Shown piece by piece: positions 1 to 64,000 of a stretch of DNA of 64,000 bases (the first letter of the stretch is position 1; each line of letters opens with the position of its first letter). Below the pieces are notes generated by a model. It saw nothing but the letters and a program-made list of their open reading frames with translations, made no database searches and was not told where the DNA came from. Source of the stretch: Dehalogenimonas sp. THU2 (lineage in GTDB: Bacteria > Chloroflexota > Dehalococcoidia > Dehalococcoidales > Dehalococcoidaceae); assembly GCF_039749495.1 (NCBI RefSeq), contig NZ_JBDLLU010000002.1, forward strand, positions 62,001-126,000, given 5' to 3'. The translations under genes were made by a program, and so were the position numbers.

Positions 1-211
1 CGAACGCATGAGTTTCGGCGACCTGCTCAAGCTGGGCTTTGACCTCGTCTAGATACACGCCGGCAACATTGTCATCGGTGATAATGAAGAACTTATCGGC
101 GTCAAGTGTCCGGGCGCACTCCGCAAGGTGATCGATAATACCCCGGCCGATATAAATGGGGCGGTAGCGTCCGCCACCGATATCGTATTGCAGAGTTTTA
201 AGTTCAGTCAT
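1..211 (-). CDS. 3-dehydroquinate synthase-family protein, partial (N-terminal 70 residues)
   Basis: The gene starts at the ATG complementary to 209-211 and runs off the left edge, so only the N-terminus is seen. The translation begins MTELKTLQYDIGGGRYRPI, continues with a YIGRGII segment and then FIITDDNVAGVYL. These match the N-terminal strand and the NAD-binding 'TDxNVxxLYL' element of dehydroquinate synthases and related sugar-phosphate cyclases. It starts 8 bases after the stop of the upstream methyltransferase gene, so it should be the third gene of that operon. A shikimate AroB normally sits with aroC, aroK or aroE. Two methyltransferases instead leave open a non-shikimate cyclase. The catalytic half lies outside the window, so the exact reaction is undecided. 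Confidence 0.7.
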   Translation of the reverse strand, partial: MTELKTLQYDIGGGRYRPIYIGRGIIDHLAECARTLDADKFFIITDDNVAGVYLDEVKAQLEQVAETHAF

Positions 212-219
212 TTCACACT

Positions 220-987
220 TCATTTCTTATAACCCACCACAACGGTTCCCATGCCGCCGCTCTGATAACGGTGCCATACATCTGCAAAACCATTATCGGT
301 CAGTATGCGGGCGATATCCGTGTTCTTGGGCAACAGCATCACCGAATTATAGAGATAGCGGGGTGAACCTTTAGCCGTACCTAGTATCTTGCCGGCGACA
401 GGCAGCATATATTTCAGGGCAAAAAGGTATAACCCGCGCAGCGGTTGTTTTTCCGGCTTGGTCATATCCTGGATGATAAACATTCCGCCGGGTTTAAGGG
501 CTGCGTAGACATTCTTCGCCGCCAGGTTTTTATTGGCAAAATTACGGAAAGCGAAGCAAGTGGTAATCACGTCGTACTTGTTCTCGCCGTAAGGAACCTC
601 GGAATCGCCGACCCAGAAATCGATCTTCCGGTCGCTGAAACTTTTTGCCTGGCGTTTCTTGGCGACTCCGACCATCTCCGGCACCAGGTCGAAGGCATCG
701 ATCTCGATATCCGGAAAGTGCCTGGTGGTATTAAAGGTGACGAATCCAGTGCCGCAGGCTAGGTCCAGCATTTTCAGCTTTTCCTTACCCTGCTTGAAAT
801 GCCCGATGACCTTGAGCACGTCTTTAACCCAGCGGCGGTGGATGCCCATACCGATGATGTCATCATGAAGGTCATATTTCGGTGCCTGGTAGCCGAAAAG
901 CTCCAGCATGTAGGCCTTGCGTTTACGAGCGGCCTCAGAGTCGAAGCCCGGGTCCTTAAGGTGTTGATCCATTGTCCCAGTCGCCAT
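220..987 (-). CDS. UbiE/COQ5-family SAM-dependent methyltransferase (paralog 1)
   Basis: A class I SAM methyltransferase of 255 residues. Motif I LDLACGTGF is at about residues 74-82, the acidic loop DAFDLVPEMV follows near 97-106, and the post-motif LKPGGMFIIQDMTKP is typical of UbiE/MenG C-methyltransferases. The N-terminus carries the shared signature KDPGFDSEAARKRK, also found in the neighbouring paralog. It lies 3 bases after that paralog's stop and 8 bases before the dehydroquinate-synthase-like gene, so the three are probably one transcript. UbiE/MenG enzymes methylate a quinone ring carbon, but no quinone pathway gene is next to it and the substrate is unknown. The ATG at 987 has only a weak AAGAG upstream; translational coupling is likely. 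Confidence 0.8.
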   Translation of the reverse strand: MATGTMDQHLKDPGFDSEAARKRKAYMLELFGYQAPKYDLHDDIIGMGIHRRWVKDVLKVIGHFKQGKEKLKMLDLACGTGFVTFNTTRHFPDIEIDAFDLVPEMVGVAKKRQAKSFSDRKIDFWVGDSEVPYGENKYDVITTCFAFRNFANKNLAAKNVYAALKPGGMFIIQDMTKPEKQPLRGLYLFALKYMLPVAGKILGTAKGSPRYLYNSVMLLPKNTDIARILTDNGFADVWHRYQSGGMGTVVVGYKK

Positions 988-990
988 CTC

Positions 991-1755
991 TTAAGCCCCC
1001 GGCTTAAAGCCGACGATGATACAGGCAATACCACCGGAGAGGCTCTTATGATAGCAGTTGACCATACCGTTGGCTTCCAGTATTTTCTGGATCTGGGCGT
1101 TGGTGGGCATCATGTCGGTACTCTTTTTGAGCCAGCCCGCCGCGGATTTCTCGGTACCCAGGATCCTGGCGAAGATAGGGAGAATAAACTTCATGTAAAA
1201 AGCGTACAGGCCCTTCATCGGATGCCGTTCGGGTTTGGTCAGATCCTGGATGATGAAGATGCCGCCAGGCTTGAGGGCATTGAATACATTCTTGGTGGCC
1301 AGGTGCTTGTTGGCGAAGTTGCGATAGGCGAAGGAAGTGGTCACGATGTCGTATTTTCTGTCACCGAAGGGAACCTCGGCATCGGCCACCCAGAACTTGA
1401 TCTTGCGGCCTTTGAACCCCTTATCATAGCGCTGTTTGGCCACCTTGATCATGTCTGGCGACAGGTCGAAAGAGTCGATATCGATATTCGGCATCTTCCG
1501 GGCAACGTTATAGGTGACAAAGCCGGTACCGCAGCCCATGTCCAGCATATCGGCGCGCTTCTTGCCCTTCATGAACCGCTCGACGATCTTGACCATGGTG
1601 CGCACCCAGAAACGATGAGCGTAGAAGCCATATATATCATCGTGGAGATCATAATTCTTTGCCTGTACCACGAACAGGTCTACCATGTACTTTTTCCGTT
1701 TTTTAGCTTCTTCCGAATCGAATCCCGGATCTTTCACCGGCGCTATTGTTTCCAT
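991..1755 (-). CDS. UbiE/COQ5-family SAM-dependent methyltransferase (paralog 2)
   Basis: First gene of the operon, 254 residues and clearly a tandem duplicate of the next gene. It shares the N-terminal VKDPGFDSEEAKKRKKY segment, motif I LDMGCGTGFVTY, the acidic loop DSFDLSPDM and the LKPGGIFIIQDLTKPERHP block. The start is fixed by a good Shine-Dalgarno, AAGGAGT at 1760-1766 (minus strand), five bases before the ATG at 1755. The two upstream in-frame starts overlap this ribosome site. A strong promoter lies about 125 bases upstream. The two copies have diverged well apart, which suggests an old duplication with separate substrates or a heteromeric enzyme rather than recent amplification. Confidence 0.82.
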   Translation of the reverse strand: METIAPVKDPGFDSEEAKKRKKYMVDLFVVQAKNYDLHDDIYGFYAHRFWVRTMVKIVERFMKGKKRADMLDMGCGTGFVTYNVARKMPNIDIDSFDLSPDMIKVAKQRYDKGFKGRKIKFWVADAEVPFGDRKYDIVTTSFAYRNFANKHLATKNVFNALKPGGIFIIQDLTKPERHPMKGLYAFYMKFILPIFARILGTEKSAAGWLKKSTDMMPTNAQIQKILEANGMVNCYHKSLSGGIACIIVGFKPGA

Positions 1756-1878
1756 GAGCACTCCTTACCCAGCAATTAAATCAGCGTTGTTCGACCGCGG
1801 ACCGGCCCGTTACGGAATAATAGGAAGCCGTGTTGATGATATATGCGATGGTCACTTTATAGTTACGAATGGTACTAA

Positions 1879-1907
1879 ATAATAGAATTGATTGCCCCAC
1901 ATGTCAA
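1879..1907 (-). promoter_or_regulatory. Sigma-70 promoter of the methyltransferase operon
   Basis: On the minus strand TTGACA (1902-1907) is separated by 17 bases from TATTAT (1879-1884), close to full consensus. It predicts a start near 1872 and a leader of about 117 bases before the ATG at 1755. I saw no convincing riboswitch fold in that leader. Confidence 0.75.
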
Positions 1908-2007
1908 GTTACGGGTCATTTTTAAAGGCGGCGCTGATAGTATCAGAATAATTAGGAAGGCGGATTATACACGGTTAACGTTGTTGGTGATGCACATGCA
2001 GTTAGCT

Positions 2008-3075
2008 TTAGAAAGTAATCTCAGGTTTCTTACGGCGGCGAAAAAGAGTGAAAAGTCCCCACTTGCGCCCAGCCAACTCGTGACCCGCAACCGCAGCCAT
2101 CAAGTCTTTAACGGCGACACGGACATCTTCGCCCTGATAAAGAACCTGATAGAGGCGTTCGGTAATGGGCATCTCTATGCCCAGTTTTTGCGCCAGGTTC
2201 CAGGCTACCAGTGTGGTGGACACGCCTTCGGCGATGCCATTCATCGTGGCCTCGATATCTTTGAGCGATTCCCCCCGCGTCAGCCGCACCCCGACCTGGT
2301 GGTTGCGGGAGAGGTTACTGGAACAGGTGGCGATGAGATCTCCCTGTCCAGCCAGACCGGAAAGGGTCAGCGGGTTGGCGCCGAGGGCCGTACCCAGCGC
2401 CGTGATCTCGGTCAGACCGCGGGTCATCAGGGCGGCCTTAGTGTTATCACCGTATCCCAGGCCATCGACAATGCCGGCGCCTAAGGCGATGATGTTTTTA
2501 AGCGCTCCGCCCAGTTCCACGCCGACCACATCGGTATTGGTGAAAGCGCAGAAATCGGGCACCGTCACCATCTTTACACCGCGCCGGGCCCGAGACTCTT
2601 TCTCGGCGGCGATAACGGTCACGGCCGGTCGCCCGGCCAGTATCTCCCACGCCAGATTGGGGCCGGAAAGCACGCAAATGTTGTCATGATGCTCTTTTTT
2701 AGTCTCTTCGGCTATCACCTGGCTCATTCGCTTGCCGGTAGCTATCTCCAGCCCCTTGGCGGCGGATATGATGAGAGTTCGTTTATTGAGGTACGGGGCT
2801 ATCAGCTTCAAATTATGCCGCATAGCTTGGGAGGGCACGGCCAGGATAATGGCATCGGCGTCATGTACCGCCTCATTGGCGTCGGCGGTGACTTTGATGG
2901 ATTGCGGCAGGACAAATTTATCCGGCAATTTGGGGGTTTTAAAAACGCTCTGGCCGACTAGGAACGCCTCGTCCTCGGTCCGGGCTAAAATACGAATCCC
3001 GGCGTCCTTACGGGCCAGCACGGCAGCTAAAGTGATGCCCCAGGTTGTAGCGCCGATAACGGCAACTTTAGCCAT
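2008..3075 (-). CDS. gpsA: NAD(P)H-dependent glycerol-3-phosphate dehydrogenase
   Basis: Makes sn-glycerol 3-phosphate from dihydroxyacetone phosphate for phospholipid synthesis. Family features seen are the N-terminal Rossmann strand VAVIGATTWGITLA, the VPSQAMR segment, AAKGLE, LSGPNLAWEI, the catalytic lysine region GGALKNIIALGAGI and GLAGQGDLIATCSS with its conserved GD. The protein is 355 residues, about 20 longer than usual through a basic tail (FRRRKKPEI). The dinucleotide loop is normally GxGxWG; here the second glycine is replaced (G-A-T-T-W-G). It is the third gene behind der and plsY (39 bases after plsY), a sensible pairing because its product is the PlsY substrate. Confidence 0.93.
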   Translation of the reverse strand: MAKVAVIGATTWGITLAAVLARKDAGIRILARTEDEAFLVGQSVFKTPKLPDKFVLPQSIKVTADANEAVHDADAIILAVPSQAMRHNLKLIAPYLNKRTLIISAAKGLEIATGKRMSQVIAEETKKEHHDNICVLSGPNLAWEILAGRPAVTVIAAEKESRARRGVKMVTVPDFCAFTNTDVVGVELGGALKNIIALGAGIVDGLGYGDNTKAALMTRGLTEITALGTALGANPLTLSGLAGQGDLIATCSSNLSRNHQVGVRLTRGESLKDIEATMNGIAEGVSTTLVAWNLAQKLGIEMPITERLYQVLYQGEDVRVAVKDLMAAVAGHELAGRKWGLFTLFRRRKKPEITF

Positions 3076-3114
3076 TCAACAACTGCCTTTGAGGTTTACG
3101 CGCCGGCGCGGGCA

Positions 3115-3765
3115 TTAGCGGGCTTTTTCGCTGATCCTGCGTTCTTTGCCGGCGATCAGACGCTGGATATTATCACGGTGCATGATGATGATAATGGTTG
3201 AACCGAGCAAGGCATAGACCAGGTATTCCATAGGCAATCCGTTGTTCAAAGACAACGGTATCATAATGGCATAGGCCCCGGCCACCCCGGCCAGGCTACC
3301 CAGGGAGGCGAAGCCGGTCAGGCCGACACCGATGATGAAGACTTCCCCGCCAAAAATCGCCGCCAGCGGGTATAAAGCGATGAATCCGCCGAAATAGGTG
3401 GCCACGCCGCGGCCGCCTTTGAATTGGTTGAATACCGGGTAGATATGCCCGATTACCGCCGCCAGGGCGGCCATAACCTGGGCCATCAGGATACCAAGGT
3501 GGTAATCACCGACCAGCATGTATCCATGGCCCACCACCACGCCCGCCAGCAGCACGGCGGTCACGCCCTTGAGCATGTCCAGGAAGGCCACCAGGGCGGC
3601 CATCTTGCGTCCCAGGGTGCGCAGCACATTGGTGGCGCCGGTGCGGCCGCTGCCTTGAGTAGTGATATCGATCTTGGCTTTGCGCCGGGCAATAAGATAG
3701 CCGAAAGGTATACTGCCGATGAGGTACCCGGCGATGGTCACAAATATCAGTTCGGTAATTAACAT
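3115..3765 (-). CDS. plsY: Glycerol-3-phosphate acyltransferase PlsY
   Basis: Polytopic inner-membrane enzyme that transfers an acyl group from acyl-phosphate to glycerol 3-phosphate, the first step to phosphatidic acid. It has 216 residues with several hydrophobic spans, the family's first loop GSGRTGATNVLRTLG (usual form GSGNxGATN), KGGRGVATYFGG near the middle, and a short cytoplasmic basic tail. Its ATG directly abuts the stop codon of der, so it is translationally coupled. A second, more divergent PlsY-type gene lies at 57028-57651. The company of gpsA makes this copy the likely main enzyme. Confidence 0.92.
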   Translation of the reverse strand: MLITELIFVTIAGYLIGSIPFGYLIARRKAKIDITTQGSGRTGATNVLRTLGRKMAALVAFLDMLKGVTAVLLAGVVVGHGYMLVGDYHLGILMAQVMAALAAVIGHIYPVFNQFKGGRGVATYFGGFIALYPLAAIFGGEVFIIGVGLTGFASLGSLAGVAGAYAIMIPLSLNNGLPMEYLVYALLGSTIIIIMHRDNIQRLIAGKERRISEKAR

Positions 3766-5085
3766 CTACTTTTTCTCACCCCTGCCCTTGAAGGTAAACT
3801 TGATGGGTGTGCCGGAAAAGCCGAAAACCTCGCGCAGACGGTTTTCCAGGAAGCGCTGGAAGGTAAAATGAACCAGATCGGGGTCGTTGACAAAGAAGAC
3901 TATTTCCGGCGGGCAAACGCCCACCTGGGTGGCATATAAAACTTTGAGTGTTCTGCCGGCGATGCTGGGCGGGGCATGCTTGGCCATGGCGTGGCGGACC
4001 AGGCTGTTGAGTTCGGGAGTGGGGATGCGTTTACTGCGCTCGGCCTGAACTTCAAAGGCGGCGGGAATAATGCGGTCTACTCCTTCACCGGTTCGGGCAG
4101 AAACGTACAGGCGCCGGGCATAGTGGATGAACTTGAAACGCGCCGCCATGTTCCTGTCGTATTCGGTCATGTCCACATTTTCCAAAAGGTCGGACTTGTT
4201 GATCACCAGTATAAGGCCCCGATGGTTATCCTTGGCGTATCCGGCGATATGGGTGTCCTGGGCGGTCGCCGCTTCACCGGCATCCAGCACGATCAGCACC
4301 ACGTCGGCGCGATCGATGGCGTTCAAAGAGCGGATAACGCTGTATTCCTCGATGCCGCGTTCGACCTTGCCCCGTCGCCTGATGCCAGCGGTATCTATAA
4401 GTACCACACCGCCAGTACTAAAGTCAATAGATGTATCTATGGCGTCGCGGGTGGTGCCTGGGATGGCGGAAACGATGACTCGTTCTTCTCCGGTAATTGT
4501 GTTCAAGAGCGACGATTTGCCGACATTAGCCCGCCCGGCGATGGCGATACGCAGCCTCTCCGGTTCGGACACCGCGGATTCCGGTGGCGGCAAGAGTTCG
4601 ACCACCCGGTCGAGGAGATCTTCAGCGCCGCGGCCGTGGTAGGCGGAAACCGGCATCGGCTCACCGAGCGCCAGCGAGTGAAACTCCACGGCATGGTCAG
4701 ATAAGCGCGCATTATCGACCTTATTCACAGCCATGATCACCGCTTTGCCGCTGCGGCGCACCTCATCGGCGATTTCCTCGTCCTGCGGCGTAATGCCGGT
4801 CTTGGCGTCGGTGAGGAAAATAATAACCGAGGCTTGCTTCATGGCCTCCCTCACCTGATCGTTGACCGACCGGGCGATACCATCTTCCGGAGCCCCGGCC
4901 AGACCGCCGGTATCCACCAGCATAAAATCGCGCCCGCCGTAACTCAAAGGGATGAAAAGCCGATCCCGGGTCGTGCCGGGTAGATCCTCGGTGATGGCCT
5001 GACGTTTCCCTGTCAGCCGGTTCAATAGAGTGGACTTGCCGACGTTAGGCCGGCCGACGATAGCAACACTGGGCACATTATTCAT
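3766..5085 (-). CDS. der: Ribosome biogenesis GTPase Der (EngA)
   Basis: Tandem-GTPase protein needed for 50S subunit assembly, 439 residues as usual. The first G domain has GRPNVGKSTLLNRL at about residues 11-24, DTGG (G3) and NKVD (G4). The second has GRANVGKSSLLNT near residue 184, DTAGI and NKSDL. A C-terminal KH-like domain ends with FKGRGEKK. It is the first gene of the der-plsY-gpsA operon and is preceded by an extended -10 promoter about 120 bases upstream. It starts at the ATG at 5085. Nothing is missing from the G motifs. Confidence 0.96.
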   Translation of the reverse strand: MNNVPSVAIVGRPNVGKSTLLNRLTGKRQAITEDLPGTTRDRLFIPLSYGGRDFMLVDTGGLAGAPEDGIARSVNDQVREAMKQASVIIFLTDAKTGITPQDEEIADEVRRSGKAVIMAVNKVDNARLSDHAVEFHSLALGEPMPVSAYHGRGAEDLLDRVVELLPPPESAVSEPERLRIAIAGRANVGKSSLLNTITGEERVIVSAIPGTTRDAIDTSIDFSTGGVVLIDTAGIRRRGKVERGIEEYSVIRSLNAIDRADVVLIVLDAGEAATAQDTHIAGYAKDNHRGLILVINKSDLLENVDMTEYDRNMAARFKFIHYARRLYVSARTGEGVDRIIPAAFEVQAERSKRIPTPELNSLVRHAMAKHAPPSIAGRTLKVLYATQVGVCPPEIVFFVNDPDLVHFTFQRFLENRLREVFGFSGTPIKFTFKGRGEKK

Positions 5086-5203
5086 ATATTGAAATTCTAA
5101 TTTCCGTTCGATTCACAAGGATATCCCTGTCAGACTCTCAAATACCCGGAGTATCCGCGATAAGTCTCATACACAAGGGAGCGCTTGAAATACTGAATAT
5201 CTT

Positions 5204-5212
5204 ATTATACCA
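5204..5212 (-). promoter_or_regulatory. Extended -10 promoter of der-plsY-gpsA
   Basis: The minus strand reads TGGTATAAT (extended -10, TGnTATAAT). I see no good -35 at the normal spacing, as is common for extended -10 promoters. The start would be near 5197, giving a leader of about 110 bases before the ATG at 5085. Confidence 0.6.
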
Positions 5213-5284
5213 CGTTTAGCGCAGGGCGCCGGTTTCCATGGTTTGGACACCACCGGTGATCCATCCAGCATACCCCCGGTATGT

Positions 5285-6220
5285 TTACATAGGCCAGGGT
5301 AAGAGCAACCCGCCCAGCATATCGGCCAGAAGAGCCTTCTGCACGTGCAGGCGGTTCTCCGCCTGATCGAAGACGACTGACTGCGGAATATCGAGCAGTC
5401 CCTCCGCTACCTCCAGCCCATAATGGGCTGGCAAGGGATGCATAATAATGGCATCCGACTTGGCCAGTGTCACCAGCTGTTCGTTGACCTGGTAACCGGC
5501 AAAATCCTTAAGGCGAGCTTCAGCGTCAGCCTCCTGCCCCATACTGACCCAAACGTCTGTATAGATAATATCTGCTCCCCGGGCTGCTGCTTCAGGGTTG
5601 GTCATCGCGTCGAAAACACAATCGTTTTCGACAGCCAATGCCTGTGCCTGACGCATCACTTCCGCCGGCAGTTCGTAACCCCGGGGTGCGGCGATGGTGA
5701 AACTCAGTCCCACCGATAGCGCGGCGAGAGCAAGACTCACCGCTACATTATTACCGTCACCGATATAGACCAGCTTCAAGCCGGGATAATCACCCTTATG
5801 TTCGTATATAGTTAAAAGATCGGCCAGCGCCTGACAGGGATGCTCGGCGTCTGACAAGGCGTTGATGACTGGAACCTCAGCCCGGCGCGCTAGTTCTTCC
5901 AAACTGCTCTGCGCAAAGGTGCGTACAGCCAGGGCGTCCACATACCGGGACAGTACCCGGGCTACATCGGCGATGCTCTCCCGCTTGCCCAGCCCCACCT
6001 CTGCCGGAGAGAGGTAGATAGCCTGACCCCCGAGTTGTTTCATCGCCAGTTCAAAGCTGACGCGGGTCCGGAGCGACGGCTTTTCAAACAGCAGCGCCAG
6101 CGTCTTACCGGAAAGCGTGGTCTGCCATCCCTCCGCTTTCATGGCGGCGGCATCGGACAAGAGCAGCCGGATCTCATGGCTTTCGAGGTCGGTAATGGAC
6201 AACAGGTCTTTGGATCTCAT
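5285..6220 (-). CDS. argF: Ornithine carbamoyltransferase
   Basis: Forms citrulline from ornithine and carbamoyl phosphate in arginine synthesis. The 311 residues include the carbamoyl-phosphate loop FEKPSLRTRVSFE, the HPCQ motif, and the ornithine loop DVWVSMGQE (SMG), which separates it from aspartate carbamoyltransferase. The motif usually written HCLPAH is HPLPAH here, so the cysteine common in well-studied OTCs is proline. No other arginine genes are adjacent. A TATACT-like -10 sits about 35 bases before the ATG but no clear -35 was seen. The substituted motif leaves a small chance of a related transcarbamylase. Confidence 0.88.
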   Translation of the reverse strand: MRSKDLLSITDLESHEIRLLLSDAAAMKAEGWQTTLSGKTLALLFEKPSLRTRVSFELAMKQLGGQAIYLSPAEVGLGKRESIADVARVLSRYVDALAVRTFAQSSLEELARRAEVPVINALSDAEHPCQALADLLTIYEHKGDYPGLKLVYIGDGNNVAVSLALAALSVGLSFTIAAPRGYELPAEVMRQAQALAVENDCVFDAMTNPEAAARGADIIYTDVWVSMGQEADAEARLKDFAGYQVNEQLVTLAKSDAIIMHPLPAHYGLEVAEGLLDIPQSVVFDQAENRLHVQKALLADMLGGLLLPWPM

Positions 6221-6556
6221 AGGCTCACCGTTAAAAAAATGATGTCATAGTATAGCACATGGTAGCGATAAACGTTGAGGTCCTTCCTTATACCAAACGG
6301 CTGTTGCTATAACGGCTTTTATCGTTTACACTTAAGATACGATGCATTATCCTAACTCATGGGGCGTGAACCCGAACGGTTCGAGCGCAGTAACCGGTTT
6401 CCTAATCCGGTGGAATAGCGTCCCCCGTTTCAACGCTTCGACCGGCCATAGATAACCGGCGCCCTGCATAATCATCGTTCATCCATTGTTCCGAACACTT
6501 TGATATAGTCAGTCGCAGCCGCATAGACCGGCATCTTAAAATCCGAGAGGACGATC
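6221..6556. other. Intergenic region with a possible structured RNA
   Basis: This 336-base gap between divergent argF and the dksA-like gene holds no ORF I can support. A weak promoter (TTTACA at about 6326, 17 bases, TATCCT) points right. Downstream of it are two small hairpins, GAACC/GGTTC near 6369-6383 and ACCGG/CCGGT near 6393-6411, followed by a C-rich run that could pair with GGGG at 6361. The second loop reads TTCCTAA and superficially recalls a tRNA-Arg(CCU) anticodon arm, but no T arm or acceptor stem can be built. Confidence 0.3.
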
Positions 6557-6925
6557 ATGACGACCAAAAAAGAAGCGAGCTTCTACGGGGAGATCAACAC
6601 CCGGCTGAAGAGCGATCATCAACGGCTGATAGAACAGCTCGAAGCGCTGAAAGCGACCGCGCCGCAGGAAGACCGGCGTGAGGGTTCCCCGTTCGGCAAA
6701 CGGGAGGAAGAAGCCACCGAAACCGCCGACCTGGAAAATCGGCTGGCGCTGGAAAAACGCGTCCTGGATCAGATCGCTGAGGTTGAACATGCCCTGCATA
6801 AACTTGAAAAAGGCACCTTCGGCAAATGCGAGATGTGCGGCCAGACGATGGACCCGGCAAGGCTGACGGCGCTGCCCTATGCCAGGCTGTGCGTCGCCTG
6901 CAAGGCCAAGCAGAGATTCACCTAG
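6557..6925 (+). CDS. DksA/TraR-type C4 zinc finger protein
   Basis: A 122-residue protein with a long charged helical N-terminus (about residues 1-85, coiled-coil like, rich in K/E/R) and a C-terminal zinc finger, CEMCGQTMDPARL followed by CVACK. This is the TraR/DksA (C4) arrangement. DksA proteins bind in the RNA polymerase secondary channel and work with ppGpp. Short Gram-positive-type relatives such as YteA/YocK are less well characterised. A GAGAGG ribosome site precedes the ATG at 6557. It is followed after 9 bases by lspA, so it probably leads a dksA-lspA-rluD operon. A RelA/SpoT protein is encoded at 48756-50963. Confidence 0.85.
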   Translation: MTTKKEASFYGEINTRLKSDHQRLIEQLEALKATAPQEDRREGSPFGKREEEATETADLENRLALEKRVLDQIAEVEHALHKLEKGTFGKCEMCGQTMDPARLTALPYARLCVACKAKQRFT

Positions 6926-6934
6926 CTGAGACGC

Positions 6935-7384
6935 ATGTTCCCCCTCGTATTCTTAACGGTTATCGCCTTGGACCAGTTGACCAAGCACCTGGTGCGCGGC
7001 GGGATGGCGCTTGGAGAGTCGATACCGGCTGAAGGTTTTCTCCGTCTCGTCCATATCCAAAACACCGGCGCCGCATTTGGCATCCTGGATGATGCCCGCC
7101 CCTGGCTTATCGCGGTCAGCTCTATCGCTCTCGTGATCATCATCTGGCTTGCGATTTCCCGCCGCATCGGCTTCCTGGATAATATCTGGGGGCGGCTGAC
7201 GCTCGGGTTTATAGCTGGGGGAACGCTGGGCAATCTGATCGACCGTGCTTATTATGGCTACGTCACTGATTTCCTCAAGGCCGGCATCTGGCCGGCCTTT
7301 AATATCGCCGATGCGTCGATGGTGATCGGCATGACCATTCTCGTTTTCCTTTACCTGAGGTCTGAATACCCAAGGAGCCAATAG
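6935..7384 (+). CDS. lspA: Lipoprotein signal peptidase (signal peptidase II)
   Basis: Membrane aspartyl protease that removes signal peptides from diacylglyceryl-prolipoproteins. It has 149 residues and four hydrophobic segments. The family motifs are visible: the NTGAAFGIL block, the first catalytic Asp in GNLIDRAYYGYVTDFL and the second in FNIADASMVIG. The TAG stop is immediately followed by the TTG start of rluD, so the two are translationally coupled. Candidate substrates in this window include the putative lipoprotein at 43854-44315 and perhaps the metallopeptidase at 44971-46446. Confidence 0.95.
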   Translation: MFPLVFLTVIALDQLTKHLVRGGMALGESIPAEGFLRLVHIQNTGAAFGILDDARPWLIAVSSIALVIIIWLAISRRIGFLDNIWGRLTLGFIAGGTLGNLIDRAYYGYVTDFLKAGIWPAFNIADASMVIGMTILVFLYLRSEYPRSQ

Positions 7385-8278
7385 TTGACCAAAACAGTAG
7401 AACTGACCGTCGGGGTCCCCGGCGCCCGCCTGGATAAATTCATCGCCGGCCAAATACCAGAACTGTCACGCGTCCACGTCCGGGAGCTTATCGACGGCGA
7501 TAAGGTCACCGTCAACGGCAAGTCCGTCAAACCATCTCATCCTCTCAAATCGGGCGACCGGGTCGAAGTCAACATCCCGCCCCCGCCACCGAGCGAGATC
7601 ATCGCGGAGGACATCCCCCTGAAAGTTCTCTACGAGGATGATGACCTGGCGGTCATCGACAAACCGGCCGGGCTGACCACTCATCCGGCGCCGGGACACG
7701 CTTCCGGCACCCTTCTGAATGCTTTATTGTCCCGCTTTCCGGAATTGGCTGGGGAAGAAGGCGACCGGCCGGGCATTGTTCACCGCCTGGACAAGAATAC
7801 CTCGGGACTCATGGTGGTGGCCCGTTCGCGTTGGGCGCAGGCCGCCCTTTCCGATCAATTCAAACGCCGTGAAGTGACCAAAGTCTACCTGGTGCTGGTC
7901 AAGGGCAGGGTGGAACCATCCAGCGGCATCATTGAGGCGGCTATCGGCCGCCATAAACTCAACCGTAAAAAAATGGCCGTCACTGAAGACGGGCGCGAGG
8001 CACGGAGCCAGTTCAATGTCGTGGAGTACTATAAGGGTTACACTTTGCTTGAAGTCCGTATCTTTACCGGCCGGACTCACCAGATCAGGGTGCACCTGGC
8101 GGCTATCGGCTACCCGGTGGTCGGCGACGAGACCTATGGTGTCAAATCGGAGTCCTTCCCCCGGCAGTTCGTCCACGCTCACCGCTTGAGCTTCAAACAA
8201 CCGTCTACCGGCCAGGCGTTGGATTTCACCTCCGAGTTACCGCCAGATCTGGCCGTCCCGCTTTCCAGCCTCATCTAG
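7385..8278 (+). CDS. rluD: 23S rRNA pseudouridine synthase, RluD/RluA family
   Basis: Isomerises uridines to pseudouridine in large-subunit rRNA. The 297 residues contain an N-terminal S4 RNA-binding domain (about 14-70) and a catalytic domain with HRLDKNTSGLMVVA at 133-146, where D136 is the expected catalytic aspartate. The RTHQIRVHLA and VGDETYG blocks follow. The start is a TTG directly abutting the lspA stop, with no earlier in-frame alternative. RluA-family members differ in target uridines, so the D-type assignment (helix 69 sites) rests on length, the S4 domain and context. Confidence 0.92.
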   Translation: MTKTVELTVGVPGARLDKFIAGQIPELSRVHVRELIDGDKVTVNGKSVKPSHPLKSGDRVEVNIPPPPPSEIIAEDIPLKVLYEDDDLAVIDKPAGLTTHPAPGHASGTLLNALLSRFPELAGEEGDRPGIVHRLDKNTSGLMVVARSRWAQAALSDQFKRREVTKVYLVLVKGRVEPSSGIIEAAIGRHKLNRKKMAVTEDGREARSQFNVVEYYKGYTLLEVRIFTGRTHQIRVHLAAIGYPVVGDETYGVKSESFPRQFVHAHRLSFKQPSTGQALDFTSELPPDLAVPLSSLI

Positions 8279-8348
8279 CCACCGGGCAGTCCCCGTTGTA
8301 TAATAAGCGCCGATTGACCTATAAGGTCTTGAGGAGTCTCTCCTTTTT

Positions 8349-8861
8349 ATGTCAGAACGTCCCAAAGGCCCTATCGCCCTGGAATTCGCCGGTTTCTGGC
8401 GGCAAGCTGGTTCCTTAATCATCGACGTCACGGTGTTGCTTTCAATTTCATCCTTTCTCACACCTTTCCATTGGTTCGGGTTTGGGAACTTGTGGGACAT
8501 TACTCGATTCATCGAAGTCCCTATTTTACTCTCGCCGTTCGCTGCTTTGATCAACCCGGTCTCCATCGTCCTCTCCGGCGTCTATTTCATCGCTTTCTGG
8601 ATCTGGCGGGGCCAGACATTGGGCATGATGGTTGGGGGGATTAAAGTCATCCATATCGACGGCACCGATATCAATCTAAACCGCAGCATCATACGCTATT
8701 TAGGCTACATCATATCAGCCTTGCCATTATTTTTAGGTTTCTTATGGATCGCTTTCGACGAACGGAGTCAAGGCTGGCATGACAAGTTCGCTGAAACCTA
8801 CGTCGTCAAACTACCGCCGATGCCGGAAGTCAGCGCCAGCGCTCCTCCGGCCGGTATCTGA
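8349..8861 (+). CDS. RDD-family membrane protein
   Basis: A 170-residue protein with an N-terminal RDD-like segment (EFAGFWRQAGSLIIDVTVLL; the usual R-x-x-A-x-x-ID spacing), three hydrophobic spans and a conserved loop GQTLGMMVGGIKVI followed by DERSQGWHDKFAETYVV. RDD proteins are integral membrane proteins of mostly unknown function, some linked to ion transport. A TATAAT at 8299-8304 could be its -10. GGAG in GAGGAGTCTCTCC precedes the ATG at 8349. It lies 21 bases upstream of gltX and may be co-transcribed with it. Confidence 0.82.
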   Translation: MSERPKGPIALEFAGFWRQAGSLIIDVTVLLSISSFLTPFHWFGFGNLWDITRFIEVPILLSPFAALINPVSIVLSGVYFIAFWIWRGQTLGMMVGGIKVIHIDGTDINLNRSIIRYLGYIISALPLFLGFLWIAFDERSQGWHDKFAETYVVKLPPMPEVSASAPPAGI

Positions 8862-8882
8862 ATTTTATCGAGGTCCGCATTT

Positions 8883-10346
8883 ATGAACAATAATATCCGC
8901 GTGCGTTACGCCCCCTCCCCCACCGGCCACCCCCACGTGGGCAATATCCGTACCGCCCTTTTCAACTGGCTGTTCGCCCGTCATGAGGGCGGTAAATTTC
9001 TGGTTCGTATTGAGGACACCGATCAAGCCAGATACGTCGAGGGCTCGGTGGAAGCCATCCTCGGCGGACTGCGCTGGCTGGGCATGGATTGGGACGAGGG
9101 GCCGGAAAAGGGCGGGGACTACGGGCCATATTTTCAGTCACAGCGTCTGGAAAAGTATCAGGCAGCGGCGGAAAAGCTTATCGCCGGCGGCCATGCCTAC
9201 CGCTGCTACTGCTCGTCCGAGCGCCTGGAGGAAATGCGGGCTGCGCAGACCGCCGCCAAACAGCCGCCGGGATATGACCGGCACTGTCGCGACAAATGCG
9301 AGATTACGCCGGAAGGCATAACCCCGGTAGTACGGTTCAGGGTACCACTGAAGGGAAGAACGGTCTTCAACGACCTCATCCGCGGCGAGGTTTCTTTCGA
9401 GAATGCCCTGCTGGATGATTTCATCCTGCTCAAGAGCGATGGCTTCCCCACCTACCACCTGGCCAATATCGTGGACGACCATGACATGCGCATCAGCCAT
9501 GTCATCCGGGGGGAGGAATGGGTCTCCAGTGCGCCGCGGCATGTGCTGTTGTATCAGGCCCTGGGTTACGAACCGCCTCTCTACGCCCACCTGCCGATGA
9601 TCCTGGGCACCGACCGCTCCAAATTGTCCAAGCGCCACGGCGCGGTTTCCATCATGGACTACGAGGAACAAGGGTACCTGCCGGAGACCATGGTCAACTT
9701 CCTGGCGCTCCTGGGATGGTCGCTCGACGATAAAACCGAGATCATGGACGTCAAGCAGATCATCGATAACTTCTCCATTGAACGCATTTCAAAGACCGGC
9801 GCCATTTTCAATGTCGAAAAACTGGATTGGATGAACGGCTCCTATATCCGGGCGCTGACTCTCGATGAGTTCACGGACCGGGCGCGGCCGTTCCTGGAGG
9901 CGGGGGTGCCGGAGTCCCGTGCTTTCGACCGGGATTATATCAAGAGTGCGCTGGCGCTGGTGCAGGAGCGGGTGAAAAAACTGGGAGAATTCCGCGATCA
10001 GCCGGAGATGACCCGTTTCTTTTTCATAGAAAACCTCGAATATGAACCGATCGAGCTGCTGGGCAAGAAGATGACGGCGGCTTCCACGCGAACGGCGCTG
10101 GAGCGTTCGCTTGAGCGACTAGAAAAGCTCGGCGATTTCACCGTCGAGAGTATGGAAGCAGATCTGCGCAGCCTGGCGGAGGAACTGGAACTCAAACCGG
10201 GGCAACTCTTCGGTAGCCTGCGCGTAGCCTTCACCGGCTTGATCGTCTCACCGCCGCTCTTCCAGACGATGATCGTGCTGGGACGGGAACAATGCCTCAA
10301 ACGTTTACGTGAGGCCGTCTCCAAATCCTGGAAGCTGCCGGAGTAG
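8883..10346 (+). CDS. gltX: Glutamyl-tRNA synthetase
   Basis: Class I synthetase that charges tRNA-Glu. The 487 residues include the N-terminal YAPSPTGHPHVGNIRTALFN (HIGH-equivalent near 18-21) and KLSKRHG (KMSKS-equivalent, 247-253). A zinc-binding insertion CYCS...YDRHC is present near residues 105-140. The C-terminal alpha-helical anticodon domain is complete. It starts at the ATG at 8883, 21 bases after the RDD gene, and ends 2 bases before the next ATG, so the following DUF3795 gene is tightly coupled. I did not determine whether it is discriminating or also charges tRNA-Gln. Confidence 0.96.
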   Translation: MNNNIRVRYAPSPTGHPHVGNIRTALFNWLFARHEGGKFLVRIEDTDQARYVEGSVEAILGGLRWLGMDWDEGPEKGGDYGPYFQSQRLEKYQAAAEKLIAGGHAYRCYCSSERLEEMRAAQTAAKQPPGYDRHCRDKCEITPEGITPVVRFRVPLKGRTVFNDLIRGEVSFENALLDDFILLKSDGFPTYHLANIVDDHDMRISHVIRGEEWVSSAPRHVLLYQALGYEPPLYAHLPMILGTDRSKLSKRHGAVSIMDYEEQGYLPETMVNFLALLGWSLDDKTEIMDVKQIIDNFSIERISKTGAIFNVEKLDWMNGSYIRALTLDEFTDRARPFLEAGVPESRAFDRDYIKSALALVQERVKKLGEFRDQPEMTRFFFIENLEYEPIELLGKKMTAASTRTALERSLERLEKLGDFTVESMEADLRSLAEELELKPGQLFGSLRVAFTGLIVSPPLFQTMIVLGREQCLKRLREAVSKSWKLPE

Positions 10347-10348
10347 CC

Positions 10349-10939
10349 ATGGTTGAAACAGCAGTCAAACGTTTCCCGACGGTCGGTGCCTGCGGTCTGG
10401 ATTGCGGGTTGTGCCCCCGCCACCACACCGACGGCTCTTCGCGCTGCCCCGGCTGCGCGGCTAAAGACTTCGGCGCATGGGGCTGCGCTCTCCAGAAATG
10501 CTGCGTCCAGGGTCACGGTCTGGAGTGCTGCGCCCAGTGTCCGGAATCTGACGGCTGCAGTGCGCTGGAACGGGTGATAAAAGAATCGGCCAGAGTGGAT
10601 TCCTTTATTTCCTACCAGCCGGTGCCGACCAACCACCAGCTCATCCGTGAGTTAGGCATCGTTGAATTCGCCCGGCGGCAGGACGCCCGGGTGAGTTTTC
10701 TCGAAGGGCTGCTCAAGACCCACAACGACGGCCGCTGCAAGGGTTTTTATTGCCTGGCGGTGCAACTGCTGCCGCTGGCTGAATTGCAGGCGGCGGTAAA
10801 CCGCCTGTCCGCGGAGTTGTCCCGGACGCCGGAAGTTAAAGCCCGGGCCATTATGCTGCGTCATTCGTTCGATGAGCTTGCGTCCCGAAATGGTTTAACG
10901 CTAAAGTTAAGGCGCGCAAAAAAGGAGGCGGAACTGTAA
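10349..10939 (+). CDS. Cysteine-rich DUF3795-like protein
   Basis: A 196-residue soluble protein with a dense N-terminal cysteine cluster: CGLDCGLCP, then CPGC, C in GAWGCAL, KCC, ECCAQCP and GCSALE within the first 75 residues. This spacing resembles DUF3795 proteins, small Cys-rich proteins of anaerobes presumed to bind metal or an Fe-S cluster. The C-terminal half is helical with no known motif. It starts two bases after gltX and is one base from the next small ORF, so gltX, this gene, the 87-residue ORF and the radical SAM gene appear to be one transcript. The function is unknown. Confidence 0.75.
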   Translation: MVETAVKRFPTVGACGLDCGLCPRHHTDGSSRCPGCAAKDFGAWGCALQKCCVQGHGLECCAQCPESDGCSALERVIKESARVDSFISYQPVPTNHQLIRELGIVEFARRQDARVSFLEGLLKTHNDGRCKGFYCLAVQLLPLAELQAAVNRLSAELSRTPEVKARAIMLRHSFDELASRNGLTLKLRRAKKEAEL

Positions 10940-10940
10940 T

Positions 10941-11204
10941 ATGAGCGTCGCTCTCACACGTCAGGATGCCATGAACTGGCTGGTCAAATTTGGCGTCATC
11001 CCCTACTGGGATTCCATCGACAAAAAACCTCTTTTCCGCAAGGCTGACGTTAAAAAAGGCTCGGTGGCTTTCATCAGCCGTGAAACCGAGGAACAGGTCT
11101 GGCCGGGCGTCATCAAGCTCCTTGATCTCAAGACCGAAGCCGACTGCGCCACGGTGCGCCGGAACGTTGAACACCTGCTACGGGAGCAGGGCAAATTGCT
11201 TTAA
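10941..11204 (+). CDS. Small conserved-looking protein of unknown function (87 aa)
   Basis: A soluble 87-residue protein, neutral to slightly basic, with no cysteine cluster and one Cys (DCATVRRNVEHLL). I do not recognise a family. It looks real because it starts one base after the DUF3795 stop, a strong AAGGAGG lies inside that gene's 3' end (about 10921-10927), and codon usage matches the neighbours. It ends 26 bases before the radical SAM gene. Its place between a Cys-rich protein and a radical SAM activase suggests, but does not show, an accessory role. Confidence 0.65.
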   Translation: MSVALTRQDAMNWLVKFGVIPYWDSIDKKPLFRKADVKKGSVAFISRETEEQVWPGVIKLLDLKTEADCATVRRNVEHLLREQGKLL

Positions 11205-11230
11205 ACGACTACCTAAGTTGAGGAATCATT

Positions 11231-12220
11231 TTGGTTGAACTGCCACCGTATGTTGCATTATTTGAATCGGGAGAACTTGAACGCCGCGTCGAACGGCTGG
11301 AAGCCCGGCTGGAAAGCTGCGACATCTGCCCCCGGCGCTGCGGCGCCAACCGCCTGAGTCATGAGATCGGCTCATGCAACGCCGGCAAACTGGTGGCGGT
11401 GGCCTCAGTCTGCGCCCACCACGGCGAGGAACCAGCGCTGTCCGGCAGCCGGGGCTCCGGCACCATTTTCTTCGGCAACTGTAATCTGAGGTGCGTCTTT
11501 TGTCAGAATGCCCAGATATCCCAGGATCCGGAACGCCAGCGCCCCAACCAGGTTACCCCGTCCCGCCTGGCCAACCGCATGCTTTATGTCCAGAACGAGC
11601 TTAACTGCCACAATATCAACCTGGTATCGCCGTCGCACTACGTGCCTCAGATCATGCGCGCAATATGCGAGGCGGTGCCCCGGGGACTCACTCTACCCAT
11701 CGTCTACAATACCAATGCGTACGACGAACTGGAGACGCTCGCGGAATTGGAAGACGTCGTCAGTGTCTACCTGCCGGATCTGAAATACGCCGATAACACG
11801 GTGGCTGCCAGGCTGTCGGAAGCGCCGCATTACGTGCAAACAGCCCGCGCCGCCATCAGGGAGATGTACCGGCAGGTGGGGGAACTGGAACTCGATGATG
11901 ACGATATCGCCGTCAGGGGGCTGATTATCCGCCACCTGATATTGCCTGATGAGCTGGCCGGCAGTGAGGCTTCCATGAAATGGATCGCCTCAGAGCTTTC
12001 GACATCGGTACCGGTGAGCATCATGGCTCAATACACCCCGCGCCACCGGGCGATGGAAATGCCGATACTGGCGCGCAGCATCACCGCGGCGGAGTACCGC
12101 CGGGTGGTGAATTTACTGGATGTACTGGGGATGGAGAACGGCTGGCTGCAGGATGACAGCGCCAGGGATTTTTACTTACCGGACTTCAGCCGCGAGGGGC
12201 ACCCGTTCGAGAGAAGCTAA
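11231..12220 (+). CDS. Radical SAM protein, PflX/pyruvate-formate-lyase-activase-like
   Basis: A 329-residue radical SAM enzyme. The cluster-binding CNLRCVFC (CxxxCxxC) has cysteines at 84, 88 and 91, and the N-terminus has an extra CDICPRRCGANR motif that may hold another metal site. Similar proteins (PflX, or AmmeMemoRadiSam-system relatives) are annotated as glycyl-radical enzyme activases. No glycyl-radical enzyme is encoded in the window, so the target is unknown. The likely start is the TTG at 11231. A hairpin without a clear U-tract follows the stop. Confidence 0.8.
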   Translation: MVELPPYVALFESGELERRVERLEARLESCDICPRRCGANRLSHEIGSCNAGKLVAVASVCAHHGEEPALSGSRGSGTIFFGNCNLRCVFCQNAQISQDPERQRPNQVTPSRLANRMLYVQNELNCHNINLVSPSHYVPQIMRAICEAVPRGLTLPIVYNTNAYDELETLAELEDVVSVYLPDLKYADNTVAARLSEAPHYVQTARAAIREMYRQVGELELDDDDIAVRGLIIRHLILPDELAGSEASMKWIASELSTSVPVSIMAQYTPRHRAMEMPILARSITAAEYRRVVNLLDVLGMENGWLQDDSARDFYLPDFSREGHPFERS

Positions 12221-12252
12221 ACGACGCCGGCAATTGATCTTGCCAGCGTCGT
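12221..12252. terminator. Hairpin between convergent genes
   Basis: ACGACGC (12221-12227) pairs with GCGTCGT (12246-12252) and GGCAA with TTGCC, with one internal mismatch and a six-base loop. It begins right at the stop of the radical SAM gene and faces the convergent 44-residue ORF. No T-run follows, so it may be a weak or bidirectional terminator or an mRNA 3' stabiliser. Confidence 0.45.
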
Positions 12253-12282
12253 GTATGTCCCGGGGGAAGGGGAAACGAAGGG

Positions 12283-12417
12283 TTATCCGCCCTTGCGTTT
12301 GCGGTTGCAGAAGGCGAAGTGGATCTTGTGACCGCTGACCTCGTCCTTCTTATTCACATTCTCGATGAACGTCTTGAGATCGACCGGTTTCTTCTCAACA
12401 GTTGCTTTTTTAGTCAT
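12283..12417 (-). CDS. Short basic peptide of unknown function (44 aa)
   Basis: A 45-codon ORF beginning MTKKATVEKKPVDL and ending FAFCNRKRKGG. It is lysine-rich with one cysteine. A GGAG lies about 11 bases before the ATG at 12417. It is convergent with the radical SAM gene and divergent from rdhB, so it is the only coding candidate on the left of that promoter region. I do not recognise it. A small DNA- or RNA-binding peptide is possible from composition alone. Support is the ribosome site, the position and a codon bias like the neighbours. Confidence 0.45.
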   Translation of the reverse strand: MTKKATVEKKPVDLKTFIENVNKKDEVSGHKIHFAFCNRKRKGG

Positions 12418-12741
12418 ATCTGAATAATCTCCGTCTGACAAACTGAACTGGCATTATATCACGACCGCGCCCCGAAGCCAAGGATCCTGTTTTTTCAACC
12501 ATGACATCAATCAAAAGGAAACGATTACCCGAAAGGTTGAACAACAAGGAGGAATCAAAGACCTAATAATTAGGAGCACTGAAGCGGAGGTTTTTGAAAA
12601 ATTCAGCATAAATGCTTAGACGTAAAATATGGTTTACGTTCATTTTGTTAAGCCATGGGGTATTGACACGCCAGCAAAAAGCCCTTATAATAAGTGAAAA
12701 GTTAGGGAATAATAAGGAAATAGTAAGGAGGTCCCGGAACT
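12418..12741. other. Intergenic region upstream of rdhB
   Basis: This 324-base AT-rich stretch lies between the 44-residue ORF and rdhB. It holds the rdhB promoter, its leader and ribosome site. Further left is a possible 21-codon ORF (ATG at about 12500, beginning MTSIKRKRLPERLNNK) that ends in a second AAGGAGG at about 12546; it has no usable downstream start and may be decayed sequence. I found no remnant of a catalytic rdhA gene. Confidence 0.5.
12663..12691 (+). promoter_or_regulatory. Perfect consensus sigma-70 promoter of rdhB
   Basis: TTGACA (12663-12668), a 17-base spacer and TATAAT (12686-12691) match full consensus in both boxes with ideal spacing. The transcript would start near 12698 and carry AAGGAGG (12725-12731) ten bases before the ATG at 12742. 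Nothing in this leader looks like an operator, so strong constitutive expression is expected unless a regulator binds elsewhere. Confidence 0.85.
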
Positions 12742-13011
12742 ATGTGGTTAGTAATTGGTCTTCTCCTCGGCGCGGCTCTCATCTGGCTGGTCAGCCTCAT
12801 GAAGGGCAAAGGCATCAGCATGAAGTGGTACGAATGGATCATCGGTCTCATCGGTGTGGCCATGCTCCTCTTCACCGTCCAGAACTACTTCGGTTCGCTG
12901 GCTGAACTGGAACCCACCGCCGCCAACATGTTCCTCCTGGTCACCGGCCTGCCCGCCATAATCCTGCTGGCCGTAACTTGGCAGCTGGTCGTCCGCCACA
13001 AGAACGCCTAA
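12742..13011 (+). CDS. rdhB: Orphan reductive dehalogenase membrane anchor protein (RdhB type)
   Basis: An 89-residue membrane protein with three hydrophobic segments (about 1-18, 28-48, 60-84). The sequence fits RdhB anchors of Dehalococcoides/Dehalogenimonas: MWLVIGLLLGAALIWLV, the KWYEWIIGLIG block, QNYFGSLAELEPTAANMFLL and a C-terminal VTWQLVVRHK. RdhB proteins tether the Tat-exported catalytic RdhA to the outer face of the cytoplasmic membrane. Normally rdhB directly follows rdhA. Here there is no rdhA on either side, only a strong promoter before and a terminator after, so it is expressed alone. It could serve RdhA enzymes encoded elsewhere. Confidence 0.88.
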   Translation: MWLVIGLLLGAALIWLVSLMKGKGISMKWYEWIIGLIGVAMLLFTVQNYFGSLAELEPTAANMFLLVTGLPAIILLAVTWQLVVRHKNA

Positions 13012-13040
13012 ACCCAAACAATTTAATATCGTCCCACAGA

Positions 13041-13071
13041 GGGGGAGTCGAGAGACTCCCCCTTCTTTTTT
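13041..13071 (+). terminator. Rho-independent terminator of rdhB
   Basis: A 9-bp stem, GGGGGAGTC (13041-13049) with GACTCCCCC (13054-13062), closes a GAGA tetraloop and is followed by TTCTTTTTT. It begins 29 bases after the rdhB stop. It is a textbook terminator and confirms that rdhB is a single-gene unit. Confidence 0.92.
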
Positions 13072-13099
13072 ACCTCAAAAGCAGGGTTGAGACTATAGT

Positions 13100-14107
13100 C
13101 TAAGACCTGGTCGCCAATTCGGCCACCAGGAGGTCTATGGACATCGTCTCGTCCATACGGCCGGTCTTGGCGGCAATATCAGCTTCGAGGAGTTGCCTGT
13201 AAATGTCTTTGAAACGGTCGATAGAGAACCGTCCTGCCTGATCTAAAGCTTTCTTCCAGACAAAATCCGCGTTGAGGCCCAAACGACGTCTGATTTCCAT
13301 ATCTTTCTCACCGCGACTTTTCAGGTCTTTGATCTGAATTACCAGCCGGAGTTGCCGAGCCAGCATGGAAAGGACATAACCCGCGGAGAAGCCGCTGGCC
13401 TTGAGACTTTCCAGCGAAGTAGTGGCGGTTTTGAGGCGCTGCTCGAAAATGGCGTCCACCAAGCTGAAGATATTGGCCTCCTGAGCTGAGCCTACCAGAG
13501 CTTTTACGTCATTTTCGGTGATGACTCGTTCGCAGGCGAAGAGAGTCAGTTTATCAATCTCGGTGGCTAGGGACCACAGGTCGGCGCCGACATACTGGAC
13601 GAGCAGGTTAATGGCACCGGGGCTGATCTGTCCACCGGCATGCAACACCCGCCGCCCGATCCATTCCTTAAGTTGGGGCTTATCCAGCGGCGGAAACTCA
13701 TGCATCTCCAAAACGTCGGAGATGGACTTGAAGAGCGGGTTGGTGCGGTTGAGTGACGTTTCGGTCAGGATGAGCGTCGTCGACGGGGGCGATGAACGGA
13801 CGATCCCGGCGAATTCCTCGATGTCCTCGGGTTTGGTCTTCTTTTTGCCGCCTGCGTCGCCTGAGGCCGGCTGGAAACGGCTAAACAGCCCGCTGACAAC
13901 GACCAGGCGCGCCGGTGACAGAAAGGGCGCGGCATGCACGGTCAACCGGAACTCCGCCGGCTTGAGCCGGGCGGCATCGAAAATATTGGTCGCCGTGGAA
14001 AGCATCGCCGGGTCACCAAGCGATGCTTTGATGGAATTAAGCTTGGCTTTGAGCGAAAAATCGTCCGGCCCGGCCAGGAGATAGCGCAAAATAGGATCCT
14101 CTATCAC
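13100..14107 (-). CDS. holA: DNA polymerase III subunit delta
   Basis: Clamp-loader subunit that opens the sliding clamp. The 335 residues have the family layout: an N-terminal AAA-like domain beginning with a YLLAGPDDFSLKAKL segment and continuing through LVVVSGLFSRF, a middle WIGRRVLHAGGQISPGA region, VQYVGADLWSLATEIDKL typical of HolA domain II, and a C-terminal helical collar (MLARQLRLVIQIK...). There is no Walker A motif, as expected for delta. An acidic/lysine-rich loop (GDAGGKKKTKPEDIEE) interrupts the first domain. It stands alone between the rdhB terminator and the trkA pair. Confidence 0.9.
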   Translation of the reverse strand: MIEDPILRYLLAGPDDFSLKAKLNSIKASLGDPAMLSTATNIFDAARLKPAEFRLTVHAAPFLSPARLVVVSGLFSRFQPASGDAGGKKKTKPEDIEEFAGIVRSSPPSTTLILTETSLNRTNPLFKSISDVLEMHEFPPLDKPQLKEWIGRRVLHAGGQISPGAINLLVQYVGADLWSLATEIDKLTLFACERVITENDVKALVGSAQEANIFSLVDAIFEQRLKTATTSLESLKASGFSAGYVLSMLARQLRLVIQIKDLKSRGEKDMEIRRRLGLNADFVWKKALDQAGRFSIDRFKDIYRQLLEADIAAKTGRMDETMSIDLLVAELATRS

Positions 14108-14158
14108 AGGGTAGCGTATTCTTTAGCGGGTTGTCCGACCGCAAAATCGGGTTAAGAC

Positions 14159-14824
14159 TTAAGCGCCGTTGAACAACAGACGCAAGTCTTCCCCGACGGC
14201 GGCTGGCGCTACCGCGATTATGTGGTCGCCGGACTGGAAAACAGTGTCTCCCCTAGGCACAAATGGTTTCCCGCCGTCCCTGATTACCAATCCTAATACC
14301 ACCTTATCCGGCAGGTTGATTTCATTCAGCGATTTGCCCACCGCCACTCCGGAACGGGCTCGGACTTCCATGATCTCCAGATCCCGCTGATCGCCGGTGA
14401 TGCAGAAGAGATGGGTAAGGGGATGGGAAGGGACCTCGTGCTCGATGCGTTCCAGGATTATGTTGGTGGAGTTGACCGTCACGTCCACACCCAGCTTCTT
14501 GAAAATCGACTCGTTGCGGGGGTCGCGGACGCGGGCGATGGTGCGGGGGACGTTGAAGCGGTATTTGGCCACCTGGGAGGCCACCAGGTTGTCCTCGTCG
14601 TCGCCGGTGACAGCGATCAGCATGTCGGCGCGCCCGGTACCGGCTTCGGCCTGGATGCCCGTCTCGCAGGCATCGCCGCGGAGGCAGATGTTGCCCAGTT
14701 CCTTATTGATCTTTTCGCAGACCTCGAAATTACGTTCGATGAGCAGGGTTTCATGCCCTTCAGCCAGCAGGGCTTTGGTCAGGGAATAGCCCAGGCGGCC
14801 GCCGCCGACAATAATGATATACAT
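14159..14824 (-). CDS. trkA: TrkA/KtrA-type potassium channel regulatory subunit (full length)
   Basis: A 221-residue protein with an N-terminal RCK/Rossmann domain (MYIIIVGGGRLGYSLTKAL, then the acidic end of strand 2 at LLIERN) and a C-terminal TrkA-C domain from about residue 140 (RSGVAVGKSLNEINLPDKVVLGLV...GDHIIAVAP). Such subunits bind NAD(H) or nucleotides and gate Trk/Ktr potassium transporters. It directly abuts the shorter RCK gene upstream and follows the UspA gene, resembling CeoB/CeoC-type pairs. No transporter pore gene is in this operon; the nearest TrkH is at 16369-17820. Confidence 0.88.
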   Translation of the reverse strand: MYIIIVGGGRLGYSLTKALLAEGHETLLIERNFEVCEKINKELGNICLRGDACETGIQAEAGTGRADMLIAVTGDDEDNLVASQVAKYRFNVPRTIARVRDPRNESIFKKLGVDVTVNSTNIILERIEHEVPSHPLTHLFCITGDQRDLEIMEVRARSGVAVGKSLNEINLPDKVVLGLVIRDGGKPFVPRGDTVFQSGDHIIAVAPAAVGEDLRLLFNGA

Positions 14825-15223
14825 CTAGGTCTCCAGCTTCTCTTTCAGCATTTCGGCGAAGATGGTGGTGGGACTGAGGGCTTCCAGTCCGAGGATGGTG
14901 TAGAGGTCACGGCGCAGCGGGTCATAGATGCGGCACAACACCTTGTTAACGTTGAAGATCTTACGGGCCATCTGCGCGGCCATGACGTTGCGATTGTCGC
15001 CCTGGGTCACCGCCACGAAGGCGTCAGCTTCTTCGATGCCGGCTTTTTTAAGGACATCCTCGTCAAGCCCGTTACCCAGTAGCGCGGTGCCCTTGAAATC
15101 TGCCGGGAGACGGCGGAAGGAATAGGCGTCGGTATCCAAGGCGACAACGCTGTGTCCTTCCTTGTCGAGGAGGGACGCCAGTTGAGCGCCGACACGTCCG
15201 CAGCCCATAATGATCACTTTCAT
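14825..15223 (-). CDS. Short TrkA-N (RCK) domain protein
   Basis: A 132-residue protein with only the NAD-binding half of a TrkA subunit: MKVIIMGCGRVGAQLASLL, the aspartate at the end of strand 2 (VALDTDAYSF) and the GNGLDEDVLKKAGI segment. It ends at LKEKLET without the usual TrkA-C domain of about 80 residues. Its stop abuts the start of the full-length partner, which could supply the missing domain in a heteromer. Because the reading frame ends cleanly at the next gene, I take this as an evolved short form rather than a frameshift. Confidence 0.82.
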   Translation of the reverse strand: MKVIIMGCGRVGAQLASLLDKEGHSVVALDTDAYSFRRLPADFKGTALLGNGLDEDVLKKAGIEEADAFVAVTQGDNRNVMAAQMARKIFNVNKVLCRIYDPLRRDLYTILGLEALSPTTIFAEMLKEKLET

Positions 15224-15235
15224 CCGGAAAACTCC

Positions 15236-15670
15236 TTAAATGGACTGCTGCCGGTGACTGAGAATGACCCGGCAGGGGGCGTTCTGGAGTATGTAGGGCA
15301 CCACTTCGCCGAGGCTGAACTCCCCGAAGTGGGTCTTGTAGTCGGAACCGATGACGATGGTGTCGGCTTTCTGTTCCACCGCCTCGTCGACGATGGCCGG
15401 GCCCACCGCCCTGGCTTGGAGGAGGTTGGTCTCGACGGAGCAGTTGTATTTTTTTCCCAAGTTTTCAAATCTCGACAGGACACCCTCGGCCTTGGCGATC
15501 TCGGAATCGATCTCCGCGTCCAGCGGCAGCGAACGGTCCACCGAGATGATATGGGTGACGACCACCCGGGCATTGCCGGCGCACCGTGACAGGTGGCAGG
15601 CCAGCTCCAGCGCGTCCTCATCTTCAGCTCGCCCGGCTACCGGGACCAGCAGTGTGTGGTATTCAGTCAT
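15236..15670 (-). CDS. Universal stress protein, UspA family
   Basis: A 144-residue single-domain Usp. It begins MTEYHTLLVPVAGRAEDEDAL and carries the typical VIGSDYKTHFGEFSLGEVVPYILQNAPCRVIL end. The ATP-binding form of the motif (G-2x-G-9x-G-S/T) is not clearly met, since IGSDYK replaces the usual GSxG run, so nucleotide binding is doubtful. Usp proteins often regulate ion or amino-acid transport; here it heads a usp-trkA(short)-trkA operon and so probably acts in potassium or osmotic control. The ATG at 15670 follows a strong promoter. Confidence 0.85.
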   Translation of the reverse strand: MTEYHTLLVPVAGRAEDEDALELACHLSRCAGNARVVVTHIISVDRSLPLDAEIDSEIAKAEGVLSRFENLGKKYNCSVETNLLQARAVGPAIVDEAVEQKADTIVIGSDYKTHFGEFSLGEVVPYILQNAPCRVILSHRQQSI

Positions 15671-15700
15671 GTATTAAAGTGTCTTTGCACACGTAAGGGT

Positions 15701-15729
15701 ATTATAAGCGCCCATGGCCGGTTTGACAA
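15701..15729 (-). promoter_or_regulatory. Sigma-70 promoter of usp-trkA-trkA
   Basis: The minus strand has TTGTCA (15724-15729), a 17-base spacer and TATAAT (15701-15706). It would start about 15693 and give a short leader of about 23 bases before the ATG at 15670. Confidence 0.78.
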
Positions 15730-16368
15730 CAACCGTGTATGAACTTGCGAATCTAATGCGTATCATCGAACGTAAAACGCTCGCGGGAATTGTTTTTTGT
15801 TTTTTCACAGATCCTTTTTTTGGAAACAATCCGATTTTTCACGACTGGGCACCCGGCTGTCCAAACGTGAGATTGTTCCAAATCAATAATAGAATCAAAT
15901 AAAACAATTCCCTTGGCGGGTCGTGAGTTACGAGCCGCGGGTGGCGAGTAATGAGGGTTGGCGTGATTGTACGACAATTGATTCAATTGTTTTCCTTATT
16001 AAATGGTTTGGAATGACTCGGAGACACGGTATCGGTGCTTGGATATGGGAGATAGAGAACATATGATAAGCCCGTCGTAGTGCTATTGTCAATGGGATTT
16101 TGGCGGGTTTTCAAAATATTTATGCGATATCATTCGGTATTATGGTGGCGCCGTAAATCCCTCTTAATCTCCCTTTACGAAAGGGAGAGACGCGAATTGA
16201 AACCAGAATCGTTTTCTCCCGCGGAGAACGACGAGAATTATACGAGGGAGATTGCAGGTCAGGTTGGAGTCAAGCACAGCACGCGATGTGATGGAACGTC
16301 TAGATCGTTTCACCAGAGGGATCCCCGATTTCATCGGGGCAAAGACGATGACGGGAGGGTAGAACCGG
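15730..16368. other. AT-rich intergenic island with repeats and a doubtful ORF
   Basis: About 640 bases without a convincing gene. It contains a 12-bp inverted repeat, GGGAATTGTTTT (15785-15796) with AAAACAATTCCC (15901-15912), and a perfect 17-base palindrome ACAATTGATTCAATTGT (15974-15990). One copy of the -35-bearing repeat (16085-16121) and a CCCTCTTAATCTCCC-type palindrome (16151-16190) follow, with a CCCCGAT/ATCGGGG hairpin near 16326-16342. A 77-codon minus-strand ORF (15753-15986, TTG start, AAGGA upstream) resembles nothing I know and is probably not a stable gene. Confidence 0.45.
16085..16121 (-). repeat. Dispersed repeat with outward -35 element, copy 1
   Basis: This 37-base unit is nearly identical to copies at 54455-54490 and 54603-54642. 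On the minus strand it ends in CCATTGACA; the TTGACA (16087-16092) is followed by an 18-base spacer and TATCAT (16063-16068), a plausible promoter pointing left into the AT-rich island. Confidence 0.75.
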
Positions 16369-17820
16369 TTAATAACGTCGCCAGAACGACGGGACGAAAA
16401 TGACCATAAGAGTGAATATCTCCAGGCGGCCGGCCAGCATCAGGACGATGAGCACCATCTTACCCGGGTCCGGGATCCAGGCGAAACTCTCATAAGGACC
16501 GACCCCACCCAGACCGGGACCGATATTACTGATAGTAGTGACGACGGCAGAAAGCGCCGTTTCGATGTCCAGTCCCAGCGCGCTCATGATGAGAAACCCG
16601 CCCCACATAACGGCAAAATAAATCACGGTTAAGCTGATGATTCGGGAAACGGTCTTTTCAGCGAGCACGGTGTCGCCGACCTTGAGGGGGATAACGGCAT
16701 TGGGATTGAAGGCCAGGATGACCCGGCGGTAGGAGTACTTGAACAGTACCAGGAGACGGATGACTTTGAGACCGCCTGCGGTGGAACCGGCCGAACCACC
16801 GATAACCATGAGCATTAATAAGAGCGCGCGGCTAAGAGCGGGCCATTCGTCGAAATTGGCGGTTGAATAACCGGTAGAGGTCATGATTGCGGTTGCCTGG
16901 AAAGCGCCTTGCCTCAACGCGTCAGCGAAAGGCATGACGTCGTTCGACACCAGATTGAAGGTGAGGATCAGAGCTGCCGCCCCCATCAAGCCGGCATAGA
17001 GCTGGAATTCCGGATTGCGAAACAGCTTACCCGGGCGCCGTTTCATGAAAAGATAATAGAAAAGTGCGAAATTGATTCCGGCGAGGAACATGAAGAAATT
17101 GACGACGAACTGTACTGGGATACTCCCGTAGTCTTCGATGCTGAGATTTACCGGTGCGAAACCGCCGGTAGGCATAGTGGTCAGCGATATATTGACGCTG
17201 TCCAAAAGCGGAAGGCCGGCCGCCACCAACGCAGCGAAACACAACAGGGTGAAGGCAACGTAGATCATCCACAGGGCTTTGGCGGTGTCCCGGATGCGGG
17301 ATGTCAGACGCTCGCCTTTTTCCCCCGACATCTCGGCCTCAGCCATCTGGGCGGCGCCGATGCCGAGTAAAGGAAACAAGGCGACGAAAAGCATGATGAT
17401 ACCCATACCGCCCAGCCACTGGGTCAGGGAGCGCCAGAGCAGGATGCCTTCCGACTGGCCGGTGATGCTAGTCATCACCGTAGCGCCGGTGGTGGTGAAG
17501 CCGCTCATCGTCTCGAAGAAGGCGTCCAGATAGTTTGGTAGCACCCCGGAAAAATAAAAAGGCAGGGCGCCGAAGGCGGTTGCGGTAAACCAGGCGGCGA
17601 CCACCAGGACAAAGACTTCCCTTTGAGCGAGTTGTTTTTTACCTTCACGAGTCAGGAAAAACATCAGGCTGCCGCAAAGAATCGTCAGCGCGGCGGCGGC
17701 GGCCAGAGCGCCGGCAGCCCTGTCTCCCTGGGTCAGGCTGAAGACAGCCGGCACGGCCATAGCGCCACCAACCAGGGCAGTCAACAAACCAAGAAAATGG
17801 ACGATGGATATCAGACTCAT
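16369..17820 (-). CDS. trkH: Trk-type potassium uptake protein TrkH
   Basis: Polytopic potassium transporter pore, 483 residues. The true start is MSLISIVHF at 17820, seven bases after the trkA stop; the frame stays open further upstream but overlaps trkA and has no membrane character. Pore-loop and helix features of the Trk/Ktr/HKT family are visible: FFETMSGFTTTGATVM, the SLTQWLGGMGIIML block, LTTMPTGGF, TSTGYSTANFDEWP and ISNIGPGLGGVGP, the last being the fourth pore loop. It ends with a short FVPSFWRRY tail. Together with the two-domain TrkA it makes a complete Trk system. Confidence 0.95.
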   Translation of the reverse strand: MSLISIVHFLGLLTALVGGAMAVPAVFSLTQGDRAAGALAAAAALTILCGSLMFFLTREGKKQLAQREVFVLVVAAWFTATAFGALPFYFSGVLPNYLDAFFETMSGFTTTGATVMTSITGQSEGILLWRSLTQWLGGMGIIMLFVALFPLLGIGAAQMAEAEMSGEKGERLTSRIRDTAKALWMIYVAFTLLCFAALVAAGLPLLDSVNISLTTMPTGGFAPVNLSIEDYGSIPVQFVVNFFMFLAGINFALFYYLFMKRRPGKLFRNPEFQLYAGLMGAAALILTFNLVSNDVMPFADALRQGAFQATAIMTSTGYSTANFDEWPALSRALLLMLMVIGGSAGSTAGGLKVIRLLVLFKYSYRRVILAFNPNAVIPLKVGDTVLAEKTVSRIISLTVIYFAVMWGGFLIMSALGLDIETALSAVVTTISNIGPGLGGVGPYESFAWIPDPGKMVLIVLMLAGRLEIFTLMVIFVPSFWRRY

Positions 17821-17827
17821 AACGGCT

Positions 17828-19192
17828 TTACTTGAAGAGGTTTTCCACGTCCGGGATGGCGGCGAGGGTGGACACGAGGACGACGTGATCCCCCGGCTCG
17901 ACGGTTCCCTCATCCGGAGGCACCACGGCGCGGCCGTTGCGGATGAAGGCAGCGATGATGGCGTCGGCAGGCAGCGATATCTCTGCCATAGTCTTACCGG
18001 CGAATTGAGCGCCGGGGGCGACGACGAATTCGATCGCCTCAAGCGTGGATTGTTCCAGCACCGCAGCGGCGATGGCTCCACCGCGTAGCACATAATGGGC
18101 GATCTTGCGGGCGGTGATAATGGCGGGTGAACCAGCCACGTCGATGCCGGCGGCCTCCGCGAGGGGAATGTAGTCCGGCTTGTTGATAACGGTCAGCGTA
18201 CGGCCGACACCGAGATTTTTAGCCAGCAGGCTGGCCAGGATGTTGAGTTCGTCGTTTTCCGTAGCGGCTACCACAGCGTCAGCGTTTTCGATGCCCTGCT
18301 GCACCAGAAACTCCCGCTCGGTAGGTTCGCCTTGAATGACAGACACGTGCTCCAACTTGGCGGCGATCTCCTCCGCCCGTTCCTGGTCGCGTTCGATGAT
18401 CTTGACCCGGACGCCCTGACGCTCCAGACCCTCGGCAACCAGGAAACCGATGCGGCCACCGCCGATAATAGCTACATTGCGGGCAGGACGCTTGGGAGTG
18501 GCAAACAGCCGACCCATACGTTCCAATTGGGAGCCGGTGGCGGCCACGTAGACGGAATCACCCTCATGAAGGACCTCGTCCGGATGAGCGATAACACCGC
18601 CTTCGGCGTGTCCGATGGCGACGATATGAAAAGGAATACCCGGAGTGATCTCCGAGAGTTTTTTGTCAAACAGGCTGTCATCTTCCACCTTGAACTCCCG
18701 GATCTGCACAGCACCGTCGCCGAACTGTTCCGCAGGGGTGGAATAGAAACCGGCCAAGATGGATAAGATCTCCGCGGCCATCTCCCCTTCCGGGTTGATG
18801 AATATATCAATACCCAGGCTCTTAGGGCGGACGATGCGGCGTGTGCCGCCCGGGCTCTTGGCCGGCAACTGGAAATAACCGGTGTAATCAGGATTCCGGA
18901 TACGGGCGGCGGTGCGCGCCGCGCCCATCTCCTTGGCGATGAAGCAGATGACCATGTTGGTTTCATCGGAGTCGGTAACGGCCAGCACCAGGTCGGCGCG
19001 ATGAGCCTCGACCTCCCGAAGGATACGGGGCGTGGCGGCGTTGCCTCTAATGGCGCGGACGTCAAGATGGCGACGAATATCTTCAATACACGCCGCGGAC
19101 TCTTCGATGACTACGACATCATGGTTTTCCACCGAGAGTAATGAAGCGATGTTGGAGCCGACGACACCGCCGCCGGCGATGATGATATACAC
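17828..19192 (-). CDS. trkA: Trk potassium transporter peripheral subunit TrkA (duplicated RCK)
   Basis: A 454-residue protein with two tandem RCK units. The first Rossmann domain begins MYIIIAGGGVVGSNIASLL with a TrkA-C near 160-215. The second begins ARNVAIIGGGRIGFLVAEGL near 230 with its own TrkA-C at about 385-454 (AGKTMAEISLPADAIIAAFI). This is the classic E. coli-type TrkA that gates TrkH. It starts with GTG at 19192, directly after the TAG of the small upstream ORF, and lies seven bases before trkH. Confidence 0.95.
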   Translation of the reverse strand: MYIIIAGGGVVGSNIASLLSVENHDVVVIEESAACIEDIRRHLDVRAIRGNAATPRILREVEAHRADLVLAVTDSDETNMVICFIAKEMGAARTAARIRNPDYTGYFQLPAKSPGGTRRIVRPKSLGIDIFINPEGEMAAEILSILAGFYSTPAEQFGDGAVQIREFKVEDDSLFDKKLSEITPGIPFHIVAIGHAEGGVIAHPDEVLHEGDSVYVAATGSQLERMGRLFATPKRPARNVAIIGGGRIGFLVAEGLERQGVRVKIIERDQERAEEIAAKLEHVSVIQGEPTEREFLVQQGIENADAVVAATENDELNILASLLAKNLGVGRTLTVINKPDYIPLAEAAGIDVAGSPAIITARKIAHYVLRGGAIAAAVLEQSTLEAIEFVVAPGAQFAGKTMAEISLPADAIIAAFIRNGRAVVPPDEGTVEPGDHVVLVSTLAAIPDVENLFK

Positions 19193-19351
19193 CTAGCGGG
19201 TCCTCGTCGTTCTCCCAGGATTAAAAAAGGACGCCAAAGCGTTCAGGAAACCGGAAACCTTGCCGCGAGGTCGACGGGAGACCCGGATGACACGGTCGCC
19301 GGGACGAGTAATGATGGGGTTGCGGGGCTGCGGACTGGGTAATTCTGCTTT
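19193..19351 (-). CDS. Small basic protein preceding trkA (52 aa)
   Basis: A strongly basic peptide beginning MKAELPSPQPRNPI with an RVSRRPRGK stretch and ending NPGRTTRTR. Its TAG stop abuts the GTG of trkA, which suggests translational coupling. GAGAGG lies just before the ATG at 19351, slightly too close for ideal; a TTG at 19381 would add ten residues. A consensus-like promoter lies 50-75 bases upstream, so the ORF is at least transcribed. No family is recognised. It could be a leader peptide or a small membrane-surface protein. Confidence 0.45.
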   Translation of the reverse strand, partial: KAELPSPQPRNPIITRPGDRVIRVSRRPRGKVSGFLNALASFFNPGRTTRTR

Positions 19352-19402
19352 CATGACCCTCTCAAGCGATTTACCAAGCAATGCTGGTCCAACTGAAGGC
19401 GC

Positions 19403-19431
19403 ATTTTAGGGCTAAACCTTGCCGATGTCAA
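19403..19431 (-). promoter_or_regulatory. Sigma-70 promoter of the small ORF-trkA-trkH operon
   Basis: On the minus strand TTGACA (19426-19431), 17 bases, TAAAAT (19403-19408). The start is expected near 19396. Confidence 0.75.
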
Positions 19432-19449
19432 CCCAAGGCCCCGTTGGGG

Positions 19450-19586
19450 AAATTCGAAGCACGAATATCGAAATCCGAAACAAATTAATCCAATTTCAAA
19501 AGTTTGCGATTTTCAGGCTTTGAACATTCGAGTCTTTGGATTTGAACATTGTTTAGATATTAGATATTTGTGATTAGAAATTAGTG
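19450..19586. repeat. AT-rich inverted-arm intergenic repeat
   Basis: The left arm (AAATTCGAAGCACGAATATC, then AAATCCGAAACAAATT) and right arm (TTTGAACATTGTTTAGATAT, then TAGAAATTAG) are imperfect inverted copies of the same element. Related arms occur near 28894, 29945, 50975, 52441, 56690 and 58290. Here no GC-rich palindrome lies between the arms. Confidence 0.7.
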
Positions 19587-20528
19587 CTCAGGGTTTTCGT
19601 AGGGATGGGGAGTCAGGGGGCAGGCGCCCGGTTCCAGGGAGCATAACAGGCCGCCGGGGGCGCAGGACTGGCATTCCATTTGAAGCGTTGTGTGGGTGAT
19701 GCTGTAGCGCTCCGCCAGCATCTTCTCCACCGCGGCCCGGACCTTGGCCGTTTCCGAGGTCAGCCGGTCGGCGATGACGATGTGGCTGGACAGGGCGTGA
19801 AGCTGCGGCGTCAGGCTCCAGACGTGCAGATCATGCAACTCTTCGACGCCGGGAACAGACTTGAGCGCCTCCGCCAGTTCATCCAGCCGGATATGTGCCG
19901 GGGTGGCCTCTAAAAGCACCGCCAGCGCCTCCGAGAGAATGCCCCAGGCGGACACAGCGATGATGACGGCGATGAGGGCGCTGACCACGGCATCGGCGGC
20001 GCTCAGACCGGTGAACATGATGATCAGCGCGCCGATGATGACGCCGACCGAGGCCAGGGCGTCGCCCAGGACATGCCAGAAGGCGCTCTTGACGTTCAGG
20101 CTCTCTTTCTGGGCTTCACGCAGCCAGAAGGCGACCACCAGATTGGCGGTCAGGCCGATAAAGGCTACCGCCAGCATGACCGGGCTGTTCACTTCTGGCG
20201 GCGATTGAAGCCGCTGTACCGCTTCGTAAATGATGAAACCGGCGATGCCGAAGATGAGCAAGGCGTTGACTGCCGCCACCACTACGCCCAGTCGGTGATA
20301 ACCGAAGGTCATCTTGTGGGAGGCCGGTCGCTGAGCCTGCCGCAGCGCGTAGGCCGATAACGACAAAGCCACGATGTCGGCGAAGACGTGACCGGCGTCG
20401 GATAACAGGGCGAGGCTGTTGGAGATCAGGCCGCCGGCTACTTCGGCGACGAAGATCACGCTGGAGATGATGATGCCCAGCTTGAGCCGGCCACCGGCGG
20501 TTGGATGGGCGTGTTGGTGCTGATGCAT
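19581..20528 (-). CDS. Cation diffusion facilitator (CzcD-type) metal efflux protein
   Basis: A 315-residue CDF transporter. The His-rich N-terminus (MHQHQHAHP), six membrane spans, and the two metal-site motifs HxxxD in TM2 (DAGHVFADIVAL) and TM5 (HVLGDALASVGV) mark the zinc/cobalt/cadmium efflux group. The cytosolic C-terminal domain (PGVEELHDLHVWSLTPQLHAL) is intact and ends in a Cys-containing tail (CQSCAPGGLLC). It exports divalent metal by proton antiport. It is divergent from the DUF47-PiT pair and shares their 100-base promoter region. Confidence 0.92.
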   Translation of the reverse strand: MHQHQHAHPTAGGRLKLGIIISSVIFVAEVAGGLISNSLALLSDAGHVFADIVALSLSAYALRQAQRPASHKMTFGYHRLGVVVAAVNALLIFGIAGFIIYEAVQRLQSPPEVNSPVMLAVAFIGLTANLVVAFWLREAQKESLNVKSAFWHVLGDALASVGVIIGALIIMFTGLSAADAVVSALIAVIIAVSAWGILSEALAVLLEATPAHIRLDELAEALKSVPGVEELHDLHVWSLTPQLHALSSHIVIADRLTSETAKVRAAVEKMLAERYSITHTTLQMECQSCAPGGLLCSLEPGACPLTPHPYENPEH

Positions 20529-20629
20529 GTTGACGCTCGCTCAATATCGCGGCCGGTTGTTTTTTTGACTCCGCCATATTATCATAACAACAATTTCTGA
20601 TTTGTCTAATCGGTAACCTGGAGGCACCC

Positions 20630-21256
20630 GTGGTCAAGCTATCGTTCATGCCCCGTGAGGAAAAATTCTTCGATCTGATCGAAGCCGGCGCGGCTAACGC
20701 CGTGCGCACCGCCGAAGCGCTCAAGGATCTGGTCGACGACTGGCGCGACGTGCCGGAAAAAGTGATGAAGATAGCCGATCTGGAACATGCCGGTGACTCG
20801 GTTACACACCAGATCATCGCCATGCTTCACCGCAGCTTCGTAACGCCGTTCGATCGGGAGGATATCGCTCTCCTGGCGCATTCCCTGGATGACGTGACCG
20901 ATTTCATCCATTCGGCGGCGGATTACATGGTTCTTTATAAGGTAGGCCTCCCGGGGCCGCGCGTCCGCGTGCTGGCCGATATCATCGTGGCGGCGACCAA
21001 GGAAATGGCCATCGCGGCACCCAAGTTGCGCAAAACAGCCACCATGAAAAAAGTCCTGGAAAACTGTATCGAGATCAACCGGCTGGAAAACCTTGCCGAC
21101 CAGGAATACCGGGCGGCTTTAGTTGAATTGTTCGAAGAGCATGAGATGGCCGATGTCATCAAATGGCGCGAGATCTATGAAGCGATGGAAAGCGCCACCG
21201 ACCGCTGCGAGGACGTGGCCAATGTCTTCGAGGGGGTAGCTCTCAAGAATGCCTGA
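20630..21256 (+). CDS. DUF47 (PhoU-like) phosphate transport regulator
   Basis: A 208-residue all-helical protein of the DUF47/PhoU-like family, with repeated metal-ligand helices such as DLEHAGDSVTHQI and HSLDDVTDFIHSAADYM. It starts at GTG 20630 after GGAGG at about 20621. The gene overlaps the following PiT phosphate permease by 8 bases. This pairing is conserved in many bacteria, where DUF47 proteins are thought to control the low-affinity transporter. No pho regulon genes are near. Confidence 0.9.
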   Translation: MVKLSFMPREEKFFDLIEAGAANAVRTAEALKDLVDDWRDVPEKVMKIADLEHAGDSVTHQIIAMLHRSFVTPFDREDIALLAHSLDDVTDFIHSAADYMVLYKVGLPGPRVRVLADIIVAATKEMAIAAPKLRKTATMKKVLENCIEINRLENLADQEYRAALVELFEEHEMADVIKWREIYEAMESATDRCEDVANVFEGVALKNA

Positions 21257-22247
21257 TGCCGCTTTAGGCGTTCTTATCCTGATTGTGGCGCTGGCCATCG
21301 GCCTCGGTTTCGTCAACGGCATGAACGACGCCGCCAACGCTATCGCCACCACTATCGGCAGCCGGGTACTGTCGCCAAGAGCGGCTATCATCATGGCGGC
21401 TTTTGCCAACCTGGCCGGCGCGGCCACCGGCACCGCGGTAGCCGCTACCATCGGCAAAGGCATCCTGCACCCGGAGTTCATCAGTTTCAGCGTCATCATC
21501 GCCGCTCTGATGGCTGTCGTCATCTGGGGCGGGTTAGCCACCTATTTCGGCCTGCCCATCAGCCTGACTCATGGCCTGGTTTCCGGTTTGGCCTTCGCGG
21601 GGTTGGCGGCAGGCGGTTTCGACGCGGTCAACCTGGCGGTAATGGGAAGAATCATCTCCGCGGTAGTGACGGCACCGATGCTAGGCTTCGTCGGGGGTTT
21701 TATTTTGATGCTGGGGGTTTACTGGCTCTTCAAAGACAGCCTGCCGGCGCGCCTGCGTGCGATCTTTTCCAATGGACAGATTCTTTCCGCCGCTTTCATG
21801 GCCTATACCCACGGCAAGAATGACGGCCAGATGCCCATAGGCGTCATCACCATGGCACTGGTTATCTACAGCGGAAACGCCGGGTTATGGGAAGGCATTC
21901 CGTGGTGGGTCATCATCGTCTCGGCGGCAGCCATCAGCTCCGGCACGGCTATCGGCGGCTGGCGGGTGATGAAGACGCTGGGTTTCCGGGTGACCAATCT
22001 GAAACCGGCACAGGGTTTTGTAGCCCAGACGTCGGCGGCCAGCGTTATCGAACTGGCTTCCAATCTGGGTATTCCGGTCAGTACTACCCACTCCATGAGC
22101 GCCGCCATCATGGGCGTCGGGGCTACCAGGCGCTTCTCCGCGGTACGCTGGAGCGTGGCGGGTAACATCCTGACCGCATGGCTGGTGACCTTCCCCATCT
22201 GTGGCGCAATAGCTTACGCGGTGGCTTCTATATTGAAGCTGTTTTAG
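21249..22247 (+). CDS. pit: Inorganic phosphate transporter, PiT family
   Basis: Low-affinity, metal-phosphate symporter of 332 residues and about ten membrane spans. The duplicated family signature is visible in both halves: GFVNGMNDAANAIATTIGSR near residues 17-36, and TTHSMSAAIMGVG near the C-terminus. AYTHGKNDGQMPIG lies in the middle. The ATG at 21249 overlaps the DUF47 stop, giving coupled translation. A short CAGC-type repeat cluster and a palindrome follow the gene rather than a normal terminator. Confidence 0.94.
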   Translation: MPDAALGVLILIVALAIGLGFVNGMNDAANAIATTIGSRVLSPRAAIIMAAFANLAGAATGTAVAATIGKGILHPEFISFSVIIAALMAVVIWGGLATYFGLPISLTHGLVSGLAFAGLAAGGFDAVNLAVMGRIISAVVTAPMLGFVGGFILMLGVYWLFKDSLPARLRAIFSNGQILSAAFMAYTHGKNDGQMPIGVITMALVIYSGNAGLWEGIPWWVIIVSAAAISSGTAIGGWRVMKTLGFRVTNLKPAQGFVAQTSAASVIELASNLGIPVSTTHSMSAAIMGVGATRRFSAVRWSVAGNILTAWLVTFPICGAIAYAVASILKLF

Positions 22248-22249
22248 GA

Positions 22250-22376
22250 AAGCTGTCAGCCATCAGCTGTCAGCTTTCAGTTTTCAGACGATTATCTGTC
22301 GCGGGATGGTCGTGGCAAAGCAATTGCAGATTACGGATCGCGATTTGGAGCGAGGAGGGCGACCGGCAGTCGCCCT
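22250..22376. repeat. TCAGC-type short tandem repeats and a palindromic core
   Basis: Immediately after pit come tandem variants of GTCAGCCATCAGCT (22255-22288), like those at 54494-54530 and 54645-54680. A palindrome, GGGCGACCGGCAGTCGCCCT, lies at about 22357-22376 and is related to the cores at 25491, 51084, 56833 and 58443. Confidence 0.6.
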
Positions 22377-22399
22377 AGCGGTGGTCGCGTAGGAATTGG

Positions 22400-23029
22400 C
22401 TAAAGGATGACGTGCCTGGGGTGGACCCGTGCTTTTTCAGCGGTGATGACGGCAGAAATCTCAGCGACCGCCTGATCGATTTTATCCTCATTGTTGACCA
22501 CGAAATAGTCGAACATCCCCAGTTGCGCCAGTTCCAGGGGCGCCGTATCCAAGCGTCTCTTAAGGGTTTCCGGTGACTCAGTGAGCCGCCGTGACAGACG
22601 CCGGGTCAGCTCTTCCAATGACGGCGGGAGGAGGAATACGAAAACCGCGTCCGGGGCAATCTTTTTAATGCTAGCGGCGCCCTGCACGTCCACTTTCACC
22701 ACCACATCCCGCCCCTGTTTCAAGGACTCGCGCACCGGTGCCTTAGGTACGCCGTAGAAATTACCGTACACTTCCGCCCATTCCAATAACTCATCCTGAT
22801 CAAGAAGCTTTTTAAATTCTTCACGGCTGGAAAAGTGATAATCCAAACCATCCTGCTCGCCGGGACGCTGAGCGCGAGTGGTCACGGTAGTAACATATTG
22901 CAGAGGCAGCCGGTTTTCCTTCATCCGGGCCAGTACAGCGTCCTTGCCGACACCGGACGGGCCGGACAAGACCACCAGAACAGGAGAGGGTGCCGGCGGC
23001 CTAAAGTTCAAGCGGTACCTCGGCGACAT
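22400..23029 (-). CDS. gmk: Guanylate kinase
   Basis: Phosphorylates GMP to GDP. The P-loop GPSGVGKD, the GMP-binding [17 protein letters not shown] stretch, [11 protein letters not shown] and [22 protein letters not shown] are all present in 209 residues. The ATG at 23029 overlaps the remA gene by 29 bases. A TTG at 23011 has a better ribosome site (GAGG six bases upstream) and would shorten the protein by six residues, still before the P-loop. The remA-gmk order is conserved in many Firmicutes and Chloroflexota. Confidence 0.95.
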
Positions 23030-23288
23030 CGGTCTTGGCGGCGCCGCGGCCGATGGTGACGCGGCCGGTGATGGTTTCCGGCGCCAGAGCGGCCAGGACC
23101 ACGTGTCCCGAGTCGATAAAGATGACCGCCTTGGTTTTGCGGCCGTTAGTCATATCGATGAGAGTGCCCTTGTTGCGGCTTTCCTGGATGATGCGCTTGA
23201 TCGGCGCCGACCCGGGTGGCGCGATAGCGATCATGCGGTTCATGGCCAGGATGTTGCTGAAACCTATGTGGACGAGTTCAATAGCCAT
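23001..23288 (-). CDS. remA: RemA/DUF370 family regulatory protein
   Basis: A 95-residue protein matching DUF370: [22 protein letters not shown], the [24 protein letters not shown] core and [12 protein letters not shown]. In Bacillus, RemA is a DNA-binding activator of biofilm matrix genes; elsewhere the role is unclear. This copy has a C-terminal extension ([14 protein letters not shown]...) of about 15 residues. It leads the remA-gmk unit, with GAGAGG before the ATG and a promoter about 40-65 bases upstream. Confidence 0.9.
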
Positions 23289-23327
23289 ATCAAAGCCTCT
23301 CAGATGCGATGCGGAAAGAGTCTGAAT

Positions 23328-23356
23328 ATTCTAGCTTGAAACCGGGCCGATAGCAA
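23328..23356 (-). promoter_or_regulatory. Promoter of remA-gmk
   Basis: Minus strand TTGCTA (23351-23356), 17 bases, TAGAAT (23328-23333). Expected start is about 23321, with a leader of 33 bases. Confidence 0.6.
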
Positions 23357-23547
23357 CCGCACCTCGTTCGAAATCAGCCCGAACCGATGAGTCACCCGGC
23401 GGGTGAACCATTAACAACTTGTTCTGTCGTCGATTTTTTATATCCAGCGAAGTGCGTTTGCAGCGTTCTCATTTCAGGTTTCGCCGGGTATATGAAATGG
23501 CCCGCCGCAGTGATAAGATGAAGAGGAGACTTTTTAAGGAGGTTTTT

Positions 23548-23808
23548 ATGTCAACCGAGAAATTCACCATTGCCGGAGATAAGGTGCTGACCAAGATCAA
23601 GGAGATCATCCGCGAGGGCAACATCCGACGGGTCCGCCTAGTGCACGAAGGCCGACCGATAATCGATATCCCTCTTTCTGTCGGGGCTCCAGCGGCCGCA
23701 GTGGGCATACTGGCGGCGCCGCTGCTAGCGGCGGTAGGCGCTTTCGCCGCTCTGGTCACCGAATGTACAATTGAAGTAGAGAAGATGGATGAGGCACCAC
23801 CGGCATAG
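23548..23808 (+). CDS. DUF4342-type small protein
   Basis: An 86-residue protein: MSTEKFTIAGDKVLTKIKEI, GNIRRVRLVHEGRPIIDIPL and a hydrophobic C-terminal span (PAAAVGILAAPLLAAVGAFAALVT) before an acidic end. This is the DUF4342 pattern, a small domain with an amphipathic basic start and one membrane-like helix, of unknown function. The start is decided by AAGGAGG at 23536-23542, five bases before the ATG; the frame is open further upstream but without a ribosome site. It is a single-gene unit. Confidence 0.8.
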   Translation: MSTEKFTIAGDKVLTKIKEIIREGNIRRVRLVHEGRPIIDIPLSVGAPAAAVGILAAPLLAAVGAFAALVTECTIEVEKMDEAPPA

Positions 23809-23904
23809 CCGGAAGAATCTTTTACCCAAACACGGGTTATATAAATAACCAAGTCTTGATTTTCTCAACCCTCGGTGCTAACATGATTTCATTGGAGTAA
23901 AAGA

Positions 23905-24468
23905 TTGCGCCTGCAACAATACGATCCTCCGAAGCCGGTCTCTTACCTGAATCTGATCGACATCGTTCTTCACGAATACGACGGTTTGCGTCGTCCGGAA
24001 GACATTCTGAAGACGGTGGGCGCTAACCGTTTGACAGATGTCACCCACACCCCGGAGATAGAAGGCGAGGCAACGGTGCGTCTGTACGACGGCGGCGATC
24101 AGCGTATCTATCAATTCAAGGAGTCCGCCTCCCGCGGTGGTACCATCGATGTCCTTTTCAATCACGGCCGGCTGGAGAACTTCCGCGCCAGGCTATTTTT
24201 TTCCGGTGTATGGGGTAAGGCCGGGGCGGTCGTATACTCCAGCCTGCGCTACTCCAGATTGATGACCGGCGTGGTGGGACGGGGTAATATCCGGTTCGAT
24301 GCCGCGACACGGCAGTTTTTCTGCCATTACGGCAACCTGGTTATCGCCTACACCCATGAATTAGATATGGGACTACCATCCATCTCCACCTCCATCCTGG
24401 CCCGCGAGGGATGCTATCAGGGTATTTTATCCACGGCGAACGACTCGATGCATCTTTCACCAGTCTAA
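23905..24468 (+). CDS. Protein of unknown function (187 aa)
   Basis: A 187-residue soluble protein beginning MRLQQYDPPKPVSYLNLIDI at a TTG start with GGAGT seven bases before. It has no signal peptide, no membrane span and only two cysteines. The middle region (VRLYDGGDQRIYQFKESAS, then RARLFFSGVWGKAGAVVYSS) suggests a mostly beta protein. I recognise no family. Codon usage matches its neighbours. It stands alone upstream of polA. Confidence 0.6.
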   Translation: MRLQQYDPPKPVSYLNLIDIVLHEYDGLRRPEDILKTVGANRLTDVTHTPEIEGEATVRLYDGGDQRIYQFKESASRGGTIDVLFNHGRLENFRARLFFSGVWGKAGAVVYSSLRYSRLMTGVVGRGNIRFDAATRQFFCHYGNLVIAYTHELDMGLPSISTSILAREGCYQGILSTANDSMHLSPV

Positions 24469-24567
24469 AAGCACTTTTTCTCGGTATTATTCCTCCATCG
24501 AGAGGGACAAAGCCGAGTTCATTCCTGATGTAACAGTGACACCACTGCTCTTTTCCCCGCCTTTTTC

Positions 24568-24576
24568 TGATATAAT
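24568..24576 (+). promoter_or_regulatory. Extended -10 promoter giving a leaderless polA mRNA
   Basis: TGATATAAT (extended -10, TGnTATAAT) ends six bases before the polA ATG at 24583, where transcription would be expected to begin. No Shine-Dalgarno is present. The -35 region is weak, which fits an extended -10. Confidence 0.6.
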
Positions 24577-24582
24577 TCGCTC

Positions 24583-27345
24583 ATGAGTAAACCCCGTTTA
24601 GTCCTTTTCGATGCCAGCGCCCTGGTGCACCGCGCTTACCACGCTTTCAAGTACAGCCGCCAGCTAACCGTGAGCAAGACCGGCGAGGTGACCAGCGCCG
24701 TTTTCGGATTTACCAATATCCTCTTGAAAGTGCTTTCCGACCTCAAACCGGATTGCTACGCTATCGCGTTCGACCGCAAGGGGCCGACCTTTCGCCACGA
24801 ACTTTCGACAGCCTACAAAGCCCACCGCCCGGAGACGCCGGCGGAGCTTATCGCTCAGATGGGCCGGGTCAGGCAACTGGTGGATGCCTTCGACATGCCG
24901 GTCTTCGAGCAGCAGGGTTATGAAGCCGACGACCTCCTGGGCACCCTGGCGCGGCGGGCCGAGGCGGCGGGGGCGGATGTGATCATCGTCACCGGCGACG
25001 CCGACGCCATGCAACTCGTGAATGACGCGGTCAAGGTGTTGTACCCCAAACCCGGCGGCACCTTTTCCGACACCATGCTCTTCGATGCGGCAACGGTGAT
25101 GGTCAAATTCGGCGTGCCGCCGCACCGAGTGGCCGATTACAAGGCGCTGGTCGGTGACGCTTCCGATAATATAGCCGGCGTTCCTGGCATCGGCCAGAAA
25201 ACGGCGGTGAAGCTGCTCACCGAATTCGACGGCATCGACGCCATTTACGAGAATATCGAACTCATCCGGCCGGAAAAACTTAGAGAACTGCTGCGTCGCG
25301 AAGAAGCGGCGGCGCGGCAGAGCCTGACGCTGGCGACCATCGTCACCGACCTGCCGATCGCCTTCATCCTCGAAGAATGCCGGATCAGCCGCTTCGAACG
25401 CGATAAGGTTATCCCTTTGCTGCAGGAACTCGAATTCACCTCGCTGATCAACCGGTTGCCGAGGATCGGGACAGTTGAAACCGCCACCCCGGGCGGGCGA
25501 CCCAATGGGTCGCCCCTACAGGTGACGCCCGTACCACAGCCGCCGGCGATCGAATGCCGCTATACGCTTGTCGATACGATGGAGAAGCTAGCCGAATTGG
25601 CGAAGCGACTATCGCGCGTCGAGAAACTGGCGTTGGACACCGAAACGACCGGCCTGAACACGCTGACGGCGGAGATCGTCGGATTATCTCTATCCCCGGC
25701 GGCGGGGGAGGGTTACTACCTGCCGGTGGGACATGTCGGGGTCGAAGGGGCGCAATTGGAGCTTTCGGAGGTGGTCAAGGCGCTCGCCGGTGTCATGGCC
25801 GACCGGAAGATCGTCAAGATCGCCCACAACGCCAAATTCGATCTCCAGATATTGCAAAACGCCGGTTTCACGGTGAACGGACTCGATTTCGACACCATGC
25901 TGGCGGCACACCTGCTAGGGGAAAAATCGCTCTCGCTCAAGGGACTGGCTTTCAGCCGCCTGGGGGTGGAGATGACTCCCATAACCGCGCTCATCGGCGA
26001 GGGTAAGAATCAGAAATGCATTTCCGTATGCCAGCTCACAGAGACAGCGGAATATGCCTGCGCCGATGCCGACATGACCTTCCGTCTGGCTGAACTCCTG
26101 GCACCGGAACTGGACCGGGAGAACCAGCGAAAACTGTTCGCTGAAGTGGAAATGCCTCTCGTCCCGGTAATCATGGACATGGAGCGCACCGGCATCGCCA
26201 TCGATTCGGAGATGCTGGGGCGGATGTCGGAACGCCTGGCCGTGCAATTGAACGCTCTCGAACAGGATATCCATGAACAGGCCGGTCACCCCTTCAACAT
26301 CGCCTCGCCCAAACAACTGGGAGACGTCCTTTTCGGTGAATTGCATCTCCCCGCCGGGCGCAAGACACAGACCGGCTACTGTACCGACGCGGCGGTACTG
26401 GAAGAACTCAAGGACCAGCACACCATCGTCCGCCTCATCTTGGAATACCGCACGTTAGCCAAACTGAAATCGACCTACGTGGATACCTTGCCGCAGATGG
26501 TCGACGCCTGCGACGGGCGGCTGCACACCAGCTTCAACCAGGCGCGCACCGCCACGGGCCGCCTGTCATCCAGCGATCCCAACCTGCAGAACATCCCGGT
26601 GCGCGGCGAACTGGGGCGGGAGATACGCAGGGCCTTCGTGGCTCCGCCCGGTTATGTATTGCTGGCCGCCGACTATTCCCAGATCGACCTGCGGGCGCTG
26701 GCGCACCTGGCCGGCGATGCCGACCTCATTACCGCTTTCAAGAATAACGAGGATATCCACACCGCGACCGCCATAAGGTTGTACAACATACCGAAGGAAG
26801 AGGTCACTCCGGAGATGCGGCGCTTCGCCAAGACGGTCAACTTCGGCGTCATCTACGGTATGAGCGGTTACGGTCTGGAACAGGCGACCGAGATGACGCG
26901 GGAAGAATCTTCCAAATTCATCGCCACTTACTTCGAACGCTACCCCGGCATCAAAAGCTACCTGGAAGCCACCAAGGAGCAGGCGCGCTCGCGCGGCTAC
27001 GTGGAGACCATATTGGGCCGCCGCCGCTATATTCCCGACATCAACGCCTCCAACCGCCAGGTGCGGGAGGCGGCCGAGCGGATGGCCATCAACATGCCGG
27101 TGCAGGGAACCTCGGCGGATATCATCAAGGTGGCGATGCTGCATGTCCGCCGGGAGATGATCGAACGCAAATTGAAGAGCCGCCTCCTCCTGCAGGTGCA
27201 CGACGAACTTATCTTCGAAGTGCCGCAAAACGAGCTGATGTTCATGTCCGAGCTGGCCTCACGGCTGATGTCCGGGGCGGTGAAACTGGCCGTACCCCTT
27301 AAAGTTGATCTTAAATACGGCGTCAACTGGGGAGAGATGGAATAA
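24583..27345 (+). CDS. polA: DNA polymerase I
   Basis: A 920-residue repair polymerase with all three activities. Residues 1-290 are the 5' nuclease (FDASALVHRAYHAFK, YEADDLLGTLA, VTGDADAMQLV, GDASDNIAGVPGIGQKTA). The 3'-5' exonuclease is intact, with Exo I LDTETTGLN (D352), Exo II HNAKFDLQIL and Exo III YACADADMTF. The polymerase domain has SSSDPNLQNIPVR, DYSQIDLRALAH, RRFAKTVNFGVIYGMSGYGL and LLQVHDELIFEVP. Between the first two domains, residues about 303-314 (TPGGRPNGSPLQ) are encoded by a copy of a palindromic intergenic repeat. The mRNA is probably leaderless. Confidence 0.96.
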   Translation: MSKPRLVLFDASALVHRAYHAFKYSRQLTVSKTGEVTSAVFGFTNILLKVLSDLKPDCYAIAFDRKGPTFRHELSTAYKAHRPETPAELIAQMGRVRQLVDAFDMPVFEQQGYEADDLLGTLARRAEAAGADVIIVTGDADAMQLVNDAVKVLYPKPGGTFSDTMLFDAATVMVKFGVPPHRVADYKALVGDASDNIAGVPGIGQKTAVKLLTEFDGIDAIYENIELIRPEKLRELLRREEAAARQSLTLATIVTDLPIAFILEECRISRFERDKVIPLLQELEFTSLINRLPRIGTVETATPGGRPNGSPLQVTPVPQPPAIECRYTLVDTMEKLAELAKRLSRVEKLALDTETTGLNTLTAEIVGLSLSPAAGEGYYLPVGHVGVEGAQLELSEVVKALAGVMADRKIVKIAHNAKFDLQILQNAGFTVNGLDFDTMLAAHLLGEKSLSLKGLAFSRLGVEMTPITALIGEGKNQKCISVCQLTETAEYACADADMTFRLAELLAPELDRENQRKLFAEVEMPLVPVIMDMERTGIAIDSEMLGRMSERLAVQLNALEQDIHEQAGHPFNIASPKQLGDVLFGELHLPAGRKTQTGYCTDAAVLEELKDQHTIVRLILEYRTLAKLKSTYVDTLPQMVDACDGRLHTSFNQARTATGRLSSSDPNLQNIPVRGELGREIRRAFVAPPGYVLLAADYSQIDLRALAHLAGDADLITAFKNNEDIHTATAIRLYNIPKEEVTPEMRRFAKTVNFGVIYGMSGYGLEQATEMTREESSKFIATYFERYPGIKSYLEATKEQARSRGYVETILGRRRYIPDINASNRQVREAAERMAINMPVQGTSADIIKVAMLHVRREMIERKLKSRLLLQVHDELIFEVPQNELMFMSELASRLMSGAVKLAVPLKVDLKYGVNWGEME
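25491..25522 (+). repeat. Palindromic repeat inserted in frame in polA
   Basis: GGGCGGGCGACCCAATGGGT and the adjoining CGCCCCTACAGG form a GC-rich palindrome (GGGCGACCC / GGGTCGCCC) ending in CCCTACA, the same design as the cores at 51084-51112, 56833-56863 and 58443-58470. It codes for the PolA linker segment between the 5' nuclease and the proofreading domain. Confidence 0.75.
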
Positions 27346-27347
27346 CC

Positions 27348-27947
27348 TTGCGCCCCTTCCCGGCAGCCGTTTATATTCTGGCGTTGTTTATTTTCACTCT
27401 GCTGGCGATCAATGCCGGCTTCGGAGCTCAACGCCTGGACCGGGTCCTGCTCGATGTTTTTCGGGGACTGCAGTCCGCACCGCTCGATGTACCGATGCGG
27501 GCGGTCGAATTCATCGGCGACACCTGGCCGTCCATCATCCTCCCGGGCATGGCCGCGGTCTGGTTCTGGGTAAAAGGCTACCGGCGCGAAGCGCTGTGGC
27601 TGGTAACCGCCCTGGCGACAGTAGCGCTGGCTGGCGCCGTCGTAAAAGGTGTGGTCGACCGCACCCGGCCGGACGGCGGGTATTTCAGTTTCACATCGGG
27701 GCATACCGGGTATTTTACCGTCTTCTGCGGGTTTTTATTCTTCCGGTTGAAATCGATCGTTTCCGACCAGAGATGGTTTACTGCCTGGCGATGGGGGCTC
27801 GTGATGCCGGCGGTGTTGACTGGTGTTTCACGGCTATACTTCGGCGTTCACTGGCCGACGGATGTGCTGGGCGGGTTTCTTCTGGGCGTTATCGTCCTGG
27901 TTCCGGTATTGTGGCGGCTTGATTACGATGACGGGACTGCGACATAA
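27348..27947 (+). CDS. PAP2-family phosphatase (membrane)
   Basis: A 199-residue membrane protein with six hydrophobic segments and the three acid-phosphatase motifs: KGVVDRTRP (KxxxxxxRP), FTSGHTGYF (the SGH core, with Thr in place of the usual Pro) and SRLYFGVHWPTDVLGG (SRxxxxxHxxxD). Such enzymes dephosphorylate phosphatidate, undecaprenyl diphosphate or related lipids at the outer membrane face. The TTG start at 27348 is two bases after the polA stop, so it is co-transcribed. It is a candidate UppP-like/PgpB-like enzyme; substrate unknown. Confidence 0.87.
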   Translation: MRPFPAAVYILALFIFTLLAINAGFGAQRLDRVLLDVFRGLQSAPLDVPMRAVEFIGDTWPSIILPGMAAVWFWVKGYRREALWLVTALATVALAGAVVKGVVDRTRPDGGYFSFTSGHTGYFTVFCGFLFFRLKSIVSDQRWFTAWRWGLVMPAVLTGVSRLYFGVHWPTDVLGGFLLGVIVLVPVLWRLDYDDGTAT

Positions 27948-28076
27948 TCAGTTCGGTATACGAACGCGAAACTGGCGATGATCGGGGCGGGCAGGTCTTA
28001 GAGGGCCCCTACACGAGACTGGGTGGGATTTTCGTCGTAAATGAAAAATAATTGATTTGGAAATTGAGGTAAACAC

Positions 28077-28949
28077 ATGCCCGAATTACCTGAAGTTGAG
28101 ACGGTAACCAATGAGATACGGCCTTACGTCCTGGGCCGCCGTATCGCAGATGTCGCGGTCAACTGGCCGGGGACGGTGAAAGGGCATGTCGTCGATGAGT
28201 TTGTCGCTGGACTGAGAGGGCAAACGGTTACCGGAGTCTTCCGCAGGGGTAAGTTCGTCGTCTGGCAACTATCGAACGGAAAACGGTTGCTGACACATCT
28301 CAAGATGACCGGTTCTCTCATCGCGGCCGCGGCCGGCGGTGAACCGCCGCCTTATTATCGCGTTGAAATCACCCTGGACGACGGTGGGAAGGTGTTCTTT
28401 CGTGATCCGCGGAAGTTCGGCCGGATGAAGCTGATCGACGGTGATGGGGTTTTGGACGAGCTCGGACCAGAACCGCTCGAGCCGGAGTTTACCCCTCAGG
28501 TATTCGAAGCGATCCTAAAAAAACGCAAGAGTCCCATTAAGCCGACGCTCCTCGACCAGACGCTGATCGCCGGCATCGGCAACATGTACGCCGATGAAGC
28601 TTTATTCGAGGCAAAGATCCACCCGCTACGGCCGGCGGACAGCCTGACCCCCGGAGAATATCGCGAACTGCATGCCGCCATACAGCACATACTGAAAGCC
28701 GCCATCGAGAGCAAAGGCGCCAGCATCGCCAACTATATCCGCCCCGGCGGCGAACTGGGGCATGCGCATTTCGCTTTCAAAGTCGCACACAAGCGCGGGG
28801 AGAATTGCCCCAGATGCGGGACTCCGTTACAACGGATTGTTGTGCGGGGGAGGGGAACCTATCTGTGCCCGAAATGCCAGACCGCCAGCCCCGGAAATTC
28901 GAGACACGAAATCCGAAATACAAAACAAATTCAAAATTCCAATGGTTAA
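28077..28949 (+). CDS. mutM: Formamidopyrimidine-DNA glycosylase (MutM/Fpg)
   Basis: Removes 8-oxoguanine and ring-opened purines. The catalytic N-terminus MPELPEVETVTNEIRP (P2, E3), LTHLKMTGSL with the conserved lysine, DPRKFGRMKL, the helix-two-turn-helix GIGNMYADEALF, and the C-terminal zinc finger CPRCG...CPKCQ are all there. After the zinc finger, residues about 273-290 (GNSRHEIRNTKQIQNSNG) are read from the AT-rich dispersed repeat beginning at 28894, so the 290-residue protein carries a repeat-derived tail. Oxidative-lesion repair fits an anaerobe that meets occasional oxygen. Confidence 0.95.
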   Translation: MPELPEVETVTNEIRPYVLGRRIADVAVNWPGTVKGHVVDEFVAGLRGQTVTGVFRRGKFVVWQLSNGKRLLTHLKMTGSLIAAAAGGEPPPYYRVEITLDDGGKVFFRDPRKFGRMKLIDGDGVLDELGPEPLEPEFTPQVFEAILKKRKSPIKPTLLDQTLIAGIGNMYADEALFEAKIHPLRPADSLTPGEYRELHAAIQHILKAAIESKGASIANYIRPGGELGHAHFAFKVAHKRGENCPRCGTPLQRIVVRGRGTYLCPKCQTASPGNSRHEIRNTKQIQNSNG

Positions 28950-29033
28950 AGCCCGAGAGTGTTTCGGTGACTCATTTTTCGGTAATTCGGATCCATTTCG
29001 AGCTTCGATATTCGGATTTCGGATTTATCGATC
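28894..29033. repeat. AT-rich inverted-arm repeat overlapping the mutM 3' end
   Basis: The left arm (AAATTCGAGACACGAAATCC and onward) forms the last 18 codons of mutM. The right arm (CGAGCTTCGATATTCGGATT and TCGGATTTAT) ends just before the EamA gene's ATG. The arms are imperfect inverted copies. Confidence 0.7.
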
Positions 29034-29942
29034 ATGACCGATTGGGTGATTATCGCGGTGATAGGAACAGTTGCCGTGGCGGGGGTGAACATCATCGACT
29101 CCCACCTCATCGGCCGGCGGATGCCATCGCTACGGGCTTTTCTGGTGCCGGTGAGCGCTGTCGTTTTGATCTTCGCGCTGGCAACCATGGTGCTGTTCCC
29201 GCTGCCGGAGAATATCGGGATGGGTCCATTGCTGGCGGCGGTGGGCGCGGGAATCATCCGGGCGGTGTCCGTGGGCCTGCTGCTCAATATCTTCCGCACC
29301 GAGGAAGTTTCCTGGGCCATACCGGTCTATCACACTTATCCGGTGTTCGTGGCTTTGATGGCGGTGCCTCTATTAGGCGAGACGCTGGCCTGGCTGCATT
29401 GGCTGGCGATAGCCGTCATCGTCGGCGGCACAGTGGTGCTTTCGGCTCAGCGGGGGGCCGGCGGGGGTATTAAATGGCGGGGACGTCCGATCATGTTGCT
29501 GGTCACGGCAGCCCTACTGAGTGCTACCGCGGATGTATTGAGCAAGTATGCGCTAGGCGAGATCAGCTTCTGGAACATGTACTGGATAGGCTCGCTTTGC
29601 CTGGTGACTATGTATTTCGCTTTTTCGCTCCGGCCGGCGGTGATCCGGCAACTCCTGGCGCTACCCCAACGCGGCCGCACCGCGGTGCTGATAATGCTTA
29701 ATGAAGCGCTGGCGATGGCAGGCATCCTGCTGGTGTTCAACGCAATGGCCTCCGGACCGGTATCGCTGGTCTCGGCCATTACGGGCAGCCGGCCGATTTT
29801 CGTCTTTTTCCTGGCTCTATTGATGAACCGATTGGTCCCCGGATTTTTACTGCGCACCGATACCGGACGAAGAGCGAATATGGTGCGACTGGCGGCCACC
29901 ATGATGATCGCCTGCGGTATAGCTATAATATACCTTGCGTGA
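29034..29942 (+). CDS. EamA/DMT-family membrane transporter
   Basis: A 302-residue protein with about ten hydrophobic helices arranged as two EamA repeats. Typical elements are the IPVYHTYPVFVALMAVPLLGE loop closing the first repeat, and AMASGPVSLVSAITGSRPIFVF in the second. The family includes exporters of amino acids, nucleosides and sugars; substrate cannot be read from sequence. The ATG at 29034 directly follows the right arm of a dispersed repeat and has no obvious ribosome site, so the start is less certain than the gene. Confidence 0.8.
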   Translation: MTDWVIIAVIGTVAVAGVNIIDSHLIGRRMPSLRAFLVPVSAVVLIFALATMVLFPLPENIGMGPLLAAVGAGIIRAVSVGLLLNIFRTEEVSWAIPVYHTYPVFVALMAVPLLGETLAWLHWLAIAVIVGGTVVLSAQRGAGGGIKWRGRPIMLLVTAALLSATADVLSKYALGEISFWNMYWIGSLCLVTMYFAFSLRPAVIRQLLALPQRGRTAVLIMLNEALAMAGILLVFNAMASGPVSLVSAITGSRPIFVFFLALLMNRLVPGFLLRTDTGRRANMVRLAATMMIACGIAIIYLA

Positions 29943-30078
29943 TAAAATCCGAAGCATGAAATGCGGAATTCGAAACACGCCCGAATCCTCGAAGATTTCT
30001 CATTAGGAATCGATTCGATTTAAATATCCCGTTTAATCCGGAGTATTGGCAAGACCATAAGCACAGAGAGTGAATTGT
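29943..30078. other. Intergenic gap with partial repeat arm
   Basis: It contains a fragment of the AT-rich repeat arm (AAAATCCGAAGCATGAAATG and GGAATTCGAAACACG, 29943-29978) followed by AT-rich sequence. I could not place a clear promoter for the racemase gene. Confidence 0.45.
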
Positions 30079-30771
30079 ATGAAGACCATCGGTCTCCTCG
30101 GCGGCATGAGCTGGAACTCCACGGCGGACTATTACCGTCTCATCAACGAAGGTGTCGCCCGCAGGTTGGGTGGTCTTCACTCAGCAAAAATCATTCTGCA
30201 TAGTTTCGATTTTGATGAAATCGAACAGCTACAGAGCGGCGGGCTGTGGGCTGAGGCCGCGGTGAAACTGTCCGAAGCGGCAGGATCCCTGAAAAGCGCC
30301 GGCGCCGAATTCCTCGTTATCGCCACCAATACAATGCATAAAGTGGCTGACGAAGTGGAGTCGGCGAGCGGATTACCAATGCTTCATATCGCCGAGTCTG
30401 CAGGCGAAAGTGTCAAGAAAATGGGATTAAAGAAGGTTGGCTTACTAGGCACACGTTTTACGATGAGCGAAGGTTTCTATAGCAGCCGACTAACTGAAAA
30501 GTTCGGAATCGAGGTACTGGTACCTGATGCGAACGAGCAGCAGATTATCAACAGCATCATCTACGACGAACTCTGCCGCGGCTGTATCCAGGATGCTTCA
30601 CGCTGGGCCTGCCAGTTGATTATCGAAAACCTGGTCAGCCGAGGCGCAGAAGGTATCGTCCTGGCCTGTACCGAGCTTCCACTGCTTATCAAACAGTCCG
30701 ATGTGATGGTGCCGGTATTCGACACTTCCCGGTTGCACGTTACGGCGGCGGTGGCGCGGGCGCTGGCTTGA
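30079..30771 (+). CDS. Aspartate/glutamate racemase family protein
   Basis: A 230-residue PLP-independent racemase. The N-terminal MKTIGLLGGMSWNST and the two catalytic loops IATNTMHKVADE and VLACTELPLLI are seen. In the first loop the usual catalytic Cys is Thr (ATNTMHK) while the second keeps its Cys. The same Thr/Cys pair is known from the E. coli YgeA-type L-Asp/Glu-specific racemases, so activity is plausible. The ATG at 30079 is preferred over the GTG three codons earlier because AGAGAG lies at a fitting distance. Confidence 0.88.
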   Translation: MKTIGLLGGMSWNSTADYYRLINEGVARRLGGLHSAKIILHSFDFDEIEQLQSGGLWAEAAVKLSEAAGSLKSAGAEFLVIATNTMHKVADEVESASGLPMLHIAESAGESVKKMGLKKVGLLGTRFTMSEGFYSSRLTEKFGIEVLVPDANEQQIINSIIYDELCRGCIQDASRWACQLIIENLVSRGAEGIVLACTELPLLIKQSDVMVPVFDTSRLHVTAAVARALA

Positions 30772-30854
30772 CATCATCCGCTGAAAGTCCCAGAATATAT
30801 TGTTGTCTTTAACGGCAACTCTTTTATTTGGACGCGGGAAGTAGGTGATTCTTT

Positions 30855-31061
30855 TTGACCGAAGTCAGACCGGAATATAATGAAACTTTCGAGGGGATGC
30901 TTAAGCGCTTCAACCGCAAAGTGCAGCTTGACGGCGTCATCCGCGAAGCACGGCGCCGCAGCCGTTTTGAAAAGCCGCTAACCCGCCGCAAACGCAAGGA
31001 AACGGCCACCCGCCGTGCCGCCATCAAAGCCGCCCGCAAAGCGGCGGGCAGGACCAGATAA
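30855..31061 (+). CDS. rpsU: 30S ribosomal protein S21
   Basis: A 68-residue highly basic protein. The EVRPEYNETFEGMLKRFNRKV opening and the arginine/lysine-rich RRRSRFEKPLTRRKRKETATRR core fit S21. It binds the platform of the small subunit near the 16S 3' end and helps initiation. It starts with TTG at 30855, with AGGTGA about six bases before. It is a single gene, closed by a strong terminator. Confidence 0.93.
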   Translation: MTEVRPEYNETFEGMLKRFNRKVQLDGVIREARRRSRFEKPLTRRKRKETATRRAAIKAARKAAGRTR

Positions 31062-31094
31062 CTCTGCAACCTGCCTTTTCGATCAGTAATTGAA

Positions 31095-31123
31095 GACTCC
31101 GCCCAATGGGCGGAGTCTTTTTT
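31095..31123 (+). terminator. Rho-independent terminator of rpsU
   Basis: GACTCCGCCC (31095-31104) pairs with GGGCGGAGTC (31108-31117) around a three-base loop, followed by TTTTTT. It starts 33 bases after the stop. Confidence 0.92.
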
Positions 31124-31190
31124 AGCTTCTTCAGTTTTACTTTCGGAATCCAATTTTTATACCGATTTCGACAATTGCATCGATACGCCA

Positions 31191-32357
31191 CTAGGTTTCG
31201 GAGTTTCGATCCTTGAGCCATTGCCGTTTCTGATTCAGACGCACCGCCTCATCGGTGGTACGATAAGTCGACAAAAAGTCCCGGGCAAAATCATCGTACC
31301 GGTCATCGATGACCGCCTGGCGGATCTCTGTCATCAGGCGCCGCATATAGTAAAGGTTGTGCAGTGTCGCCAGCCGGTAAGCCAGCAACTCTTTAGCCCG
31401 GAACAGGTGGTGCACATAACCCGCCGAGAAACGAGCGCAGGTATAACAGCCACAACCGGCATCGATCGGGTTCTTATCGCCTTCATACCGGGCGTTGGCG
31501 ATATCGATACGCCCCTGCCGGGTGAATAACGCGCCGTTCCTGGCCACCCGCGTCGGCAGGGCCGAATCGAACATGTCGATGCCGGCGCCCACCGCCCGGA
31601 CGATATCCTCCGGCGAGCCGACTCCCATGAGGTAACGCGGCTTGCCGGCCGGCAGGACGGAGGTAGTTTCGGCGGTGATCTCTATGGTCTGATCCTTACT
31701 CTCACCGATAGCCAAACCGCCGATGGCATAACCGGGGAAATCCTCCGCCACCAGCCCCTCCGCCGAGCGCCGCCGCAGATCGGCGTGCAAGCCGCCCTGC
31801 ACGATGGGAAAAAGAGCCTGGTCATCCCGTGTCTTAGCTTTCAGGCATCTCAATGCCCAAGAGTGGGTCCTGGCGACCGCGGCGGCGATGACCTCCCGCG
31901 AACCTTCCACCGGCGGACACTCATCCAGCGCCATGATGATATCGGCACCGAACGATTCCTGGTATTTTACCGCCAGCTCCGGGCTGAAGAAATGCTCCGA
32001 TCCGTCGATATGAGAGCGGAAAGTGACGCCCTCGTCGCTCATTTTGCGTAACGGCGACAACGAGAAAACCTGGTAACCGCCCGAATCGGTCAGCAGCACG
32101 CCGTCCCAACCCATGAATTTGTGAAGCCCGCCATAACTCTCGACCACTTTGGTACCCGGTCGCAGGTAGAGATGATAGTTATTGGCCAGGATCAAACCAT
32201 ATCCCATGTCCCTGACCTCATCCGGGGTCAGCGTCTTGATAGTAGCCTGAGAACCCACCGGCATGAAACACGGCGTTTCGACGCTGCCATGGAGGGTGTG
32301 CAGGTTACCCGCGCGGGTGGGTCCGGTTTTTACCAGATCAAAAGATATCGCCGTCAT
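31191..32357 (-). CDS. tgt: tRNA-guanine transglycosylase (queuine tRNA-ribosyltransferase)
   Basis: Exchanges guanine-34 of GUN-anticodon tRNAs for preQ1. The 388 residues include TPCFMPVGSQATIK, the nucleophile region LTDSGGYQVFSLS, the GGLAIGES base-binding loop, MGVGSPEDIVRAVGAGIDMFD and the C-terminal zinc site CGCYTCARF...H. The length is normal. It is the last gene of the alaS-ruvX-HPP-tgt unit, seven bases after the HPP gene. No queuosine synthesis genes (queA, queC-F) are in the window. Confidence 0.95.
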   Translation of the reverse strand: MTAISFDLVKTGPTRAGNLHTLHGSVETPCFMPVGSQATIKTLTPDEVRDMGYGLILANNYHLYLRPGTKVVESYGGLHKFMGWDGVLLTDSGGYQVFSLSPLRKMSDEGVTFRSHIDGSEHFFSPELAVKYQESFGADIIMALDECPPVEGSREVIAAAVARTHSWALRCLKAKTRDDQALFPIVQGGLHADLRRRSAEGLVAEDFPGYAIGGLAIGESKDQTIEITAETTSVLPAGKPRYLMGVGSPEDIVRAVGAGIDMFDSALPTRVARNGALFTRQGRIDIANARYEGDKNPIDAGCGCYTCARFSAGYVHHLFRAKELLAYRLATLHNLYYMRRLMTEIRQAVIDDRYDDFARDFLSTYRTTDEAVRLNQKRQWLKDRNSET

Positions 32358-32364
32358 ATTATCC

Positions 32365-32865
32365 TCAAAATAAATCCACCAGGTAACGCCTCAGGAGGTA
32401 GTGAATAACCGCCAGTAAAACAGCGAAAAGCAGCACGAACAGTATGGTCCCCCAACTCCACCCGGCGATAAAAAGACCGATCGATGTGGCCGCCGCGGGA
32501 GGGTGCTCCGTATTGGTCGCGGCCATCAGGAACATAGCCAGGGCAAAAGTTACGGCAAGGCCAAAGGCAGTCACCAGTGTCGAACCTTCAATTAAACCCG
32601 TTAATTGTCCGCTGAAGAGCAAATGACAGGCGGTGCCGGAAACCAGCCCAACCGCGTGACCGCCAATGAGTCGCCGCGGACGGGCGGTAATTGAATGTGG
32701 CATGGAAAAAACTATAAAGCCACTGGCGCCAAGCGCGGCGACGATGACTACCTGGGTCATCCGTTCCACCAGCAGGAGAACCAGGAAAAAGACCCCTAAC
32801 CCAAGCAGACTCTGGATGATGTAAGGGCGGGGATTCTTTTTAAAATGGGGGTCGATCAACTCCAT
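32365..32865 (-). CDS. HPP-family integral membrane protein
   Basis: A 166-residue protein with four membrane spans. The HPP signature NTEHPPAAATSIGLF sits between spans 3 and 4, and VAALGASGFIVF and HAVGLVSG precede it. Some HPP proteins transport nitrite in chloroplasts and cyanobacteria; bacterial short forms are uncharacterised. I place the start at MELIDPHFKKNP (32865), four bases after the ruvX stop; the longer open frame only overlaps ruvX. A carrier role is an inference from the family. Confidence 0.85.
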   Translation of the reverse strand: MELIDPHFKKNPRPYIIQSLLGLGVFFLVLLLVERMTQVVIVAALGASGFIVFSMPHSITARPRRLIGGHAVGLVSGTACHLLFSGQLTGLIEGSTLVTAFGLAVTFALAMFLMAATNTEHPPAAATSIGLFIAGWSWGTILFVLLFAVLLAVIHYLLRRYLVDLF

Positions 32866-32869
32866 GAGC

Positions 32870-33304
32870 TCAAATCCCCGGAGGCCGGTTCTCATCCAGC
32901 CAGTCCTGAAGGATGACCGCCGCGGCGACGGCATCATCCCTCTCTTTGGAATAAAAACCCTTTTTCTTTTTGCGGTTGGCTTTCATGATCTCTTTGGCAC
33001 CCGCGGTTGAAAATCGTTCGTCCTGGAAAAGGATCGGAGAGTCGGTCAGGGACGCCAGACGCTGGGCGAACTGCTGCACGCGTTCAGCCTGGGTGCCGAC
33101 GACGCCGGTAAGCATACGCGGCAATCCGACGATCACCTTGCTTGCCCGGTGTTCGTCGATGAGTTTCACCACCGCCTCAGCGTCGGTGATCTCATCCCTG
33201 CGCTCCAATATGGTCAGCGGCCGCGCGATGATGCCCATCGGGTCGGAAAGCGAAACACCCACCCACTTATCGCCGACGTCCAGACCGATGACGCGCTCAA
33301 GCAC
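32870..33304 (-). CDS. ruvX: Putative Holliday junction resolvase / pre-16S rRNA nuclease (YqgF)
   Basis: A 144-residue RNase H-fold nuclease. It begins MLERVIGLDVGDKWVGVSLSD with the first catalytic aspartate, has VIVGLPRMLTGVVGTQAE, FQDERFSTAGAKEIM with a conserved Glu, and ends with KERDDAVAAAVILQDWLD. YqgF proteins mature the 5' end of 16S rRNA in E. coli. It follows alaS after six bases, a gene order common in bacteria. Confidence 0.93.
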   Translation of the reverse strand: MLERVIGLDVGDKWVGVSLSDPMGIIARPLTILERRDEITDAEAVVKLIDEHRASKVIVGLPRMLTGVVGTQAERVQQFAQRLASLTDSPILFQDERFSTAGAKEIMKANRKKKKGFYSKERDDAVAAAVILQDWLDENRPPGI

Positions 33305-33310
33305 GAAATA

Positions 33311-35887
33311 CTACCTGATGAACTCACTGACCGCAGCCAGAGCGGTCTGAAGCTGTTCTTTGTCCCGGCCGCCGCCCTGAGCCAGGTTCGGCTTGCCACC
33401 ACCGCCGCCCCCGGCGATCTGCGAGAGTCTCTTAATAATGTTACCGGCATGATAGCCCTTATCCACCATATCCGGGGTGACCGCGGCCAGGAATACCGGT
33501 TTGTCCGCCCAGACCGAGCCGAGGACGATCACCGCAGAACCGAGTTTTTCACGCAAAACGTCGGTCATATCCCGCAGGGTATCCATGTTGGCTTCGGCAA
33601 CAGAAGCGACGAGGAGCTTGCCGCCCACAACGTCACGGGCGCTGCCGATTAGGGATAAAGCGTCTTTCTTCGCCAGGTCCCGCTGCAGACCGGTGATGGC
33701 ACTTTTTTCAGCGTCGATCTCCGCCTGAAGATGCGCGATCTTCTCGTTAAACGACTTGAAATGATCCCGTAGGTAAGCCTCGGCGCCGCGGCCAGTGACC
33801 GCCTCGATACGGCGGAGTCCCGCGCCGACGCTGGACTCGCTCACAACCTTGAAAAGGCCGATCTCGCCGGTGGATTTGATGTGGGTGCCACCGCATAGCT
33901 CGGCGGAAACCGGTTTGTTAGCGCCGATGGACAGCACCCGCACTTTCTCGCCGTATTTTTCGCCGAAAAGCGCGGTTACGCCCTGTTTGAGCGCGTCCTG
34001 GTATCCGGTCTCGGTGGCGGACACCGGATGATTCTCCCGGATGCGCTCGTTGACCAGGTCTTCCACACGAACGATCTCCTCCGGGGAGACGCCTTTAAGA
34101 TGGGAGAAATCGAATCGCAGCCTGTCAGGGGTGACGATCGATCCCCGCTGCTGCACGTGCTCCCCCAGCACGTCACGCAGGGCTGCCTGCAGCAGATGCG
34201 TGGCGGTGTGATTGCGGGCAATGTCATAGCGGCGGGGGCCGTTCACGCGGGACATGGCCTCGTCGCCCATGCGGATGATGCCGCGGCTGACATAGCCCTG
34301 GTGTACGGTTACGCCGGGACTCAACGGCATGGCGCTGGTCACGACAAAGGTATTATCGCCGACGGTGATCTCTCCGATATCGCCTACCTGGCCGCCCATC
34401 TCGGCGTAGAAGGCCGTTTTATCCAGGATAATGCCGCCCTGTTCGCCTTCACTGAGTGAATCGACCTGATCGTTGTTCTTAATCAAGCCGTCGACGGTGC
34501 CATACTGGGACAGGCGGTCATAGCCGGTAAAACAGGTGGCGCCGAAAACATGGCCGCCGTGGCTTTCCTTATCCAGTACGAACTTGGCCCCCGCCCTGGC
34601 CTTCTCCCTCTGGCGGGCCATCTCATAGTTGAAGCCCTCGGAATCGACCTCGAAGCCGTGTTGCGCGGCGATCTCCACGGTCAGGTCCAGCGGGAAACCG
34701 TAGGTATCGTACAGTTTGAACGCCTGCTCGCCGGTGACCTTGCGCCGCAGCCGGCTCTCATCCCCGGCCATCATGTCCTCCAGGAGTTGCATACCGGTGA
34801 ACAGGGTCTCGGCAAAGCGGGATTCCTCCCGCGCAACCAGTTCGATGATGAAATCGCGGCGTGACGTAAGTTCGGGGTATACCTTGCCCATGTGCTCGAT
34901 GACCGCCTCGATGAGGGGCACCATGAACGGCTGTTTCAACCCGATCATGCGCCCGAAGAGCGCCGCCCGGCGCAGCAGCCGCCGCAGCACGTAACCCCGG
35001 CCTTCGTTAGATGGGATGACGCCATCGGCGATGAGGAAGGTGATGCCGCGGGAATGCTCGGCGATGATGCGCATCGCCCGGTCGGTCTCCCCGTTCCCCC
35101 CGTATTTTTTGCCGGAGACCTCGGCGACCCTGCCGAGCAGGTAGTCGAAGCGATCGGTCTGATAGACGGTGGACTTGCCCTGCATGATGGCGGTGAGGCG
35201 TTCCAGCCCCATTCCGGTGTCGATGTTGGGGCGTGGCAGGGGGGTGCGGGCACCGGCGGTGTCCTGGTTGAACTGCATGAACACAAGGTTCCATATCTCG
35301 CAGAAGCGGCCGCATTTGCAGGCCGGACCGCAAGCCGGATCATCACAACCGGCTTCCTCACCGAAGTCGTAATGAATCTCGGAACAGGGGCCGCAGGGAC
35401 CGGAATCACCGGCCGGGCCCCAGAAGTTGTCCTTTTCACCCAGGCGGACGATACGTTCAGCCGGCACACCCTTGTCCAGCCAGAATCGGATAGCCTCGTC
35501 GTCGTCCAGGTAGACAGTTACCCACAGGCGCTCTTTGGGTATCTTGAGCCGCTCGGTGACGAACTCCCAGGCAAAATCGATGGCTTCTTTCTTGAAATAA
35601 TCCCCCACCGAGAAATTGCCCAGCATCTCGAAGAAGGTCAGGTGGGATGAATCCCCGACTGAATCTATATCCGTGGTGCGGAAACACTTCTGAGTGGTGG
35701 TCAGGCGAACCGCCGGCGGTTTTTCCCTGCCCAGGAAGTAGGGCTTGAACTGCACCATGCCCGCGGTGGTCAGCAGCAGTGTGGGGTCTCCGTGGGGGAT
35801 CAGTGAAGCGGAGGGCATGATCTTGTGCCCTTTCTCCGCGAAATATTCGAGAAAAAGCTGGCGTAATTCGTCACCGGTCATGGGCAT
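33311..35887 (-). CDS. alaS: Alanyl-tRNA synthetase
   Basis: Class II synthetase of 858 residues with all four domains. The aminoacylation core has SLIPHGDPTLLLTTAGMVQFKP and GDSSHLTFFEMLGNFSVGDYF. The editing domain has ARNHTATHLLQAALR and the zinc motif CGGTHIKSTGEIG. The C-terminal oligomerisation domain is lysine/alanine-rich and ends with a glycine run (QIAGGGGGGKPNLAQGGG). An extra Cys cluster (CDDPACGPACKCGRFCE), seen in some bacterial AlaRS, lies near residue 180. It leads the operon from a strong promoter. Confidence 0.96.
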   Translation of the reverse strand: MPMTGDELRQLFLEYFAEKGHKIMPSASLIPHGDPTLLLTTAGMVQFKPYFLGREKPPAVRLTTTQKCFRTTDIDSVGDSSHLTFFEMLGNFSVGDYFKKEAIDFAWEFVTERLKIPKERLWVTVYLDDDEAIRFWLDKGVPAERIVRLGEKDNFWGPAGDSGPCGPCSEIHYDFGEEAGCDDPACGPACKCGRFCEIWNLVFMQFNQDTAGARTPLPRPNIDTGMGLERLTAIMQGKSTVYQTDRFDYLLGRVAEVSGKKYGGNGETDRAMRIIAEHSRGITFLIADGVIPSNEGRGYVLRRLLRRAALFGRMIGLKQPFMVPLIEAVIEHMGKVYPELTSRRDFIIELVAREESRFAETLFTGMQLLEDMMAGDESRLRRKVTGEQAFKLYDTYGFPLDLTVEIAAQHGFEVDSEGFNYEMARQREKARAGAKFVLDKESHGGHVFGATCFTGYDRLSQYGTVDGLIKNNDQVDSLSEGEQGGIILDKTAFYAEMGGQVGDIGEITVGDNTFVVTSAMPLSPGVTVHQGYVSRGIIRMGDEAMSRVNGPRRYDIARNHTATHLLQAALRDVLGEHVQQRGSIVTPDRLRFDFSHLKGVSPEEIVRVEDLVNERIRENHPVSATETGYQDALKQGVTALFGEKYGEKVRVLSIGANKPVSAELCGGTHIKSTGEIGLFKVVSESSVGAGLRRIEAVTGRGAEAYLRDHFKSFNEKIAHLQAEIDAEKSAITGLQRDLAKKDALSLIGSARDVVGGKLLVASVAEANMDTLRDMTDVLREKLGSAVIVLGSVWADKPVFLAAVTPDMVDKGYHAGNIIKRLSQIAGGGGGGKPNLAQGGGRDKEQLQTALAAVSEFIR

Positions 35888-35925
35888 AATAGTTCAGCAC
35901 CTGTCGAAGATTGATTTAAGATAAG

Positions 35926-35954
35926 ATTGTAGGCGAGGGGTATGGGTATGTCAA
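35926..35954 (-). promoter_or_regulatory. Sigma-70 promoter of alaS-ruvX-HPP-tgt
   Basis: Minus strand TTGACA (35949-35954), 17 bases, TACAAT (35926-35931), eleven of twelve consensus positions. The leader is about 30 bases, too short for a T-box. Confidence 0.82.
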
Positions 35955-35963
35955 TTTAACCGG

Positions 35964-36111
35964 AAGCTGTCAGCTTTCGGCAACGGTCCAGCGACCGATA
36001 AGGGAAAGGGGGATTTCGATTCAACGGCGCTTCATTCTGCTTGTTGTGGCATTGGATTGCTTCGGCGTAGCCCTTCGACAAGCTCAGGACAGGCCTCGCA
36101 ATGACTGGTTG
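35964..36111. repeat. Repeat-rich gap between alaS and galU
   Basis: AGCTGTCAGCTTTCGG (35965-35980) belongs to the TCAGC repeat family. The segment 36051-36111 (ATTGGATTGCTTCGGC ... CCTCGCAATGAC) is a copy of a dispersed repeat also found at 57663-57695 and, degenerate, at 62711-62745. Confidence 0.6.
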
Positions 36112-36138
36112 TTGGGAAAGGATTGGAATCGTGCCGGG

Positions 36139-36960
36139 TTATTTCCCCTTCGCCGCCCAGGCAACGTTTGCCTTCAGCCAGCCTTCCGGATTGCCGGTAT
36201 CGTACCGGGTGCCTTCGAACTCACAGGCGTACACGGGTTGGGTTTCCAGGATGATGCGGATGGCATCGGTGAGCTGGATCTCTCCACCCTTGCCCGGTTT
36301 GGTGGCGGCGATGGCGTCGAAGATCTCCGGCATGAGGATGTAGCGGCCGACGATGCCCAGGTTGGAGGGCGCGTCCTCCGATTTCGGCTTCTCCACCAGG
36401 TCCTTTACTTTATACACGCCCGGCGCCACTGTTTCGGCGTCGATGATGCCGTAGCGGCAGGTGTGTTCTGGCAAGCACTTCTCCACCAGGAGGATATTGC
36501 CGGGATGCTTTTTGTAAACTTCCAGCATCTGCTTCAGGACCGGCACCTCGGAATCGACGATGTCGTCGGGCAGTATCACGGCAAAGGGTTCATCGCCGAC
36601 CGCATCCTTTGCCGTGCCCACGGCGTGCCCCAGTCCGAGCGGCGCCGACTGATAGACGCTGCTGAAGTGCGCCATCTTAGGCAGGGCGCGGATCTGACGT
36701 AGGTTGGCCGCATCCCCCTTGGCTACCAGAAAGGTTTCCAGCGCGGGGGCCGGGGTAAAGTAATCGACGATGGCCTCCTTGCCGCGGGCGATGATGAAGA
36801 CGATATCTTTAATGCCGGAAGAAGTGATCTCCTCCACGTTGTAATGGATAAGAGGCTTGGACAGCAGCGGCAGCATCTCCTTGGGTACGCTTTTGGTGAT
36901 AGGTAAAAAGCGGGTGCCCGCGCCTGCGGCCACGATGACAGCTTTCTTCACATGTGTCAC
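36139..36960 (-). CDS. galU: UTP-glucose-1-phosphate uridylyltransferase
   Basis: Makes UDP-glucose for glycan synthesis. The 273 residues have the nucleotidyl-transferase signature VAAGAGTRFLPITKSVPKEM, KPLIHYNVEEI, the VILPDDIVDSE metal/nucleotide region, GLGHAVGTAKD and VEKPKSEDAPSNLGIVGRY. A GTG at 36960 starts it, overlapping the TGA of the ROK kinase as GTGA. Pairing with a sugar kinase suggests a route from glucose to UDP-glucose, but no phosphoglucomutase is next to it. Confidence 0.94.
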   Translation of the reverse strand: MTHVKKAVIVAAGAGTRFLPITKSVPKEMLPLLSKPLIHYNVEEITSSGIKDIVFIIARGKEAIVDYFTPAPALETFLVAKGDAANLRQIRALPKMAHFSSVYQSAPLGLGHAVGTAKDAVGDEPFAVILPDDIVDSEVPVLKQMLEVYKKHPGNILLVEKCLPEHTCRYGIIDAETVAPGVYKVKDLVEKPKSEDAPSNLGIVGRYILMPEIFDAIAATKPGKGGEIQLTDAIRIILETQPVYACEFEGTRYDTGNPEGWLKANVAWAAKGK

Positions 36961-37919
36961 AGATTCAATTCCTCCCTGGCGTATAACGCGGCGCCGATGG
37001 CCCCGGCCTCAACGCCCAGGGCAGCCGGGACAATCTTCACCCGCCCCGCCGGCAGTTTGAAGGCGTGTTCGGCGACGAAACGGCGCACCGGTTCAAACAG
37101 CATGTCCCCGGTCTGACTGACGCCGCCGCCGATGACGATCATCTCCGGGTTAAAAATGTTCACAATGTTGGCGACGCCGATGCCCAGGCGGCGCATGGCT
37201 TCATTGAAAACTTCCCGGGCCAGATCGTCGCCATCCGACGCGGCTCCGGCGACATCCTCCGCGGTCAATACATCGTTCTCGAGGAGTATCCGGCCCAAGC
37301 TGGACCGCCGGCCTTCACTAAGTAACCTCGTGGCTTCACGGGCGATGGCGGTGCCGGAGGCGTTCTGCTCCAGGCAGCCGAAAGAGCCGCAGGTGTCAGG
37401 GGGACCGTTCATGTCGATCGTGGTATGACCGAATTCCCCGGCGGAACCATCGGCGCCCTGGTACAGCTTACCGTCGATGATGATGCCGCCGCCGACGCCG
37501 GTGGAGACGGTGAGAAAGATCATGTGACGCGTGCCCCGCCCGGCGCCCAGCCGGTGTTCGGCCAGCGCCGCGGAACTGGCGTCGTTGATCATCACGGCCG
37601 GAAGATGATAGCGTTCGGCCAGCATGTCCCGCAGCGAGGTATGATTGGTGGCGGTCAGGTTGGGGGAATTGGTGACGACGCCGCGCTTGAGATCGATCGC
37701 CCCGGCGACGGCGAGGGCTACCGCGACGGGGGGTTCGGCCGCAGCACCGAGCACCTCGTCGAGGGCGCCGCACAGGCGGCCCAATATAGCATCGAGGCTG
37801 CCGGCGCCTTCGGACTCCCTTTTGACCCGATGCCGGAGACAGCCGTCCGGCCCCACGGTCCCGGCCAGCACCTTGGTGCCGCCCAGATCCGCGACCAGAA
37901 CCGTCCCGCTTTTATTCAT
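36957..37919 (-). CDS. ROK-family sugar kinase (glucokinase-like)
   Basis: A 320-residue ROK kinase: VLVADLGGTKVLAGTV (ATP loop 1), INDASSAALAEHRLGAGRGTRHM, the sugar-binding GEFGHTTIDMNGPPDTCGSFGCLEQNASG with the CxxxGCxE signature (one Cys of the usual zinc set may be altered) and MIVIGGGVSQTGD. No DNA-binding domain, so it is a kinase and not a NagC-type repressor. I take the ATG at 37919: a promoter -10 ends seven bases upstream, so a longer start is not on the mRNA. It overlaps galU. Confidence 0.9.
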   Translation of the reverse strand: MNKSGTVLVADLGGTKVLAGTVGPDGCLRHRVKRESEGAGSLDAILGRLCGALDEVLGAAAEPPVAVALAVAGAIDLKRGVVTNSPNLTATNHTSLRDMLAERYHLPAVMINDASSAALAEHRLGAGRGTRHMIFLTVSTGVGGGIIIDGKLYQGADGSAGEFGHTTIDMNGPPDTCGSFGCLEQNASGTAIAREATRLLSEGRRSSLGRILLENDVLTAEDVAGAASDGDDLAREVFNEAMRRLGIGVANIVNIFNPEMIVIGGGVSQTGDMLFEPVRRFVAEHAFKLPAGRVKIVPAALGVEAGAIGAALYAREELNL

Positions 37920-37926
37920 ATCTGAA

Positions 37927-37955
37927 ATTATAAGACCCGGCAGGACAGGGCGCAA
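37927..37955 (-). promoter_or_regulatory. Promoter of the ROK kinase-galU operon, leaderless
   Basis: Minus strand TTGCGC (37950-37955), 17 bases, TATAAT (37927-37932). The ATG at 37919 begins seven bases after the -10, at the expected transcription start, with no Shine-Dalgarno. Confidence 0.7.
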
Positions 37956-38030
37956 CCGGGTGTATCATCATCTGAGGCAGAGGTCGAGTCCATTGTATTT
38001 CAAACCCACCAGCCGCCACTTAACTCAAAG

Positions 38031-38064
38031 AAAAAAAGAGAGGAGGCCGAATGGCCTCCTCTCT
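38031..38064 (-). terminator. Rho-independent terminator of the multicopper oxidase gene
   Basis: A 12-bp stem, AGAGAGGAGGCC with its complement around a four-base loop (38037-38064), runs into a T-run on the minus strand (38031-38036). T-rich sequence on the other side makes it nearly symmetrical. Confidence 0.92.
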
Positions 38065-38086
38065 TTTATCCAAACACCAGGATAAG

Positions 38087-40381
38087 CTAGTAGTCCGTTC
38101 CCTGGATATAACTCCTTAGAGTAGCTGGATCGGACTCTATCCAATCCGGCCTCATCATCTCGTTGTCCTCGTGGTCGGTGATGTGGCAGTGCCAGACGTA
38201 AACACCGTTGCCTTCGTTTGGGGTGAAGTCGAAAGCGCCTACACCCCCGGCGGGTATATCCTGCGGCGCCCAGCGGGTGACGATTCGGGTCACCTCTCCC
38301 GGGTTCATGATAACCGTGTCCTTCCAGCCAGCCTCATGGGCCAGCGGCGGCAACGGTACACCGAGAAGATACGGAGCAACGTCGGGATTACCACCCAGTA
38401 TCCAGTTTCCATTGATATCAACCCCCGAAGCCGGGTCGGAACCATCATACGGCAACGGCGGCCCGTATCCGGGCATGAACATACCGCCGGGGAAGCTCAT
38501 GTCATAGGCAGCCATGAAGGCGGCCATATCGAAAGGCTGCCGGTTGATGAGCTGGAACTGAATGGCATGGAGGTGGATGGGGTGGGAGTCCATGGTCAGG
38601 TTGGCTATCTCCCAAACCTCGGTATCGCCCTCGACGGGCAGCTCGGTGAGGTAGTTGGTAAAAGGCGCAGGCCCAACCGGGGTAGAGCCGGGTATGGGTG
38701 TCATATCCATTCTATGACCGCCCCACTTAGAGTTGTTGACCAACGCCTCAAGCGGCCCGCCGGCACCGACAATCTCGTTCAGGGTCATGAAGCGTGTCTT
38801 GGAAGGAATCACGTTCAAGGTGCCGGTTGCCGGGTTAGCCAGTCGTACCATCGGTGGACGCAGGGGGATTGCGCTGGCCGGATCGTAGCTGTTGTCCGCA
38901 GCTGCCCCAGCCGGAGCTACCACGCGGAATTGCATGATGCGACCGGTGGTGCTGGCTTTAGGATTGCCTTCCACAGTGGGAGCGGTGTTACGAAGGATCA
39001 AGTTTGTACCTGGCGCCACTCCCGCAAAGTCGATGATGACCTCGTAGCGCTCTCCCGGCTTTATCGGTAGGCTCTTGGCAAGCCCTGCCATCACCTGCTG
39101 GCCGGTAGCGTTGGGATTTATCTCCACAGGAACATCTAGATAGCCACCATCAGTAGCGATAACCCACATCCGAGGGCCTTTAATTCCTGAAGCCGAATCC
39201 TGGAGATACATATCGTACATCCGCGAGTTCGAACCATTTACGATGTAGAAGCGGTAACGCCTCGGCTCAACCTCAAGGTACGGCCAGACCTTGCCATTGA
39301 CGATGATGGTGTCACCGACGAACTCAGGTACCCAGAATGGGTGCTCAGGATTGACGCCAACAGTGGGGAAGAAGAGCTGACCATTGGTATCGAACATCCG
39401 GTCCTGGATCACGAGCGGGATCAGGAAGTTGTCAGTATCGCTAACCGTATTGCCTAAACCTGTCGTGTCCAATCCCACCGGGGTCAGGCCGTTGGGTAGT
39501 GCCAGCCCGGTATCTATAAGGGCGTAAGCACCGGCAAGACCGCCAAAAGTGGCGTTGAGCCGCGTGCCACCGAGCAGGTGGTCATGGAACCACAACGGCG
39601 CCGCTTCCTGTGTGTTGGGATAACGGAAGACACACTCGTTGGCAGCTGCCGCCACGCCGGGATGTGTGTAGTACGCCGGACCGTGGTTCATTGTGATTGG
39701 AAGGGTGCCGGGAATATCACTGGCGAACCATTGCTCCGGTCCTCCGTCTATGAGCGCTGGCACCTCACCTCCATGAAGATGGGGAACCGTCAGTACCGGT
39801 CCCATGTAATGGGTATTAGCGTCGGCACCTATTGGCATCCCCATATTGAAAGCCTGGTGGAAGGCCGAATGCAGCGTCTGATCTGTCCAATCATGCCAGG
39901 CGATGGTGTTCGCATCGGCATAGAGATTGTTGACATAGCGTACCTGGGTTGGGACGCCTCGTTTGGCTACTATAACCGGGCCGACATTGGTATCCACTGC
40001 CGCCCCAGGCGCCCCTGTCGGACCGACGCGGTAGCCGAAAGTCCAGGTGCCATCATATGGCTGGCCGTTGGCAGGGACGAATGTAGACGGCATAATATTC
40101 GCTCTGAAAGTGTGCTGGTTCAGAACGACTTCACCGGTATCCGCGAGCACAGTTTCCATAGTGCCACCGGCGATACTCAAGCGTGGCAGCGGATCTACAA
40201 ACTGAGGGATTTTATTGCTCTTCAGCTGGACCTGGCCGGCGGGTTGGGGCTTGGCAGCGAAGAGGGCGACTCCTCTCATCAACGTACTTTCAGCCAGCAG
40301 CAAGCCTCCGGCCCCTGCCGCAGTGATGCCAGCCCTTCTCATGAATTCCCTTCTACTAACACCTGTTTGTTGGTTTAACAT
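38087..40381 (-). CDS. Tat-exported multicopper oxidase
   Basis: A 764-residue cuproxidase. The N-terminus is a twin-arginine signal (SRREFMRRAG, R10/R11, then a hydrophobic stretch). Copper ligand motifs are complete: HLHGG, WFHDH, HPIHLHAIQF and HCHITDHEDNEMM, giving the type 1 site and the trinuclear centre, with Met as likely axial ligand. The overall size and layout resemble CotA/bilirubin-oxidase-like or PhsA-type three-domain enzymes. It acts outside the membrane, oxidising metals or phenolics with oxygen, or perhaps serving copper tolerance. It is unusual in an anaerobe. AGGAGGAG overlaps the preceding TAA and sits just before the ATG. Confidence 0.93.
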   Translation of the reverse strand: MLNQQTGVSRREFMRRAGITAAGAGGLLLAESTLMRGVALFAAKPQPAGQVQLKSNKIPQFVDPLPRLSIAGGTMETVLADTGEVVLNQHTFRANIMPSTFVPANGQPYDGTWTFGYRVGPTGAPGAAVDTNVGPVIVAKRGVPTQVRYVNNLYADANTIAWHDWTDQTLHSAFHQAFNMGMPIGADANTHYMGPVLTVPHLHGGEVPALIDGGPEQWFASDIPGTLPITMNHGPAYYTHPGVAAAANECVFRYPNTQEAAPLWFHDHLLGGTRLNATFGGLAGAYALIDTGLALPNGLTPVGLDTTGLGNTVSDTDNFLIPLVIQDRMFDTNGQLFFPTVGVNPEHPFWVPEFVGDTIIVNGKVWPYLEVEPRRYRFYIVNGSNSRMYDMYLQDSASGIKGPRMWVIATDGGYLDVPVEINPNATGQQVMAGLAKSLPIKPGERYEVIIDFAGVAPGTNLILRNTAPTVEGNPKASTTGRIMQFRVVAPAGAAADNSYDPASAIPLRPPMVRLANPATGTLNVIPSKTRFMTLNEIVGAGGPLEALVNNSKWGGHRMDMTPIPGSTPVGPAPFTNYLTELPVEGDTEVWEIANLTMDSHPIHLHAIQFQLINRQPFDMAAFMAAYDMSFPGGMFMPGYGPPLPYDGSDPASGVDINGNWILGGNPDVAPYLLGVPLPPLAHEAGWKDTVIMNPGEVTRIVTRWAPQDIPAGGVGAFDFTPNEGNGVYVWHCHITDHEDNEMMRPDWIESDPATLRSYIQGTDY

Positions 40382-40751
40382 TTACTCCTCCTTTATTTGA
40401 TTGCTTCGTAATGGAATGATTATTTTTTTAGTATTCTCCCTTCCAGCGTTCGGAATTCTCCAGTTGCTTTCTTTGCTTTGTTCCATGGAACCAGTACTAT
40501 TGGCTAAATTATCCCCCCATCTTTTCGGTACTGGTATCCGTACGACTACGTATTTCACCTGATGCTTTACACCTAAATTGTTGATGCTAAGGTTCGTAGT
40601 TACACTGAACTGAACTGAGCTCACGAAACCCTGTTTATAATCATTGACTTTCAGGAATTAAGATCATTTAGATAGCGGTTTACCCCTCATTTGACCCACC
40701 TAAATATGAGGGATATATTGGTTCTTATAGAATCAAGAGCGGGAGAAAATC
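40382..40751. other. Divergent control region between the oxidase and alcohol dehydrogenase genes
   Basis: This 370-base AT-rich region separates two divergent genes. On the right it holds the dehydrogenase promoter and an inverted repeat. On the left a possible 80-codon ORF (40382-40624, minus, beginning MSSVQFSVTTNLSINNLGVK) ends exactly at the oxidase start; it has atypical composition and no recognisable relatives, so it may only be an open leader. Confidence 0.45.
40684..40719 (+). promoter_or_regulatory. Alcohol dehydrogenase promoter with overlapping operator-like inverted repeat
   Basis: TTGACC (40691-40696), 17 bases, TATATT (40714-40719). An inverted repeat CCCTCAT (40684-40690) / ATGAGGG (40706-40712) with a 15-base centre straddles the -35 and the spacer, a position where a bound dimer would block RNA polymerase. 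Confidence 0.6.
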
Positions 40752-41891
40752 ATGCTAACCGAATTCAACATGCCGACCAAAGTGATCTTCGGGGAAGGAT
40801 CTTTCAACCGCCTCGGGGATGAAGCCCGCGTCCTGGGACGCCGGGCTATCATCGTCTCGGGTCAGAAGAACATGCGCCGCCTGGGTATCCTGGATAAGGC
40901 CGCGGATATGCTGGAGCGGGCCGGGATGCAGGCGTTTCTTTTCGACAAGATCGAACCCAACCCCCGCGCCGCCACCATCGATGAAGGAGCCGCATTGGTC
41001 CGGAAGGAGCATATCGACCTGGTCATCGCGTTTGGCGGCGGCAGCGCCATGGATGCCGCCAAGGGTATTGCCCTGGCCGCCACGGGGGATCTGCCCGTCT
41101 GGCATTATCTCACCACCCGCGACAACCCCTCCGGTAAGGTGCCGCCGCTGATGATGGTGCCGACCGTGGCCGCCTCCGGCTCCGAGGTGAATTCCGGGGC
41201 GGTCATAACCGAATGGCACAGCCATGAGAAGCGCGTCCTGTCCCGCCCGTCACTGCAACCCAAAACCGCAATTATCGACCCGGAACTGACGATGAGCCTG
41301 CCGGCTGGTCCCACACTGGCAGGCGGAGTAGATATCTTCTGCCACGCGCTGGAACCCTATATCACCGCCGCCAATCCGGAAGATCTCAACGACGGCTGGC
41401 GGGAGGCCATGATGCGCAGCGTGGTCACGTATCTGCCGGTGCTCCGGGATAATCTGCACAATGTCGAGGCCCGCCGCGCCCTGGCCTGGGCTTCCACCAT
41501 GGCCTGTTCCGCCTTTTCCTCCCTGGGTGGCGGCGACGGCTCCATGACACTGCATGGCATCGAGCACCCCCTATCCGGGCTGTACGATATCACCCACGGC
41601 GACGGTTTGGCGGCGATGCTGCCAGCCTGGCTGGCGGACGTTGCCCGCGCCAGAGCGGACCGTGTCCAGCTGCTCGGCGAGCGGGTCTTCGGCGCCGGAG
41701 ACGGACAAAAAGCCGTCGAGGACTGGCTGAAGAGCGTCGGTATGAGGCTGCGGCTGGAGGGGCTGGGGGTGGACAGGGACAAGATACCTGAACTGGCCCG
41801 CCTGGCGCCCGTGTCCTCGCCGTGGATCGTCAATAATCCGACGCCGCTGGAGCAGCATGATCTTCAGCGGTTGTACCGGATGGCGTGGTAG
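40752..41891 (+). CDS. Iron-containing alcohol dehydrogenase
   Basis: A 379-residue group III dehydrogenase. The N-terminal dinucleotide domain has FGEGSFNRLGDEARVLG and the glycine loop AFGGGSAMDAAKGIAL. VPTVAASGSEVNSGAVIT follows. The metal-binding helical domain has GGVDIFCHALEPYI and HGIEHPLSGLYDITHGDGLAAMLPAW, containing the conserved D/H/H/H ligands for iron or zinc. Closest in style to NADPH-dependent butanol dehydrogenase (YqhD/BdhA). It probably reduces aldehydes. GGGAG precedes the ATG at 40752. It is divergent from the oxidase gene and may be regulated through the inverted repeat upstream. Confidence 0.92.
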   Translation: MLTEFNMPTKVIFGEGSFNRLGDEARVLGRRAIIVSGQKNMRRLGILDKAADMLERAGMQAFLFDKIEPNPRAATIDEGAALVRKEHIDLVIAFGGGSAMDAAKGIALAATGDLPVWHYLTTRDNPSGKVPPLMMVPTVAASGSEVNSGAVITEWHSHEKRVLSRPSLQPKTAIIDPELTMSLPAGPTLAGGVDIFCHALEPYITAANPEDLNDGWREAMMRSVVTYLPVLRDNLHNVEARRALAWASTMACSAFSSLGGGDGSMTLHGIEHPLSGLYDITHGDGLAAMLPAWLADVARARADRVQLLGERVFGAGDGQKAVEDWLKSVGMRLRLEGLGVDRDKIPELARLAPVSSPWIVNNPTPLEQHDLQRLYRMAW

Positions 41892-42143
41892 GACAGAGGG
41901 GGAGCAAGACAGAAATCTCTCTTCCAAACAACTGTCTCTTCTGTCCTATCCCTTCTCGCCCCTTTAATTATCAGAGTCTTCATCCGCCTATTTTTAGGGA
42001 ATTCATCTAGTTAAATTAAGGGCAGTCCGCATGAAAAAATACGTATTTCCCCTAATATTCTCAAAATCACCGCATGCTGATAATGTTGTCAGGGAATAGC
42101 CCACAAAGGGCGATTTTTATTAACCGGAGAAAATACAAGAGTG

Positions 42144-42767
42144 ATGCCGAAACTAAAATTCCCTGGATCCCCCAAACTCAAGAGGATCACTTACTCAGTG
42201 ACAGCCGCCGTGGTTATTATCGTGTTGACCGTCGGCTCGAGCCTGTACGCCAAGAGTGTCCTCAACCCCAACGAACTGACCCATTTCTTCGTGCCCTTCC
42301 CAGCCGGGCGGATCATCAGGCCGCAGGTGCTCCCCAAGCCCGATGGTACTACGGTTTTCGTGCGTCCGGTAACCGTGTACGTCAACGAGCGGGGCATCCT
42401 GAAGCGCTGGCTGAACGGAAGCATCGAGGGGCTGTCCACCCATTGGCTGATCAACCTGGACGACAAGCCGCATCGCATCGGTCTTAAGTTCACCAGTGAC
42501 AGTGTTGAAATCGATTGGGATGTCCATGCCGGGATCCCCTGGGACCCTGCGACGCAGACCTTCCTTGAGCCGGTTGCCCCCGGCGAGCAAGTGCCGGAAC
42601 TGGGTGTCGACTGGTTCTTCCATTTTCCCAAGGAGATCCAAGCCCAAGACATCTGGTACCAAGGCAGCTTGGAGGTCTTCGATGCCGACACCGGAGAGAC
42701 GCTGACCACCATTCCCATCAAATTCGAAGTGAGGACGGCTGATGAAACGAATAATAGCGGCCATTAA
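42144..42767 (+). CDS. Membrane-anchored extracytoplasmic protein of unknown function, first of redox cluster
   Basis: A 207-residue protein with a basic start, one N-terminal membrane anchor (about residues 15-35, VTAAVVIIVLTVGSSLYA) and a mostly beta extracytoplasmic domain (VFVRPVTVYVNERGIL, HRIGLKFTSDSVEID, GELTTIPIKFEV-like end). No cysteines lie outside the anchor, and no cofactor motif is visible. Its end overlaps the next gene by 26 bases, so the products are probably made together. An Ig-like fold comparable to the C-terminal domain of FixG/CcoG is a guess from strand pattern. A GTG one codon earlier is an alternative start. Confidence 0.7.
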   Translation: MPKLKFPGSPKLKRITYSVTAAVVIIVLTVGSSLYAKSVLNPNELTHFFVPFPAGRIIRPQVLPKPDGTTVFVRPVTVYVNERGILKRWLNGSIEGLSTHWLINLDDKPHRIGLKFTSDSVEIDWDVHAGIPWDPATQTFLEPVAPGEQVPELGVDWFFHFPKEIQAQDIWYQGSLEVFDADTGETLTTIPIKFEVRTADETNNSGH

Positions 42768-43608
42768 GAAACACCCCTGGCGCTACGTGGCCATGGCTGC
42801 TGGCTTTGCCTTATTCGTCTACCCGGCGGCCTTCCTGATCCGTGCCGCTTTTTGGGCTCAGGGTTCAACGGCTATGCCCGACCTGCACAAAGCCTGCTTC
42901 CGCATGCCCTTCGACTGGCTGGTGGCTGGCAATGTCACCAATTTCGTCGACCGGCCGTTCTTGATCGGCTTCCTCGGCGTTGTCCTGGTGGGGGCGTTCT
43001 TCTTTGGCCCACTATTCTGCGGCTGGCTATGCCCGGTGGGCACCACTAGTGAATTGGCTTCCAGGACGACGCCCAAGAAGGTCAAGATCAACCTGACCCG
43101 CAAGGTCAATCCGACAGCTATCCGTTACGGCTTCCTGGCCGCTTTTGTCGCCGTGGCCGCCGGTGCGGCTTTCATCCCCGATTCGGCCTTGGCCAGCATC
43201 TGCTGCCGCTACTGCGCCTCGGCGCAGCTCCAGACTCTGGTGAACGGTATCTTCGATCCGTCCAGCCTGGCTTACTTTCATTCTGGTGGCATCATGGTCA
43301 TCGGCGGCTGGTTGTTTTTGGGTGGGTTATTCTGGAAAGGTGGGCGCGGTTGGTGCCTCTATGGTTGCCCGCTGGGGGCCATCTCCAACATCTCCCACTC
43401 GATCGGTGCCAAGATGGGTTTCACCTACAAGATCAAGCACGACACCTCCAAGTGCGTCGAATGCGGCAAGTGCGAGGAAGTCTGCCCGACCTGGGCGATA
43501 AACCGCGAGTCCGGACAACCAGCAGTCAACCGCCACACCTGCAACACCTGCCTGGAGTGCGTCAAGGAATGTCCCACCGGCTCCTACAAGTACACCAGGG
43601 GTTCATAA
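42742..43608 (+). CDS. NapH/NosR/CcoG-like polyferredoxin membrane protein
   Basis: A 288-residue membrane iron-sulfur protein. It has about five hydrophobic spans and two cytoplasmic CxxxCP loops (CGWLCPVG near residue 95, CLYGCPLG near 210) that mark the NapH/NosR/CcoG group. A third ICCRYCASAQL loop lies between. The C-terminus has two [4Fe-4S] ferredoxin motifs, CVECGKCEEVCP and CNTCLECVKECP. Such proteins pass electrons across or along the membrane, to nitrate or nitrous-oxide reductases or, in CcoG, to Cu(II). None of those partners is present, so the acceptor is unknown. It sits in a four-gene cluster. Confidence 0.85.
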   Translation: MKRIIAAIKKHPWRYVAMAAGFALFVYPAAFLIRAAFWAQGSTAMPDLHKACFRMPFDWLVAGNVTNFVDRPFLIGFLGVVLVGAFFFGPLFCGWLCPVGTTSELASRTTPKKVKINLTRKVNPTAIRYGFLAAFVAVAAGAAFIPDSALASICCRYCASAQLQTLVNGIFDPSSLAYFHSGGIMVIGGWLFLGGLFWKGGRGWCLYGCPLGAISNISHSIGAKMGFTYKIKHDTSKCVECGKCEEVCPTWAINRESGQPAVNRHTCNTCLECVKECPTGSYKYTRGS

Positions 43609-43609
43609 A

Positions 43610-43873
43610 ATGAAAACACCTACTGAAATTAAAAACCATTTGAAGCACCACGCGACCAGCATCACCGTATTCTCCTACGCCTTTGGAGTGGGGGCGGTGC
43701 TGCCAGCAGCGCTTTCCCGCTGCGGCGCCAACTGCCTGGCTTGCGGATCTTGCGGCTTAGCGCTGGGGGTGGTGCCATTGGTGGTCTACTTCTCCCGCAA
43801 GAAGAAGCCGGACCAAGGTGATAAAATTGAGGCAGGGAGTGTACCAAACCTGAATGAGAAATCTGTTAGTTAG
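43610..43873 (+). CDS. Small Cys-rich membrane protein (87 aa)
   Basis: It follows the ferredoxin gene after one base. The 87 residues hold a hydrophobic segment (ITVFSYAFGVGAVLPAAL), then CGANCLACGSC (CxxxCxxCxxC), then a second hydrophobic segment and a basic/acidic tail (SRKKKPDQGDKIEAGS). Four cysteines at the membrane interface could bind an Fe-S cluster or a soft metal such as copper. I know no matching family. Its end overlaps the next gene by 20 bases. The arrangement points to a subunit of the same complex as its neighbour. Confidence 0.7.
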   Translation: MKTPTEIKNHLKHHATSITVFSYAFGVGAVLPAALSRCGANCLACGSCGLALGVVPLVVYFSRKKKPDQGDKIEAGSVPNLNEKSVS

Positions 43874-44315
43874 GGTACTGACGGCCATATTGGTATTGGC
43901 GGCCGTTTCGGGTACCGCCGCCTGCGACGATAAATTTGCCACCGATGAGGTGAACATCGCCGTCTCGCCGAGGGCGATTTCGGACGCCGACACCGGCGAC
44001 TTGTCCGCTGAGGCAACCTACATCATCCGCTGCGCTTCGGCGGAGTTCTTTGACGGCAGACTCAACATCGAGACAACCAAGGACATCAAGATGAAGCCGG
44101 CCTATCTGCTGTTCGTGTTGCCGGGCGGCGCCGAAAACTCCCGGCTGGTGCTGGCTCCGGTGTCAGGCGAGGAAATCAACTACAACTTCAACCAGGCGGC
44201 TGGTTATAGCGCCGGCCGTTCAGCCATCGACGGAGTTATAGCGAGCTACGGCATCACCTATCCAAACTGGCTGGCCGGAGCGATGGGCAGTGGCAATTTC
44301 CCCTGCTGCGAATAA
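43854..44315 (+). CDS. Putative lipoprotein ending in a Cys-Cys motif (153 aa)
   Basis: A 153-residue exported protein. The N-terminal signal MRNLLVRVLTAILVLAAVSG is followed by TAAC, a possible lipobox with an untypical -3 residue. The mature part is mainly beta with one Cys at IIRCAS and a terminal CCE. A vicinal CC pair at the very C-terminus is unusual and could bind metal or form a redox disulfide. It overlaps the small Cys-rich gene by 20 bases and is the last gene of the cluster; a hairpin without a T-run follows. Function unknown. Confidence 0.65.
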   Translation: MRNLLVRVLTAILVLAAVSGTAACDDKFATDEVNIAVSPRAISDADTGDLSAEATYIIRCASAEFFDGRLNIETTKDIKMKPAYLLFVLPGGAENSRLVLAPVSGEEINYNFNQAAGYSAGRSAIDGVIASYGITYPNWLAGAMGSGNFPCCE

Positions 44316-44382
44316 TATCAACCATATAAGGTATTTTTACGGTTCGAGACCAACCTATTTCAACAGTGTGACGAGCAGTGAG

Positions 44383-44400
44383 GACACGGAATGCCGTGTC
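44383..44400. terminator. Hairpin after the redox cluster
   Basis: GACACGG (44383-44389) pairs with CCGTGTC (44394-44400) around AATG. No T-run follows, so termination strength is uncertain. Confidence 0.35.
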
Positions 44401-44485
44401 TATACACCTTATACGGCCGTCGTACCGCATAGCAGCGTGGCATTAATGAATATGGGGATTTAGGTGAGATACACCTTGACCCTAG

Positions 44486-44494
44486 TGATATAAT
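44486..44494 (+). promoter_or_regulatory. Extended -10 promoter giving a leaderless mRNA
   Basis: TGATATAAT (extended -10) ends eight bases before the ATG at 44503, so transcription should begin at or next to the start codon. No Shine-Dalgarno is present. Confidence 0.55.
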
Positions 44495-44502
44495 CAACAC
44501 AA

Positions 44503-44877
44503 ATGAATATTGCAAAAAGTAACAAATTTGAGAAAAGTCCGACTAAAGGCGAACTTGAATCTCTTCTCATCGTGAATATTCTGGCCAGTTTCGGATTTAT
44601 CGCAATTATTGCCCTGAGTGGTGACTACAAGGCAACTGCGTTCTGGATCGCTGCGGTATTAGTAACGGGAATCGCATACGCGATAAGCTATGTACCCGAT
44701 CGGCTAAAGTTGTTGCGGTATACTCTCATCGCAGCGGGGTTTTTTGCCCCCGGTGCCATCGGTCCAATTCTTCAAACCGAACAGAGCTACAGCGCTGCCG
44801 GTCTCGTCTTCCTGATGGCGCTTTTCTGGCTGCCGCTCATCAAAGGCTTGCGCCATCGCGCTACACCCACCACCTGA
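44503..44877 (+). CDS. Small polytopic membrane protein of unknown function (124 aa)
   Basis: A 124-residue protein with a charged N-terminus (MNIAKSNKFEKSPTKGELE) and four hydrophobic helices (about 20-40, 46-64, 70-90, 97-114), without cysteines or obvious motifs. I recognise no family. Codon usage is slightly more AT-rich than its neighbours. It has its own extended -10 promoter and is nine bases or more from the next gene, so it is probably separate from the redox cluster. Confidence 0.6.
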   Translation: MNIAKSNKFEKSPTKGELESLLIVNILASFGFIAIIALSGDYKATAFWIAAVLVTGIAYAISYVPDRLKLLRYTLIAAGFFAPGAIGPILQTEQSYSAAGLVFLMALFWLPLIKGLRHRATPTT

Positions 44878-44970
44878 ACTGGGGAGGTGTTCGATTCCGG
44901 TCGATTCCTGGCTTTACCCTTCACCAGTACTATTTCAACTATCCTCCAGGCGCGTAGTATTATGTGTGTT

Positions 44971-46446
44971 ATGACAAAGTGGTCGAAAAAGCTTCTCGTT
45001 GCCTGTTCCGCCGTTGTCCTGTTATTGGCGCCCGCGGCCTGCGGTCCCCGGGATACAACCGGACCTACCCTGCTCGGCGGTGCGTGGGATGATCTCAGCG
45101 TCTATGAGGCCGGGCTGGTTCCCGGCGAACGTGCGGCTCTCGAAACGTTGCCGGGAGCCAGTATCTATCACATTGACCTGACCCTGGCCGCCGACCTGTT
45201 GTCCCTGGAAGGGAAAGAACAGGTCCGCTACACCAACCGCGAGACCGTGTCCCTTAACGATATATATTTTCAGCTTTTCCCCAACGTCAACGGCGGCAGC
45301 AGCACCATCACTGATCTCAAGGTGGATGGCAAAGAAGCGGAATTCAGCCAGATCCCCGGCTTCCGGGACTTCAGGGTGAGCCTGCCCAAGCCGCTGGCTC
45401 CCGGTGAGGTTGTAACCCTGGAACTGGTGTTCACCGTTGTCATCCCGGCTTCACCGGCGGCCAGTTCTGGACTGTTCGCCTTCTACAACGATATCCTGTC
45501 GCTGGATACGGTCTATCCGGTCATACCGGTGTACGACCAGACCGGCTGGCGACTGAACCCGCCCCCGCCCTACGGCGACAAGACTTTCCTGGATGCCTCT
45601 TTTTACCGGGTGCGCGTCAACGCGCCGCAAGACCTGACGCTTATCGCCTCCGGCTACGAAGTGGAACGGGAAGTGAATAACGGGACGCAGACCGTCACCT
45701 TCGCGGCCGGTCCGTCGCGGGATTTCTACCTTGGCGGTAGCGGCAGTTTCCAAAAGCTTACCGGCACCGTCGGAGGTACCACCGTCAACAGCTACTTCCT
45801 ATCGGAACTGAATGAAGGCGCAAAGCTTTCGCTCGATGTCACCCGTGACGCGCTGGAAAGTTTCAACGCGCGGCTGGGAACATACCCATATACCGAGCTG
45901 GATATCCTGCCCCTGGCGCTCCAGGGCGGCGGCATCGGTATGGAGTACCCCGGGGTGTTCGGCATCTCCATGGGCATCTACAACCTGGACCTGGTACTGG
46001 AGACGACGGTGGCCCATGAGACGGGGCACCAGTGGTTCTATAACGCCGTCGGCAACGACCAGATCAACCAGCCCTGGATAGATGAGTCTCTCACCCAATA
46101 CGTCACCGGGTTATATTTCCTGGACGTTTACGGCGACCCGGGCTGGGAATACTCTACCGGGGACTGGCAGAACCGCTGGGACCGGGTGGGCGCGGCAGAT
46201 ATACCCATCGGTATGCCGGCAGCCTACTACTCCAGCCTGGAATACGGAGCCATCGTCTATTCCCGCGGCCCGCTGTTCTTCGTCGAACTGGCTGAAACGC
46301 TCGGCCTGTCATTCGATTCCTACCTGCGCAAGTATTACCAGGAACACAAGTGGGAGATCGTCACTACCGACGGTTTCCAGGACTGGTTCGAAGACATTTC
46401 CAGTCAGAACCTCGACGCGCTGTTCGAGGAGTGGGTGCTACCCTGA
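44971..46446 (+). CDS. M1-family (gluzincin) metallopeptidase, membrane-anchored or secreted
   Basis: A 491-residue peptidase. The N-terminal signal MTKWSKKLLVACSAVVLLL is followed by APAAC, possibly a lipoprotein site. The domain order fits M1: an N-terminal beta domain (HIDLTLAADLLSLEGKEQVRY), the GGGIGMEYPG substrate motif (usual GxMEN), the zinc site HETGH at about residue 349 and the third ligand Glu in PWIDESLTQY 18 residues on. The usual C-terminal helical domain is very short. It probably trims peptides outside the membrane. The ATG at 44971 is chosen because the signal peptide begins there; the frame is open to 44887. Confidence 0.85.
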   Translation: MTKWSKKLLVACSAVVLLLAPAACGPRDTTGPTLLGGAWDDLSVYEAGLVPGERAALETLPGASIYHIDLTLAADLLSLEGKEQVRYTNRETVSLNDIYFQLFPNVNGGSSTITDLKVDGKEAEFSQIPGFRDFRVSLPKPLAPGEVVTLELVFTVVIPASPAASSGLFAFYNDILSLDTVYPVIPVYDQTGWRLNPPPPYGDKTFLDASFYRVRVNAPQDLTLIASGYEVEREVNNGTQTVTFAAGPSRDFYLGGSGSFQKLTGTVGGTTVNSYFLSELNEGAKLSLDVTRDALESFNARLGTYPYTELDILPLALQGGGIGMEYPGVFGISMGIYNLDLVLETTVAHETGHQWFYNAVGNDQINQPWIDESLTQYVTGLYFLDVYGDPGWEYSTGDWQNRWDRVGAADIPIGMPAAYYSSLEYGAIVYSRGPLFFVELAETLGLSFDSYLRKYYQEHKWEIVTTDGFQDWFEDISSQNLDALFEEWVLP

Positions 46447-46515
46447 TCCCTCCCGGTTTGAACTGACGCCATTCAGCCGTAACCTGGTAGCCAAGCTTCC
46501 CCAATCCGTCCCGCA

Positions 46516-46545
46516 TTGCCCCGCCCTGCCCCAAAATGCTATAAT
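46516..46545 (+). promoter_or_regulatory. Sigma-70 promoter of gyrB
   Basis: TTGCCC (46516-46521), 18 bases, TATAAT (46540-46545). The start would be near 46552, leaving a 110-base leader. Confidence 0.65.
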
Positions 46546-46603
46546 CTTATAGCTATAAAAGCATGATTTACGAACAATTATCTCACCCGACGCCCCACCA
46601 AGG

Positions 46604-46623
46604 GATCCCTGCCCGCAGGGATC
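46604..46623 (+). promoter_or_regulatory. Hairpin in the gyrB leader
   Basis: GATCCCTG (46604-46611) pairs with CAGGGATC (46616-46623) around CCCG, 40 bases before the ATG. It could affect mRNA stability; no T-run follows. Confidence 0.35.
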
Positions 46624-46662
46624 AGGGACAAACCCCGATAGATTTCGTATTAAGGTAAAACT

Positions 46663-48594
<1,932 letters not shown>

Positions 48595-48616
48595 TAGTCG
48601 AAATCAGTTTTTTCGG

Positions 48617-48650
48617 AGAAAAGGGGCTGAATCAGCCCCTTTTCTGTTTT
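48617..48650 (+). terminator. Rho-independent terminator of gyrB
   Basis: AGAAAAGGGGCTG (48617-48629) pairs with CAGCCCCTTTTCT (48633-48645) around AAT, followed by GTTTT. It starts 23 bases after the stop. Confidence 0.88.
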
Positions 48651-48698
48651 ACAATTATCGATCGGTTGTTGATTAAGAAGCTGGTAGTCCATCGATAG

Positions 48699-48728
48699 CT
48701 GACAGGCGGCAACCCTTTACGCTATACT
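48699..48728 (+). promoter_or_regulatory. Promoter of relA/spoT
   Basis: CTGACA (48699-48704), 18 bases, TATACT (48723-48728), ten of twelve consensus positions. The ATG at 48756 follows a leader of about 20 bases without a clear Shine-Dalgarno. Confidence 0.6.
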
Positions 48729-48755
48729 TGAACCAATCATCTTTATGGTAAATCG

Positions 48756-50963
48756 ATGGAAGTAACCGCACTACTCGACGCCTGCGCCCGCTACCTGCCT
48801 CCGGACAAGATCGAACTGATCGAGGCGGCTTACCGGTTTGCGGAAGAAGCCCACCGAGGTCAGGTCCGCAAGAGCGGTGAACCGTTCATCGAGCATCCTT
48901 TGTCCGTGGCCCTGGTGCTGGCCGAACTTCAGCTCGATACCACCGCAATCAAGGCGGCGCTCCTGCACGATGTCCCTGAAGACTCCACCGTCACCCTGGC
49001 CGACATCGAAGAGCGGTTCGGTAAGGAAGTGGCCAAACTGGTAGACGGAGTCACCAAGCTGGCCAAACTTTCCCTGGCGGCCCCCGGCGAAACCCGTTTT
49101 TCCGGCAATACCACCTATGAGCGCCAGGCGGAAAACCTGCGCAAGATGCTGGTGGCCATGGCCGAGGACCTCCGGGTGGTCTTCATCAAGCTGGCCGACC
49201 GCCTGCACAACATGCGCACCCTGGAGGCTATGTCGCCGGACAAGCAGAAGGATATCGCCCGGGAGACGCTGGAGATCTACGCCCCCCTGGCCCACCGCCT
49301 CGGTATCTGGGAGATCAAGTGGCAGCTGGAGGACCTGGCTTTCCGCTTCCTGGAGCCGCAGCATTATAAATCCCTAGCCCGTCTGATCGCCGGCAAGCGC
49401 GCCCAGCGCGAGGAGTTCATCGCCAAGGTCATCGACATCCTTCGCGCTGAGTTCGAGAGCGCCGGCATCCGCCCTGAGATCACCGGCCGAGCCAAGCATA
49501 TCTATTCATTGCACCAGAAGGCGGAAAAATACGCCTCCCACGGCCGCCATTTCGACGAGATCTACGACCTGCTGGCCATCCGCGTCCTGGTCAACAACGT
49601 CCACGAGTGTTACACCGCCCTGGGGACCGTCCACAACCTGTGGCACCCCATCCCCGGCTCCTTCGACGATTATATCGCCAACCCCAAGCCCAACGGATAT
49701 CAGTCATTACACACCGCCGTGCTGTCGCTCTCCGGCACGCCGCTGGAGATCCAGATCCGCACCTACGACATGCACCGGCTGGCGGAATACGGCGTTGCCG
49801 CCCACTGGCGTTACAAGGAAGGCGAACGCATCGTCGACCGGTCCGAGGACCGCATCTCCTGGCTGAGGCAGCTGGTGGACTGGCACCGGGACCTTTCCGG
49901 CGCCGAGGAATTCCTGGAATCGGTCAAGACCGACATCTTCAACGATCAGGTCTTCGTCTTCACCCCCGGCGGCGAGATCAAGGACCTGCCCAAGGGAGCC
50001 ACGCCGCTGGACTTCGCCTACCGGGTGCACACGGAACTGGGGCATCGCTGCGTCGGCGCCAAGGTCAACGGCAAGCTGGTCGGCCTGGACTACCAGCTCA
50101 AAAACGGCGAGGTGGTGGAGATCGTCACCACCAAGAAGGACAAAGGGCCGTCCCGGGACTGGCTGAACGCCAACCTGGGCTACGTCAAGACCTCCCACGC
50201 CATCACCAAGATCCGCCAGTGGTTCAAGAAAGAGGAACGGGCGGAGAACATCGACAAGGGCCGCGAACTGCTGGAAAAAGAATTCCGGCATGTCGCCATC
50301 AAGATACCGGAACTCAAGTCACTGGCCCACCAGCACGGCTACGAGAACACCGACGATTTCCTGGCCGCCATCGGTTACGGCGGCTTGTCGGCGCACACCG
50401 TCGCCATGACCCAGGCCACGCTGGCCGAGGGTCCCCGCCCCACGGCGCCGGAAACCGCCTTCGTGCCTTCGATCACCGCCCCGACCAAACCCGACGCCGC
50501 CGGCGTATCGGTCATGGGCCTGGGCGACATCCTGACCAAGATGGCCGGCTGCTGCCAGCCGCTGCCGGGCGATGACATAGTAGGCTTTGTGACCCGCTCC
50601 CAGGGCGTGACCATCCACCGCGCGGACTGCCACAACGTCGCCCGGGAGGACGAACCGGAGCGCCTCATCCGCGTGGCCTGGGGCCACCAGGACCGGCTCT
50701 ATCCCGCCAAGCTACAGGTGCAGTCCTGGGACCGGGTAGGCCTGGTGCGCGACATCTCCACCCTCATCGCCGACGAGAAGGTCAACATCACCAACATGAA
50801 CGTCACGGAAAGCCCGGACCGGGTGACCACCATCGTGCTTAACATCGAGACCAAGGGTCTTTCCCAACTGGCGCGACTCATCTCCAAGATGGAGGGGGTC
50901 AAGGGAGTTACATCCGTCAACCGGCTGGGGGAAGATGTTAGTTCGCCGAAGGGGAAGCACTAG
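48756..50963 (+). CDS. relA: Bifunctional (p)ppGpp synthetase/hydrolase (RelA/SpoT family)
   Basis: A 735-residue long RSH protein. The HD hydrolase domain is intact (GEPFIEHPLSVALVL, ALLHDVPEDS, KLADRLHNMRTL). The synthetase domain has GRAKHIYSLHQKAEKY, DLLAIRVLV and NPKPNGYQSLHTAV. The TGS domain (VFVFTPGGEIKDLPKGATPLDFAY), a zinc-finger region (MAGCCQPLPGDDIVGF, HRADCHN) and a C-terminal ACT domain follow. An intact HD motif suggests both making and degrading ppGpp. It is the only RSH gene seen here, so it probably sets the stringent response alone, in partnership with the DksA-like protein. Confidence 0.95.
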   Translation: MEVTALLDACARYLPPDKIELIEAAYRFAEEAHRGQVRKSGEPFIEHPLSVALVLAELQLDTTAIKAALLHDVPEDSTVTLADIEERFGKEVAKLVDGVTKLAKLSLAAPGETRFSGNTTYERQAENLRKMLVAMAEDLRVVFIKLADRLHNMRTLEAMSPDKQKDIARETLEIYAPLAHRLGIWEIKWQLEDLAFRFLEPQHYKSLARLIAGKRAQREEFIAKVIDILRAEFESAGIRPEITGRAKHIYSLHQKAEKYASHGRHFDEIYDLLAIRVLVNNVHECYTALGTVHNLWHPIPGSFDDYIANPKPNGYQSLHTAVLSLSGTPLEIQIRTYDMHRLAEYGVAAHWRYKEGERIVDRSEDRISWLRQLVDWHRDLSGAEEFLESVKTDIFNDQVFVFTPGGEIKDLPKGATPLDFAYRVHTELGHRCVGAKVNGKLVGLDYQLKNGEVVEIVTTKKDKGPSRDWLNANLGYVKTSHAITKIRQWFKKEERAENIDKGRELLEKEFRHVAIKIPELKSLAHQHGYENTDDFLAAIGYGGLSAHTVAMTQATLAEGPRPTAPETAFVPSITAPTKPDAAGVSVMGLGDILTKMAGCCQPLPGDDIVGFVTRSQGVTIHRADCHNVAREDEPERLIRVAWGHQDRLYPAKLQVQSWDRVGLVRDISTLIADEKVNITNMNVTESPDRVTTIVLNIETKGLSQLARLISKMEGVKGVTSVNRLGEDVSSPKGKH

Positions 50964-50974
50964 GGACGAAGCAC

Positions 50975-51219
50975 TAAATTCGAATATCTAAACAAATTCA
51001 AATATCTAAAGTCCCAATTCAAATTTCCAATAGGGTGGCGAATCGGCGCCCGTTCGGTTTTTCCAGGTATAATGGGCGTGCTGGCGGGCGGGTCTGAGAC
51101 CCGCGCCCTACGACGGGGACGAATACTACCAAGACGGAATCAGCGGCCAGTTTTGAACCTTTGGTATTTGGTCATTGGATATTGTTTAGGATTTCGATAT
51201 TCGGATTTCGGATTTGGAT
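50975..51219. repeat. Composite intergenic repeat: AT-rich arms around a GC-rich palindrome
   Basis: The left AT-rich arm (AAATTCGAATATCTAAACAA, 50975 on) is followed by a palindromic core GCGGGTCTGAGACCCGCGCC (about 51088-51107) ending in CCCTACG, a GACGAATACTACCAA motif (51119-51133) and the inverted right arm (TTTCGATATTCGGATTTCGG, to 51219). This covers most of the 321-base gap between relA and mscS. No gene is seen in it. Confidence 0.75.
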
Positions 51220-51241
51220 GGGTGGCATGGCTGGGCAGTGA

Positions 51242-51250
51242 TGCTATAAT
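51242..51250 (+). promoter_or_regulatory. Extended -10 promoter of mscS
   Basis: TGCTATAAT fits TGnTATAAT, 35 bases before the ATG at 51285. No clear -35 at the usual spacing. Confidence 0.6.
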
Positions 51251-51284
51251 GGTACGGTCATCAACTCACGACAGGCAGGTATAA

Positions 51285-52268
51285 ATGGACTGGGGCATAC
51301 TTTTTGACGACTTCACAGCATGGATGGGCGATCACGGCCTGACGATACTTCTCATCACCGCCGGCTCACTGTTCTTTTACAATATCGTCAAGGTTTTCGT
51401 CACCCGCGTCGTTCAGCGCTACATAGATTTCCGCAAGCGCTCCCACCATGACAAGGAAGAAGACGTCCGCCGCGTCAAGACACTCACCGGCATGGTGGTC
51501 GGCACCCTCGGCGCGGTGATAACAGCCATGGCCGTCTTCATGATATTGTCCGAGTTGAGCGTCAACATCGGGCCGCTGATCGCTTCCGCCGGCGTCGCGG
51601 GCGTCGCTATCGGCTTCGGCGCTCAGAGCCTGATCAAGGACGCCCTGAACGGCTTATTCATCGTGCTGGAAGACCAGTTCAATAACGGAGACATCGTCAA
51701 GATGGCCGGCATCTCCGGCCTGGTGGAAGACTTCAACCTGCGCCGCACCGTCCTGCGGGACTTGGACGGCATCGTGCATATCGTTCCCAACGGCCAGATT
51801 CTGACCGTTTCCAATTACACCCGCGAATGGGCCCGGGTCAACCTGAACGTGCCGGTAGCCTACTCCACGGACCTCGACAAGGCCATTGCCGTCATCAACC
51901 GGGTTGGCCTCGAACTGTCCAAAGCCAATGAGTTCTGCCCCATGATCATCAGCGCACCACAGGTTTTGCGGGTGGACAAGTTCGCCGATTCCGGCATCGA
52001 GATCAAGATACTGGGCGACGTCAAGCCGATGAAGCAGTGGCAGGTGACCGGCGAACTTCGCCGCCGCCTCAAGTACGCTTTCGATGCAGAAGGCATCGAG
52101 ATCCCCTTCCCGCACACCAAGCTGTTCTTCGACAACGCCCAGATGGAAAAATATGCCGCTCTGGCCCGCCTGGCGGATATCGCCGCCGTCGCTAAGGAGC
52201 AAGACGCCGCCCCAGGACCCGCACCGAAGCATCCGGCCGAAGACGAGAAGCTGCCGCCGCAGGGGTAG
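51285..52268 (+). CDS. mscS: Small-conductance mechanosensitive channel (MscS family)
   Basis: A 327-residue channel. Three membrane spans come first (about 14-35, 68-88, 98-115); the third carries the MscS pore helix LIASAGVAGVAIGFGAQSLIKDALNG. FIVLEDQFNNGDIVKMAGISGLVEDFNLRRTVLRDLDG is the beta domain, and the alpha/beta domain ends GIEIPFPHTKLFF. The proline/acid-rich tail (APGPAPKHPAEDEKLPPQ) is extra. It releases solutes on hypo-osmotic shock. Confidence 0.94.
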   Translation: MDWGILFDDFTAWMGDHGLTILLITAGSLFFYNIVKVFVTRVVQRYIDFRKRSHHDKEEDVRRVKTLTGMVVGTLGAVITAMAVFMILSELSVNIGPLIASAGVAGVAIGFGAQSLIKDALNGLFIVLEDQFNNGDIVKMAGISGLVEDFNLRRTVLRDLDGIVHIVPNGQILTVSNYTREWARVNLNVPVAYSTDLDKAIAVINRVGLELSKANEFCPMIISAPQVLRVDKFADSGIEIKILGDVKPMKQWQVTGELRRRLKYAFDAEGIEIPFPHTKLFFDNAQMEKYAALARLADIAAVAKEQDAAPGPAPKHPAEDEKLPPQG

Positions 52269-52277
52269 GGCGAGTTA

Positions 52278-52512
52278 CCGGTTAATAGTTGATAGTTGCC
52301 AGTTGCGGGTTCTGTTTATTGGTTGTTTTATAAGGAATTGGATCATCCACTGGCGGGCATCCGGGAAAATCCCCCTCAGTCCCCCTTTCGCGAAAGGGGG
52401 AGGCTAAATACGGCTAGAATGCCAGACTCAGGTTTAGGCTCGTGGTTTGGAGTTTCTGGTATTCGGTCCTTTGAGTTTATTTAGTATTTAGATATCAGGA
52501 TTTAGTATTTGG
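52278..52512. repeat. Repeat cluster downstream of mscS
   Basis: Three repeat types lie end to end: GTTAATAGTTGATAGTTGCC heptamer-like repeats (52279-52304), a CCCCCTCAGTCCCCCTTTCG / CGAAAGGGGGAGG palindrome (52370-52402) and a right-hand AT-rich arm (52441-52512). No gene is seen in 52269-52540. Confidence 0.6.
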
Positions 52513-52540
52513 GGGCGTGGCGGGGCGGGTGGTGTGGAAG

Positions 52541-53896
52541 TCATGTTCTGGTCCCCCGGGCGATGCGGGGGCGGTGGGCTCGGGCGGCGGTGCAGGCGAG
52601 GACGAGGCTGATCAGGTAGTCGTCGTGGCCGCGGGCGGGATCCACGCAGAAGTTCATTATCCGGTTACCCCTGAATTCCACCGAGGCGTTCTCCAGCTGG
52701 CGGCGGCACTCCGCGTATTCCTCCGAATTATCGGCAGCGTAGATCTTCAATTTTCCGGTATTGATCGCGGCCAGGAAATCGTAGCCCGCGGCGCTTTTGT
52801 TTCCGGAGGTGAAAACAATGGAAACAATTCGACTGCCAAGTGATTGGCGCAGAAGGGCGGCGAGCGGCTGGCCCATGCCGGTGGCGTCCACGGCGAGGCG
52901 GCGCAAGCCTCAATCACGGGCGATGGCGGCAACGCGCGGGATAAGGGTGTTGGCGCCCAGACCGGTCCAGGCATAATGCTGGACGACGGCGACAGCCGGA
53001 TCACCGGCAACGGCGGTCAACGGGGCATCGAGTACCTCGGCGATGGTCAGAACGGTCTGATCCGCAACACCGGTTCCCTCCCCGCCCAGGTCCAGCCCGC
53101 CGACATAGGTTTTACCCGTTTCCGGCACGCGGCGCCGCGGATGGCGGCCTTCTATCACCAGAAGTTGTTCCTCCGACAGAAACCCGCCACCGCCGCGCAC
53201 CGGCAGGAGAGCGTACTGGGTCCGGAAAACCGGGTGATCCTCACCCAGCCGGGCCCGCTCCCCATCGACGTAAGCCAGGTAATCCGGATTGAAAGCGGCC
53301 ACCTGCCGCCAGTCATAGCGGAAATGACGCTTGATGCCGTCGGATTGTTCAAGCTCCAGGTTAGATCTCTTGACCGTCTCCAGCAAAGAATCCTCATGCC
53401 ACGGCGTGCCGTAAAGGACGGTGGTAGCGTTGGCGACGGCGGCCATCGGCTTGAAATCACGGTCGAATTTCTCCATGCCGATGTCCTGAGCCTCGTCGAT
53501 CTCCAAAAGCAGGTGAGCGGTATTGCCGACGACGTTGGCCCCCGGTTCCGCCGAAAGAAAGACGGCCCGCGCCCGGTTGAGCCGGACGATGTGGCCGTCC
53601 TCGACATCGTACCGGCCGGCCAGACCCGCGTCATCCAGCCGGTCGCAAAGCCGCCGCAGCGAGATGGCGGCCTGGGGACTGAAGGTGGGCGCACACTTGA
53701 CGATATTCAGCGGCAGATCATGCATCGCCATGAGAAGCTGCATCTGCAGCCAGGCGGAAAGCTCGTTCTTGCCGCCCTGCCGGGCGATCTCCACGGAAAA
53801 GGTCAGGCCGCGGCGTCCGTAAACGCTGTCAGTTACGGCCTGGACGATCTCGAGTTGATACGGGCGGAGTTCCGCCGGAGGAGACAGAGGGTTCAT
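52541..53896 (-). pseudogene. Phage terminase large subunit, interrupted by an in-frame UGA
   Basis: The intact frame would encode 451 residues. Residues 1-328 hold the packaging ATPase: EIARQGGKNE (Walker A, 36-45) and LLLEIDEAQD (Walker B, 129-138), then GGLDLGGEG, the first acidic residue of the RNase H-like nuclease. A TGA at 52910-52912 stops the frame after AAIARD. The same frame continues as GLRRLAVDATGMGQPL and GHDDYLISL, carrying the remaining nuclease acids. The context (ARD-stop-GLRR) suggests a TGG tryptophan changed to TGA. The truncated product would keep the ATPase but lose nuclease. AGGTGA precedes the ATG at 53896. Confidence 0.85.
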
Positions 53897-53904
53897 TTTT
53901 CACC

Positions 53905-53993
53905 TAAGTTAATAGTTTATAGTTGATAGTTTTCAGTTATCAGGGGCGGGGGGGACGAATACTACCAATACTACAAATACTACAAATACTACC
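53905..53993. repeat. Heptamer repeats and a 9-bp tandem repeat before the terminase gene
   Basis: GTTAATAGTTTATAGTTGAT (53908-53927) is of the same type as the repeat at 52279. Four tandem copies of AATACTACM (9 bp) fill 53958-53993, preceded by GGGACG, a sequence also seen before AATACTACCAA at 51115-51133. Confidence 0.7.
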
Positions 53994-54030
53994 AATTCAA
54001 ATAACGTGGGAAGGTGAGGGAAGACAAGGG

Positions 54031-54426
54031 CTATTTGCCGAGGGCTTCGCGGATGGCGGCGGCGGGGACAACGACGCCTTTGAAGGCGCGCTGTACCGCG
54101 TCGGTCAGGGTCTGCCAATCACCCCTGCCCGCATAGCGCCTGCGGATCATGACGTTGGAGAGGGTGTTGATCGCCTGGAGGAATAGTTTGACGTTATCCG
54201 GGTCTTTCTGTTCCAAAAGCTGGATCTTGGCGCGGATCAGGGCGATCTCAGCATCCAGTCCTTCGACGGTCCCCGCCTCCTCGATGACAGCGCGCCGGGC
54301 ATCATCGCACTTTTTGGAATAGAAGCCATGTGTGCGGGCATTCTGATTGCCTTTAGGCGCCCCGACGCCACGGGGGGCGGGAGTTTCTTCCGGGTTGGGT
54401 TGCGAATTATTGTTTTCTTTATTCAT
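54031..54426 (-). CDS. Phage terminase small subunit-like protein
   Basis: A 131-residue protein with a polar N-terminus (MNKENNNSQPNPEETPAPRG), then GAPKGNQNARTHGFYSK, a signature common at the start of small-terminase-like proteins of phages and integrated elements, and a helical remainder. It lies upstream of the large subunit on the same strand, as usual. No portal, capsid or integrase gene is present, so this is a remnant. I place the start at the ATG at 54426 because the -10 of a near-perfect promoter ends six bases before it; transcription would begin at the ATG. Confidence 0.75.
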   Translation of the reverse strand: MNKENNNSQPNPEETPAPRGVGAPKGNQNARTHGFYSKKCDDARRAVIEEAGTVEGLDAEIALIRAKIQLLEQKDPDNVKLFLQAINTLSNVMIRRRYAGRGDWQTLTDAVQRAFKGVVVPAAAIREALGK

Positions 54427-54432
54427 GCATCT

Positions 54433-54461
54433 ATTATCAGTCTGATGTTTGATTTTGTCAA
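54433..54461 (-). promoter_or_regulatory. Promoter of the small terminase gene, leaderless, -35 supplied by a repeat
   Basis: Minus strand TTGACA (54456-54461), 17 bases, GATAAT (54433-54438), then six bases and the ATG at 54426. The TTGACA is the end of a dispersed repeat copy (54455-54490). Confidence 0.75.
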
Positions 54462-54678
54462 TAGGACTTTGGCGGGTTTTCAAAATATTTTTGAACTGTC
54501 AGCGGTCAGCTATCAGCTTTCAGCTTCTGTGGGGGTGAGCGAACGACGGGGAGGCTGGGGGATGAGGGGGAGACAACATGATAGCACACCGGTACTCTTG
54601 AGTTGTCAATGGGATTTTGGCGGGTTTGGAAAATAAATATTTTGAGCTGTCAGCCGTCAGCTATCAGCTTTCAGCTTA
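54455..54678. repeat. Two direct copies of the -35-bearing repeat with TCAGC tracts
   Basis: Units at 54455-54530 and 54603-54678 share TTGTCAATRGGAYTTTGGCG then GGGTTT..AAA(T)ATTT and a GAGCTGTCAGC, GTCAGCTATCAGCTTTCAGC tract. A third copy of the first half lies at 16085-16121. Together with flanking AT-rich sequence they fill the 414-base gap 54427-54840, where no gene is seen. Confidence 0.8.
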
Positions 54679-54840
54679 GAGGTGGGGCGATACTGGTGCT
54701 CTTCGGCGGATTCATGGATCACGACCCGCTCAGCCTGAGCGCGATCTGTTAACTGGCGTTAGCCAGCCTGCCCCAGCGCGCTGTTACCCAAGATTGGAAT
54801 CGGCGATTAGAACTTTATAAATATGGGAACATGACTTATT

Positions 54841-55617
54841 TCAGTCGTGTTGCTTCAAACGGTAACGGCCACGCTCAACAAATTCAAGATACCCGCGGTC
54901 ACGCAGCACTTGTAATTGCTGTCGTATTTTGTCTCTGATGTGCCGATTATCAGGGTGTTTCCGTTCAAGATTTCCTTCGAAAGTATATAACTGGCCGAGT
55001 GTAAACTCCTGGCCTAACTTCTCGACAAGTGCCATTATATCCATCAACCAGCCACGCGATTTCATATCGTTCTCTTCGCGAAGAAACAAGGTTCGCCGCC
55101 AGATCGCCATGACATCTGCCTTCGGCGTGACAACACCATTTCTGACAATATAAAGTCGACCACTCTCGGGAACATCTTTCAGCAGGATGTTGGACCCAAC
55201 CCAACCAGCCCGGCGAGCACTGGCCGAAAGGGCTTTCCTTCTCTCGATAATCTCCGGTGTAAAGAAATGCTTGGGAACGACCATGAGATCATTAACTGTG
55301 AGGTTTGTGGAATCGTAATTCAAGACGAAGAGACTGGGATTAGTGCTACATGTCAGTCTCTCAATTTTAGCTCCATAAGCACCATCAGCAATTCTGTAGC
55401 CGATAGTAGTTTTTTTACTCTTTAACTCGTATTCCTCCCGGCAGGATGAACAATAGAAATCAGCTACTTTGCGGCCGCTTTCATATTGTTCCAAGTGAGT
55501 TTGCCCGCAATTCGGGCAGTATACTTGACCGTAAACCCAGTTTTCAGTTAACACTCTTGCCTTTTGCGAAAGGCTCGTATATTTGTCAGCCAAAGAACGT
55601 TCAAATGTAAGTCGCAT
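54841..55617 (-). CDS. dpnI: DpnI-type methyl-directed restriction endonuclease
   Basis: A 258-residue protein closely resembling DpnI along its whole length. The zinc-bearing PD-(D/E)XK domain has CPNC (34-37) and CSSC (56-59), with active-site candidates D53, E64 and K66 in VADFYC...EEYELKSKK. The conserved ARRAGWVGSNI region follows, and the C-terminal winged helix (KIRQQLQVLRDRGYLEFVERGRYRL) reads methylated DNA. DpnI cuts GATC only when adenine is methylated. No methyltransferase is adjacent, as expected for a type IV-like defence that needs an unmethylated host. The ATG at 55617 is preferred because the -10 lies only 12 bases upstream. Confidence 0.93.
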   Translation of the reverse strand: MRLTFERSLADKYTSLSQKARVLTENWVYGQVYCPNCGQTHLEQYESGRKVADFYCSSCREEYELKSKKTTIGYRIADGAYGAKIERLTCSTNPSLFVLNYDSTNLTVNDLMVVPKHFFTPEIIERRKALSASARRAGWVGSNILLKDVPESGRLYIVRNGVVTPKADVMAIWRRTLFLREENDMKSRGWLMDIMALVEKLGQEFTLGQLYTFEGNLERKHPDNRHIRDKIRQQLQVLRDRGYLEFVERGRYRLKQHD

Positions 55618-55629
55618 AATAGTCCGGCC

Positions 55630-55659
55630 ATTATATGATTTAAGGTGTCTATCACTCAA
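55630..55659 (-). promoter_or_regulatory. Promoter of the DpnI-type gene
   Basis: Minus strand TTGAGT (55654-55659), 18 bases, TATAAT (55630-55635). The ATG at 55617 lies 12 bases after the -10, leaving a leader of about five bases. Confidence 0.65.
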
Positions 55660-55710
55660 GACCAACGGTTCAGTTTACCACGTGTTAACTGAACCAGACC
55701 AACATCCACC

Positions 55711-55740
55711 TTGCCCCCCACCGCGCCAAAGGTCTATAAT
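55711..55740 (+). promoter_or_regulatory. Promoter of ilvE
   Basis: TTGCCC (55711-55716), 18 bases, TATAAT (55735-55740). AAGGAGAG follows seven bases before the ATG at 55774. Confidence 0.65.
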
Positions 55741-55773
55741 CCATAGCTACACAACCGAAAAAGGAGAGCCGCC

Positions 55774-56685
55774 ATGCCATCGTATTGCTACTTCAAGGGT
55801 GAATACATCCCGCTGGAGAACGCCAAGATCGGCGTTATGACCCATGCGCTGCACTATGGCACCGGCCTTTTTGAGGGTATCCGCGGCAACTGGAACGCGG
55901 CGCACGGGCAGGTTTATATCTTCCGCCTGAAAGAGCACATGGAGCGGATGAAGAACGGCTGCAAGGTGCTGCGGCTGGATATTCCCCACACCGCCGACGA
56001 ACTGGGACGCATCACGGTGGAGGTCACGAAGAAGAGCGGCTTCATGGAGGACACCTATATCCGCCCGCTGGCCTATAAATCCAGTGAAGCGCTGGGCGTG
56101 CGGTTGCACAATCTTGAGTCCGACTTTTTGGTCTTTGCCATTCCCTGGGGCCGGTACCTGGACACCGACGCCTGCCGCTGTTCCGTTTCCACCTGGCGAC
56201 GGCCCGACGACAACACCTTCCCCCCGAGCGTCAAAGCGACGGGACTGTATATCAATAACGCGCTGACCAAGACCGAGGCTATCGAGAACGGTTTCGACGA
56301 GGGCATCATGCTGGCGCCGGACGGGCACGTGGCCGAGGGTTCCGGGGAGAACCTATTTTTAATCGAGAACGGGAAGCTGGTGACGCCGGCGACCTATTCC
56401 AGCATTTTGAACGGTATCACCCGCGATACGGTCATCACGCTGGCCAAGAACGAACTGGGCCTGGAGGTCGAGGAACGGCTGGTGGATAGGTATGAGCTTT
56501 ATACCGCCGACGAGTGTTTCCTGACGGGTACGGCGGCGCACCTGACGCCGGTGTGCGAGATAGACCGGCGGAAGCTGGGGAACGGCGGGGTGGGTCCGAT
56601 CACGGCGAAGCTGAAGGACCTTTACTTTGATGCCATTAAGGGGAATTTGCCGAAGTACGCACATTGGTGCACGCCCGTTTTCTAG
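55774..56685 (+). CDS. ilvE: Branched-chain amino acid aminotransferase
   Basis: Class IV PLP enzyme of 303 residues. It has GLFEGIRGNWNAAHGQVYIF, RLKEHMERM, the PLP lysine in PPSVKATGLYINNALTKTEA, FDEGIMLAPDGHVAEGSGENLFL and ITRDTVITLAKNELGL. The order and length match IlvE. It makes valine, leucine and isoleucine from their keto acids. No other ilv or leu gene is near. AAGGAG precedes the ATG. Confidence 0.93.
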   Translation: MPSYCYFKGEYIPLENAKIGVMTHALHYGTGLFEGIRGNWNAAHGQVYIFRLKEHMERMKNGCKVLRLDIPHTADELGRITVEVTKKSGFMEDTYIRPLAYKSSEALGVRLHNLESDFLVFAIPWGRYLDTDACRCSVSTWRRPDDNTFPPSVKATGLYINNALTKTEAIENGFDEGIMLAPDGHVAEGSGENLFLIENGKLVTPATYSSILNGITRDTVITLAKNELGLEVEERLVDRYELYTADECFLTGTAAHLTPVCEIDRRKLGNGGVGPITAKLKDLYFDAIKGNLPKYAHWCTPVF

Positions 56686-57027
56686 AGAAAACGGAAATTC
56701 TAATATCTAATTCCTAATATCTAAATAAATTCAAATACCCAAAATTGCAATGACCAAAACGGGTTGTTGTTGTTTAGGGGTGCCCCCTCACCTTAGTCCT
56801 CTCCCCGCGGGGGAGAGGAGGAAACGGACGACGGGGCGGGCGGGTCTGAGACCCGCCCCTACAGAGGACTGTAACTGGTTTGGAATTTTGGACCTTTTTA
56901 ATTTTGATATTGTTAAGGATTTGGGCGGGGAGTTGGTTTTTCATGGTACCCCCTCACCTTAGTCCTCTCCCCGCGGGGGAGAGGAGACAAAGACCGGGCG
57001 GCGATAACGAACGGGTGTAATTGATCT
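56686..57027. repeat. Composite intergenic repeat with two palindromic core types
   Basis: This 342-base gap holds no gene. Its parts are a left AT-rich arm (AAATTCTAATATCTAATTCC, 56692 on), a CCTCTCCCC/GGGGGAGAGG palindrome (56783-56821), a GCGGGCGGGTCTGAGACCCG palindrome ending in CCCCTACA (56833-56863), a right AT-rich arm (about 56880-56925) and a second copy of the CTCTCCCC palindrome (56948-56987). Confidence 0.75.
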
Positions 57028-57651
57028 ATGGATTTTATTGCCCTGATATTGGGTTATCTATTCGGCAGTATTCCTACGGCGCGGATCGTGGCTCGGGTTT
57101 CTACCGGGGAGGCGGAGGCGCTGGGGGGTGGGAATGTCGGTACGCTGAATACCATCCGGCAGGTAGGGTTGTGGCCGGGTCTGGTGGTGGCCTTCTTCGA
57201 CATCGCCAAGGGCGCGGCGGCGGTGCTTGCGGCCAAGTATCTTATCGGCGCGGATGACGTGTTCGTGCTGGGGGCCGGGGTCATGGCGGTGGCGGGGCAT
57301 AACTGGATGGTGTGGCTGGGGTTCAAGGGGGGCAAGGGCATGGCGGCGGCCACGGGGGCCATCATCGCGGCGTCGTTCGCTTATGGCCACGGCGGGATTC
57401 CGGTCTATTTCATCACGCTCATTCTCTTTGTATGGGCGCTGCGGCGCAACCTGGTGCTGGGCAACGCGGTGGGGCTGCTGGCGCTGCCGGCCATCACCTG
57501 GATGGCCACGGCATCATGGACGGCGACCCTCATGGCGGGGGCGCTGGTGGGGGTTATCGTCATCAAGTACATCCCGGATGCCATCGCGGATTACCGGCGG
57601 CGGGGGTGGGGGGCGTTGGGGTTGGATGAAATAAAGCCGCGGAAGAGATAG
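57028..57651 (+). CDS. Second PlsY-type glycerol-3-phosphate acyltransferase
   Basis: A 207-residue membrane protein with five or six hydrophobic spans, clearly PlsY-like but divergent from the copy at 3115-3765. The first loop is GGGNVGTLNTIRQVG where PlsY normally has GSGNxGATNxxR, so the serine and alanine are changed. FKGGKGMAAATGAI matches the second loop. IKYIPDAIADYRRRGWGALG ends it. It may act on another acyl acceptor. The ATG at 57028 has only a weak ribosome site (AACGGGTG). It stands alone between repeat blocks. Confidence 0.82.
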   Translation: MDFIALILGYLFGSIPTARIVARVSTGEAEALGGGNVGTLNTIRQVGLWPGLVVAFFDIAKGAAAVLAAKYLIGADDVFVLGAGVMAVAGHNWMVWLGFKGGKGMAAATGAIIAASFAYGHGGIPVYFITLILFVWALRRNLVLGNAVGLLALPAITWMATASWTATLMAGALVGVIVIKYIPDAIADYRRRGWGALGLDEIKPRKR

Positions 57652-57662
57652 TGCCGGGGACC

Positions 57663-57712
57663 GAGATTGCTTCGGCAGCAGCCTCGCAATGACGGGGGTT
57701 GGGAACGAGGGA
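57663..57712. repeat. Dispersed GATTGCTTCGGC-type repeat
   Basis: GATTGCTTCGGCAGCAGCCT then CGCAATGACGGG matches the repeat at 36051-36111 and, loosely, 62711-62745. It lies in the gap between the convergent plsY paralog and aldolase genes. Confidence 0.6.
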
Positions 57713-57719
57713 TTGTCCC

Positions 57720-58280
57720 TTATTTGGCTTTGCGCAGGGTTTTTACCAGCCAGATGACCTGGCAGGCTTCTTCCAGGCCGGCGGTGTGTTTGTAGGCTTC
57801 TTCCAGGTCTTTGCCGATGGCGAAGGTGCCGTGGCCGTAGAGCAGGACGATGTTCTGCGTTTTCAGGCCTTCCGCGATGACTTCCCCCAGGCAGCCGGGG
57901 CGGACGTCCTGGTTCCAGCCGAGGACAGGGATCTTGCCCAGTTCATATAGTTCCGCCTGCTCCGAGACGATCTCCGTTTCCGTCATGGACAGGGCGATAG
58001 CGTGGGGGGGATGGGCGTGGACGACGGCGCCGGCGCCGGTGGCCTTCAGGATGGCGCGGTGAACCGGCAGTTCCACGGAGGCGAGGGGGGTCTGGTCGTC
58101 GTCAAATTCGATGCCGGTGGTGATGAGGTCTTGATCCCGGAGGGCGCCCAGTTGGGAGCCGCGGCGGGTGATCATCATGCGGCCTTCCCCCAGCCGGACG
58201 GACATATTGCCGCTGTGGGAGGACACCAGGCTGCGGGTGAAGAGGGCTTTACCGGTTTCTTTGAATTGAGTGACGAGCAT
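57720..58280 (-). CDS. Class II aldolase/adducin-family protein
   Basis: A 186-residue FucA/AraD-like protein. SGNMSVRL near residues 25-32, the metal ligands in VVHAHPPHAIALS (HAHP), and the third histidine in LYGHGTFAIGKDLEEAYKH are present. Members cleave sugar phosphates (fuculose-1-P, rhamnulose-1-P) or isomerise ribulose-5-P, or act in methionine salvage (MtnB). The glutamate expected before the HxH pair falls in ELPVHRAILKAT-like sequence. No sugar catabolism genes are near, so the substrate is undecided. It begins at the ATG at 58280. Confidence 0.85.
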   Translation of the reverse strand: MLVTQFKETGKALFTRSLVSSHSGNMSVRLGEGRMMITRRGSQLGALRDQDLITTGIEFDDDQTPLASVELPVHRAILKATGAGAVVHAHPPHAIALSMTETEIVSEQAELYELGKIPVLGWNQDVRPGCLGEVIAEGLKTQNIVLLYGHGTFAIGKDLEEAYKHTAGLEEACQVIWLVKTLRKAK

Positions 58281-58287
58281 ATACTTT

Positions 58288-58472
58288 ACCTTTGACGAAA
58301 TTCTAATATCTAATTTCTAATATCTAAACAATATCAAAATTCAAAGTACCAAATTCAAAACAACAAGTTTTTCCCGGGGCTTTTTTTAGGGGGTCCCCTC
58401 ACCCTACCCTCTCCCCGTTGGGGAGAGGGAAAAACGACCGGAGGGGCGACCGGCCGGTCGCCCCTACATGCA
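58288..58472. repeat. Composite intergenic repeat between lexA and the aldolase gene
   Basis: An AT-rich arm (AAATTCTAATATCTAATTTC, 58300 on) is followed by CCTCACCCTACCCTCTCCCC/GGGGAGAGGG (58396-58430) and GGGGCGACCGGCCGGTCGCC ending CCTACATG (58443-58470). It abuts the 3' end of lexA. The right AT-rich arm is absent. Confidence 0.72.
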
Positions 58473-58480
58473 TTACCGGA

Positions 58481-59131
58481 TTAGCCCAGCTTGCGGATGA
58501 CGCCGATGACGCGGCCCTGGATTACTACGTGGCGGGCGTCGACAATAATGGGAGTCATGAGGATGTTGGCCGGTTGCAGGCGGACTTTGGCGCCTTCCCT
58601 AAAGACCTTTTTGAGGGTGGTTTCCTTGTCCGACTTCAGCCAGACCGCGGCCATCTCGCCGTTCTCCACTTCCTGCACGGCCTGGAGGATGACGGTGTCG
58701 CCATCGGCGATCAGGGCGTCGATCATGGAGTTGCCGCGGACCTTGAGAGCGTAGATGTCCTTGCGGTTGGCCACGATATCATCCGGCACCTCGACGTTGT
58801 CCGCGGACAGCGCCGGGTTCCAAGACTCGATGTCCGGCACCGGGATGGGCTTGCCGGCGGAGATCTGGCCCAGCAGCGGCACCAGGGCCCGGGTGCGGCC
58901 TTCGGTTTCCAGGAGCTCGATGCCGCGGGAGATCTCCGGATGGCGGCGGATATAGCCGGCGCGTTCCAGGTGCTTCAGATTATAGTCCGCCACGGAGGTG
59001 GAGCTGATCTTGCAGCCGGCCACGATGTCACGGATGCTGGGCGGGATGCCCCGCTGCTTGAAATAATCACGAATGAATTCCAGCATCGCCAGCTGGCGCT
59101 CGGTCATCGTTTTTCTTGCCGTTCTAGCCAT
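58481..59131 (-). CDS. lexA: LexA repressor
   Basis: SOS repressor of 216 residues. The winged-helix DNA-binding part starts RKTMTERQLAMLEFIRDYF and has the recognition helix region GIPPSIRDIVAGCKISSTSVADYNL. The autocleavage site is the A-G in QISAGKPI; the catalytic serine is in VRGNSMID and the lysine lies in the next strands (VWLKSDKETTLKKV). Start chosen at MARTARKT (59131), downstream of an SOS box lying at its own promoter. Autoregulation is therefore expected. Confidence 0.95.
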   Translation of the reverse strand: MARTARKTMTERQLAMLEFIRDYFKQRGIPPSIRDIVAGCKISSTSVADYNLKHLERAGYIRRHPEISRGIELLETEGRTRALVPLLGQISAGKPIPVPDIESWNPALSADNVEVPDDIVANRKDIYALKVRGNSMIDALIADGDTVILQAVQEVENGEMAAVWLKSDKETTLKKVFREGAKVRLQPANILMTPIIVDARHVVIQGRVIGVIRKLG

Positions 59132-59146
59132 ATCTTTCACCTGCCT

Positions 59147-59158
59147 GAACAATTGTTC
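59147..59158 (-). promoter_or_regulatory. SOS box (LexA operator) of lexA
   Basis: GAACAATTGTTC is a perfect GAAC-N4-GTTC palindrome, the Gram-positive-type SOS box. It lies 16 bases before the lexA ATG and just downstream of the -10 (59166-59171), where binding would block transcription. Confidence 0.85.
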
Positions 59159-59165
59159 TTTAGCA

Positions 59166-59195
59166 ACTTTACCCCCAACCGGGACACGTTGTCAA
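59166..59195 (-). promoter_or_regulatory. Promoter of lexA
   Basis: Minus strand TTGACA (59190-59195), 18 bases, TAAAGT (59166-59171). The predicted start falls at the left edge of the SOS box. Confidence 0.6.
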
Positions 59196-59247
59196 GACTT
59201 TTGAAACGCATGTCCAGTTGTACCGGACCTTTTTGTCTCTCCGAGTC

Positions 59248-61692
<2,445 letters not shown>

Positions 61693-61698
61693 ATGTTC

Positions 61699-62502
61699 CT
61701 AGACCTCCAATTCCTCGTCGTCATCGTCATCATCGGAGAATTCGTCATCCGATTCCTCGACCGGCAGTTCCGGCTCTTCCGTTTCCTGGCCAGGCTCGGT
61801 CTCTTCCGTGCCTGTATCCTCAAGGTGTGGTTTACGCGTCGCCGGGGTCAGCCGCGGCGGGAAGGACATCTGCCCTGCCTGGGACGGATCCTGGTAAGTT
61901 TCCCGTATCATGACCGCCAGTTTGTCCTCCGCGACGCTGATGACGGTGGCCGAATACCGGTTGCCGCCCTTCATCAGCTTGAGGAGCCTCAGGGCGTGGC
62001 GGGTGTCCACCGTGCCGAGGTATTCCCCGGTGAGGCTGTCGATAAAAAGGTTGCCCTGGGCAGGGCGCAGGTTGAGCTTGTCGCCGGCATCCAGGCGGGC
62101 CAGCACTTCTTTGGTCGCCAGCTTGAGCAGCGTGACCAGGCCGGCCTTGCCAATCTCCTCGATGAAGACCAGAGGCTCGACACGCTGGCTTTCCCCGGCC
62201 GCGCCCTTGGTCACTCCGGCGGCGGCCAGTACTTCCAGCCGCTTCAAATTGCGGTCGGCGATGCTGTTATATGGGTCCAGTTCCCGGGATTTGCCGTAGG
62301 CGTTCCTGGCCTGGTCGTATTCACCGAGCTCCATGTGCGCCCGGCCCAACCGGTTCCAGGCTTCCACATCGGCGGGAAAAAGATCGACGATGGCCTGATT
62401 AGCCGAGGCGGCTTCACGCCAACGCCCGGCCATGGCCGCCTCCAGGGCTGCCTGGGTGTTATTTTTTTTCAGTTTAGCCTGCTCATCGTCATCGTAAGCC
62501 AT
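61699..62502 (-). CDS. TPR-repeat protein with acidic tail
   Basis: A 267-residue protein. Residues about 15-90 contain two TPR units (WREAASANQAIVDLFPADVEAWNRLGRAHMELGEYDQARNAYGK is the clearest). A middle beta domain (LRPAQGNLFIDSLTGEYLGTV, then GGNRYSATVISVAEDKLAVMI) follows, and the C-terminus is almost all Asp/Glu (DDEFSDDDDDDEELEV). The acidic tail suggests electrostatic contact with basic partners. It precedes gyrA by six bases, an arrangement I recall from related Chloroflexota but cannot verify here. AGGAGAG precedes the ATG. Confidence 0.75.
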   Translation of the reverse strand: MAYDDDEQAKLKKNNTQAALEAAMAGRWREAASANQAIVDLFPADVEAWNRLGRAHMELGEYDQARNAYGKSRELDPYNSIADRNLKRLEVLAAAGVTKGAAGESQRVEPLVFIEEIGKAGLVTLLKLATKEVLARLDAGDKLNLRPAQGNLFIDSLTGEYLGTVDTRHALRLLKLMKGGNRYSATVISVAEDKLAVMIRETYQDPSQAGQMSFPPRLTPATRKPHLEDTGTEETEPGQETEEPELPVEESDDEFSDDDDDDEELEV

Positions 62503-62923
62503 CGCGCTCTCCTGTTGCCGGATTTAGATGTGAGATTTTACTCGATTAGCGCAACGCGGGCAAATCGCCCCCGCCGCCGATGTCAAACAAGACGGCGTAT
62601 TATAGCATCTTTGGGCTACAAATGCTGCCCTTCCAGTGGGAAATTACAAGATACAAGATACAAATTCACTGTGCTTCGCTCAGTACGAGCTAAACAAATT
62701 CCAGGGGGGCAAGATTGCTTCGTCAAGGGGTCGCAAAGACGGGGAAAACGGTTTCGATATGCATTTTTCGCTAATGGGGAATCCATGGATCCTCCGCTTT
62801 CGCGTAGGATGACAAAAGGGCGGCATGGCAGGCGGGTTGCGCGTCACGCTCGTTTGGCGGCATCGAGATCGTTTCGCCGGAGGCTCACGATGACGATTGG
62901 TGATGGGCCGGTGGTGCGCCTTC
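62503..62923. other. Intergenic region with gyrA-operon promoter and degenerate repeats
   Basis: The right boundary of the TPR-gyrA unit. An extended -10 promoter lies at 62599-62607. The remaining 300 bases contain CAAGATACAAGATACAAATT (62646-62665), a degenerate GATTGCTTCG repeat (62711-62745) and no ORF I can support. Confidence 0.55.
62599..62607 (-). promoter_or_regulatory. Extended -10 promoter of the TPR-gyrA operon
   Basis: The minus strand reads TGCTATAAT (TGnTATAAT) about 97 bases before the TPR gene's ATG. No clear -35 was seen. Confidence 0.6.
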
Positions 62924-64000
62924 CTATAAGTTCTTGAGCGCCGACGCCAGACCGTCGAGAGGCAGAGAACTCTGCTCCGAGTTGCTCATGTCACGCAGGA
63001 TCACCGTGCGAGTTTCAAGTTCCGATTCGCCGAGGATGAGGGCGTACTTGGCTCCCACCGCCGAGGCGCCGCGCAGCTGGGCTTTCAGGCTGCGGCCGCC
63101 GAGGGATTGGACCAGACCGATGCCCTCCCGCCGCAGGTCCGCGGCCAGGGTGAAGGCCACCAGCGCGGCGGAGTCTCCCAGCCAGGCGAGGTAGAAACGG
63201 GGCGCCGGTAATGGCGGGACGGCGACGTTCTGGCGCTTGAGGTTCAGGATGATGCGCTCGATGCCGGTGGCGAAGCCGGTGGCCGGGGTGGAATCGCCGC
63301 CGAGTTGTTCTAACAGCCCGTCATAGCGGCCGCCGCCGCCGATGGTGGACTGGGCGCCTTCTTCCTGCGGCTGGATCTCGAAAACGGTGCGACGGTAGTA
63401 GTCCAGGCCGCGCACCAGGCAGTTGTTGATCTCAAAGGGGATGCCTACGGCTCCCAGCATGGCAATGAGTTTCTCAAAATGCGCCTTGCAGTCCGGGCAC
63501 AGGTAATCCGTTGAGCGCGGCGCTTTGGCCGCGGCGGCGCGGCAATCCGGCTTCTTGCAGTCGAGCAGTCGCAAAGGATTCTTGTGGTAGCGGACGCGGC
63601 AGTCCTGGCACTGGGTGTCAATGCAGCTCTCGTAATAGGCCTTGAGTGCCGCAACGTATTCCGCGCGGCACTCCGGGCAGCCGATGGAATTGAGCTGCAC
63701 CGGCAGCGTGGTCAGTCCCAGTTCTGAGTAGAAGCGCCAGGCCATGTCGATGACCTCGGCGTCGGCGCCGGCGTCCGCCTCGCCGATAAGTTCGAAACCG
63801 AACTGGTGATGCTCCCGGTAGCGGCCGGCCTGGGGGCGGTCATAGCGGAAGATGTTGGCCAGGTAATAAAGCTTGACCGGCTTGGGGCGGGAGCCCATGC
63901 CGTGCTCCAGGTAGGCGCGGCACACCGGGGCGGTGCCCTCAGGGCGGAGGGTCAGATCGGAACCGCCGCGGTCGGCAAAGGTGTACATCTCCTTGGAGAC
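62924..64000 (-). CDS. hisS: Histidyl-tRNA synthetase, 5' end beyond the window
   Basis: The 358 visible residues include class II motif 2 (YYLANIFRYDRPQAGRYREHHQFGFELIG), the histidine loop LVRGLDYYRRTVFEI, motif 3 (GFATGIERIIL) and a C-terminal anticodon domain ending LASALKNL. The part before VSKEMYTFADRGG is missing. A cysteine-rich insertion (CPEC, CQDC, LDCKKPDC, CPDC at about 130-215 of the full protein) probably binds zinc, as in some Firmicute and thermophile enzymes. Confidence 0.95.
   Translation of the reverse strand, partial: VSKEMYTFADRGGSDLTLRPEGTAPVCRAYLEHGMGSRPKPVKLYYLANIFRYDRPQAGRYREHHQFGFELIGEADAGADAEVIDMAWRFYSELGLTTLPVQLNSIGCPECRAEYVAALKAYYESCIDTQCQDCRVRYHKNPLRLLDCKKPDCRAAAAKAPRSTDYLCPDCKAHFEKLIAMLGAVGIPFEINNCLVRGLDYYRRTVFEIQPQEEGAQSTIGGGGRYDGLLEQLGGDSTPATGFATGIERIILNLKRQNVAVPPLPAPRFYLAWLGDSAALVAFTLAADLRREGIGLVQSLGGRSLKAQLRGASAVGAKYALILGESELETRTVILRDMSNSEQSSLPLDGLASALKNL

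Follow-up and report, generated by a model that had tools for sequence, protein, structure and literature searches.

A solitary rdhB conserved across Dehalogenimonas, with its own promoter, as a candidate shared membrane anchor for RdhA enzymes that lack an RdhB partner

The locus described here lies in a 64,000-nucleotide stretch of Dehalogenimonas sp. THU2 DNA (the window, whose positions are used below unless another contig is named) and consists of a small, isolated rdhB gene with transcription signals of its own. The gene occupies positions 12742–13011 of the forward strand, begins with ATG and has an intact reading frame for an 89-residue membrane anchor of the RdhB type, as an earlier, sequence-only reading of this DNA had claimed. 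Within the genome, its product is 41–48% identical to four other proteins, and because the gene for each of these lies directly 3' of an rdhA, the assignment to RdhB is sound. The best-matching RdhBs of Dehalococcoides are 58–67% identical to it. The RdhB hallmark residues WYEW, EXE and GLPA are retained, and the EXE motif (E55-L-E57), unchanged in all seven distinct orthologs that we aligned, falls between helices 2 and 3, in the loop where a study of PceA2B2 placed the EXE motif of PceB (PMC10624902). AlphaFold, run on the single sequence, predicted three helices (residues 2–22, 28–56 and 58–88; mean pLDDT 77), and this helix count and the length of 89 residues fit the description of RdhB as a protein of ~90 residues with two or three transmembrane helices. 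The gene does not lie directly downstream of a cognate rdhA, a position that is usual in this family, not absolute, as an orphan rdhB was already known from an earlier genome report (PMC4918011). Searches of Pfam and NCBIfam returned no match above cut-off, and sequence and fold searches of the PDB did not retrieve PceB, which those libraries may not include. Judged by homology, the orphan gene is a genuine rdhB.

Its expression signals, all on the forward strand, are equally well defined. A –35 element, TTGACA (12663–12668), and a –10 element, TATAAT (12686–12691), are separated by a 17-nt spacer and match the consensus at 12 of 12 positions, and the Shine-Dalgarno sequence AAGGAGG (12725–12731) lies ten bases 5' of the ATG. 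Downstream, an intrinsic terminator (13039–13072) has the expected GNRA-type loop, here GAGA, on a perfect 9-bp G+C-rich core, GGGGGAGTC-GAGA-GACTCCCCC, followed by a T-rich tail, and its folding energy stands well apart from that of shuffled sequences (z = –4.4). The earlier description of a solitary rdhB with transcription signals of its own is thus supported. The perfect TTGACA-17-TATAAT arrangement occurs at six sites in the 1.84-Mb genome, compared with none for a reversed-pattern control; one of these is in the window, where 0.06 sites would be expected even with up to one mismatch. Another of the six, at L080:1345-1481 on the reverse strand (G000:C3 near 144684), precedes a molybdenum/tungsten (Moco) riboswitch that lies upstream of a lipoprotein-like gene.

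Between the promoter and the start codon lies a purine-rich leader, AGTTAGGGAATAATAAGGAAATAGTAAG (12700–12727), composed of A/G-rich units of ~11 nt (AATAATAAGGA-like), the last of which runs into the Shine-Dalgarno site. A search of the genome found no second copy of this leader. The promoter together with the first part of the leader occurs exactly once, with zero mismatches, in each of eight Dehalogenimonas genomes, whereas the sequence flanking it has diverged among them, and the leader is nearly unchanged despite divergence at synonymous sites. A further motif, CAATTTAATATCG (13019–13031; core AAYTKAATATCG), follows the stop codon in all eight orthologs, with its core between the stop codon and the terminator. 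We considered this motif as a shared regulatory element and rejected the idea, as three of its four other genomic copies lie in a repeated element and none is in a comparable 3' untranslated region.

The gene stands alone throughout the genus. No rdhA is found within ~5 kb of it in any of the eight genomes, and the nearest on the contig (C2:56954-57820) lies ~17 kb to the left, which bears out the claim that no catalytic rdhA is adjacent. The orphan rdhB adjoins housekeeping genes: in six of the eight genomes its convergent neighbour is holA, encoding DNA polymerase III delta (13100–14107, reverse strand, in the window), and the upstream neighbours differ among the eight. A misassembled junction with an rdhA just beyond it, which the sequence-only reading had named as a way in which it could be wrong, was rejected, because the same rdhB–holA junction is present in six of the eight genomes and an adjacent rdhA in none. 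The alaS gene, at 33311–35887 on the reverse strand, is ~20 kb from the orphan rdhB in the window and close beside it in G003, G004, G005 and G007, a placement that suggests that alaS, rdhB and holA were ancestrally neighbours and that a rearrangement separated them. Also in the window, a gene at 38087–40381 (reverse strand) encodes a protein of 764 residues that carries a twin-arginine signal and, from a reading of its sequence alone, resembles a multicopper oxidase, which would be odd for a strict anaerobe.

A gene that is single, solitary, strongly promoted and set beside housekeeping genes could encode a small membrane protein that derives from RdhB and has taken up a role outside dehalogenation. 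We consider this improbable, because the WYEW, EXE and GLPA hallmarks persist in the protein and the Pfam and NCBIfam searches produced no matching family other than RdhB.

Orthologs that are 76–86% identical to the orphan RdhB are present in all seven of the other genomes of the genus. The gene has evolved under purifying selection (dN/dS ~0.2), and its mean dS is 0.56, compared with 1.3–2.0 for four neighbouring genes (holA, two trkA-type genes and one usp-type gene) in the same six genomes. This is a synonymous divergence ~2.4–3.6 times lower than that of its neighbours, like that of highly expressed genes; it would be accounted for either by constraint acting on the mRNA or by the strong codon bias of a highly expressed gene. 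One genome departs from the common arrangement. In G002 (1,686,510 bases), an IS256-like element whose 28-nt terminal repeats are imperfect and whose transposase frame is split (L062:4066-5578; G002:C1 about 1474565-1476077) sits inside the start of the orphan rdhB. It is flanked by exact 69-bp duplicates of that start, which are unusually long for duplicates left by an insertion. A truncated rdhB stub now follows the native promoter and leader, and on the far side of the element the intact gene has no native promoter, leader or Shine-Dalgarno site. As the insertion parts the gene from its promoter, this strain may be able to dispense with strong expression.

These comparisons bear on whether the gene is merely a functionless relic, left behind after the loss of its rdhA. 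Its isolation would fit such an origin, and strain IP3-3 carries another orphan rdhB that its genome report places beside a truncated rdhA (PMC4918011). However, the gene is intact in all eight genomes, its dN/dS is low, its promoter, leader and terminator are conserved, and no rdhA-like sequence was found near it. We therefore rejected the relic reading on these conserved contexts and regard it as very improbable.

Potential clients for a free-standing anchor are abundant. The genome (35 contigs, 1,843,851 bases) encodes 19 RdhA proteins, of which 4 have an rdhB and 15 do not, when an rdhB within 350 nt is scored as a partner; the sequence-only reading had proposed this count as a check and had named the absence of any rdhA as grounds for abandoning its interpretation. 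Across five Dehalogenimonas genomes, in regions chosen mainly by rdhA matches, 60 of 82 RdhAs are without an rdhB. In three Dehalococcoides genomes all 63 examined RdhAs have one, a count that is biased because the regions were picked by rdhB matches. In the literature, an rdhB is given for each of the 32 rdhA loci of D. mccartyi CBDB1 (PMC6005880), and a neighbouring rdhB for only 4 of 50 rdhA genes in strain GP (PMC7729418). The rdhB-less RdhAs appear equipped for export and docking: a Tat motif is present in 57 of 60, and all 60 retain a C-terminal tail past the last Fe-S motif, with a median length of 73.5 residues versus 68 in Dehalococcoides RdhAs whose partner is similar to the orphan RdhB. 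In PceA2B2, it is the C-terminus of the catalytic subunit that binds the PceB loop between helices 2 and 3 (PMC10624902). We also searched upstream of the rdhA genes for the leader or the perfect promoter as a sign of co-regulation and found neither; joint regulation of the anchor with any rdhA is thus not evident.

The rdhAB pairs of Dehalococcoides provide a guide to which type of RdhB accompanies which RdhA. For 26 pairs with an orphan-like RdhB (97 bits or more against the orphan, a threshold set after looking at the scores), the nearest Dehalogenimonas RdhA is rdhB-less in 25; for pairs with other RdhB types, the nearest Dehalogenimonas RdhAs are mostly rdhB-bearing. A rank correlation that is independent of the threshold gave rho = 0.68, 0.71 and 0.60 at the family level (39, 30 and 19 families, respectively), values that were matched in 1, 0 and 2 of 1,000 trials in which the rdhB-less label was shuffled among Dehalogenimonas RdhA families. 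The reverse comparison was concordant (p = 3e-5 to 0.003); with the 19 coarsest families as units, a 2x2 test was not significant (p = 0.17). A contrast between the orphan score and the best cognate score gave a stronger correlation (rho 0.74–0.81) but is partly circular because pairs are co-inherited, and we relied on the simpler score. The RdhA tree contains a 27-member clade (support 99), drawn from both genera, of RdhAs that go with other RdhB types; only two of its members are rdhB-less. A small number of rdhB-less RdhAs are thus placed within groups whose RdhB partners are of other types. Resolution in the RdhB tree is poor, with a support of 62 for the branch of the orphan clade itself. 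Taken at the level of sequence type, the orphan RdhB matches the RdhA groups that are without an rdhB.

This match with many anchorless RdhAs suggests that the orphan RdhB is probably a shared membrane socket for them. As our main reading, to which we assign a probability of roughly 0.6, we propose that an rdhB was freed from an rdhAB operon and is now, under its own promoter, the common socket of the rdhB-less RdhAs. The gene would have left its operon before Dehalogenimonas diversified, and many of the cognate rdhB genes would have disappeared, in the ancestor of the genus, from RdhA groups with this anchor type, leaving one strongly promoted copy that serves in trans. The rdhB-less RdhAs would be exported by Tat, the C-terminal tail of each would dock on the periplasmic EXE loop of the orphan RdhB in the membrane, and this docking would link the enzyme to the respiratory complex. 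Such physical pairing, and the service of many RdhAs by one anchor, we infer from the comparisons above. The idea of a shared anchor put forward in the sequence-only reading thus gains indirect support from the 15 of 19 RdhAs without an rdhB, the genus-wide conservation and the type match. Its other element, constitutive expression, is an extrapolation from the consensus promoter, the lack of a neighbouring regulator, the failure to find the motif before rdhA genes and the low dS; expression is presumably high as well.

Dehalococcoides BN-PAGE data, in which RdhA and RdhB co-migrate specifically, suggest specific pairs (PMC6005880), which counts against a universal socket. Together with the co-inheritance of pairs in the RdhA and RdhB trees, they would fit a dedicated anchor of one RdhA encoded elsewhere, in a split pair that has been conserved, with the other rdhB-less RdhAs being soluble or anchored otherwise. 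However, the type match spans many rdhB-less RdhA families and not one, and a non-exhaustive search recognised no single RdhA as an invariant companion; we consider a dedicated anchor unlikely, if the strongest of the competitors. Somewhat less likely still, in our estimation, is that the protein serves the respiratory supercomplex as an invariable structural subunit, at OmeB or the Hup hydrogenase, for example, and is needed whichever RdhA is in use. A contact between OmeB and RdhB has been reported in Dehalococcoides (PMC6005880), and the strong, conserved promoter and low dS would suit such a subunit, but the closest homologs in the sister genus belong to ordinary rdhAB pairs, none of those examined being solitary, and the correlation of type with RdhA would stay unexplained.

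The idea of a shared anchor has a precedent in the literature. An orphan rdhB of D. alkenigignens IP3-3, DEALK_05730, was reported in 2016 along with the suggestion that it could complement rdhA genes without an rdhB (PMC4918011). It resembles the gene described here in its length (89 residues, 270 bp; 58.5% GC) and in having no cognate rdhA; the available part of that report deals with one genome and does not include the promoter, the leader, genus-wide conservation, selection or a type match with RdhA. Ordinary RdhBs from Dehalococcoides rdhAB operons share the family, length and WYEW and EXE motifs of the orphan, although their genes follow an rdhA and the orphan instead stands between a promoter and a terminator of its own. 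PceB of Desulfitobacterium hafniense is likewise a small three-helix anchor, and its EXE loop contacts the C-terminus of the catalytic subunit (PMC10624902), but it is encoded with pceA and was not retrieved with the orphan RdhB as query. The conservation of the gene, promoter and leader across the genus, the measurements of selection and dS and the test of type matching are new here, and we found no earlier report of them in the literature searched, whose coverage is incomplete.

Overall, these observations raise the prospect of a many-to-one modular respiratory system, in which a large group of Dehalogenimonas RdhAs, after losing their cognate anchors, share a constitutive, strongly expressed and matching anchor that acts in trans and whose supply is controlled by its conserved leader, a picture that we hold at even odds. 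How the many Dehalogenimonas RdhAs without an rdhB connect to the respiratory chain in the membrane was a question that the IP3-3 genome paper left open (PMC4918011). If one shared anchor serves them, their genes would encode enzymes that can be used, not ones that are dead or soluble, and this single gene would provide both a natural marker and a co-expression partner for the heterologous production of these dehalogenases.
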